Shown in pieces: positions 1-64,000 of a DNA stretch of 64,000 nucleotides. A program made the translations under genes and the position numbers. Positions within the stretch are counted from its first letter, which is position 1. Each line of letters opens with the position of its first letter. The notes under the pieces were generated by a model, which was not told the origin of the DNA, searched no databases, and saw only the letters and a list, made by a program, of their open reading frames with translations. The stretch comes from Beroe forskalii (Eukaryota; Ctenophora; Nuda; Beroida; Beroidae). Location: assembly GCA_011033025.1 (NCBI GenBank), contig WFMF01000318.1, positions 62,001 to 126,000 of the forward strand, read 5' to 3'.

Positions 1-1924
1 TTGATGTAAATCAGGGCATTCAAAACAATGTCAATCATCTCAGAGTCTTTTATACAAATGCTTGTTGTCTTACCAACAAAATGACTGAAATGAAACAACT
101 GTTGTTAAATGAGCATTTTGATGTACGGGTATATGCCCCACAAAATAACACGCCCCACAAAATACATAATTTTCTTTTTCATCATATAAGTAAATAAATA
201 TGATCTTTCATACTGTTGAAGTTAATAACACATAAACTAGTATCTTATGTGAAGATTTCCTGATAAAAAATCATGGCTTTAGGTGAATTTTTTCATTCAA
301 TTTTTCCCTTGAAAGTGAAAAATGATGGTGATTAGGAAAATTGATTTGCATATATCCTCATTATTTTTGAGAGAAATTTGTTATAAATCGAGTAGTTGAA
401 TACTTCTCCATTAATTTCAAATTGATATAAGAAATTCCATGATCAAATTTCGAAAAGTATAGGAATTATTCAAAAAAATTGACTTAGCCCCACAAAATAA
501 CATGGAATGCCCCACAAAATAACATAGCTAAATTCAAGGTTTTCATGAACTTCAACAAGTCTACAATGCTTATTTGACTTCATTATATGATGAATAGTAT
601 TCAAGAAGCATGTAATTCACAATGAGACATAAAGTTTATGAAGAGTGTAAAAAGCCAATATTTACCATGCCCCACAAAATAACACTATATTTCAAATATG
701 CCCACAAAATATATCTAAGTTCCATACAAAGTTGTGGTGAAAGCAAAAAACAGTAAAATAAAGATGAATCATGTAAGGACCACTAATTGAAGGTAGTTTA
801 CATATCAAAAAAGCAGAAAATTGTTTGCTATGAGCATCAATATTCTTGAATTCTTGCAGATTTATCTACAGGTGACTGATAAATTTCATCAAAATCAGTG
901 CAGTGTTAAGGTTTGAATTTGAACTTTGAAGATCAAATCAATGTGATTGAATGTGACTCTTTCACTACTACTAAAGTACTAATAAACTTAACAATTATTT
1001 GATTCTCATGATCATCTGGTTTCATGACCTACTGTACTGTTTTTCACATGTAATGATTGCAAATTATGATAGAGGTTCCTGGCCAAAAATACCACAAAAT
1101 GACATAAGCAATAGCAGAATAACCACCCAACCTGGTTTAAAATGTGTATGCAAATAAAACGTCTAATTCATGTCAATTTATAGACTGGACATAATAGCCT
1201 GAACTTTAATCAAAGGACAAAAATGCATCTGAGCAATATCCAATAAGCTAATATACATAGATGCCCCCAACACATCATAATTTTTCAGTATAAAAACCCT
1301 TAAACCCTCGAACAATGATTTTCTATCTTCATAAACTTGTCAGACCAACATCTAAAGTAGTCTTGGGTGTCTGACTATACAAAATTTGAAGCTTATAAGC
1401 TATTATTGCCCCACAAAATATATAACCCAAAAAAAATTAATTTTAGGAAAACTCTGAGTTGGCATAGTGCATATGACTTGCAGTTTACGTTATTTGAGCT
1501 AATGAAGGACAAATTTATAAAAGAGAAATTTCATCTAAATCATAACTTCAAAAAAAATATAACGGTTTTCCTTGATTTGAGTGTCATTTTGTGGGGCTCT
1601 TACAGCTTTCGTGGATCATGAAATCAACAGTAAAGATGATGGAATCCCAAATTGTTTAGTTTGGAGATTTGAAAAGTATCAAAATAGTATAATCGAACGA
1701 AATTTTTGTTACGGTTAATGTTTTTGAAACAATTTCATATTTTTCATGTTGTATATTTTGTGGGTCATGGCAAAAATGAAGGGTGTTTTCACAGAAAATT
1801 TTCTCGTCCACTAAAAGGCTTAATTTTTGTTAAAAATCGGCGTGGAAAACTTTTCTAAGCCTTTTGCTACTATAAGGAATCCTTATTAGTCACATCCTAC
1901 TCAATTTCTCTGGACAAGAGGTAT
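1..1924. repeat. AT-rich region with dispersed CCCCACAAAATAACA motif
   Basis: No supported gene. A motif close to CCCCACAAAATAACA recurs about ten times, near 137, 155, 487, 511, 669, 700, 1088 and 1409 on the plus strand, and inverted (TTTTGTGGG) near 1589, 1748 and, just past this block, 1943. Spacing is irregular, so it is not a simple tandem array. The short open frame at 1367-1621 contains two of the motifs and looks like no known protein. Confidence 0.6.
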
Positions 1925-1939
1925 TTGAAAAATCGTATA

Positions 1940-2640
1940 TATTTTGTGGGTCAAATACCCGTAGTGTGTGTATCTGAGACCCACTTTAATGATGAGTTGT
2001 CTCCTGCTGAATTTGAGGTTCCAGGATATAACTGTTTTCGTGGAGATAGAGATTTCAAGTTAGACCGAACAATGAATAAGAACTCATTTAGTGACTGTGG
2101 AGGATCTGTGATATATGTCCGACAAAATATTGAAGTCAGTAAAACAGTTCAAGGTCCAGACTCAATTGGGGTATGTTTAGATTGTGATATGGGAAAGGTC
2201 ATGATTTTGTGTGTATATAGATCACCCTCATTGAATAAGCAACAGGATAACAAACTACTCAATTTCATGAGGACAATTTATGAGGATGAGGCATATATAG
2301 CTAAGTTCTGTTATGGAGACTTCAATCTTTCTCACATCTCTTGGGTTTCAGGAACTATTGCAGACAGCCCCAATGATTCTACTAATGCTTTAGTTCTCAG
2401 ACAAAAGGGTTATTTAGACATGATTCATGATTTAGGGTTATCATGGTTACTTACAACTGAAATAACTCGACGCCGTTTAAATAAGATCACTGGTATTATG
2501 AATGAAAGCCTGCTTTATCAGTTACTTTTTACTGATGATAGCCTTGTAAATGATTTCCAGCTTGGTCCCCATCTTGGTAAAAGTGATCATGTGACCCTTA
2601 GTACAGAACTTAATGTTTCCCACTCAACAAGATTGGAGTT
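1940..2640 (+). pseudogene. Non-LTR retrotransposon endonuclease domain fragment
   Basis: The frame encodes an apurinic-like (EEP family) endonuclease typical of the 5' part of LINE ORF2. Visible motifs are CVSETHFND near the start, the core YGDFNLSHISW about residue 130, and SDHVTLS near the end. These correspond to the catalytic Glu, Asp/Asn and terminal SDH of the family. The open frame stops at 2680 and no reverse transcriptase follows, so this is a truncated copy. The protein appears degraded around residues 175-200. In the family, the enzyme nicks target DNA for target-primed reverse transcription. Confidence 0.85.
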
Positions 2641-2864
2641 AAATAAAGCCCAGAATGAAGAAAGAAGAAACTGGTCTTAAGTCACACCAGAAGAAATCTT
2701 AGAATGGTCTCAAGAAGTTAATTGGGATTTTGAGAAAATTGATTCAGAGGAAATTACTGTTAATGATATTTGGAATAGTATAATGAACAATTTGAATTAT
2801 TTATCAGATGTTTGAATTATTTATCAGTTTAACTTAGCCAAGTTTATCAGTTTATTAACTTCAG

Positions 2865-3185
2865 CGCATAATCTTTTACAATATATCGCCAGAAAACGCC
2901 GAAAAATAACAAAAACTTGTCGCAAAAACGTCAAAAAGTCGGGGAAACGCCGAGCAGTCGGGGAGAACGCCAATAAGTCGTGAAAAACGCCAAAAATGGC
3001 ACGAAAAGTCGCCGAAAAATCGCAAAAAAGCCAAAAAATCGCAAAAACGCCATAAAAGTCGCCGAAAATTATATCGATAAAGACGTCAATATTACGCCAC
3101 AAATGTCACGAAAATCGCAAAATTATATTATCGCAGTTCACATAACATGACAAAAGGCGCCAAAAACGCCAAAATTACGCAGAAT
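2865..3185. repeat. Degenerate short repeat of CGCC/AAAA/GTCGC words
   Basis: The stretch is built from shuffled short words such as AAAACGCC, GTCGCCGAAAA and AAAATCGC, with no fixed period. The minus-strand open frame here (2824-3102) is Phe-rich because of this composition and is not considered a gene. Confidence 0.5.
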
Positions 3186-4555
3186 GTTACATATTGGACG
3201 ATGTTTCAGTTGTGTCGTTGTCCAGGTAGAAATCCAAGACATATCTGAATCCGAAATTGTATGGTTTCATGTATGATATTATTCCAAACACGATTCATTT
3301 CCGCTTATTGATCAATCGAAATCAATAATAGATGTTTCCGTAGTGAAGGTTACACATTTTGTACAGATGAGAATCAAAGTCTGGTTGGGGCTGATGTGTG
3401 TAACCTCGAGTGTACGCGAATATCTTTAATATCTTTAATAAAGCTAGTTGCAGCAAATGCAATTATAATGTTAGTGTGGCGCCAAATGTATAATGTTTTT
3501 AGCGCATTGTAACAAAATAAGCTTATGGGACGTGACTTGTTGCCGTGAATACTCATAAAAATGCGTTAATTTTATTAGTATGGCGTTTTCAACGTCTACT
3601 ATGGCGCTGGCCTAATCTGGAAGGGGGCTATATTATATCGTACCGTATCTTGTTTTACAGTATATATACGGTTAAGAATAGATTATATCGAATCGTTTTT
3701 AATATGAAAAGTGCGATAACAGATATCATGGGAGCTTATCATTCTCCTATTTACATCCTCACAGAGATAGCAAATAGGTTAGGATCGTGCGAATGGCCGT
3801 TACAGAAAATTTGTAGTAATTCAACAGTAGTAATTCAACAGTTGGGAATAGTAATTCAACACATGAATAGTAATTCAACAGTTGAGGTGTAGTAATTACA
3901 CAATTGAACAGTAAGTCAACTGCTGGGTACGGTGAAATTACATGATTAATATTGCTCAAAAATTCCAAAAGTAATTACACTGCAGGGTAATAATCATAGA
4001 AACAGTATTTTGCTAGGAGGGATTTTTGAATTATGATTACAAAAAAGTTTATTAATCAGGAAAATTAATCAGGAAATTATGATTACAGACAGGAAAAACT
4101 CTATTATTGTCTGACTAGTTCTCAAAAATTTTTACCCCTTATGCCGAGGGCGATTAATTGACGTACAAACTCATGATAACTGATAAGATTCATGTTATTG
4201 AATGAACTTATGAAATTTATCCAGTGTTCACACCTGCTATCAGATACTCTGCGTCCAATGATCAACTTATTTAGATTGCCAGGCTTGCGAATATTAGTGT
4301 TATTTGATTTATGGATATTTTGAAAATGTAATTTGAAAATGAATCAAAAATTTTGAAAATGAATCAAAAATTTCACTGTTTGTCATATTTGCTAGATTTT
4401 CGGGGCCATTTGAAATTTGGACACATGTCTTGAAACACCCCGTAAATATGGATCAATTGCAATCATTGACCTTGAAAAATGCTAAAATCAGGCTTCTAGG
4501 TTTCTTGTAATTTCGGCTAAAATTACGGTTAAAGAATCACTATGAGGCGCCAATC
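3186..4555. other. No gene seen; short AGTAATTCAACAG repeats
   Basis: AT-rich, no supported coding region. Between about 3814 and 3915 the word AGTAATTCAACA recurs at irregular 15-30 bp spacing. Around 4320-4380 there is a short direct repeat (TTTGAAAATGAATCAAAAA). Confidence 0.4.
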
Positions 4556-4561
4556 TATTTA

Positions 4562-5252
4562 GATTGGCGCCCACCTGATATCTCAGTCCCACCCAGGGGG
4601 GACAGTCCCCTCCCACCTGATATCTCAGTCCCACCCAGGGGGGACAGTCCCCCTCCCACCTGATATCTCAGTCCCACCCAGGGGGACAGTCCCCCTCCCA
4701 CCTGATATCTCAGTCCCACCCAGGGGGACAGTCCCCCTCCCACCTGATATCTCAGTCCCACCCAGGGGGGACAGTCCCCCTCCCACCTGATATCTCAGTC
4801 CCACCCAGGGGGGACAGTCCCCCTCCCACCTGATATCTCAGTCCCACCCAGGGGGGACAGTCCCCCTCCCACCTGATATCTCAGTCCCACCCAGGGGGGA
4901 CAGTCCCCCTCCCACCTGATATCTCAGTCCCACCCAGGGGGACAGTCCTCCTCCCACCTGATATCTCAGTCCCACCCAGGGGGGACAGTCCCCCTCCCGC
5001 CTGATATCTCAGTCCCACCCAGGGGGGACAGTCCCCCTCCCACCTGATATCTCAGTCCCACCCAGGGGGACAGTCCCCTCCAACCTGATATCTCAGTCCC
5101 ACCCAGGGGGACAGTCCTCCTCCCACCTGATATCTCAGTCCCACCTAGGGGGGACAGTCCCCCTCCCACCTGATATCTCAGTCCTACCCAGGGGGGACAG
5201 TCCCCCTCCCACCTGATATCTCAATCCCACCCAGGGGGGACAGTCCTCCTCC
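4562..5252. repeat. 43-bp GC-rich minisatellite (about 16 units)
   Basis: Unit of 41-43 bp containing CACCTGATATCTCAGTCCC followed by ACCCAGGGGGGACAGTCCCC. Each unit has an interrupted palindrome, GGGGGAC-A-GTCCCCC, and the palindrome GATATC. Units differ mainly in the G-run and C-run lengths. Short Gly/Ser/Pro-rich open frames on the minus strand are artefacts of the repeat. Confidence 0.95.
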
Positions 5253-5424
5253 GCTCAGCACTGACTCTGCGTCTGTACTTTCCACCCCCTGGGAGTCACA
5301 GCCCCATCCTGGGGGCAGGGGCTCCCCCTTCCTTCTAGCTACTTCTATCTGAGGGAGAGAGAGTGCAGTAGTTATGTTGGTTTATAAGTATTGGTGGCGT
5401 CGAATCGACAGCTTTTCGTGTGTA

Positions 5425-6467
5425 TGGGATCGTTCACATATTACGTAATCAATTTTTGGCCGATTTCAACCCCCCTCCCCCTCGTAATAAAGTTTACAGT
5501 AGTTGTATTAATTGTTACAATAACATGTAACGTAATCATTCGGAAACCCCCTCCCTCCCCCTAGGTGATTACGTAATAATAGTGCGTTCGGAAAAGATTG
5601 TCACTTGCAATTTTCTGGAGAAACGGCTGCCGGGAGTGACTTTTTGATGTGATATTCGTTTTTTTCAGACATTTTTGGATCAAGATAATCGGGTTTTATC
5701 GATAACTAAGTTTTCTTAACCCATTCTACAGCAGATTCAAATTTCTAATTATTTGCTCCGCTGTACGAAACTGACCACAAATTTCGTTGTCAAAGAAAAC
5801 ACCCTATCAACGGACCCAGGAAGTGCGAGATAATCAAAATGAGGCTGTTGGGGTGCTTGACCTCAAAAAGGATATGCTCCAGATAGGAAAAGTGTAACTT
5901 TTGCTCTGACAATTGCCCAGAAATTTAACATTTAAATAACTTGATACGTTCTGTTATCGTGTTAGGCTATTAGTTCAGACCCTTTTGTACACAGGACAAC
6001 CATTTTTAAGATTTTGAGTTATTGTTTTAACTTCAGAAACGCGTGTGTCCGTCCCCATGTGTACTGCATTATCGGTTACTGAACTGTTAAATTTGCCACT
6101 TTTTAGCTCTACTCATTATCAATAATGCAGGGTTAAATTGTACAGAAATTTGCCCCGGATGTCAACCAATCATCCTATTCTTTAGTTTTGGACCTGAAGG
6201 CCCTGAATATGTCCTGAATAGTGAAATCGGACCATAAAAACATGGCCTAGAAGATGTAGAATTCGCCATACAGCGGAGCACCTGAAAACAATCAAAAAAC
6301 AAGCTAGTTGGCCCACTCAAAAATCTTCGTTAACACTGAAAATTTGCAATTCAGTCTGGTAGAGACCCTAGTACTCGACTATGTTGAAATTTTGATATTT
6401 TTGGTCATATTTGTCATTTTATGCTTGTAGTGACAATCATTTCCGAACGCCCTAGTATGTGAACGAG
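5425..6467. mobile_element. GGGATCGTTCAC-family TIR element, interrupted by another element
   Basis: The left end has TGGGATCGTTCACATATTAC and the right end the degraded complement GTATGTGAACGAGAG near 6455. The interior resembles other copies in this window (7353, 15195, 19972, 21585): ACGTAATCA next to the terminus and C-rich tracts. A second element (5580-6454) splits the copy close to its right terminus. Confidence 0.7.
5580..6454. mobile_element. 0.87-kb TIR element nested in the preceding one
   Basis: The ends are inverted copies: TAGTGCGTTCGGAAAAGATT on the left and the complement of TAGGGCGTTCGGAAATGATT on the right, both continuing with GTCAC. No coding capacity is seen inside. Termini beginning TAG resemble those of hAT-type elements, but no clean 8-bp target duplication is visible, so the superfamily is left open. 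Confidence 0.6.
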
Positions 6468-6755
6468 AGAGAGGGCATGAAATTATTGCTCGATTTTTAA
6501 CGTATTGTCTCAGTAAACAATGCTGATGGTGCTAAAATTACTGATTCAGAGTGCAGAAGATAAATGATTTGATTATGATGAAGAAATGCAACAAATAATT
6601 CAAACGTGAATAATGTAAATTGCCGAAAGACCCTAGGCTTTGCATTTTATGCTCTCCTCTCTCGAATTATTGAACATTGATTTCTTCTAATGCTAACCAG
6701 CACAGCTTATTGGCTTATTGCCAGCGATATTGCTATAGTCCCACCCTTTCCTCAC

Positions 6756-8492
6756 TTTGCCGAGTGCCACAGTGGATGTAGCCATGTCGAGAGCGAAGCA
6801 ATCATCCCCAAGTCCAGGTGCCACAACAGAGATAGGGTTAGTTCCAAGTGTACATTCCTTCCCTCGGGTTGGTACCTTGCGGTGAATTATCAGATCAATT
6901 GGTGGAGACATTAACACACTAATTAATTGGAAGCAGTATTTTTACCTCCCCAATCGACTTTCTGTTTTATTCTGGACATTAGTTTTATTCAGAAAAAAAT
7001 TTAGATGAAGCATTCATAAATACTAAATAGGGACAATGAATAAAACTGATTCAATATTGATTAGAATACTCACTACAAGGGGTGAGGTATTGGTCATACT
7101 GATACCTATGAACCCTGCTTCTTTAGCCATTAAGCCATAATATCCAGCTATCCCATAATGATTAGAACCTGCAAAATAGTATGAGGTCAAACGATGGATA
7201 GTGTGAAAGACAAAATCTTTTCCAAAAACTGTGTTTTAATCTTTTAAATGTTCTCATGCTTTTGATTATTTTGATAATAACGTTTGATGAATGTACCAGG
7301 TACATAGTTCTTGGGTTTATTAAAATCAATACTGTAGGTAACCATAATGCATTGGGATGCGTCACATATTTCTTTATCAATTTTTGGCCAATTTAAACCC
7401 CTCCCCTCCCCCTCATAATCAAGTTTACAGTAGTTGTATTTGATACAATAAAATGTAATGTTATCATTTGGAACCCCCCCCCTTGGTGATTACTACATCA
7501 TATGTGAACGATCCCATTGTCTTTATCATTGACATATATACAATTTTCTTTGAGTCATATCAACTTATCAATATCTAACCAAAGAATCGTATCATATCTC
7601 ACCTCTTGCAGTTACAACACCCACTCCCGCTCTCCTGCACTTCTCAATGGCAAGATTCATACTGAACTTTCCCACTGTGGGACCAGCACAGTTGTTTCCA
7701 TTCACCAATGCTGACAAGGGAGTTAAGTAGAAATCATTCCGCAAGTTTGGTGCAGTATGGCACCAAACTTGAGTTATATTTAAAAGGATGTTGTCATGAA
7801 TTCATGGCAATATATTTCAGTTACCATAATTAGATTCAAGTCAGAAATCTCCATGAACAGAAAAAAAAAATAACATAACTAATAGATTGATTTATAATAA
7901 ATTGATTTAAAAAACTATCTCACTCCTAATTGCAATCCCAAAGCACAATAAAATATGGCCTAGGTATGGGTATGTTGATCAAATAAATCATTTTTACCAG
8001 TTGCTAATGTCTCAGACTCTATTGAGGGCTCTGCATGCTTTTCAGTAGTACCTCTGCTGTAATCATTGCAGTACATTTCTGCAAATAATTCACGATTAGT
8101 TAGAATTTTGCAATCATATCCTGTAAACTAAACATGAAATAAGATCTCCAATGCATTGAGATTATTGGTGGATATATCAACTGAAATAGTTTCCATGTTT
8201 AAGCACTAAATATGATAGATACAACTGATGCACGTTATACAGTATCTACTGTCATATTTTTGATTTTACATGACATAAATTATTCTAATTATCTCTTCAA
8301 CAATGACTCATCATGTTGGTGACATTCAAGTTACTTACCAAGCCTGTTAAGACCATGACTATAATGTCCCCTTGAATCTGCAGCAACAAGAAGGTCAGCT
8401 AGATCATTACAGTGGGTCTCTATGCAACCTACTGATTTGAGGGCTGAACATATGAAATGCCTTACTTCTTTTGCAGCAATGACTTTTGACAT
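6756..8492 (-). CDS. Malate/L-lactate dehydrogenase (Ldh_2 family), N-terminal five exons
   Basis: The Ldh_2 (YlbC/YiaK-type) family catalyses NAD(P)H-dependent reduction of 2-oxo acids such as oxaloacetate or pyruvate. Exons, in order: 8339-8492, 7998-8078, 7603-7710, 7074-7168, 6756-6875. All junctions are GT-AG and keep the frame. Family motifs: ADSRGHYSHGLNRL (exon 1), LATALVNGNNCAGPTVGKFS (exons 2-3), GSNHYGIAGYYGLMA with TNTSPLV (exon 4), and LGTNPISVVAP followed by LDMATSTVALGK (exon 5). About 185 residues of an expected 330-360 are present. No C-terminal exon was found downstream; that space holds TIR elements and the 43-bp minisatellite, so the gene is either broken or its last exons lie outside the window. 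The start ATG at 8490-8492 has an acceptor AG 14 nt upstream. Confidence 0.85.
7353..7516. mobile_element. GGGATCGTTCAC-family MITE copy
   Basis: Terminal inverted repeats GGGATGCGTCACATATTTC (left, diverged) and the complement of GGGATCGTTCACATATGATG (right). The interior has the C-rich tracts shared with the copy at 5425. It lies upstream (in + coordinates) of Ldh_2 exon 3, inside that gene's intron. Confidence 0.75.
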
Positions 8493-8599
8493 ATTGATCA
8501 AGTCACCTATGGGGAAATTGATTATTCTAAATAGATAAACAGTGGATTGTATGGCTAAAGAGTGATCATCTAGAGCCCAGGAAAACCCAGATAGGAACA

Positions 8600-9575
8600 T
8601 TGAACTCCCTGAATTGTTAGATTACTTTCTATTTTAGACCATCTAACTGGATTGAAACTGGTGTTTTTGACTGTCAAGTAGTGGAATTCAAGAAAAGGAA
8701 ACGATTCTTGGGGAATTATAAAAGAACCATGAAAGTTTTAAACTTAACAACACTACTAATTACAATTAAATTTGACGATGATTAACATTCACACGGAGAT
8801 CCTGAAGATGGAATATTAAATTCCGAAACTGTCAGTAGATTTTTGTGGTTGTGTGAAATTGTTAGATTCATTCCATTCATTATCATCATTGAGTTTCACT
8901 TGTATCTCATTCACTTGATATCATGAATAATCACATTAAAGAACCATGAAATTAAACATAAATTATCAGAAATATCCATTAAAAAATAATTATTTCTCTA
9001 AGTAATCAATAATGTGGGTAGGAATTGGACTGATCATGCCTGCAAGCCACTCATCTTGATGTGACTCACCTTGATCCTACTGCTCTCCACATTGCATTAC
9101 CTAAAGGGATCATGTTGGTGTTCAAGTACATAGTTGGAGAAAAGCCTTGCAGATTGATGTCTTGAAGAAAGATTTCTTTTTTATTCAAATTGTGTGGGTT
9201 GGTAATCAATTAGAACTAATGCAACCATAAAATTATAACATTGAATTTTTCAATGAACGAGAAAAAACTGCAGCTTGGAGATAGGTAGGATTGTAAATAA
9301 TGTTTTAAATGTCAGGTTTATGCACTTCCCATATTCCAATTTCCATGAAACTTGTTAATATTATGCACTGTGATGACCTTAAGTGAATTGCCAAAAGTGA
9401 ATCAAAAGCTCATTTTATCCCAATTTCATGGGCAGTTCAATTTTCTCAAATCCCTGTGCCACAGTGTCTAATAATCTGATCATGGCTCATGATAATTGAT
9501 AGAATATTAGAATAATCATATTAAGAATATTCGTAACATTTGATATAAAAACTACAACATAAATGTTAGTTGAAT
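8600..9575. other. No gene seen
   Basis: AT-rich sequence without a supported coding region, RNA gene or clear repeat. Confidence 0.4.
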
Positions 9576-9810
9576 ATTGTTAAATTTCGTGTGTTGTGAA
9601 CAGGGAATTGCGTTGGGCGTGCATGGTGCAGTGGTGCACACACCTATATGTGGGCTTATGAAAAGTTTCTCCCATCCCATTAATCCATTTAAAAAATTAT
9701 CAGCGTTGCGGAGGATGGGGGTCTCCCATCCCTACAATACTGGAGGGCTTAGAAAGTGTTCATGCCCATGCCATTAAGCCATTAAAATAATTATCAGACG
9801 TTGTTTCCTA

Positions 9811-10085
9811 AACCCGCATAGGTGTGTGTACGCGCGCGGCGCTTCCCTGAAGAAGCGCGGCGCCGCGCAACGATAACAGGGATATACATGTTTAGCAAAA
9901 ACGTTGTCTGACCCCTTCGCCTTCAGCGGGCGCGCGCGCGAAGCGCGCGCGTGCCGCGTTCACCGACGGCCGGAATAATGGGTCTGATACGTGATAATTC
10001 GGACAACAAATTTAGTTGCAAAAACGTTGTCTGACCCCTTCGCCTTCAGCGGGCGCGCGCGCGTTCACCGACGGCCGAAATAATG
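9811..10085. repeat. GC-rich interspersed repeat, partly duplicated
   Basis: A CG-rich block in AT-rich surroundings. It starts with CCTAAACCCGCATAG, contains a GC hairpin (GCGCTTCC...GAAGCGC), then ATACATGTTTAGCAAAAACG and a CTGACCCCTTCGCCTTCAGC segment. The last segment recurs at about 10014-10065. Related blocks lie near 19158-19232, 19440-19535 and, inverted, 49480-49575. Confidence 0.7.
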
Positions 10086-10559
10086 GGTCTGATATGATAA
10101 TACGTCGGACAACAAATTATATGTTGCAGTAATGTAGTATGCGCGCGCCACAAAGTAAAGTTGTAAATTGTGCGCGCTCGGTGGACGTTTAGTTTTGTTA
10201 ATTTTGAAGGAATTTTGCAATTTGCTTTAACCAGGACCCTTGTTCCGTACACAAAGTGCGCGGCACGGCAAGCGCTTGGATAGGAAAATTTAAAATGAAA
10301 ATTACTTTTGTTTTGTAAATTTTTGCGTTTTTCATCATTACCGTATATTATATTATAGTGTTGTCAAGTTTAAAACTCAATGAAAAAAATCAATGATATA
10401 CTTCAAACTTTTTAAATTTAAATCTTACCTTGGATTATGATATACTGATTGTTGTTATTGTGATACACCATTCATTATATTTTATAATATTTGACTCTCT
10501 TAGGAGATTTTTGACAAATTTTAGACATTGAATTTTAAAACTCCTCCCTCTTCAAGCAG

Positions 10560-12045
10560 ACGCAGAATCTTCATCCTTGGTGGCCTCAGATCTATGGACA
10601 GCCTAAGATCCACAAACCTAGTGTCCCATCTGCCCTGTTGTTAGTTTATACAACCCTCCCCTGGAAGCCCTCCAGAAGGTCCTATCACACATCCTTAAGC
10701 CCCTAGCACAGAGCCCACTCTGTCTTAAGGGACTCCTCAGACTTCAGATCCAGATTCCTAGCATCCCTCAACCGTTCCTGCTCCTACCACTCCTACCTCA
10801 ACATGCAGCCCCTCTAAACCTCCTGTGACATGCACCTCGCCATGGAGTCTGCCATCTTTCCCTCCTCCTCCGCCATCCACTCCCTCATCCCATTCTGCCT
10901 TGACAGCTCCTACCTTGAGTTCAACCACTCCTTCTACTTTCAGACTGTTGGCCTCATGGGTTGTCCCCTCACAGTACAGCTAGCAGAAGTCTGGGTAGCA
11001 GAAGTGGAAGATCTAGCCAGTAGCCCTCTCCACCTCTCCTGACCCTATTCACTCCTACTGCCACTTCAATGACAACAGTCTGGGATCCTTTAGATACAGA
11101 CTTCATGCAGACACTTTCCTCACCTTCATCAACTCCCTCACAGACAACCTGACCTTCACTCTGGAACACCCTTCTCCTGATGGCACCATACCTTTCATCA
11201 ACATCCTCATCCACCCTGACAAGTCCACCTCGGTCTACAGGAAACCCACCCACACCAACCTCAAAACACACTACAATTCCTGCACCTCCACATCCTTCAA
11301 GGACAGTGTCATCAGATCTCTGATGAGACATGCCTACTAAATCTGCTCTCCTCAACATCTCAATGCATAACTCCAGACAGTATGACACACCCTCCTCAAG
11401 ATCCTCAATAACCACAAACATCGATGTCACCTTCTCATCCAACAACTCCCTCCAGAACCTCCTCACCAAGACAAAGACTACTCCTCCCTGCTCCCAGACC
11501 CCCAATACCATCCACGAGATCAACTGCCCCACCAAGTACAACAGACAGACCTTTTACAGAATAAAGGAACATGAGAGATGCTACAGACTGAACAATGTAG
11601 TTGACAACACTACAGACAGAGTGAAGTCTGCTCCTGCTCATCACTCCATCACCACCAGACACAATATTGCCTGGAACAACATCCACATCCTCAAAGCCCT
11701 CCCCTCCCCTCCTGCTCCTACCTAGACCTCACTGAACAGGCTGCCATTTCAACAATACGAGGAAACCTACCCTCAACAAAACAGACAGCGCCTCTAAATC
11801 CTATGCTCCATAGGATCTCTGCTACATTCAAAACAACAGACTCAGCAATCCACTTCTCCAACTACTGACACCACTTATTGTCTTGTTATAAATTTTTTAT
11901 TGTTATTTTTGATTTTCTTGTCATAGCTGCCACCCACCCACCACCCTTCACCCCCCTTGGCACCACTCAATCACTCATATTTAAACACCTTCACTCTCAG
12001 CTGATGATGATAATCACATGATTTTTGAAAGCTTCTGATTAAAAT
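10560..12045 (+). pseudogene. Decayed Penelope-like retroelement
   Basis: Frames interrupted by stops and shifts still spell reverse-transcriptase features of the Penelope-like type: YGQPKIHKPSVPSRPVVSLY (about 10593), FQTVGxMGCPLTVQLAEVW (about 10938-10990), and a VYRKPTHTN segment at about 11233. The downstream end reads SADDDNHMIFESF in broken frames, resembling the tail of such elements. Open frames at 10969-11541 (minus) and 11330-11725 (plus) are shadows inside it. I see no intact GIY-YIG domain. A DIRS-like origin is a less likely alternative. Confidence 0.7.
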
Positions 12046-12386
12046 TCTTGATTAAAATTCTCTTGTAAAGGTAAACAAAGAAGTTATTTGGTTTAAAAAT
12101 TTTACAATTCACACGACACAAAAATACAAACAGGTTTCATGATTGTTCCATTCTTCCAAAACATAATTAAATTTAATGAAACTATTTTCTTGAATGAAGA
12201 AAGAAGATAAAGTCTGAGTATACTCAATGAGAAAGTTTCAAAAGTGGCTATTTTTACATTATACATGTATGAGATTACATCATTTAAAAAATTAATGCTT
12301 AGTGTAGCTCTGTATTTACTTCATGCATTATTATTATTATTCAAGTATTAATCTTCTTTTCACTAATCTAATAAAATCAACAGCTG

Positions 12387-13835
12387 ATGTTGAGAAAAAG
12401 CATTAATTCATCATCAAGAGTGTTGCTAACTTGTACCAGGGCAATGGCAACTAGATCAGAATCTGACAGTTTTGGTCCTATTGATGTACCAGCTGAAAAA
12501 TATTATGGAGCTCAGACAGCTCGATCTGTTATGAATTTCAAAATAGGTGGTCCATCTGAAAGGATGCCCATCCCATTGATACGAGCATTTGGACACTTGA
12601 AGCAAGCATGTGCAATTGTCAACATGAAATATGGATTAGATAAAACTGTTGGTGACTCCATAGTTTCAGCAACTGATGAGCTTATCAAGGGTGACTTGGA
12701 CGATCATTTTCCTCTTGTAATTTGGCAAACAGGTTCTGGAACTCAGAGTAACATGAATGTCAATGAAGTTATTTCCAACAGGGCTATCGAATTACTTGGT
12801 GGAGAAATTGGTAGCAAATCACCAGTTCATCCCAATGATCATGTGAATAAAGGGCAAAGTTCCAATGATACATTTCCAACTGCAATGCACATAGCTGTTG
12901 CCCAAGAAGTCAATACATGTTTGTTACCTGGTTTGGTTCTCTTGCACAGTGCTCTTAAAAAGAAGTCTGAAGAATTTGCTGACATCATAAAAATTGGCAG
13001 AACACACACCCAAGATGCTACTCCTCTGACATTGGGCCAGGAGTTCAGTGGTTATGTAACTCAAATAGAAAATGGTATTCATCGTGTGAATGCAGCATTA
13101 CCAAGAGTTTACCAACTAGCAATTGGTGGCACTGCTGTTGGTACAGGGCTTAACACCTACAAAGGCTATTCAGAAGATGTGGCAGCTGTACTCACAGAGA
13201 AGACAGAACTTCCTTTCGTTTCAGCACCAAACAAATTTGAAGCACTGGCAGCCCATGATGCCATGGTTGAGATGTCTGGAGCCCTCAATGTTATAGCCTG
13301 CAGTATTATGAAAATTGCCAATGACATTCGGTTTTTGGGGTCTGGTCCCCGTTGTGGTCTGGGTGAATTATCACTTCCTGAAAATGAGCCTGGCAGCAGC
13401 ATTATGCCTGGGAAAGTAAACCCCACTCAGTGTGAAGCAATTACTATGGTTGCAGCTCAGGTCATGGGAAATCATGTTGCAGTCACTGTTGGAGGCAGCA
13501 ATGGCCATTTTGAGCTGAATGTTTTCAAGCCAATGATGGTTGCAAATGTACTCAGGTCAGCCAAGCTTATTGGGGATGCATGTGTTAGCTTCACCAAAAA
13601 CTGTGTCGATGGCATTGTTGCTAATAGAGAAACGATTGATCAGCTCCTCAATGAATCATTGATGTTGGTTACAGCTCTTAACCCTCATATAGGATATGAT
13701 AATGCTGCTAAGATCGCTAAAAAAGCTCACAAGGATGGAACAACACTTTTGCAATCAGCTCTGGAACTTGGTCTTTTGACTGAAGAACAGTTCAAAGAAT
13801 GGGTCAAGCCGAACGAAATGCTTGGACCTAAATAA
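12387..13835 (+). CDS. FH: Fumarate hydratase, class II, uninterrupted
   Basis: Interconverts fumarate and L-malate in the TCA cycle; cytosolic forms also act in the DNA damage response. The 482-aa frame is full length, with no introns in the coding region. The class II active-site segments are visible: [19 protein letters not shown] about residues 117-135, [20 protein letters not shown] about 147-166 (catalytic His/Ser-Ser-Asn), and the mobile-loop signature [15 protein letters not shown] about 335-349. Residues 1-20 are basic and hydroxylated, like a mitochondrial presequence. A second Met begins [15 protein letters not shown], a plausible start for a cytosolic form. A CAG acceptor-like site ends 3 nt before the ATG. 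An AATAAA occurs about 390 nt downstream, near 14225. Confidence 0.97.
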
Positions 13836-14431
13836 TGGACCTTCGAATTCTTAAACCTCATCCGGTTATTTAAAGTCCATTCTGTTAATTATGTTTTCTA
13901 CCTCATTACAGTATGTAGTTTCGTTTCTCTAGTAGTAATGGTTCTTGTAGTCAGTGCCATCTCATAGTCGTGAGTTTATCACTGTTACTATACATCGAAT
14001 GAGTACTGTTTAGTATTTACTATGCTAATGTATGAGCATGAAATTGTTTGCATTCTATTTCAAATTTCTTGATTCATGACTGAGTATAAAGTATGTATTT
14101 CATTTTTGATTAATTGGTGACCTTTCGTTTTCCACAATACTACAATAGACAAATAGAATTCATGAACTCATGAGATTACTGAGTTGTTAGTAATTGTAAA
14201 TTTGTAGGTTTAGCGTTCTTGAAAATAAAATAATGCTTCTATGCTGTGTAATTAGTTGCACTGAAGTGTTAGCTTATAAAAATAGCATAATCCCATCAGA
14301 AAGGTAGTTTATTTATTACATATATACAAACTACACTGTTGTATACTTTTCATGTCCAATTGATCATTTACAGCTTTCAAACCAGTTGATACTGCAACTA
14401 ATTGTTTTAACATTGGCATTTTTTAAGGTTG

Positions 14432-15073
14432 ATGGATTCGCTGAGGGATGACACTCAGCTACTCCTCCGAGAACTCTTCCAGAATGAATCAAGTGTCAGG
14501 TTGAAAATAGATGAAATAAGAAATGGTTCTGAGGGTGCACCATTGCAGCTTATTCAGCAGATACGATCAACGTTAAATGTTCTAAAAATCAAAATAAACG
14601 AACAACTTTCGAATGAAGCCCGAGATTTCCTTGAACAACAGCACAAACTCCATTCAGAAGAACTGACTGTCCTTCAACAGCAGCTTAGGAGTGCTCTCAA
14701 TGTGCAAAACGAATTGAAGGATAAAGAAATTCGGGAGGCTTTGTTATCTGGAAGTGACGTTCGGAAACGAGCTTCCAAGGATGTGACAAAAGTGGCTGAA
14801 GACATAACGAACAGGATGCAACGAAACACCGAAATGCTGGCATCCATGGTGCGCCAGCAGGAAGAAACAGTCAAATCTCTTGCCACTTCGTCCTCAGAAA
14901 TAAAGGAAGTTGATTCGGAATATCAGACGTTGTCTTCAGTTCTCGTTAGCTCTCATAGACTCGTAACGAAGTTTGGTAGACGAGCCATGACTGATACCAT
15001 TCTCACATATCTAGGCTTCTTTCTATTTCTTTGTACAGTGGTTTATGTGATACAAAAACGGATATTTTCTTAA
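14432..15073 (+). CDS. BNIP1: Sec20/BNIP1 SNARE protein, uninterrupted
   Basis: A Qb-type ER t-SNARE acting in Golgi-to-ER retrograde fusion with syntaxin-18, USE1 and SEC22B. The 213-aa protein is close to the family's 228 aa. The N-terminal two thirds are helical and Gln/Glu-rich. The conserved Sec20 core is at about 120-185 (ITNRMQRNTEMLASMVRQQE, then SLATSSSEI), followed by LVTKFGRRAMTD. The C-terminal tail anchor is TILTYLGFFLFLCTVVYVIQ with a basic end (KRIFS). TTTTTTAAG, a possible splice acceptor, ends 4 nt before this ATG; a TTG immediately upstream could not replace it in normal animal translation. It lies about 600 bp after the fumarase stop on the same strand, and like it has no intron in the coding region. 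Confidence 0.93.
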   Translation: MDSLRDDTQLLLRELFQNESSVRLKIDEIRNGSEGAPLQLIQQIRSTLNVLKIKINEQLSNEARDFLEQQHKLHSEELTVLQQQLRSALNVQNELKDKEIREALLSGSDVRKRASKDVTKVAEDITNRMQRNTEMLASMVRQQEETVKSLATSSSEIKEVDSEYQTLSSVLVSSHRLVTKFGRRAMTDTILTYLGFFLFLCTVVYVIQKRIFS

Positions 15074-15438
15074 TTTGAATTTATGTACTGCTTTCTAATT
15101 TCTAGATAGATAAAACTGTTCGTAATACTGTAATGCAAATGATCAAATTATTTGACTGCAGTATCACATAAGATCGGCTTTTATAGTTTTATTAAGGGAT
15201 CGTTCACATATTACGTAATCACCTAGGGGGAGGGGGGTGTTTTCAAATGATTACGTTTGATTACGGGGAGGGGGGATGGGGTTTGGTGATTGATTATGTA
15301 ATCAGAATATCCAATTTTTGGCTCAATTTTTGAAATTTTTCGCCACAAATTCTCGGTATTTTTAGCAAAATTTCCAGAAAACCAACTCAAAAGCACCATT
15401 TTTCAGCAACATTTTTAAAAACTTGCCTCAATAGTCAA

Positions 15439-15894
15439 TCTTCTTTAATTATAATTTGGTAAGTGTGTATGGATTTTGTGTCGGCGTGTGTGTGGATTAT
15501 TGTGTCGGCATCATAGATTAGAATGGGAAAACCGTGTGTATGGACACTGTGTCGGCGTGTGTGTGGATTTTGTGTCGGCGTGTGTATGGACCATTGTGTC
15601 GGCATCATAGATTAGAATGGGAAAACCGTGTGTATGGGCACTGTGTCGATGTGTGTATGGGTTTGTGTCGGCATGCATGTGCAGATAGTGCGAAATGCTT
15701 GCGTTGCTATGGTGATATGAGAAGGGTGTGAATTTCATTTCTTGCTTTGTTGGTTTTGTTACGCTACTCCCCTGAATAACTTTGGTTCTGATTCGGATTT
15801 TTCAATGTGGTAAAAAGTTTTTTCATTTATATGAACTTTATAGGACCGAAATTTGCGAGTGTAATGCTGCGCAGCAGCGCCGAACGGGCCTGCT
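15439..15894 (+). mobile_element. Non-autonomous Helitron, first copy (3' end damaged)
   Basis: Same sequence as the second copy: starts TCTTCTTTAATTATAATTTG, contains GTGTCGGCGTGTGTGTGG repeats, and ends with a GC hairpin. The terminal CTAG is lost and the sequence runs straight into a second copy of the upstream flank (AGCAAAATTTCCAGAAAACC), consistent with unequal recombination. Confidence 0.7.
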
Positions 15895-15963
15895 TAGCAA
15901 AATTTCCAGAAAACCAACTCAAAAGCACCATTTTTCAGCAACATTTTTAAAAACTTGCCTCAA

Positions 15964-16434
15964 TCTTTTAATTATAATTTGGTAAGATTGTATGGATTTT
16001 GTGTCGGCGTGTGTGTGGATTATTGTGTCGGCATCATAGATTAGAATGGGAAAACCGTGTGTATGGACACTGTGTCGGCGTGTGTGTGGATTTTGTGTCG
16101 GCGTGTGTATGGACCATTGTGTCGTCATCATAGATTAGAATGGGAAAACCGTGTGTATGGGCACTGTGTCGATGTGTGTATGGCTGTATGGATTTGTGTC
16201 GGCGTGCACGTGCAGATAGTGGGAAATGCTTGCGTTGCTATGGTTACATGAGAAGTGCGCGAATTTCATTTCTTGCCTTGCTGGTTTTGTTTCGCTATTT
16301 CCCTGAATAACTTTGGTTCTGATTCGAATTTTTCGATGTAGTTAAAAGTTTTTCATTAATTTGAACCGTATACTGTATAAGTTTTGAATTTTGCGGGTGT
16401 GATGCTGCGTAGCAGCCCCGAACGGGCCTGCTAG
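15964..16434 (+). mobile_element. Non-autonomous Helitron, intact ends (471 bp)
   Basis: Begins TC and ends CTAG with a preceding hairpin (CAGCCCCGAACGGGCCTG), inserted exactly between A and T. The empty target (CCTCAA|TATTTTCATAA) is preserved in a related element near 63925-63955 on the other strand. These are the defining features of Helitron ends. The interior has near-direct repeats of GTGTCGGCGTGTGTGTGG and no coding capacity. Short His/Thr-rich frames here are not genes. Confidence 0.85.
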
Positions 16435-16651
16435 TATTTTCATAAAGTTGAAACATAATCAATTTTAAAGTATTTACACTGTCCATTTTCTTCACTTTCT
16501 ACTCAAAAGGTGGGGGGGGGTTAAGCCATGATAACGTAATATTCTCCTTAAGAGAGGGGGGTTTGGCTTTGATTACGTTTGATTACGAGGGGGAGGGAGG
16601 GGGTTGAAAATGGCCAAAAATTGATTACGTAATAATATGTGAACCATCCCT

Positions 16652-17100
16652 AAAGATAAATTTTCTCACGTTCTATTGCTCTGTAATGTAGCCTAGATAT
16701 ATATTTGCTTTCAACTTTAGATAACTCTAGGTAATGATTTCGAGCAATTGTAAGATTGTAAAGAACCTTTCGATAACTGAAGTAGGTAGCTACTGTAAGT
16801 TATCATTGATTGTTTTAAACTTTTAAGTTTGGGATATTTTTAAATCAATATTTATTTCTGTTACAATACAATTTCATTCGGTTTCTGATTTCACAATTTC
16901 ACAATTTAAATTGGTCATCGTTACTGTTTTTGAAATTACAATTTTATTCGAAAAGGATTTAAATCAATCTCTGTAACAATCTCTTTAGGTATACCTATAA
17001 TTTTCGTTGCTTGATATAACTTTTCAGCTTTTTGAACACTGGTATTAACATTTCCTTAAAACCAATTAACAAGTATTTTATTGGTACTGTGTTAAAATAG
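16652..17100. other. No gene seen upstream of the WD40 gene
   Basis: AT-rich, no feature beyond simple T-rich runs; may hold the promoter of the plus-strand gene that follows. Confidence 0.3.
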
Positions 17101-17132
17101 AGTTCCAATTTAATACCCAATAAATCTGCAGC

Positions 17133-18429
17133 ATGCTGTCACTTAGCTTAGAAAACAGTGTGAAGTCTGAAAAACAAGTTTATTGCTGTGCACTCAACTC
17201 AGATGGATCCATAGCCGCAGGTATTTAACACACAGGTCATTGTTGTGAAATTCCCAACCCTGAACTCAGTTAGTGCTTACGAATTAGAAGAACCTTAGAA
17301 TAATAATATATCCGAAAAAAGATCAAAAAGAACAATTTGAAAAGAGACCTAATCTAGCTCAGCCTGGAAAAATATGACCATGTATCTTCTGAAAGATATG
17401 CTCCCCTCCTAGGCAGCTCGGACGGCAGCACCACACTGCTCAAAGCAGACGGCCAGAGGGTCCTGAAGTCTCACAAGTACCCGGTCACTGCAGTTTGCTT
17501 CACGGACAAGTTCCTGATCACTGCCAGCTCTGATCACAGTATCATCCTACACGATTATGTGACAGGTTAGTATTTGCCTTTAAATAATTTAATTTCGGCC
17601 ATATGGCCGATGGCCGTTTGTCTCCCCTATCGAAGTTGCGAGTTGGGTGATATTAGGCAGCCAGCTTCGTTCAACTTCATTCTATAACTTTTGCAGGAAT
17701 GTAGTTGTTCCTAACCAAGTCCAGGTGAAGTCTAAATGAGAAAGACTTTAAGACTGTACTTACTCCTAACCTTACCAATTTCAGGTGAGGTCCATGAGAA
17801 GCTGATGGTACACAAAGGGCCTGTGCGGTGTCTGTGTGTCAGCAGGGACGGGTCCCTTCTGGTGAGTGGGTCGAGTGATCAAACCATCTGCATCACCAAC
17901 ATCCTGGAAACTCCGAGTGCAGTGCTCCGACATCTCAAGCTGTCAGAGAGCGATTCAGGTACGAGTAAAGGTGTTGCACGGAGGAGTGAGGAGGGTTAGA
18001 GTAAATTAAACCCTGTTGTTCATCAAGTTTCTAATTCCGCAGACTGCATTCTTGATATTCTAGAATGTTAAAATTCTGGTTAAATATTGATTTTATTGAC
18101 TTCAATGAGAGTCGCCTGCTTTCTTGGTTTATTTACCTAGGCGAAAATGATCAAATTTCAAATTTTAGTAAGTACCAAGTAATCCCTATCTTAATTCCGA
18201 GACAAGTAATAACACTGATCTCTAATTCTCCCCTTCTCAGGAATGCTATCAGGAGTGTGTGTCAGTCCTGACAGTTCGGTGGTCGTCAGTACTGCCACCA
18301 GTGGTACCGTCTTCCTGCACGACATCAACAACCCCAAACCGAGACGGTGTCAGTATGACTGCCATGAGATGGGAGTTAATGGGTGCGATATGAGCTTGGT
18401 AGATGATAGGAACCTCCTCTGTACTGTAG
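17133..18429 (+). CDS. WD40-repeat protein, N-terminal four exons
   Basis: Exons 17133-17220, 17413-17565, 17785-17958 and 18241-18429; every junction is GT-AG and every intron splits the codon after its first base. The 201-residue product starts MLSLSLENSVKSEKQVYCCA and contains WD40-type blades: LNSDGSIAAGSSDGSTTLLK, VTAVCFTDKFLITASSDHSI, VRCLCVSRDGSLLVSGSSDQ, GVCVSPDSSVVVSTATSGTV. Each blade shows the GH-less but typical D/S-G-x-ITG/D pattern. The frame needs a further exon starting after 18429, which I could not find before the transposons and SANT gene downstream. It may be truncated. A CAG ends one base before the ATG. Function unknown; close to NACHT/WD or regulatory WD proteins at most by fold. 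Confidence 0.8.
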
Positions 18430-19150
18430 GTAATGAGCCTCTCACATTCATATTCATGTAGGTAATGAGCCAATCAGAGATGTCGCCACCTCTCAGATCG
18501 GTGTCTGAAATTTCCACAAAACCGTCATTTGAACGTGCGTGATTATGATTTATTAACAGTACATATCCAGGCACGTACAGGGGCAGTAGATGAATCCCCA
18601 AAATTGCCAACATTTGTAACAAAATGTGACAAAATTGAAATTCGTGTTTCTGGCCCATTTCTGGTGTTCTGATGGGTTTAGATGATCAAATACGGTAGTA
18701 GGAGGTCATTAGACACTGTCAGAGCCGTTTCAGAGTCGGTGATGACTCAGTGATGACATGATGACATCATGATGTCTCGAAAAAATTCTTTTCAAAAACT
18801 TCAAAATTTACTTCTGAAAAGTTGAAAACAAGAATGGTAAGAGAACTGTCGAAAAAGAATTTTGAAAATTGGTAAAGTAGACGAGATATGAGCATTTTTG
18901 TGTCATTTTGCAATTTTGGCCTTTTGTGTCATTTCTGGCCATGACTTCCATTTAAAATTTTTCAAAATATCAACGTCAGTTCTCTGCTCCTATGAGTTCT
19001 GCAGCACATAAGTGAATTTCAGACGGAAAGAAATTAAATTTCCTGAGTTATCGCATTTCTAGTGCAAAAAACTGTGTTACACTTTTATCGTAAATGTGCT
19101 AGTACTTTGTGCAAGTACGCGTTAGACACCCTAATTACCTTAAAATCAAA
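18430..19150. other. No coding exon seen after the WD40 gene
   Basis: Contains GATGACTCAGTGATGACATG-type short repeats near 18740-18775. None of the open frames here continues the WD40 fold. Confidence 0.35.
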
Positions 19151-19157
19151 GATAGTC

Positions 19158-19535
19158 CTAAGCCCGCATAGTATAGCGCGGCGCTTCCACGGAAGCGCGC
19201 CGCACGACGATAATAGGGTATACGTGTTTAGCAAAATCAAAGCATGAGCAGATGGAATTGAATTAGAAAAACAAAAGGCAGAATTCGTAAATCTGACAAT
19301 AACATGATAGTTGATACAAAGCAATTATATAATGAAATATAAAATATTTTTTTACATTGCTACAACTTCAATTCAATATTCATATATCAATATTTGTCGG
19401 CCTTTGAACTTGATAGACTCTCGTGATCTGACGAATTCAGCCGCAGCGGCTTTTGCGGACGCAGGCCGCTTCGTGGCTGGCGTCAGCGGGTCAGACTTGC
19501 CAGACGTTATCTGGCCCCCTTCGCCCGCGCCAGAC
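19158..19535. repeat. GC-rich interspersed repeat fragments
   Basis: 19158-19232 (CCTAAGCCCGCATAG... GCGCGGCGCTTCC ... ATACGTGTTTAGCAAAA) matches the block at 9811. 19440-19535 (GCCAGACGTTATCTGGCCCC, CTTCGCCCGCGCC) matches the second half of the same family. AT-rich sequence separates the two pieces. Confidence 0.6.
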
Positions 19536-19971
19536 AAAGCCCGACAAATCAATATGATCCATGAACTAAACTTCAAATCTAAATTAAATTCAACAACGTG
19601 TTTCAATAACATTAACAATAACATCACATCGCATAATTAATTGCATTGATCAGATCAATAAATCATGCCATAGAAATCATAATGATAATGGAATAAAAAG
19701 TTAGACTTAGAGTTAGAGTCATAAAAGAGCTACTCCCTATGAAATGCTTCCTTGATTAACAGTACTATTACAATCGGAAAAGGTTAGCTTGGCACGTTTA
19801 ATGAAATTACAAATCATAATTTATATTCACATTTTAAAACGGAATAATTTGATAGAACATTTTAAAAATTAAATATTATATCACATAGTATCAAAATGAA
19901 ATATTAATATATAGATAACACTAACAGGATCAGCAATGAGTAAAGTTGCCTGAACTTGCTGGAGCTTGATA

Positions 19972-20211
19972 AGGGATCGTTCACATGGACATATCACGTA
20001 TGCTTTCGTTTGATTACGGGGATGGGGTTTGGAGGTTGATTACGATCAATATATCCAATTTTCGACACAATTTTTGAAGCTTTTGCTCCAAATTCTCGAT
20101 ATTTTTTGGCAAAATTTCCAGAAAATCGACTCAAAAGCAAATTTTTCAAAACTTCCCTCAATATGGTTGAGAATTAACAAAAATTGGTTACGTAATATGT
20201 GAACGATCCCT
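19972..20211. mobile_element. 240-bp MITE, GGGATCGTTCAC family, TA target
   Basis: AGGGATCGTTCAC at the left and its exact complement at the right, flanked on both sides by TA (19970-19971 and 20212-20213). The interior is a compact version of the 15195 element (CAAAATTTCCAGAAAATCGA). A TA target suggests mobilisation by a mariner-like enzyme. Confidence 0.85.
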
Positions 20212-20235
20212 TATTCAGAAAGTTTATAATTAGGG

Positions 20236-20477
20236 TATCTCTCCCATATAAACGGCTCTGAGTGACGTCACAGATCTAAACGTCAATTTTTCTGTATCCT
20301 AAACCTCACCATTGCCCTTACCAAAACCCTAACCTTAATCCTAACCCTGAACCTAACAAATCCTGACCCTAATCAGAACCCTAACGCTTAAAGCGCTAGG
20401 TGCGCTTAATTATATTTTTCTGAGTGACGTCATTGTCATAGATAATGAAGGCTCCCGTTTACATGGGAGACGTACCA
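20236..20477. mobile_element. TIR element with telomere-like core
   Basis: Left end GGTATCTCTCCCATATAAAC and right end the complement of GGTACGTCTCCCATGTAAAC; both adjoin a GAGTGACGTCA word. Between them, about 20300-20390, is a run of degenerate CCTAAC/CCCTAA units. Short, non-coding. Confidence 0.6.
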
Positions 20478-20760
20478 TAATTAGGTTATCAATTTCGATT
20501 ATATTATGGCAATAAATTCCTTTTGAATCTATAACAATATACAACGATTCTTAATCTAATGCATCAAAATTTTAGTGTTATGTTAAAACATCCTCTGATA
20601 AATCTCCATTCTCCGTTTTATATGGTGACGAAATTCTAATAATGTTTTTCAAGCTTGCTGGAAATATTGAGATAAAAATTAATCTATGCAATCATAATAT
20701 ATTCGAAATTAAAGTTTGTGAATGTTGCGACGTTAGTAAATATAAAATATCGCATAATTC

Positions 20761-23700
20761 TTAGTTTTGCTCCGTAATCAGCCACTGCGTGCACAAGTCG
20801 GCAGCAGTCTTTGACTTGTCGAACTTGTAACGTCGAATGATCGTCGACCAGTCTGATCCGTAACGGCGGACGCCTCTCCGCAGCCGACGAATTTCCGCTT
20901 CACTCCACGTCGACTTATTGAACTTGGAGTCGGTGACGTATTTCTGAAATGTACAGTGTACACGGAAGTCGGAAATAATTTCAGTTTGCGCTTTATTTGC
21001 TTTTTAAAGGCAGCAGCTCATTGAGCTGTTGAGATTCTTTACGACTGTTAAGTCGCCTTTAGAACCCTTTGTAAAATAGTGAAATCCTTCAGTCGAAGTG
21101 CAGTGGCTCAGTGGGTTTAAACTTGATGGATTTCTCCCATCCCTGCGCGCAACACTCGGAGGTTTGCAGGTTTGGAGGGTCGCGGAAAACGTTGCGTGCG
21201 CGGCGGAGGGTAGGGTAACATCCTATAAGTTTAAACACCCACCTTGATGTGCCCGAACTTCCTGCGCAGCTCAGCGGAGGTCCTTGTGGGTTCGAACTCG
21301 AACCTGGCTAGGATGAGGGTCCACGTTCTACCGAACATCTGAACGCCCTTACACAAGTTGGCTATTTCTTGTTCCGAAAACGGCGTCTCCTGGGACAAAG
21401 GGACGAATTTAGAATCTGATATTGCAAGAAGGAGGAAATTGACTCGTTAATGACTTAATTAATCGATAATTAATGAGTAAAATGATGAAGTAAATACTTA
21501 TAAATAGTTCTATGTTGTAGCTTACTATTGTTTAAGATTTGGAATTTAGATAGTAGGTACAAACTGAATGATCCTTTCCTTATAAGGGATCTTTCACTTA
21601 TAACGTAATCAGTAATCACCTTAACTTGATTACGAGGGGGACTGGGGAGGGGGTTAAAATCGGCCAAAAATTGATTACGAAAATGTGAACGATCCCTTGG
21701 GCTTATTTGCTGTTCCTTGTTTGATGCGTCAACAACAGTTGACGCTACGTTATCAACAACGGAACCTTATTGACAACGGTACCTTATAAACAACGGTACT
21801 GTTTAAAACGGTACAAACAATGAAGCTGCAGATATAAGTTAGACATCAGCTGGCCTTTGCAATTAAATATATCGCACTATAACCAGTTATTTCGGTCGTT
21901 GACCCTGGAAGTACAAAAAAAGTATGAAGCGGGAATCAGGGATCGTCAATCGTGTTATCGAAAATTATCAAACTCGGCTTCAACTGATCATCGTGATTAT
22001 TTTCGATAGACTGCAATTTTCGACTCCTATTCGTTCGTTAATCCCTCACGCGCGCGTCGTCATTTTCCTGTCACAGAAAATATTTTTGAGGGACCTTTTT
22101 ACAACATTTATGCAGCGCGCGTTACGTTTTACTGCCGAATAAAGCAATAAGTGTGACCGCCCCAAGAACAGGGCAATGTTTATCTTATCACTCCTTTATT
22201 TGTAATCAATCCATGATTACAAAATGAGTCCTATCTCTATCCTTATCGGATTTAAATGAAATTTGTGCCCACCTTGGTGAACTAGGATCTGAGATTGTCA
22301 TTGAGAAATGCGCCGCGCACTAAGCACTTGTGAAGAAATTATTTGAGTTACGTGCAAAACAAGAAAAATATTCTGAAGGAGCAGTTTGAAATAAGGAAAA
22401 TCCCCATGGCAACATGGAGCCCCTATATCCCTGCCACATGCTCATTTCCAGTTGCCCGCTTTGCTATTTGCTTACAATTGATCAACTCTGCTAATCTTTC
22501 GAACGTTTTATTGAAAATGAAGGTGTCAAAGACTTTGAAGAAAGTGACGAAATGTTTCAGGAAGAAGAGGAGTGACAGGGTTTACGTATTCGATGAGGAG
22601 GTAGAAGCTTATAGGAGGTCCAGGTTCGCAAGATTCTACGGGGCGTTGGGGTTCATCCACGTTCCGCGGAGACAGAGGTAACAGCCGGAGGTGTGCAGTC
22701 AGGAGGTAAGGGGGTCTCCACTCCCACTCACCCCCCTCGCTGGGGAGGGAGAGGAGTGGGAGGTGGAGGGGGTGGAGTGTCTCACTCTCGAGGGGGACAT
22801 GCCACCCAGGACAGAGGAGGGGGAGCAGTGGGAGCCTCTCCCTGTCATCATAGCTTGGGAGTTCCCAGAAGAACAGATGCCTGTTTTTCTGGACTTCCAC
22901 TATCTTGACAGGGGCTACTAGTTAGGTTTATAGAGGCCATTTTCATTTGTTCTTAGGTTCATGTCAACTGACACATATTCAGATATTTATGACGACCATA
23001 CGGTCTGATGTCGTTTGAATTTGTTGAGGCGATTTGAACCTGATGACATGTCCTGTTATTATCCATATTATTTCACACTGTGCTAAGTTCAACGTGACTC
23101 GATCGAAATCCAAACATTTATGACGACCAAATGGTCTGATGTCGTTTGATTTTGTTCGGGGAACTTTGGACTTGTGTACATCATATTTTAAGGCATAGTT
23201 TACTTATCGTGTTTGGGTCAACTTAACTTGAACAAAATTCAAACATTTATGACGACCAATTGGTCTGATGTCGTTTGATTTTGTTCGAGAGAAATTAGAC
23301 CAGAAATTAAATGATGGGAAATCATGGAATTGATGAAATGAAAATATCTATTATCGCTAACCATACTTTGCAGCAAACAGGTAGATATTAACCATTTCAG
23401 GTTTCAGACGAGTTGCCCTTCACTATTATCATCAGGTAAAACAACTTTTCAATTTTGTTTTGCATTTCACTTTCAGCTCATTTTTCCTGACGTTTCTTTA
23501 TAGTCATGATTTGTTTGCAATTCAAGTTATTGATTTCGCCTCTGTTACATTTTAGTGCACTGTAATATTAGTTTGATTTATGACATAAATTCCATTTCAG
23601 GGGACAGGGGCCTATAATCTTTAGGCTTTCAACACAACACAACCAACCACACCAGGATGCCATTGCTGCAGCCATACTCAGATTTCACAGACAGATGACG

Positions 23701-26327
23701 ACGCTAGCGAGGATTCTATCGACGAAGGGGACTAAAAAGATGACAAAGAAGACAGATGACGACTCACGACAGGGATTCCATCATCAGATCAACGAGAAGA
23801 CATCGAATTAATTATTGATAATAATCATCCAAATACAGCTGCCATGACTTTTAGAGCAATGATTATAAGATTTCCAAGCACAATTTAATAATAAATGACT
23901 TTTACTGTCTTCAACATTAATTTATCTGGCTTTACTGGTGAAATCTTAGGGTTTAGGACAATGGTCAGTGGGTTACTTGTGAGGGTCAATTCTGCGCTGA
24001 GCGGGTTCAATTTAGGTTAGAGGTTGGGTCAATGGGTAACATACTAACATGAGAGGGTCAATTCTGCGCTGATAGGGTTCCAGTGTAGGTATGCAGATTT
24101 TCACAGTTGACTGGCATATTATGCCTAATCAGCTATGATTAGATATTTTCTCAAAATTTTAGACTATGCGAGAGAATTTTTCCGGGTATTGGTGCAATGC
24201 ATAGTCTGCATGCCCTCATATAATTTTAGTTTCACATTTGACATTTCAGTTTTCATTAAAAAACGTTCAAATTTTGAAACTTATTTGGTTCCATTTCGCT
24301 GGTATGATTGTAACAAATTCACCTGTCAGACAAAGAAAATAACTTACTTTCGTGCGTCTTGAATCAGTTGCAGACACCCTGAAATTTATCAGTTAGTAAA
24401 AACAAAGCTATAGTCATACTTTCAGCTTCACTATTAGCAAAATACGATATAATACCATAATACGATATGATATTTATGAACCTGTGTTAACTGTTAGTCT
24501 AACATCTTGAATAAAAGTCACGCTCCTAAATAAAACTTACGTTGAAATGGAAGCAGAGCTCATATCGCAGAACTTCTGAGAGAGGTTTATCCTTGGAAGG
24601 TTGCCTCTGATCGGGTCGATTAATGGGGATTCTGAGCAGTGGTTTTCAAAACCCGAATCATTTTCCCCTGTACTACAGCCCAAAGCTGACTTGTCCTTGT
24701 CCGTTGATAGAGAGGGGTTTCTACTCGCTGTCATGGAGGCATCCCTGCTAGATTCTCTAGTTCTTGGCACAGTGAAATCACTGTTTCTTGGAACAGTGAA
24801 ATCACTGCTTCTTGGTACAGTGAAATCACTGTTTTTAGACTCTGAGAACTCACTGCTTCTTGGTACAGTGAAATCACTTTTTTAGACTCTGAGAAATCAC
24901 TGCTTCTTGACAGAGAGAATTCCTTGTTACCATTCGAAACCGGTGTCACGAGATCCTGAGTGCTCGGGATAAGATCGGGATTGTTTGCAAAGAATCCCTT
25001 CATGAGTGATGTCTGACTAACTCGAGAGATGATGCTCACTGAATCATCTTCAATTGGTGATGACGTCTGACGTTTGCTGATGTTTCGAAGTACCCTTGAA
25101 CCCGTGGAAGATTGAGCTTGTGTTATTGTAGAAGGACTTGTTCTAGTTTCAGCTTGAATAGCAGCATCACATGTAATAACATGCGGTGAATTACTGTTAG
25201 TCAAGGTTCCCATATCCGAATCAGTTTTGGCATTACTGACAGCATTGGTCGCTTGATTTCCGTCACAAGACATTGCGTTGCTAGTCAGCTGGTTTAGTTC
25301 GCTGTGGGAACAGCACTTGGTAATAGGACCACTGGAAACATGCGAGGCAGTAGTCGAGACGACCCGCTCAAACTTATCCAGCAAATCGCCCATCCTATCG
25401 TCAATAACCTTCGAAACGAGTGAGGCAATGTTAGTAGCATCTAACGTCTCTTTCTGCCTTGGAAAGTGGGTATATTCCCGGGGGTTTGCCCCTTTTGGGG
25501 CCGTGAGGAAGGGGGTTTGGGGGTAGGCCTGATTGCATGGAGTATCGATGTCTTGGGCCCGCAGAGCAGGGGTCGGCTGGGGGGTCAGAGGCCGACATCT
25601 GGCTGGAGTTTTCTGAAAACGGGGAGAGATCAGAAACTGAAGAAAATTATGAAATAGGCAGAATTATTCTACAACTTTTATCGATGTATTTACTAATTCC
25701 TACATTCAACAAGAAGCCAATTAACTCCAATAACTGCAAACTCACTGCGGGTCCGTTCCAAGACTCAGCCTTCTCGACGCCTGCAGTCCTGATCTTCTTG
25801 TTCCTTGGCCCTACGACCCAACTCCCACCTCCCTTTACCACCACATTCCGCTTATTGAGCCCACTCCTCGACTGCTTTGTCTCTGAGTGGTGGCTTCTGA
25901 TGTCATTTCTAGTGGTGTCGTGAGCAGGTTTGAAGGAGGCGTTGTTACCCGTGGCGGGTCGTTTCTTGGGTTTGCGGGTTTGTTTGACTACCTCGTAGCT
26001 TGCTGATTCTAAGTCACTTTCCACTTCACTTGAACTATCTTTCGAGAGCGACGTATCTGGAAGAATACAAAGAAATAATTTTAACAAAGGGGTGACTTGA
26101 TTACTTGATTACATGTCTGAATTGAGTCAGATCAGCAGATCATCGGAAAGAGTATGGTAATCTTTAATCAGTGGCAACTGACAAGGTGACGGTTCTAAAG
26201 CCAACCTGGGTTGCTCTGGAAGAGGAGCTGCAGTAGCAACTTGGCTGTTTTCTTGACACTCTCATCCCCCACTGACATGCATCGAATGATGCTGGACATG
26301 CCGTGATTATCTGCAATCAGGGCACCT
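20761..26327 (-). CDS. ARM-repeat plus double SANT/Myb protein, TERB1-like (partial, one frameshift)
   Basis: Exons recognised: 26206-26327, 25746-26056, 24541-25612, then (after at least one missing exon) 21243-21389 and 20761-20943 with stop TAA. The first exon is an ARM-type helix pair (NHGMSSIIRCMSVGDESVKK then TAKLLLQLLFQSNP). The middle is Ser/Thr/basic and disordered, with a 24-bp repeat encoding SDFTVPR units. The two final exons each encode a SANT/Myb repeat: FSEQEIANLCKGVQMFGRTW and WSEAEIRRLRRGVRRYGSDW, each followed by an I-x-x-x-F/Y-x-F segment. ARM at the N-terminus and Myb at the C-terminus is the layout of TERB1, which tethers meiotic telomeres to the nuclear envelope; this is inference from architecture. 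The frame in the large exon is broken by one base near 24880 in an A/T run (see findings). Upstream ARM exons were not found. Confidence 0.65.
21120..21230 (+). repeat. Possible tRNA-derived SINE fragment
   Basis: GTGCAGTGGCTCAGTGGGTT resembles a pol III A box and GGAGGTTTGCAGGTTTGGAG is a weak B-box-like segment 60 bp later. A related GTGCAGTGGTGCA / CTCCCATCCC arrangement is at 9627-9740. It lies in an intron of the minus-strand SANT gene. Confidence 0.35.
21585..21697. mobile_element. 113-bp MITE, GGGATCGTTCAC family
   Basis: AGGGATCTTTCACTTATAAC at the left, preceded by TA; complement of AGGGATCGTTCACATTTTCG at the right. Interior GATTACGAGGGGGA tract as in other copies. Confidence 0.8.
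22340..23930 (+). CDS. Possible small plus-strand gene with hairpin-bearing 3' region
   Basis: A possible transcript: the frame 22343-22681 includes MKVSKTLKKVTKCFRKKRSD (from 22518) and RSRFARFYGALGF, basic and Tyr/Arg-rich; the second frame 22691-22921 ends EQMPVFLDFHYLDRGY. The two frames are offset and only about 10 bp apart, so either a frameshift or unrelated reading is involved. Downstream, CAG|GTAAAA at 23433 and TTTCAG|GGG at about 23600 would make a UTR intron, and AATAAA lies near 23890. I do not recognise the protein. The minus-strand frame 22526-22900 is an alternative of equal length. Confidence 0.3.
22980..23290. repeat. Three-fold 130-bp repeat with conserved hairpin
   Basis: ATTTATGACGACC-NNNN-GGTC followed by TGATGTCGTTTGA starts at 22985, 23116 and 23245, spacing 131 and 129 bp. 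The four central bases change (ATAC, AAAT, AATT) while the GACC/GGTC arms and outer ACGAC/GTCGT are constant. The sequence between the copies is much more diverged. Confidence 0.8.
23965..24095. repeat. Two-copy direct repeat
   Basis: GAGGGTCAATTCTGCGCTGA occurs twice, near 23978 and 24052, each followed by a GGGTTC segment. Confidence 0.7.
24760..24895 (-). repeat. 24-bp repeat inside a coding exon
   Basis: Unit GTACAGTGAAATCACTGCTT plus CTTG (24 bp), with the interrupted palindrome CAGTGA-AA-TCACTG. Read on the minus strand it encodes the 8-residue unit S-D-F-T-V-P-R-S of the SANT gene. A related unit carries SESK in place of TVPR. Confidence 0.75.
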
Positions 26328-26419
26328 CTAAAGGGAGAAGAGGAGGGGTTTTAGGGGACGAAAAGTACAAAAACAGCCAAATTCAGCCAAAATTGTTGCA
26401 AAGTCCAAATTTGACAGAT

Positions 26420-26725
26420 GAATACGCCAGAGGGATTACTTTGCCTGTGGGTTGTGTTCTATGACCATGTCTAGATAACAATGAGAATTACTTTGCCTGA
26501 GGGTTGTGTTCAATGAACATGTCTAGATAACAATGGGAATTACTTTGCCTGAGGGTTGTGTTCTATGACCATGCTTAGATATCAATGAGATTTAAATTGC
26601 CTGAGGGATGTGTTCTATGACCATGTCTAGATATCAATGGGAATTACTTTGACAGAGGGTTGTGTTCTATGACCATGTCTAGATAACAATGGGAATTACT
26701 TTGCCTGAGGGTTGTGTTCAGGGGC
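26420..26725. repeat. About 60-bp tandem repeat
   Basis: Five to six units of GAATTACTTTGCCTGAGGGT followed by a TGTGTTCTATGACCATGTCT segment and AGATAACAATGG. Directly precedes the 24-bp array. Confidence 0.9.
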
Positions 26726-26744
26726 GTAGCCAGGGGGTAGGCGA

Positions 26745-29540
26745 CGCCTTGACGCCAGTGTCAACGTTTGCCATGACACCAATGTCATGGTTCATGGTAT
26801 GCCTTGACAACAGTGTCAGCATATGCCTTGACACCAGTGTCAGTGCATGCCTTGACACCAGTGTCAGTGCATGCCTTGACACCAGTGTCTGTGCATGCCT
26901 TGACACCAGTGTCAGTGCATGCCTTGACACCATTGTCAGTACATGCCTTGACACCAGTGCCAGCGTATGCCTAGACACCAGTGTCAACATATGCCTTGAC
27001 ACCAGTGTCAGCGTATGCCTTGACACCAGTGTCGGGGTATGCCTTGAAATCAGTGTCAGTGTATGCCTTGACACCAGTGTCAGCATATGCCTTGACACCA
27101 GTGTCAGCGTATGCCTCGACACCAGTGTCAGCGTATGTCTTGACACCAGTGTCAGCGTATGCCTTGACACCAGTGTCAACGTATGCCTTGACATCAGTGT
27201 CAACGTATGCCTTGACACCAGTGTCAACGTATGCCATGAATCCAGTCTCAGCGTATGCCTTGACACCAGTGTCGGGGTATGCCTTGACACCAGTTTCAGC
27301 GTTTGCCTTGACACCAGTGTCAGTGAATGCCTTGACACCAGTGTCAGCGTATGCCTTGACACCAGTGTCAACGTATGCCTTGACACCAGTGTCAACGTTT
27401 GCCTTGACACCAGTGTCAACGTATGCCTTGACACCAGTGTCAGCGTATGCCTTGACGCCAGTGTCAGCGAATGCCTTGATACAAGTGTCAGCGTATGCCT
27501 TGACACCAGTTTCAGCGTATTCATTTAGCCCTTGACACCATTGTCAGCAAATGCCTTGACACCAGTGTCAATTAATGCCGTGTCATCAGTGTCAACGCAT
27601 GCCTTGACATCGGGGTCAGCGTATGCCTTGACACCAGTTTCAGCGTATGCCTTGAGCCCTTGACACCAGTGTCAGCGTATGCCTTGACACCAGTGTCAAC
27701 TCATGCCGTGACATCAGTGTCAACGTATGCCTTGTTATCAGTGTCAGAGTACGCCTTGACAGCAGTGTCAGCGTATGCCTTGACACCAGTGTCAGCGTAT
27801 GCCTTGACACCAGTGTCAGCGTATGCCTTGACACCAGTGTCAGCGTATGCCTTGACACCAGTGTTAGCGTATGCCTTGACACCAGTGTCAGCGTATGCCT
27901 TGACACCAGTGTCAGCATATGCCTTGACATCAGTGTTAGCGTATGCCTTGACACCAGTGTCAGCGTATGCCGTGACACCAGTGTCAGCGTATGCCTTGAC
28001 ACCAGTGTCAGCGTATGCCTTGACACCAGTGTCAGCGTATGCCTTGACACCAGTGTCAGCGTATGCCTTGACACCAGTGTCAGCGTATGCCTTGGCACCA
28101 GTGTCAGCGTATGCCTTGACACCAGTGTCAGCGTATGCCTTGACACCAGTGTCAGCGTATGCCTTGACATCAGTGTCAACGTATGCCTTGACACCGGTGT
28201 CAGCCTATGCCTTGACATCAGTGTTAGCGTGTATGCATTGACACCATTGTCAACGTACCTATGCCGTGACATCAGTGTCAACATATGCCTTGAAATCAGT
28301 GTAAGTGTATGCCTTGACACCAGTGTCAGCATATGCCTTGATATCAGTGTCAGCGTATGCCTTGACACCAGTGTCAGCGTATGCCTTGACGCCAGTGTCA
28401 ACGTATGCATTGACACCATTGTCAACGTACCTATACCGTGACATCAGTGTCAACGTTTGCCTTGACACCAGTATCAACGTAAGCCTTGAAATCAGTGTCA
28501 GCGTATGCCTTGACACCAGTGTCAGCATATGCCTTGACGCCAGTGTCAGCGTATGCCATGACACCAGTGTCAGCGTATGCCTTGACACCAGTGTCAGCGT
28601 ATTCCTTGACACAAGTGTCAGCGTATGCCTTGACACCAGTGTCAGCGTATGCCTTGACACCAGTGTCAGTGTATGCCTTGACACCAGTGTCAGCGTATGC
28701 CTTGACACAAGTGTCAGCGTATGCCTTGACACCAGTGTCAGCGAATGCCTTGACACCAGTGTCAGCGAATGCCTTGACACAAGTGTCAGCGTATGCCTTG
28801 ACACCAGTTTCAGCGTATGCCTTGAGCCCTTGACACCAGTGTCAGCGTATGCCTTGACACCAGTGTCAACTTATGCCGTGACATCAGTGTCAACGTATGC
28901 CTTGACATCAGTGTCAGCGTATGCCTTGACACCAGTGTCAGCGTATGCCTTGACGCCAGTGTCAGCGTATGCCTTGACACCAGTGTCAGCGTATGCCTTG
29001 ACACCAGTGTCAGCGTATGCCTTGACACTAGTGTCAGCGGATGCCTTGACATCAGTGTCAACGTATGCTATGACATCAGTGGTAACGTATGCCTTGATAT
29101 CAATGTAAGCGTATGCCTTTACACCAGTGTCAGCGAATGCCTTGACACCAGTGTCGGCGAATGCCTTGACACCAGTGTCAGCGAATGCCTTGACACCAGT
29201 GTCAGCATATGCCTTGGCACTTGTGTTAGCGTATGCCTTGACACCAGTGTCAGCGTATGCCTTGCCATCAGTGTCAATGTATGCCTTGACACCGGTGTCA
29301 GCCTATGCCTTGACATCAGTGTTAACGTATGCCTTGACACCACTGTCAGCGTATGCCTTGACATCAGTGTCAACGTATGCCTTGACACCAGTATCAGCGT
29401 ATGCCTTGACAACAGTGTCAGCGTATGCCTTGCCATCAGTGTCAGTGTATTCCTTGCCATCTGTGTCAGCGTATGCTTTGACATCAGTGTCAGCGTATGT
29501 CTTGACATCAGTGTCAGCGTATGCCTTGACATCAGTGTAA
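26745..29540. repeat. 2.8-kb minisatellite of 24-bp palindromic units
   Basis: About 115 copies of TGCCTTGACACCAGTGTCAG plus CGTA. Each unit has the interrupted palindrome TGACAC-CA-GTGTCA. Because 24 is a multiple of three, several frames on both strands stay open for 180-280 codons (for example Ser-Arg-His-Thr-Leu-Thr-Leu-Val repeats on the minus strand). These are not considered genes. Short irregular junctions (GAGCCCTTGACACC near 27655 and 28825) divide the array into higher-order blocks. The array is in an intron or intergenic space between the TTC28-like and SANT genes. Confidence 0.97.
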
Positions 29541-29554
29541 GTACCTTTCTGAAC

Positions 29555-29960
29555 CACTAGTTACACCAACCAATTATGGGTACCTTTCTGAACCGCCAGT
29601 TGCGCCGACTAATTACTTTCTGAACCGCCAGTTGCGCCGACTAATTACTTTCTGAACCGCCAGTTGCGCCGACTAATTATGGGTACCTTTTTGAGCCACC
29701 AGTTACACCAACCAATTATGGGCACCTTTCTGAACCACCAGTTACGCCCAACCAATTATGGGTACCTTTGTTAAATTCCAGTGATGCCAATACCCCTATA
29801 GCTCTATAGGTACCTTTTTGAACCTTCCTGATGCCTAATCTCAGTTCCCACTTTAGGTATTATGTACACAATTATGCCCACTTAAACTCTACTTACGTGC
29901 ATAGTCCATACCAATATAGGTACCTTTTTGAAATTAAAATTTTGCCGATACCTACCTCTT
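29555..29960. repeat. Short tandem units beginning GGTACCTTTNTGAACC
   Basis: Five close copies of CTTTCTGAACCGCCAGTTGC followed by GCCGACTAATTA, then three more diverged GGTACCTTTTTGAA copies to about 29940. Confidence 0.85.
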
Positions 29961-30477
29961 CAAGAATCTTCAGCATTTCTGCGTTTCAAACAAACGCATA
30001 GATTCAATAAAGCCATCAATGAAGATGCTTGTAATTCCAAATTTCCAATGATGATTGATGAATCACTGAATCAGGTCTAATAATCATGTGCGCATATTTA
30101 TTTCTACTCACGGATTTGAAAATTTTATTTCCAGGATACAGGAAAATTTTGGTACCTTTCCTGATTCGCCCTGTTATTCACAGTCATGATATTCATCAGG
30201 AATTACAATTTCATTCTTTTATCACGGCCCCTAAAACATTATATTTTATTATGGTAGCTGAAATAGTGAAATACTGAAAAGGTGAAATGAGTAGCTATGC
30301 CCTCTGTCCGTGGCCGCTGTTAGTCTAACATTTAACTTTTATTAGACGAACACCGGACACTGAAAAAGGGCTGTGGGGTCTCATATTATGAAGGAGCAGT
30401 TTCCGGGCACTTTCAGAAATTACAGAAGTTATATTGTAAACCTGGACCTGCTATACACATCATATTCAATTACTCAC

Positions 30478-33407
30478 TGGAATTTGTGGTTCGAACTTAT
30501 CTTTCATTTGGCTGAGAAGCAAAGTATCAACAATAGCAGAAAGGAGTTGCTTGCTTTCGGTGTCGTAAGTCAAGCCTTGTGCGAGACTTGAGATACTACC
30601 TTCAAAGTTCCTCAAGTGTTGCAGCGCTAAGCCTTTCCGTAGGTAACCCTGTTGTAAGGAATTCTGTTGTAAAGAGATTGAATAATTGTAAGGGATATAA
30701 CTGATACGAGAGAATTGTAATCAGAAGCTTTCAAAAATCTTGTGATTGTGTTCGAAAATCTTGTGATTATGTCGTAATTACGTTGTGATTATGTTGTTAA
30801 GATGTTAATCAGGAGGCCCCTATGATCCAATGATGGTCTCACATCAGGGGCGTAGCCAGGGGTAAAATTAAGACAAGAATTGCGCTCGTTTTCTTTAACT
30901 TTGGCTTCAATTTCCCTCTCCCATTAAACAGTTATCGATTCATGAATCAGTAAAGGTTGTGGGTGATCGCAAGTGAGACATGCATTTAAACAGTTAATCG
31001 TGCGTTACAAATTAATTAAAAATCTGCTATATCCTGTTTGCGTGTGTACCCTTCATTCTTGGCTGTCTCCACATCGAGCATTTGCGAATTATCAAGCATT
31101 TCCATTGATTCGAGCATAATCGTATCCATTTTGACAATTATTAAACGAAATCAAATTAGTAACATTGAACCTGTTCTTACAATGTTTCTGCAGTTTGATT
31201 TTCTGTTGCTCAGATATCACATTCAGAGCTCACTTCAAAATAAAACCTCAATCGAGGATTGCTCATGTTGCTCAAGAATGATGAAGTTTTTGAAAAATAA
31301 TCAATTTCCATGTTTGAACATTACATTGAACAGAACATTGAACCGAATACTTGGCCAATACACACGGCCAAAATTAGACCACCACAGTCCACCTATTTAA
31401 AATTTGGCAGCTAGGATTAAGGTAGGATACACACAACCCAACTCATCACGATCTCTGCTAACCCTCTTCATTGCCTTTTTGTAAAACAAAAAGGCATTGC
31501 CTTTTTGTAAAACAAAAAGGCGATGGGGAGAGGGAAAAATATGAAACAAAGAAAAACAGACGAAGTGTCATGGCATCTGAATCAGTGATATAAATCTCTC
31601 TGCTTTGCAGTTCACACCTTGCTCCAGGTAGGTTGCAGTGAGATAGCATTCTCCGCATCACTGAGAGACGCCTTGAAATCGTTAGCTAGGAGGTAGGCGG
31701 CACTGCGATTGCTATAAACCAAAGCATTGTGAGGCTCGTATCTCAAACCCTCTGAGTACAGTTCGATAGCCTCATCAACCAGTCCTTCTTCGCATGCCTG
31801 GAAGAGAAATATGGTGATTAGCTGCAGCCAGGTGGAGCAAGTTGACATAAATCCCCCAGAAAGAATTCCCTGGGAAAATTCTCACATAAAAACTCCTCCA
31901 AGACAAGACTCCCCCCCCCCAACTAAACAACAGTCGTTCCTATGAAATGATGGTTAGGGTTATGGTTAAGAAGGGAGGGAGTGCGGGTTCACCCCTCATA
32001 TTTGGCCAGGGCGTATACCAACGTTTTGACAGTGGTCTTGAGTCCATAGGTCCAACAATGCCCATGTGAGCCCTTGGGGCAAAAATGGTGTCCTAAAATC
32101 GAAATTTGACCAGGAGATAGAGCTTAGCTATTGCTTGTATTCATTTTTTCTCGACGAGCTGACCATTTTAGTTTGGCAGTTGGCCAGAGTGGTAGTTGGC
32201 CATTATGGCCACTTTTTGGCGATGTGGCTTTCAAACTGGTTTTGCCCATCATTTAGGTCAAAATTGAAGGGCAAACCAATTTATTAGTGAATTGGACCTC
32301 ATTTGTCCATTTAAGCCCGTAAATTGCTCATATTTTTTATATCTTAGTTTGCGATTTTGCTCAAATGGCACAACTGCAGATATGATGAGGGGTGACTAGA
32401 GGTCCTGATGGTCTGATGTAATAACTGCAAATTCCCTGAGAAAACTGCAAAAGTTCTCAGACTGCAGAGCAATTTTCATCGATGATGCATGGAATTGAAA
32501 AAGATATATGCCCCAATGATTCTGACATGAATTTCATTTAGTTTGTTATCAAGTTATAAGTTAAAAATATGCAGTTTGTTCGATTGCCATATAATTCAAG
32601 AAGGCCTTTCAACTTTTCAATGAATTAATGGCTCAAATTGCAATTTGCTTCTTCATGATCACAAGAAAATCTGCTTTTTCAAGCATTTCTGGTGTCTTGG
32701 GTTTCACAGTAGAAATTATTGCTCCAATAATTCTACATTTTGGGAACCTCTGGAGCTCTGGCTACTGGTGGCTGCGCCCCCCACCCCCACACCCCTCTTA
32801 TTCAGTATCAATAGGTATAAATTTTAAATGTAAACTTTATTAAAATTAATTGCAAACAGTGAAACTTTAACCTTCACAAATATCAGTTACATGCAATTTC
32901 TAAATGTTTGGAACCTCTGGCTTCTGGGAGCTGTGCCCCCAGATCAGCAGATCCTTGCCCTTTACCGAAGACTCCACTTAATTTGCTGCTGGCTTGCATG
33001 AACAAGGTGGTGCAAAGCCCTTTGGAGTGTGCTACAATAAAACCAAACTACAACCAAACCTATTCAATTTTCTTGTTTTTCTCAATTTAAATACATTTTT
33101 CTTACTCCATCATGATAATACATAGGTAGGTTTTGAACATAACAGTAGAGTTTGATTTTGTGAAAGTGACTGAGTTTGAAGGAAACAAGGCAGAGCAAAT
33201 CATATAAACAATGATTTTCAGCAATTTATAGTAGAGGGCAACTTAATTTTAGTACATTTTTGTACATACTTATTTTTGTAAAATTTACAAAAATTACATC
33301 CCCCTATAGTAGCACAATTTAGAATAGAGATAAACAATAACCTGGTTGGCTCTCATCATGATGTCAATAAGAGCATTATTAGTCATTCTTACTCCAGAGA
33401 AGGCGTT
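30478..33407 (-). CDS. TTC28-like TPR protein, three N-terminal exons
   Basis: Exons 33342-33407, 31618-31797 and 30478-30648; lengths 66, 180 and 171, all codon-phase 0, all GT-AG. The joined 139 residues form classical TPRs: RANQACEEGLVDEAIELYSE, NALVYSNRSAAYLLANDFKA and WSKGYLRKGLALQHLRNFEG. The segment after the third TPR (SISSLAQGLTYDTESKQLLS, then KDKFEP) matches the part of TTC28 that follows its first TPR trio. TTC28 is a large centrosome/midbody TPR protein. I could not find the following exons before the SANT gene on the same strand, so it is truncated, has long introns, or is fused to the next gene. Confidence 0.7.
30840..30870. mobile_element. hAT-like terminus CAGGGGCGTAGCCAGGGG
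   Basis: CAGGGGCGTAGCCAGGGG also occurs at 26720. This word is a common end of hAT-type elements, but a matching inverted partner was not found at either site. Confidence 0.4.
31468..31525. repeat. Tandem hairpin TGCCTTTTTGT/ACAAAAAGGCA
   Basis: Two head-to-tail copies of GCCTTTTTGTAAAACAAAAA plus GGC, each a self-complementary stem. Located just downstream of the TTC28-like exon at 31618. Confidence 0.75.
31850..33340. other. Intronic DNA; diverged 185-bp repeat pair
   Basis: No exon seen. GGAACCTCTGG...GCTCTGG...GCTGCGCCCCC at 32744-32795 recurs in diverged form at 32911-32950. Confidence 0.4.
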
Positions 33408-33409
33408 CT

Positions 33410-35215
33410 GTAATGGTGAACTCCTACTCTGTCATTTCTTATACCTCGACATTGGAAACATTGCTGAATTTTCACTATTCTGAATGAAAGATAGAACTTA
33501 GGGAGCAGGTAAGGGAGCAATCAGTCACCAAATAAGTGGTGATGAAAATCAATAGAGATTGAAAGGGTTCATAATAACTTCATAAATAGCACAGCAGCAG
33601 CAATCCATGAATTTGGGTGTCCTGATCTCAAAATTCAAAAGTTTACAAGTTAAGACCACCTTTCCTTAGATAGGTTTCCTAATAATCTAATAATGACACA
33701 TGGAACTTGCCCTGAAAACAGTATGACACATTGGTACTTAACAGCAAATAAAACAAGTAATTTAATAAAACAAGTAATTTATATTTTGTAGCCATTACAC
33801 CAAAGTCTTAACATATCAATTCTTTTCAATGCTATAGCAATTATGATTCAGATTTCATTGCCAATAGGCATAGAACATATTCAATAATTTAAACTAGAAC
33901 ATATAAAAATCAATTGAGAATATTCTAGATAGCAGAGAGTCTCAGATCAATTTTATCTGGCACCAGATACTGTACACTGTTATACTGATGTGGAATTGTA
34001 GGCATAAGAGTTGCACATGGATACCCACAATCTGGTCATAATGCTACATGATGTGTTATTTAGTATGAAACTTTGCACGCTTGATTGAGAGTTTCCCATC
34101 TTATATATAAAGTAAAGTCACACGTGAATAATGTTTGTATGTGCCACTATACACAATTAAATTTGAGCTTGCCAAGAAAATATCAAGAGAAACGAAGGCA
34201 AAAGGGAGAAAAGAGGTACCATTGCTATGGGAACCAAATTTTCGCATGTGCAGATTATAATCAGTGGGGCAGGGACCTGGTTCTTTCCAGTTGGGGCCTC
34301 ACGCACCTCCCCCTCCCGAGTGTGCCAACTGCACTTCCCCATGCAGTTGGTATCATCCACACCTTCCACCCTGCTGGGTACTCTCTAGTACCACTCACCA
34401 GCTATATCATAACTTCACTATCCAGCCTCACAGTATATTAACTTTTGATTTTACATTATAACCGCCCTAGCCCCTCTTTCATATCTATACTATTCTTCTA
34501 TCTTTTACTTAATTCAGGTGCGCACTACTTGAAGACTGTCCTCAAAGGGAATGATCAACCCATACATACATATTATATACTGTAACAACATTGGCACAGC
34601 CTGGTAGTCATAACCCACTTTGTACTACAAAAACCAATATGGCTTCCTCCATCAAACTATCAAAAGGCCACTCAAGAAGCCCTGATAAAAATTTTTCTCC
34701 TCATACAACTTGTTTAAGTTCAGATCCTCCAAGGTTCCTCAGCACCATCATGAAATAAATTTTGTTTCATTCTGGAATCAGCAGTTGCATTGGCGACCCT
34801 GCATTATCAACCCTCTTGTTTGCTATAAAAATTAGCCCACTGTCCAACTCTCCCATATTATATCCAATAAGTAAACAACATTTTATCTCGTTATATCTCC
34901 CACTTTCATCACCCTCACCTGCTGGGTACTCCGTACTTCAAACCAGCTAAGTCTCATTACCTCACCACTTCTGTCAAGCAACAAATTTCTGTACATCTAG
35001 ACCCATAGAAATAAATACAATAAACTGCAGCCCATTTCGAAAGGATGTCCCCTCCCAATAAATCTGATTTAGCAACATTACTATGATTAATGAACAATAA
35101 TACAACACCAAAAACATCGCTAAAACTAACAATCAGTTCCTCTTCTTTTTCCAGGTAGTACCCCATAGCCATTTTGCCCATTGATCCCAGCATAACTCCA
35201 ATCAATGGGAATATT
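33410..35215. other. No gene recognised
   Basis: Short open frames (for example 34085-34441) show no family features. TGCTGGGTACTC occurs at 34371 and 34920 in similar CCAGC contexts, suggesting an old repeat. Confidence 0.35.
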
Positions 35216-35224
35216 ATTTACAGT

Positions 35225-35520
35225 CTGGTTGGGTCAGACCTCCTGTGGCTCAGTCAGACGAAGGGAGGTGGCATAGCCACCTCCGGCTGATCTCCGACTT
35301 AATCTGCAGGGCAAGCATTGACTTGCTTTGCAGTCTGTTTGAAGCCAAGTTGGTAGCTTACTGGTCCAGTGAGGTCCTGACGGGTGGGGTACTCTCAGCC
35401 CAGGATATCTCCGGCAGTCGGGTGGCCTAAAAACCACCCAGGAGTTCACACCCTTCGCCAAGTGTACTAGGGATAGTCTCCATGCTCAGCATGGCTGCCA
35501 CCGGCCTGGTTGATTAAACC
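35225..35520. repeat. Possible SINE or RNA-derived repeat
   Basis: GC-balanced block: CTCCTGTGGCTCAGTCAGAC (A-box-like) at 35240, hairpin GGAGGTGGCATAGCCACCTCC at 35263, then GGTTGATTAAACC near 35509. No B box is clear. It contrasts with the AT-rich flanks. Confidence 0.35.
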
Positions 35521-36196
35521 GACTGTGGCCATTTTACTAAGACTACTAAGATTATAATCAGTTCTATGCAAGTGCTTGCTATTACGCAACTACTGTTTAA
35601 TGCTGTGCTGTAGCTTTTTGGAAAATTTGACGTTTTCTTTATACTTCGAAGTCAAGATCTCAAGATGGAAAATGGACATAACTTGAACAATGGGAAGATA
35701 TTCCAGATGGATTGCTTTCATTGTGGCAGAGCTTGGTCGATAATCAAAAGGGGGGAAAACAGTCTTTAAAATTTTATAGGGCAACAGGAATTGATAATGT
35801 TGGGGGGGGTTCTACTAACATGAGCCCAGATCCAAAAGGTGCGAGTTGCCAAAGGGCGAAAGTAGGCCGGAGTGCCGCAGAAACAGGCCATTCGCAGGCC
35901 ACGGGTGAAAGGCAAAACAACGAAACCCGATTTTCGGGGACCGACTGGCCCCGGGTTGGCCCCCCGAAATGTTTTTTTCGGGGAAGTTTACGGGGGTTTT
36001 ACCAAAGAAATTGGGGGCTGCCGGGCTTTGAACAACAGAATTTTTGATTTTAAACGGTTCATTGTTGATTCTAAATTTTGACAGGATCCAGCAGCCACCA
36101 CAAACATTCAGTATTAGCCAGGAATTTTAAACATGGTTCATCTGACATTGATTTGGATTTGATTTTTCAGACCAGTACCACTTAGAGCCTTTTTTT

Positions 36197-36350
36197 AACT
36201 TACAACGATAAAAATCAAAATAACCCAGCCCTATAGCATATATTACAGTTGGTAGCAGGAAGTGGTTACGATCCACCGACCTCTGGGTTATGGGCCCAGC
36301 ACGCTTCCACTGTAATATGCTATAGGGCTGGGTTTATCGTTGTAAGTTTA
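36197..36350 (-). repeat. Inverted repeat enclosing an initiator-tRNA-Met-derived segment
   Basis: Arms: ACTTACAACGATAAA ... CCCAGCCCTATAGCATATAT on the left (36199-36245) and the complement on the right (36309-36350). The loop, 36250-36310 on the minus strand, matches eukaryotic initiator tRNA-Met from the D-stem on: GGAAGCGTGCTGGGCCCATA, ACCCAGAGGTCGGTGGATCG, ending CCTGCTA-CCA. The anticodon CAT is intact. The 5' part of the acceptor and D arm is missing and the mature CCA is encoded, so this is a copy of a processed tRNA rather than a functional gene. Confidence 0.75.
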
Positions 36351-36974
36351 AAAGCAGAATAACAAATTGAATACACTTTCTACTGGTCTGAAAGAAATGT
36401 TTTAGAATCAAAATCAATATCAAGATGTAGTAGATATTCCAATATCACTAAACTGAATACCTAGATGATATGGTCGGTGGTGTGTGGCTCTGTGATCTCT
36501 TGACTCACTCAATAAACGTATACTCAATATACTTGAAAATCAACAAACTGAAATCAATATACTTCAATATACTTTGAACCAATGAATATACTTGTAATCA
36601 AAAGTTCTTTGATATGATCAAGCCTCACACCAATTGGAGCCCACCAGAATGGATGTTGATGTAGAATATGTAGGACGTAGGATGTAGATGTAGGATGTAA
36701 CGTAGTACGTAGTGTAGATACCAGAACCACAGGATAGAAACACAGGATCAAAACAGCAGGATAAAAAACAGGATCAAAACAGCCTGGGAAATAAGCTGTC
36801 TTAGACGCTAGAATCTAAGATACTAATCTAGCTAGATATCACTACGATAAGTCAGATAAGAGAATAGAAAATATCGTATAAGAAACATGTCCCATGACAC
36901 GCACTAGCCTAGGTAACTAACTCACCGTGGGAAACACCCAATACCACGTAGTAGGACTAGAACTGTTTTCCTGT

Positions 36975-37195
36975 CAGGACCCAGCTTCACCCGACTCCTC
37001 AGTCAGTCCCTCGCAGCTACCTTCTGTACTGCTTCACCCGACTCCTCAGTCAGTTCCTCGCAGCTACCTCAGTACTGCTTCACCCGACTCCTTTGTCAGT
37101 ACTCGCAGCTACTTTCTGTACTGCTTCACCCGACACTGTCAGTCCCTCGCAGCTACCTTCTGTACTGCTTCACCCGACACTTACTGCTGTCAGTA
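36975..37195. repeat. 47-bp tandem repeat
   Basis: Four units of CTTCACCCGACTCCTCAGTC followed by AGTNCCTCGCAGCTACCTTC and TGTACTG. Causes the short Ser/Pro-rich open frame here. Confidence 0.9.
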
Positions 37196-37681
37196 CCTCA
37201 CTGGTGTCGTAACTTACAGGAAGACGTAGTCCTTAGGTATGGTTGTCACACGGCTGTCATCATGGAGAGAAGGACTTGCTATGGGAGGGATTAGTTAATG
37301 AATACAGCTTATATCAAACACTTATCATATAATACAATATCACAATATAATATAAGAAATATGCTAACAGTAACTGCAGTTGTGAAATTAATTGTTAAGG
37401 TTACAAGGTGTGCACAATTCAATTGAGTCAAATGTAGGTCCATGTAGCATATTTTGAAGAAAGTTCCTGGCCTGTGAACAAAACAAAATTATCCACTGTC
37501 AGTAACAGTATGAGAATCAGTTGTCAGAATTAACATCATCTTGCAATCAAAAAAGAAGGCTGGTTTAGCATGTCTAAGACTAACCAACGAATTCGATCTA
37601 TTTTCCACTCTGCTCCTACATAAATTTTTTTCAATATTTGAATTTTTGCACATAACTTTTGAGGCACCCACATCATTCCGC

Positions 37682-37804
37682 ATCAATCAAATGAATTGAT
37701 CAAATGAAAAATGCACACAATTGCTTGCGCTTGCTGTTTTGCGTGGAAGTCATTGTAAAAGTGTACTGTGCGCATTTTTCATTTGATCAGTCCATTCGAT
37801 TGAC
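37682..37804. repeat. 37-bp inverted repeat
   Basis: ATCAATCAAATGAATTGATC-AAATGAAAAATGCACAC at the left and its imperfect complement at 37768-37804, with a 49-bp loop. Lies just upstream of the Helitron segment. Confidence 0.7.
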
Positions 37805-37845
37805 ATGCAACGATGTAGCCACCTGACTTTTGATCTAATTGGAAT

Positions 37846-37948
37846 TTTTTGATGCAGTTAAAAGTATCCTATCAATTTGAATGGCAGTGTTTAAAACTTG
37901 CAAACGAGGAGCTGCATAGCAGCGCAGAGTGAGCTGAGTGTTTGCAGG
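37846..37948 (+). mobile_element. Third Helitron copy, part before the transposon insertion
   Basis: TTTTTTGATGCAGTTAAAAG through GCTGCATAGCAGCGCAGAGT matches the last 110 bp of the Helitron at 15964-16434. It is interrupted at 37948 and resumes at 48903; the 5' end was not located. Confidence 0.7.
37940..37948. repeat. Target-site duplication, left copy (GTTTGCAGG)
   Basis: Identical to 48903-48911. Together they bracket the 10.95-kb element exactly at its TAGGGGCTCCCAGTG termini. Confidence 0.9.
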
Positions 37949-38525
37949 TAGGGGCTCCCAGTGAATCATGAATCGTTCCAAAACGTAGCTCATCTGAAAG
38001 AGGACGATTTGCTGATTCCGGCAAGCTAACGCTTTAGGCTGTAGCTCATTCCTTGAGGGAGATATTTGCATTTGAAAATGACCAATTTTATCACGTGACA
38101 CTGCCCCACGTGACATCTATGTAACAGCTTTCATTGAATTAACTCGCGAGCCTCTAATCAGCTACTCGGCGTTGATCCAATTAACGCCCAATTTGCATCC
38201 TCTTCCCTCCCTCCCTTTATGCAAATATGCGATCGAATTAGGTGCTGCAGCTCTCTTCCGCATCCAGTTCTGATCTCATAATGGTGTAATTGCGTGTTTG
38301 TTTAATAGCGCGTAATGAGGTTAGAAGAGGGTCTAATTTGATCCTTGTCCCCGTTTCTCGATTCTCATGTGTAAGTGTATTAAACTAATATATTGTGTAA
38401 CTGTTACGTCATCTTCATATAACAAGTAATGTAGGTATCATGATATAGGTACACGTACACATTCACAATACACAGTGATTTTACTGTGGTGAAGTTGTAA
38501 AGCCCATCGCAGAAAAATATTATAA
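37949..38525 (+). repeat. Left terminal inverted repeat
   Basis: Near-identical to the complement of 48315-48902. Weak similarity continues about 70 bp further in. Includes TGCAAATATCTCCCTCAAGG-type and CACGTGACACTGCCCCACGT segments. Confidence 0.93.
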
Positions 38526-39059
38526 AAAACGTTGTTTTATGTGGAGTAAAACTAAGAAAGTGAATTTTAAACAACGAAAATGATAGTAATACTAATAAGT
38601 CAAGGACATTGAAATTCTTAAAACATGGATTAAATAATTGCCAGTAGGTAGGTTGGTATTCAATTATATTAGTTAATAGTAATACCAAGTATGTATTGAA
38701 GGGTTTAGTAACGAGTAAAAAGTGCAAATAGCGAAAATTTCCGTTCAGCTATAATTATCTTCCTTTTTGATTAAACCGGGCGAGTGATGTTATATTGGAC
38801 CTTAACTTAACAATAGAATATCTTTGAGTCTTTGTACCGGCCGCTGAACCTTAAAACCGTTACCATGATCCTGATCCCCTTTCTACTCCTTTCAGTAACC
38901 AAACTCTAAGTCTAACAGTAACTTAAATGGTGACCTAACTGAACCCAAAAAATAGTCCTTATACCTAATTATAATTTCAAATATGTGCTGGAAAGCTGGG
39001 AGACTGACCTCTTTGTGGTTGTAGGTAATTGGGTGAATTCGGAATCGGTCGTCCCCTTT

Positions 39060-39935
39060 ACACAGAAATGCGTTATTCCGTGTTATCACAGAAAAACGCG
39101 TAATTTCGTGTTTTCACAAAAAACACTTTATAATAAAGCGTTTTTCACATAAAAACGCATAATTTCGTGTCATGTTTTGCAGAAAAACGCTTTATTTCGT
39201 TTTTCACAGAAAAACTCATAATTTCGTGTTTTCACCGAAAAACGCATAATTTTGTGTTTTCACAGAAAAACGCATAATTTCGTGTTTTTACAGAAAAACA
39301 CGTAGTTTCGTACGTGTCTTCACACTCACAGAAAAACGCTTTATTTCACGTTTTCACATATAAACGCATGATTTCGTGTTTCACCGAAAAACGCATAATT
39401 TCGTGTTTTCACAGAAAAACGCATAATTTCGTGTTTTTACAGAAAAACACGTAGTTTCGTACGTGTCTTCACACTCACAGAAAAACGCTTTATTTCACGT
39501 TTTAACATAAAAACGCATGATTTCGTGTTTTGCAGAAAAACGCTTTATTTCGTTTTTCACAGAAAAACTCATAGTTTCGTGTTTTCACCGAAAAACGCAT
39601 AATTTCGTGTTTTCACAGAAAACGCATAATTTCGTGTTTTTACAGAAAAACTCGTAGTTTCGTACGTGTCTTCACACTCACAGAAAAACTCTTTATTTCA
39701 CGTTTTCACATATAAACGCATGATTTCTTGTTTCACAGAAAAACGCATAATTTCTTGTCAGTGTCTTCACACTCACATAGAAAAACGCTTTATAACGTTT
39801 TTCACAGAAAAACGCTTTATAACGTTTTTCACAGAAAAACGCTTTATATTGTGTTCTTACAGATAACCCTGCAATTTCGTGTTTTCACAGAAAAACGCTT
39901 TATTTCGTGTTTTAACGGAATATCACGTGATTTTG
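39060..39935. repeat. 28-bp minisatellite, forward orientation
   Basis: Units of CAGAAAAACGCATAATTTCG plus TGTTTTCA, with a higher-order block of about 180 bp repeated three times (marker GTAGTTTCGTACGTGTCTTC). The same unit is inverted at 46190-46860. Confidence 0.95.
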
Positions 39936-40535
39936 CTAATTCTTCGTGGGTAATCACTAAACTACGGGTTTTTACCGGAAACTTACGCACCAACGTACTG
40001 TTTTCACCAAAAAATTAAAAATGACAAAAAGAAAAAATGACAAGCCCACGCTTTTTAGATAAATTTTCTGTTAGGAAATAACCGTTTCTTCGTTCATTTT
40101 TCATCAGAAATTATACAACATATTATTATCATATACAGGTACCATCAGTGTACTGATCACTCGAATCGTAATAGCTTGAATTTCAAATTGTTCCTGGTGT
40201 TAATTGAAGCAATGGGAAGTTGCAGAAGGTCGAAGACACAGCGGTTTAATGGAGTAATAACTATAAGATTCATCACCTACCGGGAAGTATTATCTTGCAG
40301 CCTAGACAGCTAGACCAGTTACAGACAGCCCAATTAGACGAAATTTGAATGTGTGTTTGAGCAATGATCCGAGTCGATGTTTGTCCAAGAGGTATTGTTC
40401 AAGAAACATTGTAATTGTATACAATTACTCATAAGAAATAATCAAGATTAGTATTTAAGGAGCAATTTCAATTTTATCCTTTACCTAATCTCAATTACAT
40501 TTCCATTTGAATCCGTTAACTATGTTCCACCTATC

Positions 40536-43500
40536 ATGAAATTTTCTGACTTCGTTGATGGGCCTTGTGAAGCTCTCCCGTGTTGTGTGCCCACTAACAA
40601 GGACATCATTCGATTCTTTCTGCATCACCACGAAGCTCAGACGAAGTGTCGCCTTGATGACACACTCCTTGTTACAAGTCGCTTGATCCACAGCCACTAC
40701 CGTATTTTGGATATCTACTCAGACGATGACTTGTTCGAACCTAATCATATTGCCAGGTAGGACTTTAATTAGCCAATAATAAATATATTAATATAGCATA
40801 ATATTATGAATGAAAAAAATTAATTAGGTCAATTCTATTTATCAATGAGTTAAACTTAACATTTATATTGTAGTTTGCACCTATACCTACGGTACCTATG
40901 CCGTTTGGCTAATGTCTATATCTTTTGGTTCTGGCCCGCAACTGACTTTCACTTTCAGTTTCGGGCATTGCCCTCGGGCGACTTTTTTCCTGCCTGCGGA
41001 CGCTTGCCATGTCAAGAGCCAGCAGGCACGAAAAAAGTCGCCCGAGGGCACCCTGATAATTCTGGCGGTTAAGACTCTCACAATAGTCAGATAGGATTAG
41101 GTGCAAATTAACTTTTCATACTTACCTTTTTCTGGCATTGGCAAATATTCACCGACTATCCTTGCAGGAAAACCAAAGATTTGTTTGATAGAGTGAAGAA
41201 GCGTAAGAACATGAGAAAACGAGACAAGATAGAGGCCTTTGAGGGGTATTTCAAGAAGGACTTTGTTCTTGGGAAGCTGAAACCATCCCCCTCACACTCT
41301 TCGGGTTCCAACGATTCTATCCCAGCTGTGCTTTGCGATAGCGACCCAATCAGGTTCCAGTTATACTTATAGACTACCCATAGTTAATTAAAGCTTGATC
41401 AATATAACAGCATATTTTTCTAGAAGAACATTGCAATGAACCAAGTCGAAATTGGTTCATTGCAATATACTATATAGGTACCCATATCCTATATAGGTAC
41501 CCACTACACAGGGTCGTAACTCCCGAGGGGGAAGGGCTACATTTTCAAAATGAAAAATTTCTATTCATTTTCTATACAAATTATCATCTAATACCATCAC
41601 TATTTGATCAAAAAATCAGTTTTTTAGATTGAGCACCTAAAACTACCCAAAATTTTCTGGGGGTCTGCCTCCAGACCCCCAATACTCCAATAGGGTGTTT
41701 GTTCGATGCATTGGGCTCACGGCCATTGACTAGCCCCCCTCCCCCCAAGTCTGAGATTCGAATTACGGCCCTGCTTGTACCTTAATTCTCATGACAATAA
41801 CCTATAGAGATGTCAATCAGCGGTTTGCGTAAATAAGATTTTGCCATTTATTATTGATGTTTTATGTTTCAGGAGTGTGCGGAATCATTTGGCGCACTTG
41901 ATTGACAACTCGACAGCTGTGGCGTTGGGTTCAGAAGCATCATCTGCAGAAACCAGCTCCTCTTCCTCACCTGAGCAGGTCGGAGTTCCCAGTGTTTCAA
42001 CGACACCCGAGGCAGGAGACTCCCAGAGTAGCTTCCTCACTCCCGATCTAGTTTTCCTTTTAGAGGGGATGACTAACAGTGCAACCATACCTGATAATTT
42101 GGTGAGTTTCACGTTTGGGAACCTCAAAAATTTTTATTACCCCTAGTTTTCCCATATTGTATTTGTAAGAAACTTCAAATCTGTAAGTTATGTAGATTGT
42201 TCACTATAAGACTATACATAGTCTTATAGTGAACAATCTAGTTCTACATATAACTCTTCCCAGTAGCCGAATCGGTGCCGATGAGGCCCAACTGGCGCCT
42301 TTCGGGCCCTGCTAGCGCCGATTCGGCGCATATTATATCGATACCGCACATATGCGCTGAAAGTACAGTGCCCTGAAATCTTTCTAGGGTAGTCAGACCC
42401 GATACCAGGGGAAAGGCAGTTGTAAAGTCAGTTCTCGCTAATTCAGAATTCTGGTCGGAGTACAATTGTAATCAGGTCTTATTCGTATTACACAGGTTGG
42501 CGACTCATCGGATGAAGAGGATCCTGAGTGGGCACCAAACCCCAGCGACAAGGCTCTGGAATTCCACCCACTGGTCCGCAACTTGGTTCCTGTTCTCTTG
42601 AGATGCGGCATCAGTTGCGCATCCGCAATCAAGGTGATGAAGGTGATCCACTACTCGATTGTGGAGAAAAAGACTCCCCTGACAGACGTCCACAAGATGC
42701 CTACGGAGAGGCAGCTGAGGGTCCTAGTTGGCATTGTAAGAGAAGAATTCATGACCAACATCTGCCAGCTTCACTTTAATGGTGAGATATAATTCGTTCT
42801 TTACATTAAATGCGACTTTACAGTTATACTTATAGTTTTACTTATAGTTATTTATAGTCACTTACTTTTATACGAATAACGCTAAATTATCATAATCAAA
42901 TAACATAATAAATAAATAAGCATGTTCATTAATTAATTATGTTAAATCAACCATATATTTTGCAGCCATATATTTTGACGGCAAAGAGAGCGAAAGTTTA
43001 CGATGGATAAATGGGAAGAATAAAAAGATCAAAGAAGAGACATATGCAATCGTCGCTTACCCTGGAGAAAAGAACCTAGGCTTCGTCAAGATTGACGACA
43101 AATCTGGTAAGACCTTTGGTTTCATAGTTAGGTATACCTACCTACTTATTACACTGCGTTAATCATTCACGAGGAATTAGCTCAGAACTGCCTGAATAAT
43201 TATTCATGAAGATACTAAGATAAAACCAAATTAAGTCAATCATTTGCAGCCAATCATTTGCAGCCTTTAAAGGCAAATGATTGACTTAATTAGGTTTTAT
43301 CTTAGTATCTTCATGAATTAACCACACATTCATCTTATCTGATATTTTCTCTATGTCTATAAACGAACCAGCTAAATTACTGCGGGAAAACGTTAACTAA
43401 CTGAATGTGGCTCTTCAGGGAGAGGTATCGCTGCAACGCTCATCAATTTCCTGGAGTCCCACAAAGTGGACTTCAGAAAGATAAGAGTTCTCGGAAGTGA

Positions 43501-46500
43501 TGGGACCAATACTCTAACTGGTTACAAGGTGCCTATAGTATAAACATTGATTGCTAACATTTGCCCTAGATTAATAACAGTTTGAGTTTCCTCGATTCTC
43601 AATATTACCTTCAATCATAATGTTTAAATATCATTTGAAATTCCTATATGCTTTATATTTTTTCTTCACAGGACGGGTCTATAAGACATCTGCAAGATAT
43701 GATAGGATATCCTTGTTTTCCATCCATTTGCCTCCTTCACGCAGTGGAGCTTCCTCTCAGAGCACTCTTCTGTTTGATTGATGAAGTAACTGAAGGTCAG
43801 TTGATCATAATCATTAACTCTTTAGAGCTGTATAATTATATGCGCCTAGAGGCGGTATCGAAAATAGGAGCTCGATTAAAGCGCCCATAGGCAGTAGGCA
43901 CTGTGTTTTTGCCGCATTATAACGGTTCATCTTACTATATATAATGCGTGTTGTTAATATATATATATATGTGGTTGGCAGGCGTTAGCAAATTCAAGTA
44001 GGCAACGAAATTATTCTTTAGTCGTGTTGCAAAAACTTTATAATAAATCAGAAAAATAATGAGAAATTTTTTCGTCATTCTGAGGGGCGTGGGAGGCCAC
44101 GCCCTTTTTTCGCAAAATTAAACTTTCGAATTTTTTCAAAATTCCTTCGCCATCAAGTTGCTTATGATGAATAAAAATTTTGAGAATTTTGTCCGAATTA
44201 TTAAGTCACCCTGAGGAGCGTGGTAGGCCACGCCCTTTTTCGCAAAAAATTAAACTTTCGAATTTTTTCAAAATTCCTTCGCCATCGAGTTCTTTATGAT
44301 GAATACTAATTTTGAGAATTTTGTCCGAATTATTGGGTCACCCTGAGGGGCGCGGGAGGCCACGCCCTTTTTTCGCAAATATCAAAGTTTTGAATTTTTT
44401 CACAATTCCTTCGTTATGGAGTTGCAATATTGGGTTACCGTTGGGGGCGTGGGAAGCTTTTTCACAGAAATTCAAGTTTCGAATTTCCCCTCCAAACTCG
44501 CACGGTCAAATCACTGTAAGGGACATGTGGCCTTTAGCTCATGCGGTTATTGCGGCTGCCATCATTCGCCGTCCGTAGGACGGGAACCGACTAGTAGCAC
44601 TAATAGTATTTTGATCAATATTTACACTGAGGCCGAGCCGAGTGCAGATTAAAAAACTATTTACCATACGAGGTCTAAGCTTCTAAGTTTGTTACTTGCA
44701 TTGTGCCACATAAGTCGGTGATAACTTTTACTTAGTAATCATATTCCGATTCGCAATTGTTCAAAATGGTAAATAAATTAATCAAAGCCATGAAAAAATT
44801 GGATTATTATTCCAGGTAAAGGACAGTTTGGTGGGAGACTCGGGAAGAAACTCCACTCCCTCGACCCAGAGACTGCTCCTGTGGGTCCTTTTGGTAGGAT
44901 AAGTTGCCCTGACTTTCCTAGGCTGCCACCACACGTGGAAGCCGGGCTAAGTGAAGATAACAAGACTCTCTACAGACTTTGCATAGCCTGTATTGATGGT
45001 GAGGGCCATGATTTTGTTGTAAAGAAGATAAAATGATACCGGAAATCAATGACACGTCAATTATGGTTGCCTTAATGCACCTTATAACTACTTCAAAATT
45101 ATGTCCTCCAATACTCTCTCATGAAAGAACCATATTTCCAGGCTACGTCCCAGAGAGTCTTGCTACGAAAATCATAGGAGTGATGCACCACGCGAGATGG
45201 ATCACACTCGGCAGCAGGATTCTCCGGTACTACATCTCGGGGCCGGTGATAAGGGCCGAAGGGGTTGAAACCCTTGCTCGCTACATTGTTCAGGTGTATT
45301 ACAAGGTGAGGAAAATTCTTCTAAAGTAGGTTAGGTAGGTATTATTGTACTAATAATTATTTGATAATGACAATCATGACTTATCTTTACCTACTTAGCT
45401 ACTTGTTACTTTGTTATGGTTTAAAAGATTATAGTTAGGTAGTACGTTTTGGCAATTACGACAATGAGGTTGTGTTTGGTATATGAGACATACCCCACTT
45501 TAAAATTGTCGCTGAAAACAAATTAAAATTAGCACGATTTAACGAGCGATAGAAATTGCAGTCCGGTATTACGTAGGAGTTGCCTTCAATCGGCCTTTAA
45601 TTTCCCATATAGGGATATTCATAACATTATAACATTTATCATTATGTAGATGTTTTTATGTAGGCATATTATGTTGATGTGGCCCCAAAAACTTAAAATG
45701 TTTCAGCAACATGCCAGGATCAAATTGAAACCTCTCATAGAGGATGGTCCTGGGCATGTCGTCGAAGCCCTGAAGTTGAATACGGAAATTCAACTTGCTC
45801 CTAAGCAGCGGAAGGCAGTGCTCAAGAAGATTGAGAACAACAGTTACTTCGCTCACCCGGAAGCAGTGATTGTAGCAAGCCTTGGTATGTATATAATAAA
45901 GAGTTTTAGTGACTTTAATTGGAATTTCGAATCTTATTCTTAAGAATATCTCAATCCTTAAGGCAGTGGGTGGTAATCATTATTAATTATAAATCATGAA
46001 AGTATGAAAATATGTGAAACGTGATTAAACATGACAATTTCCGGTGAAGAACCTCCTAAGGTGACTTTTTATGAAGGCACATCATTTCGTGATTTGCTGT
46101 GAAAACACGCAATGGTGCGTTTTCCGTGAAAATACGTCGGTAGTGGTACAGGATTTTCTTAAAAAATATCTTTCTACGAAAACACTAATTACTAACGCGA
46201 TTTTCTGTGAGTGTGAAGACAAGGAATTACGCGTTTTTCTGTGAAAACACGAAATTATGCGTTTTTCTGTGAAAAACGAAATTATGTGGTTTTCTGTGAA
46301 AACACGAAATTATGCATTTTTCTGTGAAAACACGAAATTATGCCGTTTTCTTTGAAAACACGAAATTATGCGTTTTTCTGTGAAAACACGAAATTATGCG
46401 GTTTTCTGTGAAAACACGAAATTATGCGGTTTTCTGTGAGAACACGAAATTATGCGTTTTTCTGTGAAAACACGAAGTTATGCAGTTTTCTGTGAAAACA

Positions 46501-47893
46501 CGAAGTTATGCAGTTTTCTGTGAAAACACGAAATTGTGCGGTTTTCTGTGAAAACACGAAATTATGCACCTTTTGTGAAAACACAAAATTACGGGTTTTT
46601 CTGTAAAAACACGGAATTAAGCGTTTTCTGTGAAAACACGAAAGTACGCGTTTTTCTGTGAAAAAACGAAACTACGAGTTTTTCTGTTAAAAAAACGTAA
46701 TTACGCGTTTTTCTGTGAAAATACGAAATTACGCACTTTTTACGTGAAAAACGAAATTACGTGTTTTTAACTTAATGTGACACAAAATTAAAACGTGCAT
46801 TTCTGTGAAAACTCAAAATTACGTGAAAACACGAAATTTGGCATTTTTCCGTGAAAAGAACGAAGTAACGTGATTTTCATTGAAAAGATTTTCCCTGGAA
46901 ACATCTCATGAAACATTCATCGAACACAAATTCACGTGTAATCGACAGAACGTTTATGATATGTGAACAATGAGTATGAATAGTAAGAAATTGTAACATT
47001 TCATTGTGTTAATTGCAGCCGATAAAAACCCAGCTGTCAGGGCTCAAGGAGTCACCATCTGCAAGGAAATAGTCAGGCTTGAGGAAAAGGGAATGAACAG
47101 ACCCATGCGGAGGACTACGAAGCCACGAGTTTTTTGCAAGCCGCAGATAAACGTGTATGCAAAGAACATTTTTGAGCTGCCCCTCTACAACTCAGACGTC
47201 GACGACAATGCAGCGGTCCGCCGGGAGAGATCTTTTAAGTCTTACGAGCAGTTCGGACTGTGCTTCAAAACCAACTGCGGTAAGTTTTGTATTGTTGAGT
47301 TGTTGCTGCCGCAAATAACCTTTCAAACAATCCAGATATCTGCAGCCCCAATCCCCATAAAATCTTATAAAGTATTCGTATATTATTATTTGCTATTCGG
47401 ATTAGAAAGGATGAAAACCATCGAGGGGGGAGTCCGACATCTCAATTCACCTCACGGCACGATTCCCCTCACGGCATATTTATCTTAGAGTTAGATAACC
47501 ATTATAGAGTTAGAGGCAAACTATTATGAGATAATTTGTCGTTAGGTGAATTGTCGTACGTGAATACTGAAAAGCTGAAATATCCGTTCCCCATCGAAGG
47601 AAAAACTAATTATTAATTTTGCAGCTGAGGAACAGTGGGCAGCTGTGACGATCCCCATGATTATACGGGAAGACCACAACAACATGGATCCACAGCAGTT
47701 TGATCGCTTCCTGGACGAGCCCCTGCGAACTGCTTACCCCTGTCATCAACAAGCTGTTGAGAGGGCGGTGGCGCTGATGACAGAGGCGAAGCTGAAATGT
47801 GTCAGTGACAGTGGAAAGTCTGGCCATATGATTGCCGTAGCCGAGGAACGGAAGAGGGACCCAATGACATCCAAGAAAAGGAAGATGATATAG
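40536..47893 (+). CDS. Transposon-encoded 12-exon protein, putative DDE/RNase H-like transposase (783 aa)
   Basis: Exons: 40536-40756, 41168-41353, 41873-42101, 42496-42781, 42966-43106, 43419-43528, 43672-43795, 44816-44998, 45142-45305, 45707-45884, 47019-47279, 47625-47893. All introns are GT-AG and the phases agree, giving 2352 coding bases with no internal stop. The N-terminus (VPTNKDIIRFFLHH) and a basic Lys/Arg segment may bind DNA; a Ser/Glu/Pro linker follows (exon 3). The core has AIYFDGKES (exon 5), VLGSDGTNTLTGYK (exon 6), CLLHAVELPLRALF (exon 7), HHARWITLGSRILRYY (exon 9) and NNSYFAHPEAVIVASL (exon 10). It belongs to a family common in arthropods and other invertebrates that carries GCDGTN, LHxxELPLR, RWxTxxxRILRLY and YFxHPE motifs. 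The two Asp of YFDG and GSDGTN are candidate catalytic residues; the third acidic residue is not assigned. Inference: it mobilises the surrounding element. Confidence 0.85.
41430..41466. repeat. Perfect 15-bp hairpin in intron 2
   Basis: ATTGCAATGAACCAA and its exact complement separated by 7 bp. Confidence 0.9.
42193..42240. repeat. Perfect 23-bp hairpin in intron 3
   Basis: TAGATTGTTCACTATAAGAC-TAT and its exact complement separated by AC. Confidence 0.95.
43198..43320. repeat. 46-bp-arm foldback in intron 5
   Basis: TTCATGAAGATACTAAGATA-AAACC...AAGTCAATCATTTGC on the left and its near-exact complement on the right; the loop holds a short direct repeat (CAATCATTTGCAGC). Confidence 0.9.
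44075..44470. repeat. About 125-bp tandem repeat with GGCCACGCCC in intron 7
   Basis: Three to four units: GGGGCGTGGGAGGCCACGCC, then TTTTTTCGCAAAATTAAACT, then TTCAAAATTCCTTCGCCAT. The CACGCCC word also marks the 60-63 kb repeats. Confidence 0.9.
46190..46860. repeat. 28-bp minisatellite, inverted orientation
   Basis: CGTTTTTCTGTGAAAACACG-AAATTATG units, complement of the array at 39060. It lies in intron 10 of the transposon gene. Confidence 0.95.
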
Positions 47894-48314
47894 GCTTTAA
47901 AACTTGACACTGACAGATAAAATTGCATTTTTGGAACCTTTGAAAGTTTTAAAATTCGACGATTAAATAGGCATTAATTTATTAATCCGAATCTAAAGTT
48001 AGATATAGGTAAGAATTTTATTGTTCTCGGCATGATTCGAATTAATAGATTGAAGAATCAAGCAACCTACCTGTCCTATATTTTCTTGTAAATTGATTAG
48101 GTATATTTTCTATTTCTTTGTCGTTCTACTGGATTAAACTAATCATTAATATCAATGATTTAGAATTATAAGCGTATAACCTATATTTGCATATTTGTCA
48201 GTTTTCTATTTGTTATAATTTATGAATTTCATGGATTTCATACGAAGCATTGTTTGAGATTTTCTTTTAGAATTTAACTTTTTTATTCAACATAAAACAA
48301 TATTTTCATGATAT

Positions 48315-48902
48315 TTTTCTGCGATGGGCTTTACAACTTCACCACAGTAAAATCACTGTGTATTGTGAATGTGTACGTGTACCTTATATATCATGATACC
48401 TACATTACTTGTTATATGAAGATGACGTAACAGTTACACAATATATTAGTTTAATACACTTACACATGAGAATCGAGAAACGGGGACAAGGATCAAATTA
48501 GACCCTCTTCTAACCTCATTACGCGCTATTAAACAAACACGCAATTACACCATTATGAGATCAGAACTGGATGCGGAAGAGAGCTGCAGCACCTAATTCG
48601 ATCGCATATTTGCATAAAGGGAGGGAGGGAAGAGGATGCAAATTGGGCGTTAATTGGATCAACGCCGAGTAGCTGATTAGAGGCTCGCGAGTTAATTCAA
48701 TGAAAGCTGTTACATAGATGTCACGTGGGGCAGTGTCACGTGATAAAATTGGTCACGTGATAAAATTGGTCATTTTCAAATGCAAATATCTCCCTCAAGG
48801 AATGAGCTACAGCCTAAAGCGTTAGCTTGCCGGAATCAGCAAATCGTCCTCTTTCAGATGAGCTACGTTTTGGAACGATTCATGATTCACTGGGAGCCCC
48901 TA
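48315..48902 (-). repeat. Right terminal inverted repeat
   Basis: Complement of 37949-38525. Differs by a 20-bp tandem duplication (GGTCACGTGATAAAATT) near 48747-48775 and a few small changes. Confidence 0.93.
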
Positions 48903-48928
48903 GTTTGCAGGCCCAATGGGCCTGCTAG
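48903..48928 (+). mobile_element. Helitron 3' terminus after the transposon insertion
   Basis: Starts with the right target duplication GTTTGCAGG. The perfect stem CAGGCCCA-AT-GGGCCTG is followed directly by CTAG and then T, as in the 16434 terminus. Confidence 0.85.
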
Positions 48929-48934
48929 TTTATC

Positions 48935-49420
48935 ATAATAGCCACATGAAGTGCATGCACTTAATTAATTAATTAGTCTAATACACCCCTACTTGTGAGC
49001 CCAATGTGCATGCACTTGAAAGTTGAATATCAATAACTTTATTACTATACTACAAAAAACAAAAACAAAAATCTAATCACGACTTTAATAATAATGATCT
49101 AAAACTTAATAATGATCTTTAACTTAACAACACTACTATTCACAATCAAATTCGAGCTAACTCAATGAATTTGGCACTGATAATGATTTGAGTACTTTGT
49201 ATTAAAAAGTCAGCTCGTTGTGGTTAATCATGTTGTGAAACTTGGCAATTACAGTGTTTTATTAAAACATTAAAAAACAACAACAACAATAAAATTATAT
49301 GTCGACAAACTTAATTCTATAATGTATAATCTTGCAAATCTAGTATTTTATAATAATGTGGATTTATTTAAAAATTGATTTCACCCATTTCCAGTGCACA
49401 AAACTTGGAATTTGCATTTG
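48935..49420. other. No gene seen
   Basis: AT-rich; nothing supported. Confidence 0.35.
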
Positions 49421-49424
49421 GACG

Positions 49425-49690
49425 GGAAAAGAGGCGTGCGTTGGAGCGGCTTGCCGCACCGCGTATTCCGTGCGCTTGCTTGCCAGACGTTGTCTGTCGC
49501 GCGCGCAGGGGGCCAGGCAACGCCTGGCAAGCGCTTGCTAAACACGTACATCCCTGTCTGCGGGCTTAGGAATCCGTGCGCGACTGCGCGTATCGCGTAA
49601 TTAAAAACCAGGGCGCTGGTTAGGGCAAGTTGTGCGCCGCGCCTTGCCCTAACCAGGGCCCTGGTTACGCGCACGGAAACGCCGCGCCTA
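49425..49690. repeat. GC-rich interspersed repeat with strong stem
   Basis: CG-rich block; contains the complement of CCTAAGCCCGCAGACAGGGA...GTGTTTAGCAAG as at 9811 and 19158. A 22-bp stem (ACCAGGGCGCTGGTTAGGGC-AAG) pairs with 49642-49665. Confidence 0.65.
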
Positions 49691-49760
49691 TATTTAAATT
49701 ATCTGTAGCTGTGAGGCTCGAGCGTGGCAAAATGTTCAAGCTTCAATTACGCGCGCGTCA

Positions 49761-49940
49761 AACGTTTGTAGGATCGGAGGAAAGGAGCTGTAGCTACGCC
49801 GCACGGTAAACTCGGGATCTGGTTATAACAAGGTATAGTATAGTATGCATATTTTGTTATAACCAGATCCCGAGTTAAACGCGCGGCGTAGCTACTAGCT
49901 ACAGCTCTGAGCTCCTTCCTCCGATCCTACAAACAAACGT
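49761..49940. mobile_element. About 75-bp-arm foldback element
   Basis: ACGTTTGTAGGATCGGAGGA...AACTCGGGATCTGGTTATAA and its complement surround a 20-bp loop. The right arm has a 10-bp GCTAC duplication. Confidence 0.8.
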
Positions 49941-50323
49941 TCCGTATGCAACTTTTGAGTGGCTCAGTAAAGCCTTACAGATCACAATCTTTTGTAAAAT
50001 GAAAACTTGGTACAGTTTGAGCAATTTTGAGAAATGCGATCTATTTTTGCATTCTGCATGTATTCATTGTACAATGTATAATTTATGCATTACTTTTCTT
50101 TAAAGTTTTTCTCTTGTAAGCAATGCTGAGTTACCCAATTTCACTTATACTAAAAGGCCATATGTCATGGCCAGGCTAGGTGATGGAATTTTCTCAGAGT
50201 ATGCAAACCCAACTCCCAAGGGATGCAAAGCATCCCTACTGGCAGACTGGCTACATGGCTACTTGATCTTGAGACTTTTCTTGGTATTATTATACATTCC
50301 TGTGACGAAGTTTTGTTGTTGCA

Positions 50324-51229
50324 ATGGATCATACTGGAGATAATGTGGACTTGTGGGATAAGTGGATAAAGAGGAAACTGAAAATTTTGTGTTGCCCAAG
50401 CACCAAGGATTTGACTGTTGACCACTGTGAATCAATTGAAAACAGTAAACTTGCTGCAATGCTGTGTCAAGCATTTGTCCATATATCAGACATGCACCGT
50501 ACTGTTCAAGGGATGGAAGAGGAGAATCATAATATGCAGGTGAAGTATGATGAGTTTCTGAAGACTTCTCCACTCAACCAAACCTCTGATGAGATGGTTG
50601 TGCTGCAAAGGAAGCTGATTGAGTCTCAGGAGACTGTGGTACTGCTTCAGAAGCAGTTGCTGGAGTTTAAAGATGAACAGTTGTGTGCAGTCACATCATG
50701 TGTCAAGTCATCTGTCCAGGAAACAGTCAAAGAGGAGTTCAAGAGCTACAGCTCTGTTGTGAAGTCAGGACAGCAAGGGCAGAAATCAGTCACACCAGCC
50801 AGCATAGTGTCTGTCGTAAAGAAAGTTGTGGAGGAGGAGGACAGGAGCCGTAACATCATGGTGTTTGGTCTGGCAGAGGAGGTCAAGGAGGACCTCAATG
50901 TGAAGATATGCAGCATCATGGAAGAGATAGGAGAAAAACCAAAGATGGAGGTTTTTCGAGTGGGCAAGGTTAAGGATGGTAGACCTCGGCCTGTAAGGGT
51001 TACCTTGACCAGTTCCTCAATTGTTTCAGATGTCATTTCTAAGTCTCCCCAACTTAGCAAGAAGGACAAGTATAAGATGGTGTTCCTGTCTCCAGACAGA
51101 TCCTACGATGAGAGGGCTGCACAAAGGACTCTAGTAGCAGAGCTGAAGAGGAAGAAGGTAGATGAGCCTAACAAGCGGCATTTCATCAGAAGCGGGATTG
51201 TAAACAGTGTTGAGAAGATAGTGTTATGA
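50324..51229 (+). CDS. LINE ORF1-type protein (301 aa), ORF2 absent
   Basis: A coiled-coil, Gln/Glu-rich region (about 60-120) followed by an RRM-like domain: EEEDRSRNIMVFGLAEE, KPKMEVFRVGKVKDGRPRPV and KYKMVFLSPDRSYDERAAQR, as in ORF1 proteins of CR1/Jockey-related elements, which bind retrotransposon RNA. The frame is intact. No endonuclease or reverse transcriptase follows; instead there is about 200 bp and then a TTATC microsatellite (CTTATCTTATCTTATC at 51408-51432), typical of a LINE 3' end. An ORF1-only element is therefore likely. Confidence 0.85.
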   Translation: MDHTGDNVDLWDKWIKRKLKILCCPSTKDLTVDHCESIENSKLAAMLCQAFVHISDMHRTVQGMEEENHNMQVKYDEFLKTSPLNQTSDEMVVLQRKLIESQETVVLLQKQLLEFKDEQLCAVTSCVKSSVQETVKEEFKSYSSVVKSGQQGQKSVTPASIVSVVKKVVEEEDRSRNIMVFGLAEEVKEDLNVKICSIMEEIGEKPKMEVFRVGKVKDGRPRPVRVTLTSSSIVSDVISKSPQLSKKDKYKMVFLSPDRSYDERAAQRTLVAELKRKKVDEPNKRHFIRSGIVNSVEKIVL

Positions 51230-51459
51230 AGCACCTGAACTCAAGGGTGCAATGTGCACTGATTGTCAATATTCTATGGATTTTCAAACAATTTTGATAT
51301 GCAATATACATTGTTATATTTTGAGTACCTTAGTTAGGGTACATGCTAAAATGATAAAATGTGACGAAGTAATTTTATGCCTAATTGAGTTGCTTTATGG
51401 CAAAATACTTATCTTATCTTATCTTATCTTACAGTGTTCGTATATTCAAGTAATTGATT

Positions 51460-52600
51460 AATTATACATTCCTTGGTCCTGGGACAGGCTCTATGATCCT
51501 ATGATACACTCCTTGAACCTGAGAGAGACCCTTTTCTTCTGGGACAAACTCTTTGGTGATTGATCTTGATACAGATTTATCAATCTTTTGACAGACTTCT
51601 TGATCCTGCGATTATTTCATGATCCTGAGACACACACTTAGTTCCTCTGGAAGACTTCTTGTTGGTAGAACCTAGAATTCAATCGGCAACCCTCTATCCT
51701 TTTGTGGTCTTCTTGATCCTGGGAAACATTCCTTGATTTGGGGACCCACTTCCAGATAAAGAGCTTGACTCCTTTATCCTGAAATACACTCCTTGGTCCT
51801 ATGGTGCATATACACCTTGATCCTGGAACAGACTCCTTGATACTGAAACACTTCTTAATCCTGAGATACACTTGAGTCCTGGGACAGGCTCCTTACAATT
51901 GATCCTGGAATACACTCCTTTGCTTCTGGGACAAGCTTTAGATCCTGGGATTATTCCATGATCCTAAGACATACTTTTAGTTCCTGGGGCAGAATTCTTG
52001 GTGGCTGAACCTAGGATTCTGGGAAAAATTCCTTGATTTGGGGACCCACTCCCAGATAAAGAGCTTGACTCCTTTATCCTGAAATACACTCCTTGGTCCT
52101 GGCACATGCACACCTTGATCCTGGAACAGACTCCTTTATCCTTAAACAGTTCTTGATCCTGAGATACATTCCTTAGTCCTGTGACAGGCTCCTTATAATT
52201 GATCCTGGGATACACTCCTTTGCTTCTGGGACAGGCTTTAGATCCTGGGATTATTCCATGATCCTGAGACATTTAATTGTTAAAATTGGGAAATTATAGG
52301 GAAAAGGAAAGGAATTATTTTGTTGTGTATTTTAAATGTATTGTAATGTTGATAAAAAATAAATTTCTTTCTCTCAAAATTTCTTTCTCTGTTCGACCTG
52401 AGAATCATTCCTATCTTTTGGGGGCCTCCTTGAACCAGGGAAACATTCCTTGATTCTGGGACCCACTTCTAGCCTGACTCTTTTATTCTGAAATACATAG
52501 GTGCCTACATACACCTTGATCCTGGAACAGACTCCTTGGTCCTGAGACACTTCTTGATCGTGATATAAATTAGTCCTCGGCCAAGCTCCTTTTAATGTCA
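51460..52600. repeat. Degenerate minisatellite of CTTGATCCTGG words
   Basis: Irregular 20-50 bp units around CTCCTTGATCCTGGAACAGA. A block (TTGGGGACCCACTTCCAGAT then AAAGAGCTTGACTCC) recurs about 300 bp apart (51735 and 52036), showing a higher-order duplication. Open frames in it are not genes. Confidence 0.85.
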
Positions 52601-52782
52601 TATTACATTATAACCATACAGCTTTATATATAAGACTCTGGATCCAAACTTGAAACTAATGACTTAACAGTTTATTTGGCTGGGCTTAATTTATTTACCT
52701 ACTTGAAATATGCTTAAATACAAGAAATTGTTTGAATTTGAGAAATTCAGAAATAATTCTTTCAGCTTCCATTTTACCAGGT

Positions 52783-55700
52783 ATGGCAGCAAAGAAGCAA
52801 AATATTGGAGATGTTGTTAAGAGTGACTCAAAATTTGATTACATTATATCAGACATTGGACCCAAACTACTTTATCGGGTTCAATATGAGGACCTTGATG
52901 AAAACTTTGCTGAATTAGTACCAGCTGAAAAGGTAAAAGATTTAGATGATAATTTGTTCTCAAATAAAGAAAACAATGCAAATTTTTCTGTGGAAGGAGA
53001 CAAAGTAAAGGTTTTACTGTTTGGAGAGTGGAAAACTGCCACAATTCTGGGCACAGAATTTGGTGAGTGTGAAGTCACTTGTTTCAAAAAGGGATCTAAG
53101 AAGTCATACTTTTCTGAATGGATCACTTTGTCTACAAAAGGAACAGCTCCTTTTAGAGAAGAAATTCAGCCTGAAGTTGTCGCTGCTCCTAGTGAACTGA
53201 ACAAAGCTGAAAAGACTACTGATTTATCTTGTTACTTAAAGGCTGAGAAATTCCAAAAAGTTGTTAAGCAAATGCATTTAGTTCTTGAATCTGAAAATTG
53301 GGGTGATATTCTAGATAAGCTCAATAGTTTTTATATAAAACCACAATGGGATGGAAATTCAATTGAAGATGATTATCACATATTTCTTCTTGCTTGCAAC
53401 TTCGATCAAGAATTTACAGAAAGGCTTAAGCTTCTCCTTGAATCAAATAACCTGAGAGTCACATCTAATGAAGTTGAGATTCATCGTTCAAGGGTTCTGT
53501 TGCTATTATACACTGATAATGCATGTTATGATGCAAGACTAATCAGGTTATTAACCAGAGGAGCTGAATTGGCTAATAATGGAGAGCTTTGTATACAAGT
53601 GCTTGTTCATCCAACTTGTTCATCATTTCGCCAGAGTAGAATTCCTGATAACATGGCATACTCTCTTGCTGAAAGTAAGTGGTATAATTGGAATGGTGTT
53701 GATGCACCATCTACTAGTTTTTATGAAATGGTTTCTCAGATACAGAGTTATACATCAGAAGCTAAAGGAACTAATTCCAATGCCATATCAGGAATTTGGT
53801 ACTGCAAAATAGTTGTAAGTGGTGATTTCTGCTCTAACTTTTATGACAATAGGTCAATGACACTTTTGTTGAATCAAGAGGAAAATAAAGTAAGTGGTCG
53901 CACCCCATGTGGATTACTTTTAGAAGGAACTTTCGATGGATCTAGTCGAGCTATATCAATAACAGGTGCTTACTGTGGTCCTTGGTCACAGAAAAATGAA
54001 GGTTGGAAAGAAGACTATGTCCAAATTATGATGAAAATTGAAGGAATAATGGATTATAAAGGAAGTAAGTTTGATGGACAGATATGTGAGATATTCAATG
54101 TAGGTGATAAATTTTATGAATGTGTTGGTACACTTTCAGCAACTCTTGAAAATGAAGGTGTTTCTGGGTTTTATGAGGTCACAGATGCTATATCACAATT
54201 GAAAGGAGAAAAAATGGATATGGTTATAGTGCAACAGAGAGGTTGTGATTTAATGGTAGATATCATGAATTACCATGGGACTATGTATCCCGGTGTTCTT
54301 GATACTCAGTCTCATTGTTTCTGGCTCTACATCCACGACACACCTTATTCTTGTACAACATATAAGGGCATATATTCTTGTGATGCTAAATCACTTCTAC
54401 AGATAAATGGTTGCTTCTTCAAATGTGAAAATGGAATCACAACTGTTCCTAAGACTAAATTTGAAGCTAAACGAGTGCAAGGTTTTTCTTCGAATGATGA
54501 TAGTACCAGCAAAAATCTCACAGTTTTTGAGCAATTGGTTAATGAAGCAGAACCAAGAACTTTGAAAACTTCTGTCATAAATTCTTATACGTATGTTCCA
54601 CCAAACCCCACAGATTACCCTATACTTCTTTTAGGTGCCGAGAAAGATGATGATTTAATTCATGAGCTGAAAAATAACCTCTACAACGCAGGTATTCAGC
54701 CCATTTCATGCAGTGGAAAAGATTTGTTCTATGCCCGTACTGTCTGTCTTCTTTTGTCGTGCAATATTCGTGATAATGAACAATTGATTGATATCGTAAG
54801 GCAAGTAGCAGCTAAGGATGTTCCTTTTTTCATAATTGCAACTGATGCCAGGAGAAACATATTTGACGACAAGCATTGGAAAGACATTGATCTAAAAGAA
54901 ACCTTGCTCAGCTGCTTAGCTCGGTTGAAACAAACTGGTAAAATGACATTGAATCCTAATTCACTTCTATTTAAAACACTTGTAAAGGAAATTAAGAGTA
55001 ATTACATGCCCCCTGTCTACTTTCTATCTGGAATGTGGTCTGTGAGAGCATTCACCCAAGTTGATAAAGATAACGGATTTGAACAAGCAGCTTTGGACGC
55101 AAGAAAGGGTAAGCAAAAGACATGTGTTGTTCCCAAACTTCTATACATACTCTGTGATGGTATGTCCGGTAAAGTTGTGGGTATAAATGATTTCGTATCA
55201 TCCAAACAGTTCAAGGGTAGTATCAACAACGTAACTGGTACATTTATATTCGACAATGGGGACTCAAAGTATGAGCTGATGATTGAACGTGATGGTCAGA
55301 TCATGCAGGGCACATACATAAACAGAGTTCACAACTTTCAGTTTGATATGACCCTCACACTAGAGATAGATGACATTAGTGGTGTTTACACTGTTCAGAA
55401 TCAAAATCTCATGATTGGAATTGTGAAAACCGGGCAACACTCCGTCGATGTACATTACTGTCAGTACGTTTTACCTGGGGTTTTCTATGGGAATTATTTC
55501 TTCTGCACAATCCCACGTTTCATCAACAGAAAACCCATTTTTAGTACTATGTGTGGCGTGCTTCAAAAGTCCCAATCTGGATCCAGTTTGGTCTGTTTTG
55601 AATATGCCTCTCTCGCTAATATGAAGTGTCTAAGTTTTCAGTTTGACCAACTACAAACAAGCTTCCAAAAGCTGGACGAAATTGATAAAGTTGCCAGTGA

Positions 55701-58565
55701 TTGTGAGCCCGTATGTCGATGATGTTATAGATAGGTATTCTGATGCAATCAATGACATTGATTACGAGGTATATAAGAACCTTCATGCTGATGATTTGAT
55801 TGAAGGCAAGGATGTCTTTGAATCATATTGCAAACTAAATAAAGATAATCTCGGAGAAATAACGGGTCACAAGTTTGTGGGCAAGAGAAAGATGGCAGAG
55901 ACCAATCTATCTCATCTGACCCTCTATCGGTATGAGTTTGACATAGAATATACTAGCCGTGTCAGGCGTGAATTCTTCATAATAGATGAAAACAGTCAGC
56001 TAAAAGGTACGATGAGTCTGGAAGATGAAGCTCTTCAGTTTCATTCATCCATTTATGATGTGATGATAACCTACAGGAGTCTCGACAGTGGTTGGGCTGA
56101 TCTGTTGCAAACATTTCTGGAAAGCAATGAGATCCTGTGTTGGAGGGACCAACGCATGGAAATTGGTGCTAACTGGAGTTCTGATATCACATCTGCCATC
56201 CGTCTAGCTAAGTGCGAACTGTGCTTGTTGTCTGAAGAGTACCTGAAATCTGAGATGTGTACTAAAGAAATCAGCTTAGCTTACGACTCCGGAAAAATCA
56301 TCATTCCGTTAGTACTGCCATACACTGACCAAAAGAAAGCGAGACCCCTCGTAAAATCTACCTACAGACCTTCTTACCCTCCCCATCAAATAAGTCATGA
56401 AACAAGTCAGTCAACATGGATAGACTTCAGACCCGCTTCATCACCAGAAGATCCTGAAAATGTGACTGAATTTGAAGAAGTATACCATGAGCCTTTGAAG
56501 ATATTGCTGGATCGACTAAGACTTTCGAAATCAAGGTAAGTTTTGTATCTGGCACTTAAATCGTGTCTTGCATTATACTTTTCTAGGTACTAAGTGATAG
56601 GTCTTTAACAGGATTATATCAACAGATATCAGTGCATTTATTTGATTGAAATTCATCAATCTCCATTTTAGTAAAAGGCTGCATCATTCAATTAGCTGAA
56701 TAGATTGTCATGACATGGTGATTAATAAAATAATAAATTTGTAACTTAGTAAAGTTGTATATTTCAAGACAAATATACAACTTTGCTTTGTTCAGAAAAT
56801 TCAATAAAAAGTATCTGTTTATTTCTTAACACTTTAACATATTGTAATTTGTGCCATTTTCACTGTTGTTGTAATTAATGACCTTATTCTCTCAATAATT
56901 TCCAGGTCTAATATTTGTGATGTTAACGGAGAGTGGATAGTTGATATGCGTGACATGTTGGGAGGCAGGAAGAAGTGTAAGCTAGCTCTCGAGTACATCC
57001 GTCGGATACCGCAGGGAGTGCTTCAGGACCACCATGGCCGGCCCCTCGCCCGCCTTAGTCCACAGTCTGTGGTCAAGGGAACACGGCTACTGCTGTTCTT
57101 CCTCAACCCGAAGACGTATGAGCTGATGCTGAAATTAATGAATTATCGAATATGAAACTTATTCACGTAGTAAAGATACATAGATGCAATTCTTGTTATT
57201 ATGAACTTCGCTCACCTGTAGGAGTAAATTACATCAACTGTCAATCATTCAACAAATCCATGCCTACACATCTTTCCTATTGCAAATCATTCAGCGGAGT
57301 TGTTATCGGTGATGCTGTAAGGTGCTCGGTGCACGGTCAGAAAGTAGAAGCTAAATTCCAGACGATATCCCGCGGAGGCCTACTCTACGAGAGTGACACA
57401 GTGGCGCCAGACTACGACTCCTTATCGCTGAGCTACCCGCAGTACACCCGCAAACAGATTGAGGACTTGTTCGGCGTGTTTTGCAATATTGACGAGAGCG
57501 GGGATTACAGGCTCTCAGGTCAGTGATGGGGATAAGTTTTACCTTTATGGACTGATATATACAAAGCAACGGTGGAGCAATGTTGATTTTTGAGCCGGGG
57601 AATTTTTCCCTCGAAAATTAACGCTAATTGAATTATGGTAATTTAATTATAGCAGTCCAACAACATTTTTGATCCCAAAAGACAAACAGTAACGTAGTTG
57701 TATGAAACATTAGCTTCCCACTCCCAGTCCCAAGGTTGTTTGTTTTCCTAAAGCAATCAGGTCGGACCAATATCTACATGTTCTCATGTTGCAGCATATC
57801 AAAAATGATAGGCATATGGAAGTGACATCATAATATTGTGTTATTGCACTGAATTACCGATTGGTAAACCGCCTATCAAATGAAAAAAGTCGTGTAACCA
57901 CACCGAATCTAGTTTGTATCGGTTAATGATGGTCATAATCCTATTTGGTCAAGGTAAAGTAGCCTTGAAATAACAAAAGCAAATTTTTACACAATTATAG
58001 ATTGGCCAGAAAGTGTAACTTGAAAAGTAAGGCTCAAAGCTGGTCACAATTTGCGATTTTATATAAGAAGGTTGAAAATTTTGTCAAATTTGAGCCGGGG
58101 AAAAAGGATACTTTTCCCCGGCTCCATAAATTAAGCCGGGGAAAAAACCCCCTGTCCCCGGCTCCTGCTCCACCCATGATACAAAGGCCATAAAAGTGGA
58201 TGTTACTTTGCTAATGATTATGAAACCCAAATGAGCGTTTATAATAGTGTAAACATCGTTTAAATTTTAATGTATGCAATAAAGATCCCATGATTTCAGT
58301 TGAAGAAATCTGTGAGTGTTTCAAGAAGATTGGGCCAGACATTCTACCAGTTGCAAACAGCAAGCGAGCCGTAGCCGAGCAGATCAGGAAGTTTGACGTC
58401 AAGCAATCCGGTGTTCTGGAGTTCGAAGAGTTTGTTAAAGTTTGTCAGTCGGCAGTCAATTTCTCATGCCCAAGCAAGCAAGGTATGCTCCATCCAGTGA
58501 AGGCAAGCAGGAGGAAGGAGTTTATGGAGTCACTAGTACGTGTGTCATTGCGTCATGCTGGCTGA
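52783..58565 (+). CDS. Multi-TIR, EF-hand signalling protein (one frameshift)
   Basis: Exons: 52783-56535 (one +1 shift at about 55705-55722), 56906-57115, 57295-57518 and 58300-58565; splice phases agree. Chosen start MAAKKQNIG; a CAG ends 2 nt before it, and an in-frame ATG at 52732 is upstream. Domain order (numbers from 52732): two Tudor/SH3-like strands sets (25-130), a degenerate TIR-like domain (214-325), two beta-rich repeats (352-585), a second degenerate TIR-like domain (628-740), beta-rich part (770-970); after the shift an NTF2-like segment, then a canonical TIR domain starting YDVMITYRSLDSGWADLL with the LSEEYLKSEMCTKE motif. The Glu of CTKE aligns with the catalytic Glu of NAD-cleaving TIRs. 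Last exons hold EF-hand loops (FCNIDESGDYRLS and FDVKQSGVLEFEEF). Likely a calcium-linked immune or stress effector; this is inference. Confidence 0.85.
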
Positions 58566-59800
58566 AGTATTTCATTGGCTGGTCACATCACTTTGGGAAT
58601 GAGCTATAGCTAATTTAGATCATGGTTGAGCAATGAGCAGTCACTTATCTGATGGTATTATTATGTCACAATTACATGATACATCATCGTGGGGCTCCGT
58701 GACTATAGTTTGCAGTGAACGAATGTATCGCAAGTTGCGAGCTTATGCTTGCTAATGGAGACATCTGGCTCTTTTCAATGTATTGTTCAGTATTATCAGT
58801 CAGTATTCTAACTTTTAACTCTGTTTTAAAGTTATAAGCACGTTGATCAGCATCAAGCAAAGAAAAGAACAATTTCATCGATAGTAGTTACGTATATGAT
58901 ATTTTTTATGATTATTGTATAGAATTGATGAATATGGTCTGAAGTTACCATTAATTATCAATCAGTGATAACAAATATTCGGATAAAGTAATGATAAATT
59001 GGATACCTCCAAAGTCATCAAATTAAAGAGAAACAATATTAAAGAAATATTAATATAATTTTTATTCAATTTGTCAGTCGATTGTTTTTGGTAAACAATT
59101 TACAGTGTAAACTATACACAGTGCAGTACAAAGTGCATTTTAGTAGTTAAATACATCTTTTATTTTTCAAATTATGTTTTATTGTAAAATAGCCTATGCA
59201 AACTTATACATTAATGTAAATATCATGTAATATTTAACCAGTTTTAAAACCCTTGAATACTAATATGTTTATTGTGTATTATATAAGTATAAAGCCCTTC
59301 AGCTAAACTATAATTTCATTTTTATCATATTTTTCAGTTTTGAAAGTGTTGGACCAGGAGTCTTTTTACTTTTACCGGCAGTGTGTTATAACTGCATACA
59401 TTTTAGTGTATATGATTAAAGTATATTGTTTGCAAGAATCTTTAATAAGATCTTAGTAAGATTTATTACCTTTATCATTTTATTGACTAATTTGACTTGA
59501 GTTTCAAATACTCAACTCATTTGAAAAGTTAAAGTGTCTATTTACTGTAACCGTTTCAAGATTTGAAAATAATGCTTTGAGTTATTCAGTACCTAATACC
59601 CGATGAAATGATCCCAAATTGTAACTCCTTACATTGGCGGCAGACGCGCACCTTGAAATCGGCGCCTCGGGTGATTACTGATTAGTACATAAACTGAATT
59701 GGCACTCGGCTTCTCCTCGTGCAATCATTACAACAGTATCGTTATACACCGTTAGATTAGAGAATATAACAGATGATAACAGATGATAACAGATGATAAC
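58566..59800. other. No gene seen; probable 3' region of the TIR gene
   Basis: AT-rich. Candidate poly(A) contexts occur among A/T runs around 59000-59200 but none is decisive. From 59766 to 59810 an 11-bp unit (GATAACAGATG) is repeated four times. Confidence 0.35.
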
Positions 59801-60082
59801 AGATGATAACTTTGTAATCAAAGCCCAACCCCCCTCTCTTGAGGAGAATACGTAATCATGGCTTAACCCCCCCCCCACCTTTTTGAGTAGAAGATGAAGA
59901 AAATGGACAGTGTGAATACTTTAAAATTTGTTATGTTTCAACTTTGGAAAAGTTTAGTAAGGTCATAATAGAGTTGAGCCGGGAAAAAATTGATACAAGC
60001 ATGAAACCTTCACTAAGAGTTAGTTTTAGGTCTAATAAACATATCCTGAAAGTTCTCAAACTCAGATACCTTGAGAACATTT

Positions 60083-60820
60083 TTTATGGGCCACGCCCTT
60101 TTTTGGACTGCCCCAAATTCCCCAAAATTGCCAAAAAAATTAATTTCAGTCCGACTAGGCATGGAGGGTGTCTAGAATAGGGTTTTTGATGACGCTGAAT
60201 CGATTCCCGATGCCAGTTTTTCATACTGACCTTCAGGTGAGGCCCTACATGGGACCACGCCCATTTTTGAGGCCTGCGTAAGCCTAAATTATCAATAACC
60301 ATACTTTGATCAATACCATACATATATGTAGTCAAAATTATGGTTTTTAATGACGCTGAGTCGATTCCCGATGTTTGTTTTGCACTCAGACGTTCCTATA
60401 TGGCCCTAGCCTTGACCACGCCCATTTTTCACCAAGGCGCGTTGGGCCCAAAATTACACAATTGACTTTACAGTCGATATAATGCATGTAGGGTGTCGAG
60501 GATATGGTTTTTGATGGCGCTGAGTCGATTCCCGCTGGCAGTTTTTCATACCGACCTTCCTGTGAGGCTTTTCATGCGACCACGCCCATTTTTGAGGCCC
60601 GCATAAGCCTCAAAATACCATTAACCACAATTCGATCAAATGCATGAATGTGGACAATCAAAACTTTAGTTTTTGATGTCGCTGAGACGACTTTCGACGT
60701 TTGGTGTGGCCTCAGAACTTCCTATCAGGCCCCAGCCAGCCTTGACCACGAGTGAGGCCGACAGTCAACATAATGTATGTAGACCAGTGTCGAAATATTA
60801 TGGTTTTTGGTGGTGCCTGA
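60083..60820. repeat. About 160-bp internal tandem repeat, left arm
   Basis: GGTTTTTGATGACGCTGA at 60183, 60342, 60505, 60668 and (diverged) 60801, each followed by GACCACGCCCATTTTT-type words. Confidence 0.85.
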
Positions 60821-63191
60821 ATGGATTGCTAGTGCCAGTTTTGCTGTTTTGTATTCCAACCGCTTCTTGAGAATGAGGATCTATTGACTACCGCACCTAC
60901 TTTTGATTGCTGAGTAATTATAATGCATGTAGGTTGTCTCTGTTATGATTTTCTTGGTCACCGGACCAATTCCAGGTGATAGTTTTGCAAATTGCACCCA
61001 GATCTCACCTTAAGGATTCAGCATCAAACATTCCCATTTCAAATTTTAGGTGTTCTGAATGGAGGCCTAGAAGTGCCAGCTTCAATTTTACTGAACCTGC
61101 TAATCAGGGGATCCTCGTGGTTAATCTTCGGAACTATCCCAAAGTTCAAATCCTTCTCGGGCTCTATTATTCATGCCTTCATGATCACTGATCAGTGGTC
61201 ATTCATTTCGAAGGTTTTTCTTCTCTTCCACCAATGACAGGAATCGAAGGATTCAAGTATATCAAGCCAGTGACGGTTAAGTTAGTGTAATACTTGCCTT
61301 AGACCTCGCTACAACTCCTTATTTCTTTATTTAATTCTCCTGCAGTGCAGCTTTCCTGTATGCTTGGCCGAGTGAACCGTGTGGCTGCATTGGTGAGTAC
61401 TCTCGGCCGGGAGTGTAATCCAGCATCTTTCTATTGCAAAGCAAAACACACTATGTTGCAAGTTTATTGTTATTGACTGTTACTTTCTTACTTTATGCTT
61501 TTATGATTACTAATGATACTGTTTAGATAGGTCCCTTAGTAGCTAACAAGAAGTTTCACTGAGTACGAACTCTGACCCGTTAGACCTACCAATACACCAA
61601 CTGACAAATGACAACAGTGATAGTCTGTAGTCATGAGTCTGACCCGGTTTGGGTACCAATGCCATTCGCACTAGGTATGCTGTTGTGCTAAGGAAGAAAG
61701 GATGACAGATTCTTCTCAACCGAAGCAGCCGCACAGTTCACTCAGGTGAGGAAACGGAGCAGCTGCTGGTTACATGAAGAAATACTGATCAGTGATAAGT
61801 GTTTAAATGATTGGATGGGCCAATGACGTAGAATCAACTAGGCCGGGTGGCACACATGCCAAGCCCAGACTCATACTTACTGTTTCTTTGACAGAGGATG
61901 AAGGACGTGTGTCGTGTACTCTTAAGTAGCTGTACCACTGAACATGTTGCTCCTATCCTTCCATCCATGTTCCAAGTTCAGAAATCCAAACCAGTGCCTA
62001 TGAAAACTTCTCGCCTTTGACCTGATTGTCGCCTGTGGATTAGCCCTCGGCATAAATTGCCGTCTGTTTTTTGTATTTGATGATAGGTAAACATTAAAAG
62101 CGACAATATTTCAGTATTGAGAAATATGGATGAAGCTGCCGTTGATATTTTAGACTTTGGTGTAAAGCAATATTAGTTTCAGAATGTTGCTGTGTGCACT
62201 CTTATCTGAATCAAACAGGTTAGGTTTGGTGATTCAGAGTCGATGGCAAATGGAATGTAACTATCGGCACATAGAAATGGAGTGCAAAGGTAAAGACACC
62301 ACTCAGACGTATGGCTCTTTTGGGCTAAGGGATGGTGCCTGGCTCTGAGCAGTGAGCAGAAGAGTTTGCAAGGGTGAGGACGAGGTGAAGGAGGACTGAG
62401 TTAAAGGGTGAGAACTGAGGGAGCACTCAAGGGTTACCTGATTATAAGGATGATACCGAATACCGATACCAATACTATAAAGTAGAATAAATTTACTTCT
62501 CGTCAAGCCTGCGGCCTGATAGAAAGTTCTGAGTCCACAACAAACATCGAGAGTCGTCTCAGCGACATCAAAATCTAAAGTTTTGAATGTCCACATTCAT
62601 GCATTTGATCGAATTGTGGTTTATGGTATTTTGAGGCTTATGCGGGCCTCAAAAGTGGGCGTGGTCGCATGAAGAACCTCACAGGAAGGTCGGTATGAAA
62701 AACTGCCAGCGGGAATCGACTCAGCGCAATCAAAAACCATATCCTAGACACCCTACATGCACTATATCGACTGTAAAGTAGTCAATTGTGTAATTTTGGG
62801 CCCAACGCGCCTTGATGAAAAATGGGCGTGGTCAAGCTAGGGCCATATATGAACGTTTGAGTACAAAACAAATATCGGGAATCGACTCAGCGTCCTCAAA
62901 AACCATAATTTTGACTACCTATATGTATGGTATTGATCAAAGTATGGTTATTGATAATTTAGGCTTACGCGGGCCTCAAAAATGGGCGTGGTCCCATGTA
63001 GAACCTCACCTGAAGGTCAGTATGAAAAACTGACATCGGGAATCGATTCAGCGTCATCAAAAACCCTATTCTAGACACCCTAAATGCCTAGTCGGGCTGA
63101 AATTAAATTTTGGGGAATTTTGGGGAATTTGGGGCAGTCCAAAAAAGGGCGTGGCCCATAAAAAATGTTCTCAAGGTATCTGAGTTTGAGA

Positions 63192-63794
63192 GGGCACGCC
63201 TCGACATTTCTGCTCGAGGGCTTTGGGGACCTTTCCAGAAGACGATGTTCGATGTCAGAATCTTCCATCCAAACGCTGATTCATACAAGGACCGTGACAT
63301 CAAGTCAGTATACACACAACATGAGAACATCAAGAGGAAAGACTACGAACAGCGGGTAATACAGGTAGAGAAGTGTAGCTTCACACCTCTCGTTTACAGC
63401 ACATCAGGAGGAATGGCTCCTCAGGCACAGATCTTTCATAAGAGGATTGCAGAACTCGTAGCAGCGAAAACCAATGAGGAATATCGAGATGTGATCAGTA
63501 TGATGAGAACAAAACTGTCATTTGCACTACTGAAAAGTGTGCTAGTGTCAGTGAGAGGATCTAGGGGCAAATCCTCTCACACGCGCGAAATCCCAATTTC
63601 AGAGGTGTCGTTCAACCTCATCCCAGATGGATTTAGCGGGGATTTTACCTTTTCCTAACTTCTTAAGGGTGTATGTTTTGGCATAGCATTTTTCTATTTG
63701 AGCGAAGGAACTGAAAATCGATATCATTTTGTACTTGATATTATTTCTTGTGGGTTTGGTAAAATATGTACTGATTAGTTTTAGCTCATTATAT
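63192..63794 (+). pseudogene. 5'-truncated retroelement, endonuclease-like C-terminal fragment
   Basis: 603-bp insertion flanked by TATCTGAGTTTGAGA (63177-63191 and 63795-63809). The frame to 63658 reads RLDISARGLWGPFQKTMFDV, VEKCSFTPLVYSTSGGMAPQ and LSFALLKSVLVSVRGSRGK. This is a family common in sponges, cnidarians and fish retroelements; its D...FFDVR pattern suggests a restriction-type nuclease. A 15-bp variable duplication and 5' truncation fit target-primed reverse transcription. Stop at 63656-63658, then an AT-rich 3'UTR. Confidence 0.75.
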
Positions 63795-64000
63795 TATCTG
63801 AGTTTGAGAACTTTCAGGATATGTTTATTAGACCTAAAACTAACTCTTAGTGAAGGTTTCATGCTTGTATCAATTTTTTCCTGGTTATGCAAAAATTTTA
63901 TCTAATATCACCTTACTAAGTTATGAAAATATTGAGGTAAGTTTTAAAAAATGGTGCTGAAAAATTGTGCTTTTGAGTTGTTTTCTTGAAAATTTTGCTA

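Follow-up and report, generated by a model that had tools for sequence, protein, structure and literature searches.

A complete, apparently autonomous candidate DNA transposon of Beroe forskalii carries a gene of a widespread protein family that is likely a C/DxxH transposase

The window, a stretch of 64,000 nucleotides of the Beroe forskalii genome (contig WFMF01000318.1), contains an element of 10,954 bp at 37949..48902 (+), delimited by its borders, a target-site duplication and empty sites. Comparison of its arms gives a left terminal inverted repeat of 603 bp (37949..38551, +), which begins with TAGGGGCTCCCAGTG, and a right one of 622 bp (48281..48902, -). The initial annotation had reported matching termini, and TAGGGGCTCCCAGTG is found at both ends on opposite strands, at 37949 (+) and 48902 (-). 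The near-identical inverted repeat of about 0.58 kb reported there is near-identical (overall identity 96%, with zero substitutions in the outer ~570 bp, where a 17-bp and a 3-bp indel are the sole differences), but its length has to be corrected to 603/622 bp, i.e., about 0.60–0.62 kb. The perfect 9-bp target duplication is present as described: GTTTGCAGG occupies 37940..37948 and 48903..48911, is identical on both flanks and cannot be extended. Two arrays of a 28-bp tandem repeat lie inside the element, one upstream of exon 1 (39048..39933, +) and the other within intron 10 (46043..46857, -), inverted relative to the left array.

The element encloses a gene of 12 exons extending from 40536 to 47893 on the forward strand, which, in agreement with the initial annotation, is open from ATG to stop with agreeing phases, all 11 introns being GT-AG, and encodes a protein of 783 aa with a single, terminal stop. 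Its exons are located at 40536..40756 (exon 1, with the ATG), 41168..41353 (exon 2), 41873..42101 (exon 3), 42496..42781 (exon 4), 42966..43106 (exon 5, holding D312), 43419..43528 (exon 6, D382), 43672..43795 (exon 7, C411xxH414), 44816..44998 (exon 8), 45142..45305 (exon 9, R512-W513), 45707..45884 (exon 10, E600), 47019..47279 (exon 11) and 47625..47893 (exon 12, with Q737, E740, R741 and the stop). Exons 4, 5, 6, 11 and 12 are also backed by comparison with a second element on contig C1024, and exons 5, 6, 7, 9, 10 and 12 by the family alignment.

The element was inserted into a high-copy repeat, of which paralogous empty sites were recovered: all eight fetched uninterrupted copies of the repeat carry GTTTGCAGG once, contiguous with both flanks. 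A search with the joined flanks, in which 40 of 1,859 candidates were scored, gave the same picture, as 40 of the 42 non-self matches listed span the junction. The near-identity of the termini had been taken as a sign of recent movement; the near-identity stands, while the conclusion drawn from it does not carry far. Conversion between the arms of an inverted repeat can also yield near-identity, and terminal identity is therefore no clock and only weakly indicates recent movement. Better evidence than terminal identity within one element comes from two shorter relatives, C236 and C714, which occupy different sites and whose arms are up to 99.6% identical.

Searching the 216 Mb genome with a 25-bp terminus pattern (at most three mismatches) revealed 20 sites, vs. 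none in the reversed control. Half of them (10/20) pair into five complete elements, including that of the window, while for the other ten the pattern search gave no partner. The ends are long inverted repeats beginning with TAG(A/G)GGCTCCCA, and each complete element is flanked by a different duplication, two being of 9 bp (GTTTGCAGG, CTCTGAGTG) and three of 8 bp (GGATAGCG, TACGTACG, CACAATTC). Thus, the suggestion that further copies should share the ends but differ in their 9-bp duplications is borne out in its main part by five elements with five duplications, but the duplications are of 8–9 bp and the four elements other than the window's carry a sister terminus, TAGAGGCTCCCACTG. The exact terminus type of the window occurs elsewhere only in one solo arm (C187), around which neither a second end nor a gene match was found within 205000–234400; the window subfamily is represented in this genome by one intact copy, with this arm as its only other trace.

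Several further matches were rejected as copies. The terminus match on C393 lies in a G-rich repetitive stretch, with no other element match within 103000–122800 of that contig. C244 and C421 share a 15-bp terminus with two mismatches; however, their ends are AGGCACCCC and their apparent duplications are of 6 bp, and they are therefore assigned to another family. Another family is also represented by 12 fetched loci (L010–L021) that share only positions 254–580 of the repeat: the exact end AGCCCCCACCCAGAATG occurs in eight of the 12, and in the four loci where both ends are present the duplication is always of 6 bp; that of one locus (ATATAT) lies in simple sequence.

The initial annotation had made its reading depend on the existence of other copies, and a second element with the same gene intact was found on C1024 (205223–214998), in addition to the empty sites described above. 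Its gene is likewise split into 12 exons, with order and phases unchanged, and has 11/11 GT-AG introns and a product of 780 aa without a stop, which is identical to the window protein at 618 of 773 aligned residues (80%). The arms of the two elements are homologous (81% across the outer 133 bp). Divergence of the two genes is far more pronounced at synonymous than at nonsynonymous positions (pS 0.75 vs. pN 0.11), which points to strong constraint at the protein level. Since the C1024 element carries the same intact and constrained 12-exon gene, the gene travels with the ends. More diverged copies of the gene also occur in this genome, on C165, C632, C99, C780, C227, C567, C270 and C592.

A single query retrieved 613 relatives at E <= 1e-10. 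Among the 120 of these that were listed, the named ones are hypothetical, uncharacterized or unnamed; they come from thrips, moths, beetles and a psyllid, with further ones from a placozoan and a ctenophore, which supports the view that the family is widespread and unnamed. For one relative the name YbaB is given, in our view a misannotation. To our knowledge, no activity has been proven for any member. The family alignment included 155 of the 157 fetched ids (those of at least 400 aa) together with the window and C1024 proteins (n = 157). In it, D312 is present in 156/156 proteins with a letter at this position, D382 in 157/157, C411 in 157/157, H414 in 156/157, R512 in 156/156 and W513 in 155/156, while position 600 is occupied by E in 153 of 155 proteins, by D in one and by G in one. 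The D-D-[C/D]xxH-E signature of the C/DxxH group is thus present at conserved positions, nearly invariant in 157 proteins, with a spacing in the window protein of 70 between the two D, CxxH at +29 and E600 at +218. E600 is proposed as the third catalytic residue, with the equally conserved E740 (154/154) as the alternative. The window protein deviates from the family at the otherwise near-invariant T333, F347, E429, N481, T483, H550 and A551, and a long branch (2.32) leads to its clade; its traits therefore need not hold for all relatives.

Comparison by profile with the MuDR, hAT, Zisupton and P transposases, as proposed in the initial annotation, did not assign the protein to any superfamily. 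With E allowed up to 5 for the window protein and up to 1 for 32 relatives, no Pfam transposase family was matched; Pfam holds models for the Zisupton/KDZ, Merlin and Kolobok transposases, and these domains likewise gave no match in the window protein or the relatives. The sole recurrent low-E Pfam match was the HEAT repeat (5/32 relatives, best E 0.0019). Searches of the PDB sequences with the window protein and its relatives revealed no convincing relative, the profile of 32 relatives giving a single chance-like match (E 0.038), and the same kind of profile search in the protein database returned five proteins, fewer than the single-sequence searches. On virus contigs, 63 stretches matched a pattern, none of which encodes a relative of the family. 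One relative weakly matches 770-aa open frames on C2 and one 491-aa frame on C547. Strings of the family motifs were not found in the literature searched, and no described superfamily of such transposons was identified there.

The C/DxxH group comprises hAT, P, MuDR, Kolobok and Dada, and the kinship of the present element with some of these has to be weighed. A P superfamily member (P element / THAP9) diverged beyond the reach of the Pfam models is a rather unlikely reading, for which a catalytic spacing close to that of P/THAP9 speaks. The sections of PMC8230255 on these residues place them at D230/D303/D339xxH/E531 in the P transposase and at D304/D374/D414/E613 in human THAP9; the order D-D-[C/D]xxH-E is the same, and the spacings are 70 and 218 here vs. 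73 and 228 (P) and 70 and 239 (THAP9), i.e., 70–73 residues between both D and E some 220–240 past the second. The predicted insertion, estimated at 415 to ~597, is similar in length (~185–190 residues) to residues 339–528 of the P transposase given there, and the ~8-bp duplications of this superfamily are matched by three of the five elements. However, the other two duplications are of 9 bp, the motif is CxxH and not DxxH, the inverted repeats are hundreds of bp long, and no P-type Pfam model was found in the window protein or in 32 relatives at the E limits given above. The genome-wide search with the P profile is without weight, as it gave no match anywhere, control genomes included.

A divergent hAT-like transposase is improbable. 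HARWLT presumably resembles the RW motifs of hAT, and the C-terminal QAVER block the SER motifs of the hAT dimer region. The distance from the second D to E is shorter in the window protein than in Hermes. The nearly invariant R512-W513 within the predicted insertion recalls the conserved Trp319 of the Hermes insertion domain (PMC8230255), whose role it would take on this reading. PMC3706591 gives duplications of ~8 bp for hAT; of those found here, three are of 8 bp and two of 9 bp. Moreover, the repeats here are long, and the hAT dimer domain PF05699, detected at 23 places in the genome, is absent from all five elements and from the proteins. For MuDR/MULE the duplication range is 8–10 bp, often with long inverted repeats, and the elements here, with their long repeats, 8–9 bp duplications and CxxH motif, would suit such a reading; PMC13359780 mentions arthropod MULE repeats of up to 1,193 bp. 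Against this stands the MULE catalytic profile PF10551, which matches 46 places in the genome, yet none within the five elements and none in the proteins, leaving a divergent MuDR/MULE element quite improbable. Dada shares with our element its place in the C/DxxH group, a similar distance between both D (68 residues) and a many-exon gene in an element of ~4.7–11 kb, but differs in its 6–7 bp duplications, small RNA gene targets and lack of terminal inverted repeats (as far as PMC3706591 describes them). Polinton/Maverick was rejected on its 6-bp duplication (in the part of PMC10045372 concerned). It is very improbable that an unrelated inverted-repeat element, moved by another transposase, picked up a host gene or passenger. 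In favour of this reading, the named members of the family are unannotated predictions with no proven activity known to us; against it, the gene, with protein products 80% identical, is enclosed in two elements by arms that have diverged to ~81% (outer 133 bp) and that lie at different sites with different duplications, and the D, D, CxxH and E residues are kept throughout the 157 proteins.

The borders, the insertion, the duplication, the linkage of the gene with the ends, the conserved acidic and CxxH residues and the constraint can be read in the sequence itself, and we suggest that the element is very probably a DNA transposon of the cut-and-paste type, complete and apparently autonomous, whose gene encodes a DDE transposase (783 aa) belonging to the C/DxxH group. 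That the family is a transposase had been argued from its presence in a bounded element, and this argument is strengthened by the bounding of the gene by ends in two independent insertions (window and C1024); transposase is the likely function of this widespread family with no assigned one. As no profile of a named superfamily was matched, the family is a candidate new superfamily: we give about even credence to the proposal that its more than 600 proteins are transposases of an undescribed eukaryotic DNA transposon superfamily, a further C/DxxH lineage extending from ctenophores and placozoans to insects. The transposase would presumably have an RNase H fold, as the motifs suggest and a very coarse propensity plot allows, and carry a helical insertion in the stretch from CxxH to E600.

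We suppose that the transposase would bind the long inverted repeats and pair the ends of the element, that double-strand cuts would release it, and that it would be joined to staggered cuts in the target, the repair of which would leave the duplication of 8–9 bp. Movement would then proceed by cutting and pasting and not by copying, and the candidate transposon may be active at present.

A large family of hypothetical or uncharacterised proteins thus gains a likely function from two bounded and independently inserted elements. Repbase distinguishes 23 superfamilies of eukaryotic DNA transposons (according to the pertinent part of PMC10045372). Should the fold prove the lineage to be a separate one, this list would grow by one and annotations treating such proteins as host genes would need correction, while the Beroe element would offer a candidate mobile element for which the ends and the transposase are both known.

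The termini, inverted repeats, 9-bp duplication and 12-exon gene that the initial annotation had described for the element at window positions 37949-48902 were all found where it had placed them, and the insertion of this element is demonstrated here rather than merely inferred. The window corresponds to contig C379:62001-126000 of the assembly, and the genome searched comprised 216 Mb in 1,134 contigs. An empty-site query, in which 200 bp of each flank were joined without the element and without one of the 9-mers, gave 44 listed rows (40 of 1,859 candidate places scored), two of which represented the window itself; the junction was crossed in 40 of the 42 others. All eight of the fetched places were uninterrupted through the junction and carried GTTTGCAGG once, which indicates that the element entered one member of an abundant repeat family, duplicating 9 bp in the process. 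The end of this high-copy host repeat (window 37824-37948 and 48903-48940) is formed by a hairpin, which reads GCAGGCCCAACGGGCCTGC in most of the copies fetched, and by the CTAG that comes after it, with T as the next base in seven copies of eight; we take such an end to resemble the Helitron 3' end.

The terminal repeats (arms) of the window element are 603 and 622 bp long (37949-38551 and 48281-48902), and their first ~570 bp differ by two small indels and no substitutions. Two 28-bp tandem arrays of mutually opposite orientation lie at 39048-39933, upstream of exon 1, and at 46043-46857, in intron 10. Intron 7 contains three repeats with a GC-rich palindrome, GGCGTGGGAGGCCACGCC, spaced at 131-132 bp (44065-44399), and a related stretch occurs on C720 (locus L018).

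When at most 3 mismatches were allowed, the pattern TAGRGGCTCCCASTGAATCATGAAT was found at 20 sites in the genome and at none in the reversed control. Ten of these termini belong to five complete elements bounded by five different duplications, as expected of further copies with the same ends: the window element (GTTTGCAGG, 9 bp) and those of C236 (3,495 bp; CTCTGAGTG, 9 bp), C281 (3,536 bp; GGATAGCG, 8 bp), C714 (4,368 bp; TACGTACG, 8 bp) and C1024 (9,776 bp; CACAATTC, 8 bp). The other ten, on C187, C436, C490, C614, C933, C991, C1024 (two more), C111 and C214, are partnerless among the pattern matches. Over positions 1-603, the arm on C187 matches the left arm of the window element at 96% identity, and neither a second end nor a gene match was found in C187 205000-234400. 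In their outer portions, the arms can be aligned among four elements (window, C1024, C236 and C714). Recent movement, previously suggested from the near-identity of the element's termini, is better argued from the C236 and C714 arms, which are up to 99.6% identical in elements occupying different sites; identity between the two arms of one element is poorer evidence.

The gene moves together with the element ends. Using a query spanning exons 4-7, a match to window exons 4, 5 and 6 (78-86%) was obtained at C1024:209421-210401, within the bounded C1024 element, while an exon 11-12 query matched this element and two further copies on the same contig. All 12 exons were recovered from the C1024 element with GT-AG introns and phases equal to those of the window gene, although exon 4 starts three codons earlier and some exon lengths differ. 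The product is an uninterrupted protein of 780 aa that has the same residue as the 783-aa window protein at 618 of 773 aligned positions. Saturation has been reached at synonymous sites (pS 0.75, at which the ratio is unreliable), and the non-synonymous difference is 0.11, which argues for strong selection on the protein through a long separation. The three gene-bearing copies lie within ~116 kb (C1024:157043-272636), as if clustered by local jumping or segmental duplication. No match to either exon query or to the Mnemiopsis protein was found at C236, C281 or C714, and these elements therefore look non-autonomous.

Other families show similarity to parts of these arms. Elements of ~4.1-5.5 kb with AGCCCCCACCCAGAATG ends occur at L012, L013, L015 and L020 (C436, C508, C1091 and C1) and at other loci; 6-bp duplications flank all four copies having both exact ends, one of them in simple sequence, and in both ends and duplication length the family resembles Polinton. 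Part of their long arms shows 83-88% identity to the 254-431 segment of the window element's repeat, closer than the two terminus subfamilies (window/C187 and the other four complete elements) are to each other there, so unrelated elements appear to have exchanged repeat sequence. At L060-L063 (C244, C421), two end pairs, AGGCACCCC...CAGAGGCTCCCAGTG, lie 5.5 and 8.9 kb apart with apparent 6-bp duplications, and their inner terminus is similar to that of the window element.

The best protein relative, from the comb jelly Mnemiopsis leidyi, shows 57% identity across most of residues 200-783; searched against the genome, it gave partial matches only (27-71%), which suggests that the element's host is probably a different comb jelly. 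More diverged relatives of the gene were matched exon by exon on C165, C632, C99, C780, C227, C567, C270, C592, C647 and C183, of which those on C165 and C632 appear to be a pair of copies from a single family; 770-aa open frames at C2:716530 and C2:682908 match residues 149-432 of the transposase relative P0016 at 25-26%. With 8,000 candidates scored, a query from thrips retrieved 613 proteins at E <= 1e-10, and thrips, moths, beetles and a psyllid are named among the 120 listed; Trichoplax and Mnemiopsis relatives were found with the window-protein query. When 26 representatives were placed in a tree, those from the window, C1024 and Mnemiopsis grouped as a single clade (100/100) with a long branch. 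An alignment of 157 proteins shows D312, D382, C411, H414, E417, R512-W513, E600 and E740 to be invariant or almost so. The window protein deviates at T333, F347, E429, N481, T483, H550 and A551, near-invariant in the rest of the family, and lacks the cysteine-rich N-terminal block of the family consensus, which calls for caution in generalising from it.

The family spacing is D-70-D, CxxH at +29 and E at +218. According to PMC3706591 and PMC10045372, transposases of the hAT/P/MuDR/Kolobok/Dada group are marked by a CxxH that follows the second D, and the duplication lengths given there for Dada and Polinton, respectively, are unlike the 8-9 bp found here. Among the systems compared, P transposase and THAP9 (PMC8230255) are closest in catalytic spacing. 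The candidate transposase probably adopts an RNase H fold and may carry an insertion domain, with E600 or E740 as the putative third catalytic residue. Pfam gave no transposase model in the window protein, 32 relatives or their consensus, the sole recurrent low-E-value match being a HEAT repeat (5 of the 32 relatives, best E 0.0019), and PDB gave no convincing sequence relative. Since Pfam detected no P-type domain in the window protein or the 32 relatives, and the hAT and MULE profiles (23 and 46 places in the genome) matched nowhere within the five elements, we regard hAT, P and MULE as models for action, not as a filing. No described element of such kind was found among the papers searched.

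Precise borders, duplications of 8-9 bp, a gene co-inherited with the ends and a constrained protein are all shown by the sequence. The transposase would recognise the outer repeat portion, cut the element free and integrate it via staggered cuts 8-9 bp apart, and the shorter elements would be mobilised in trans.
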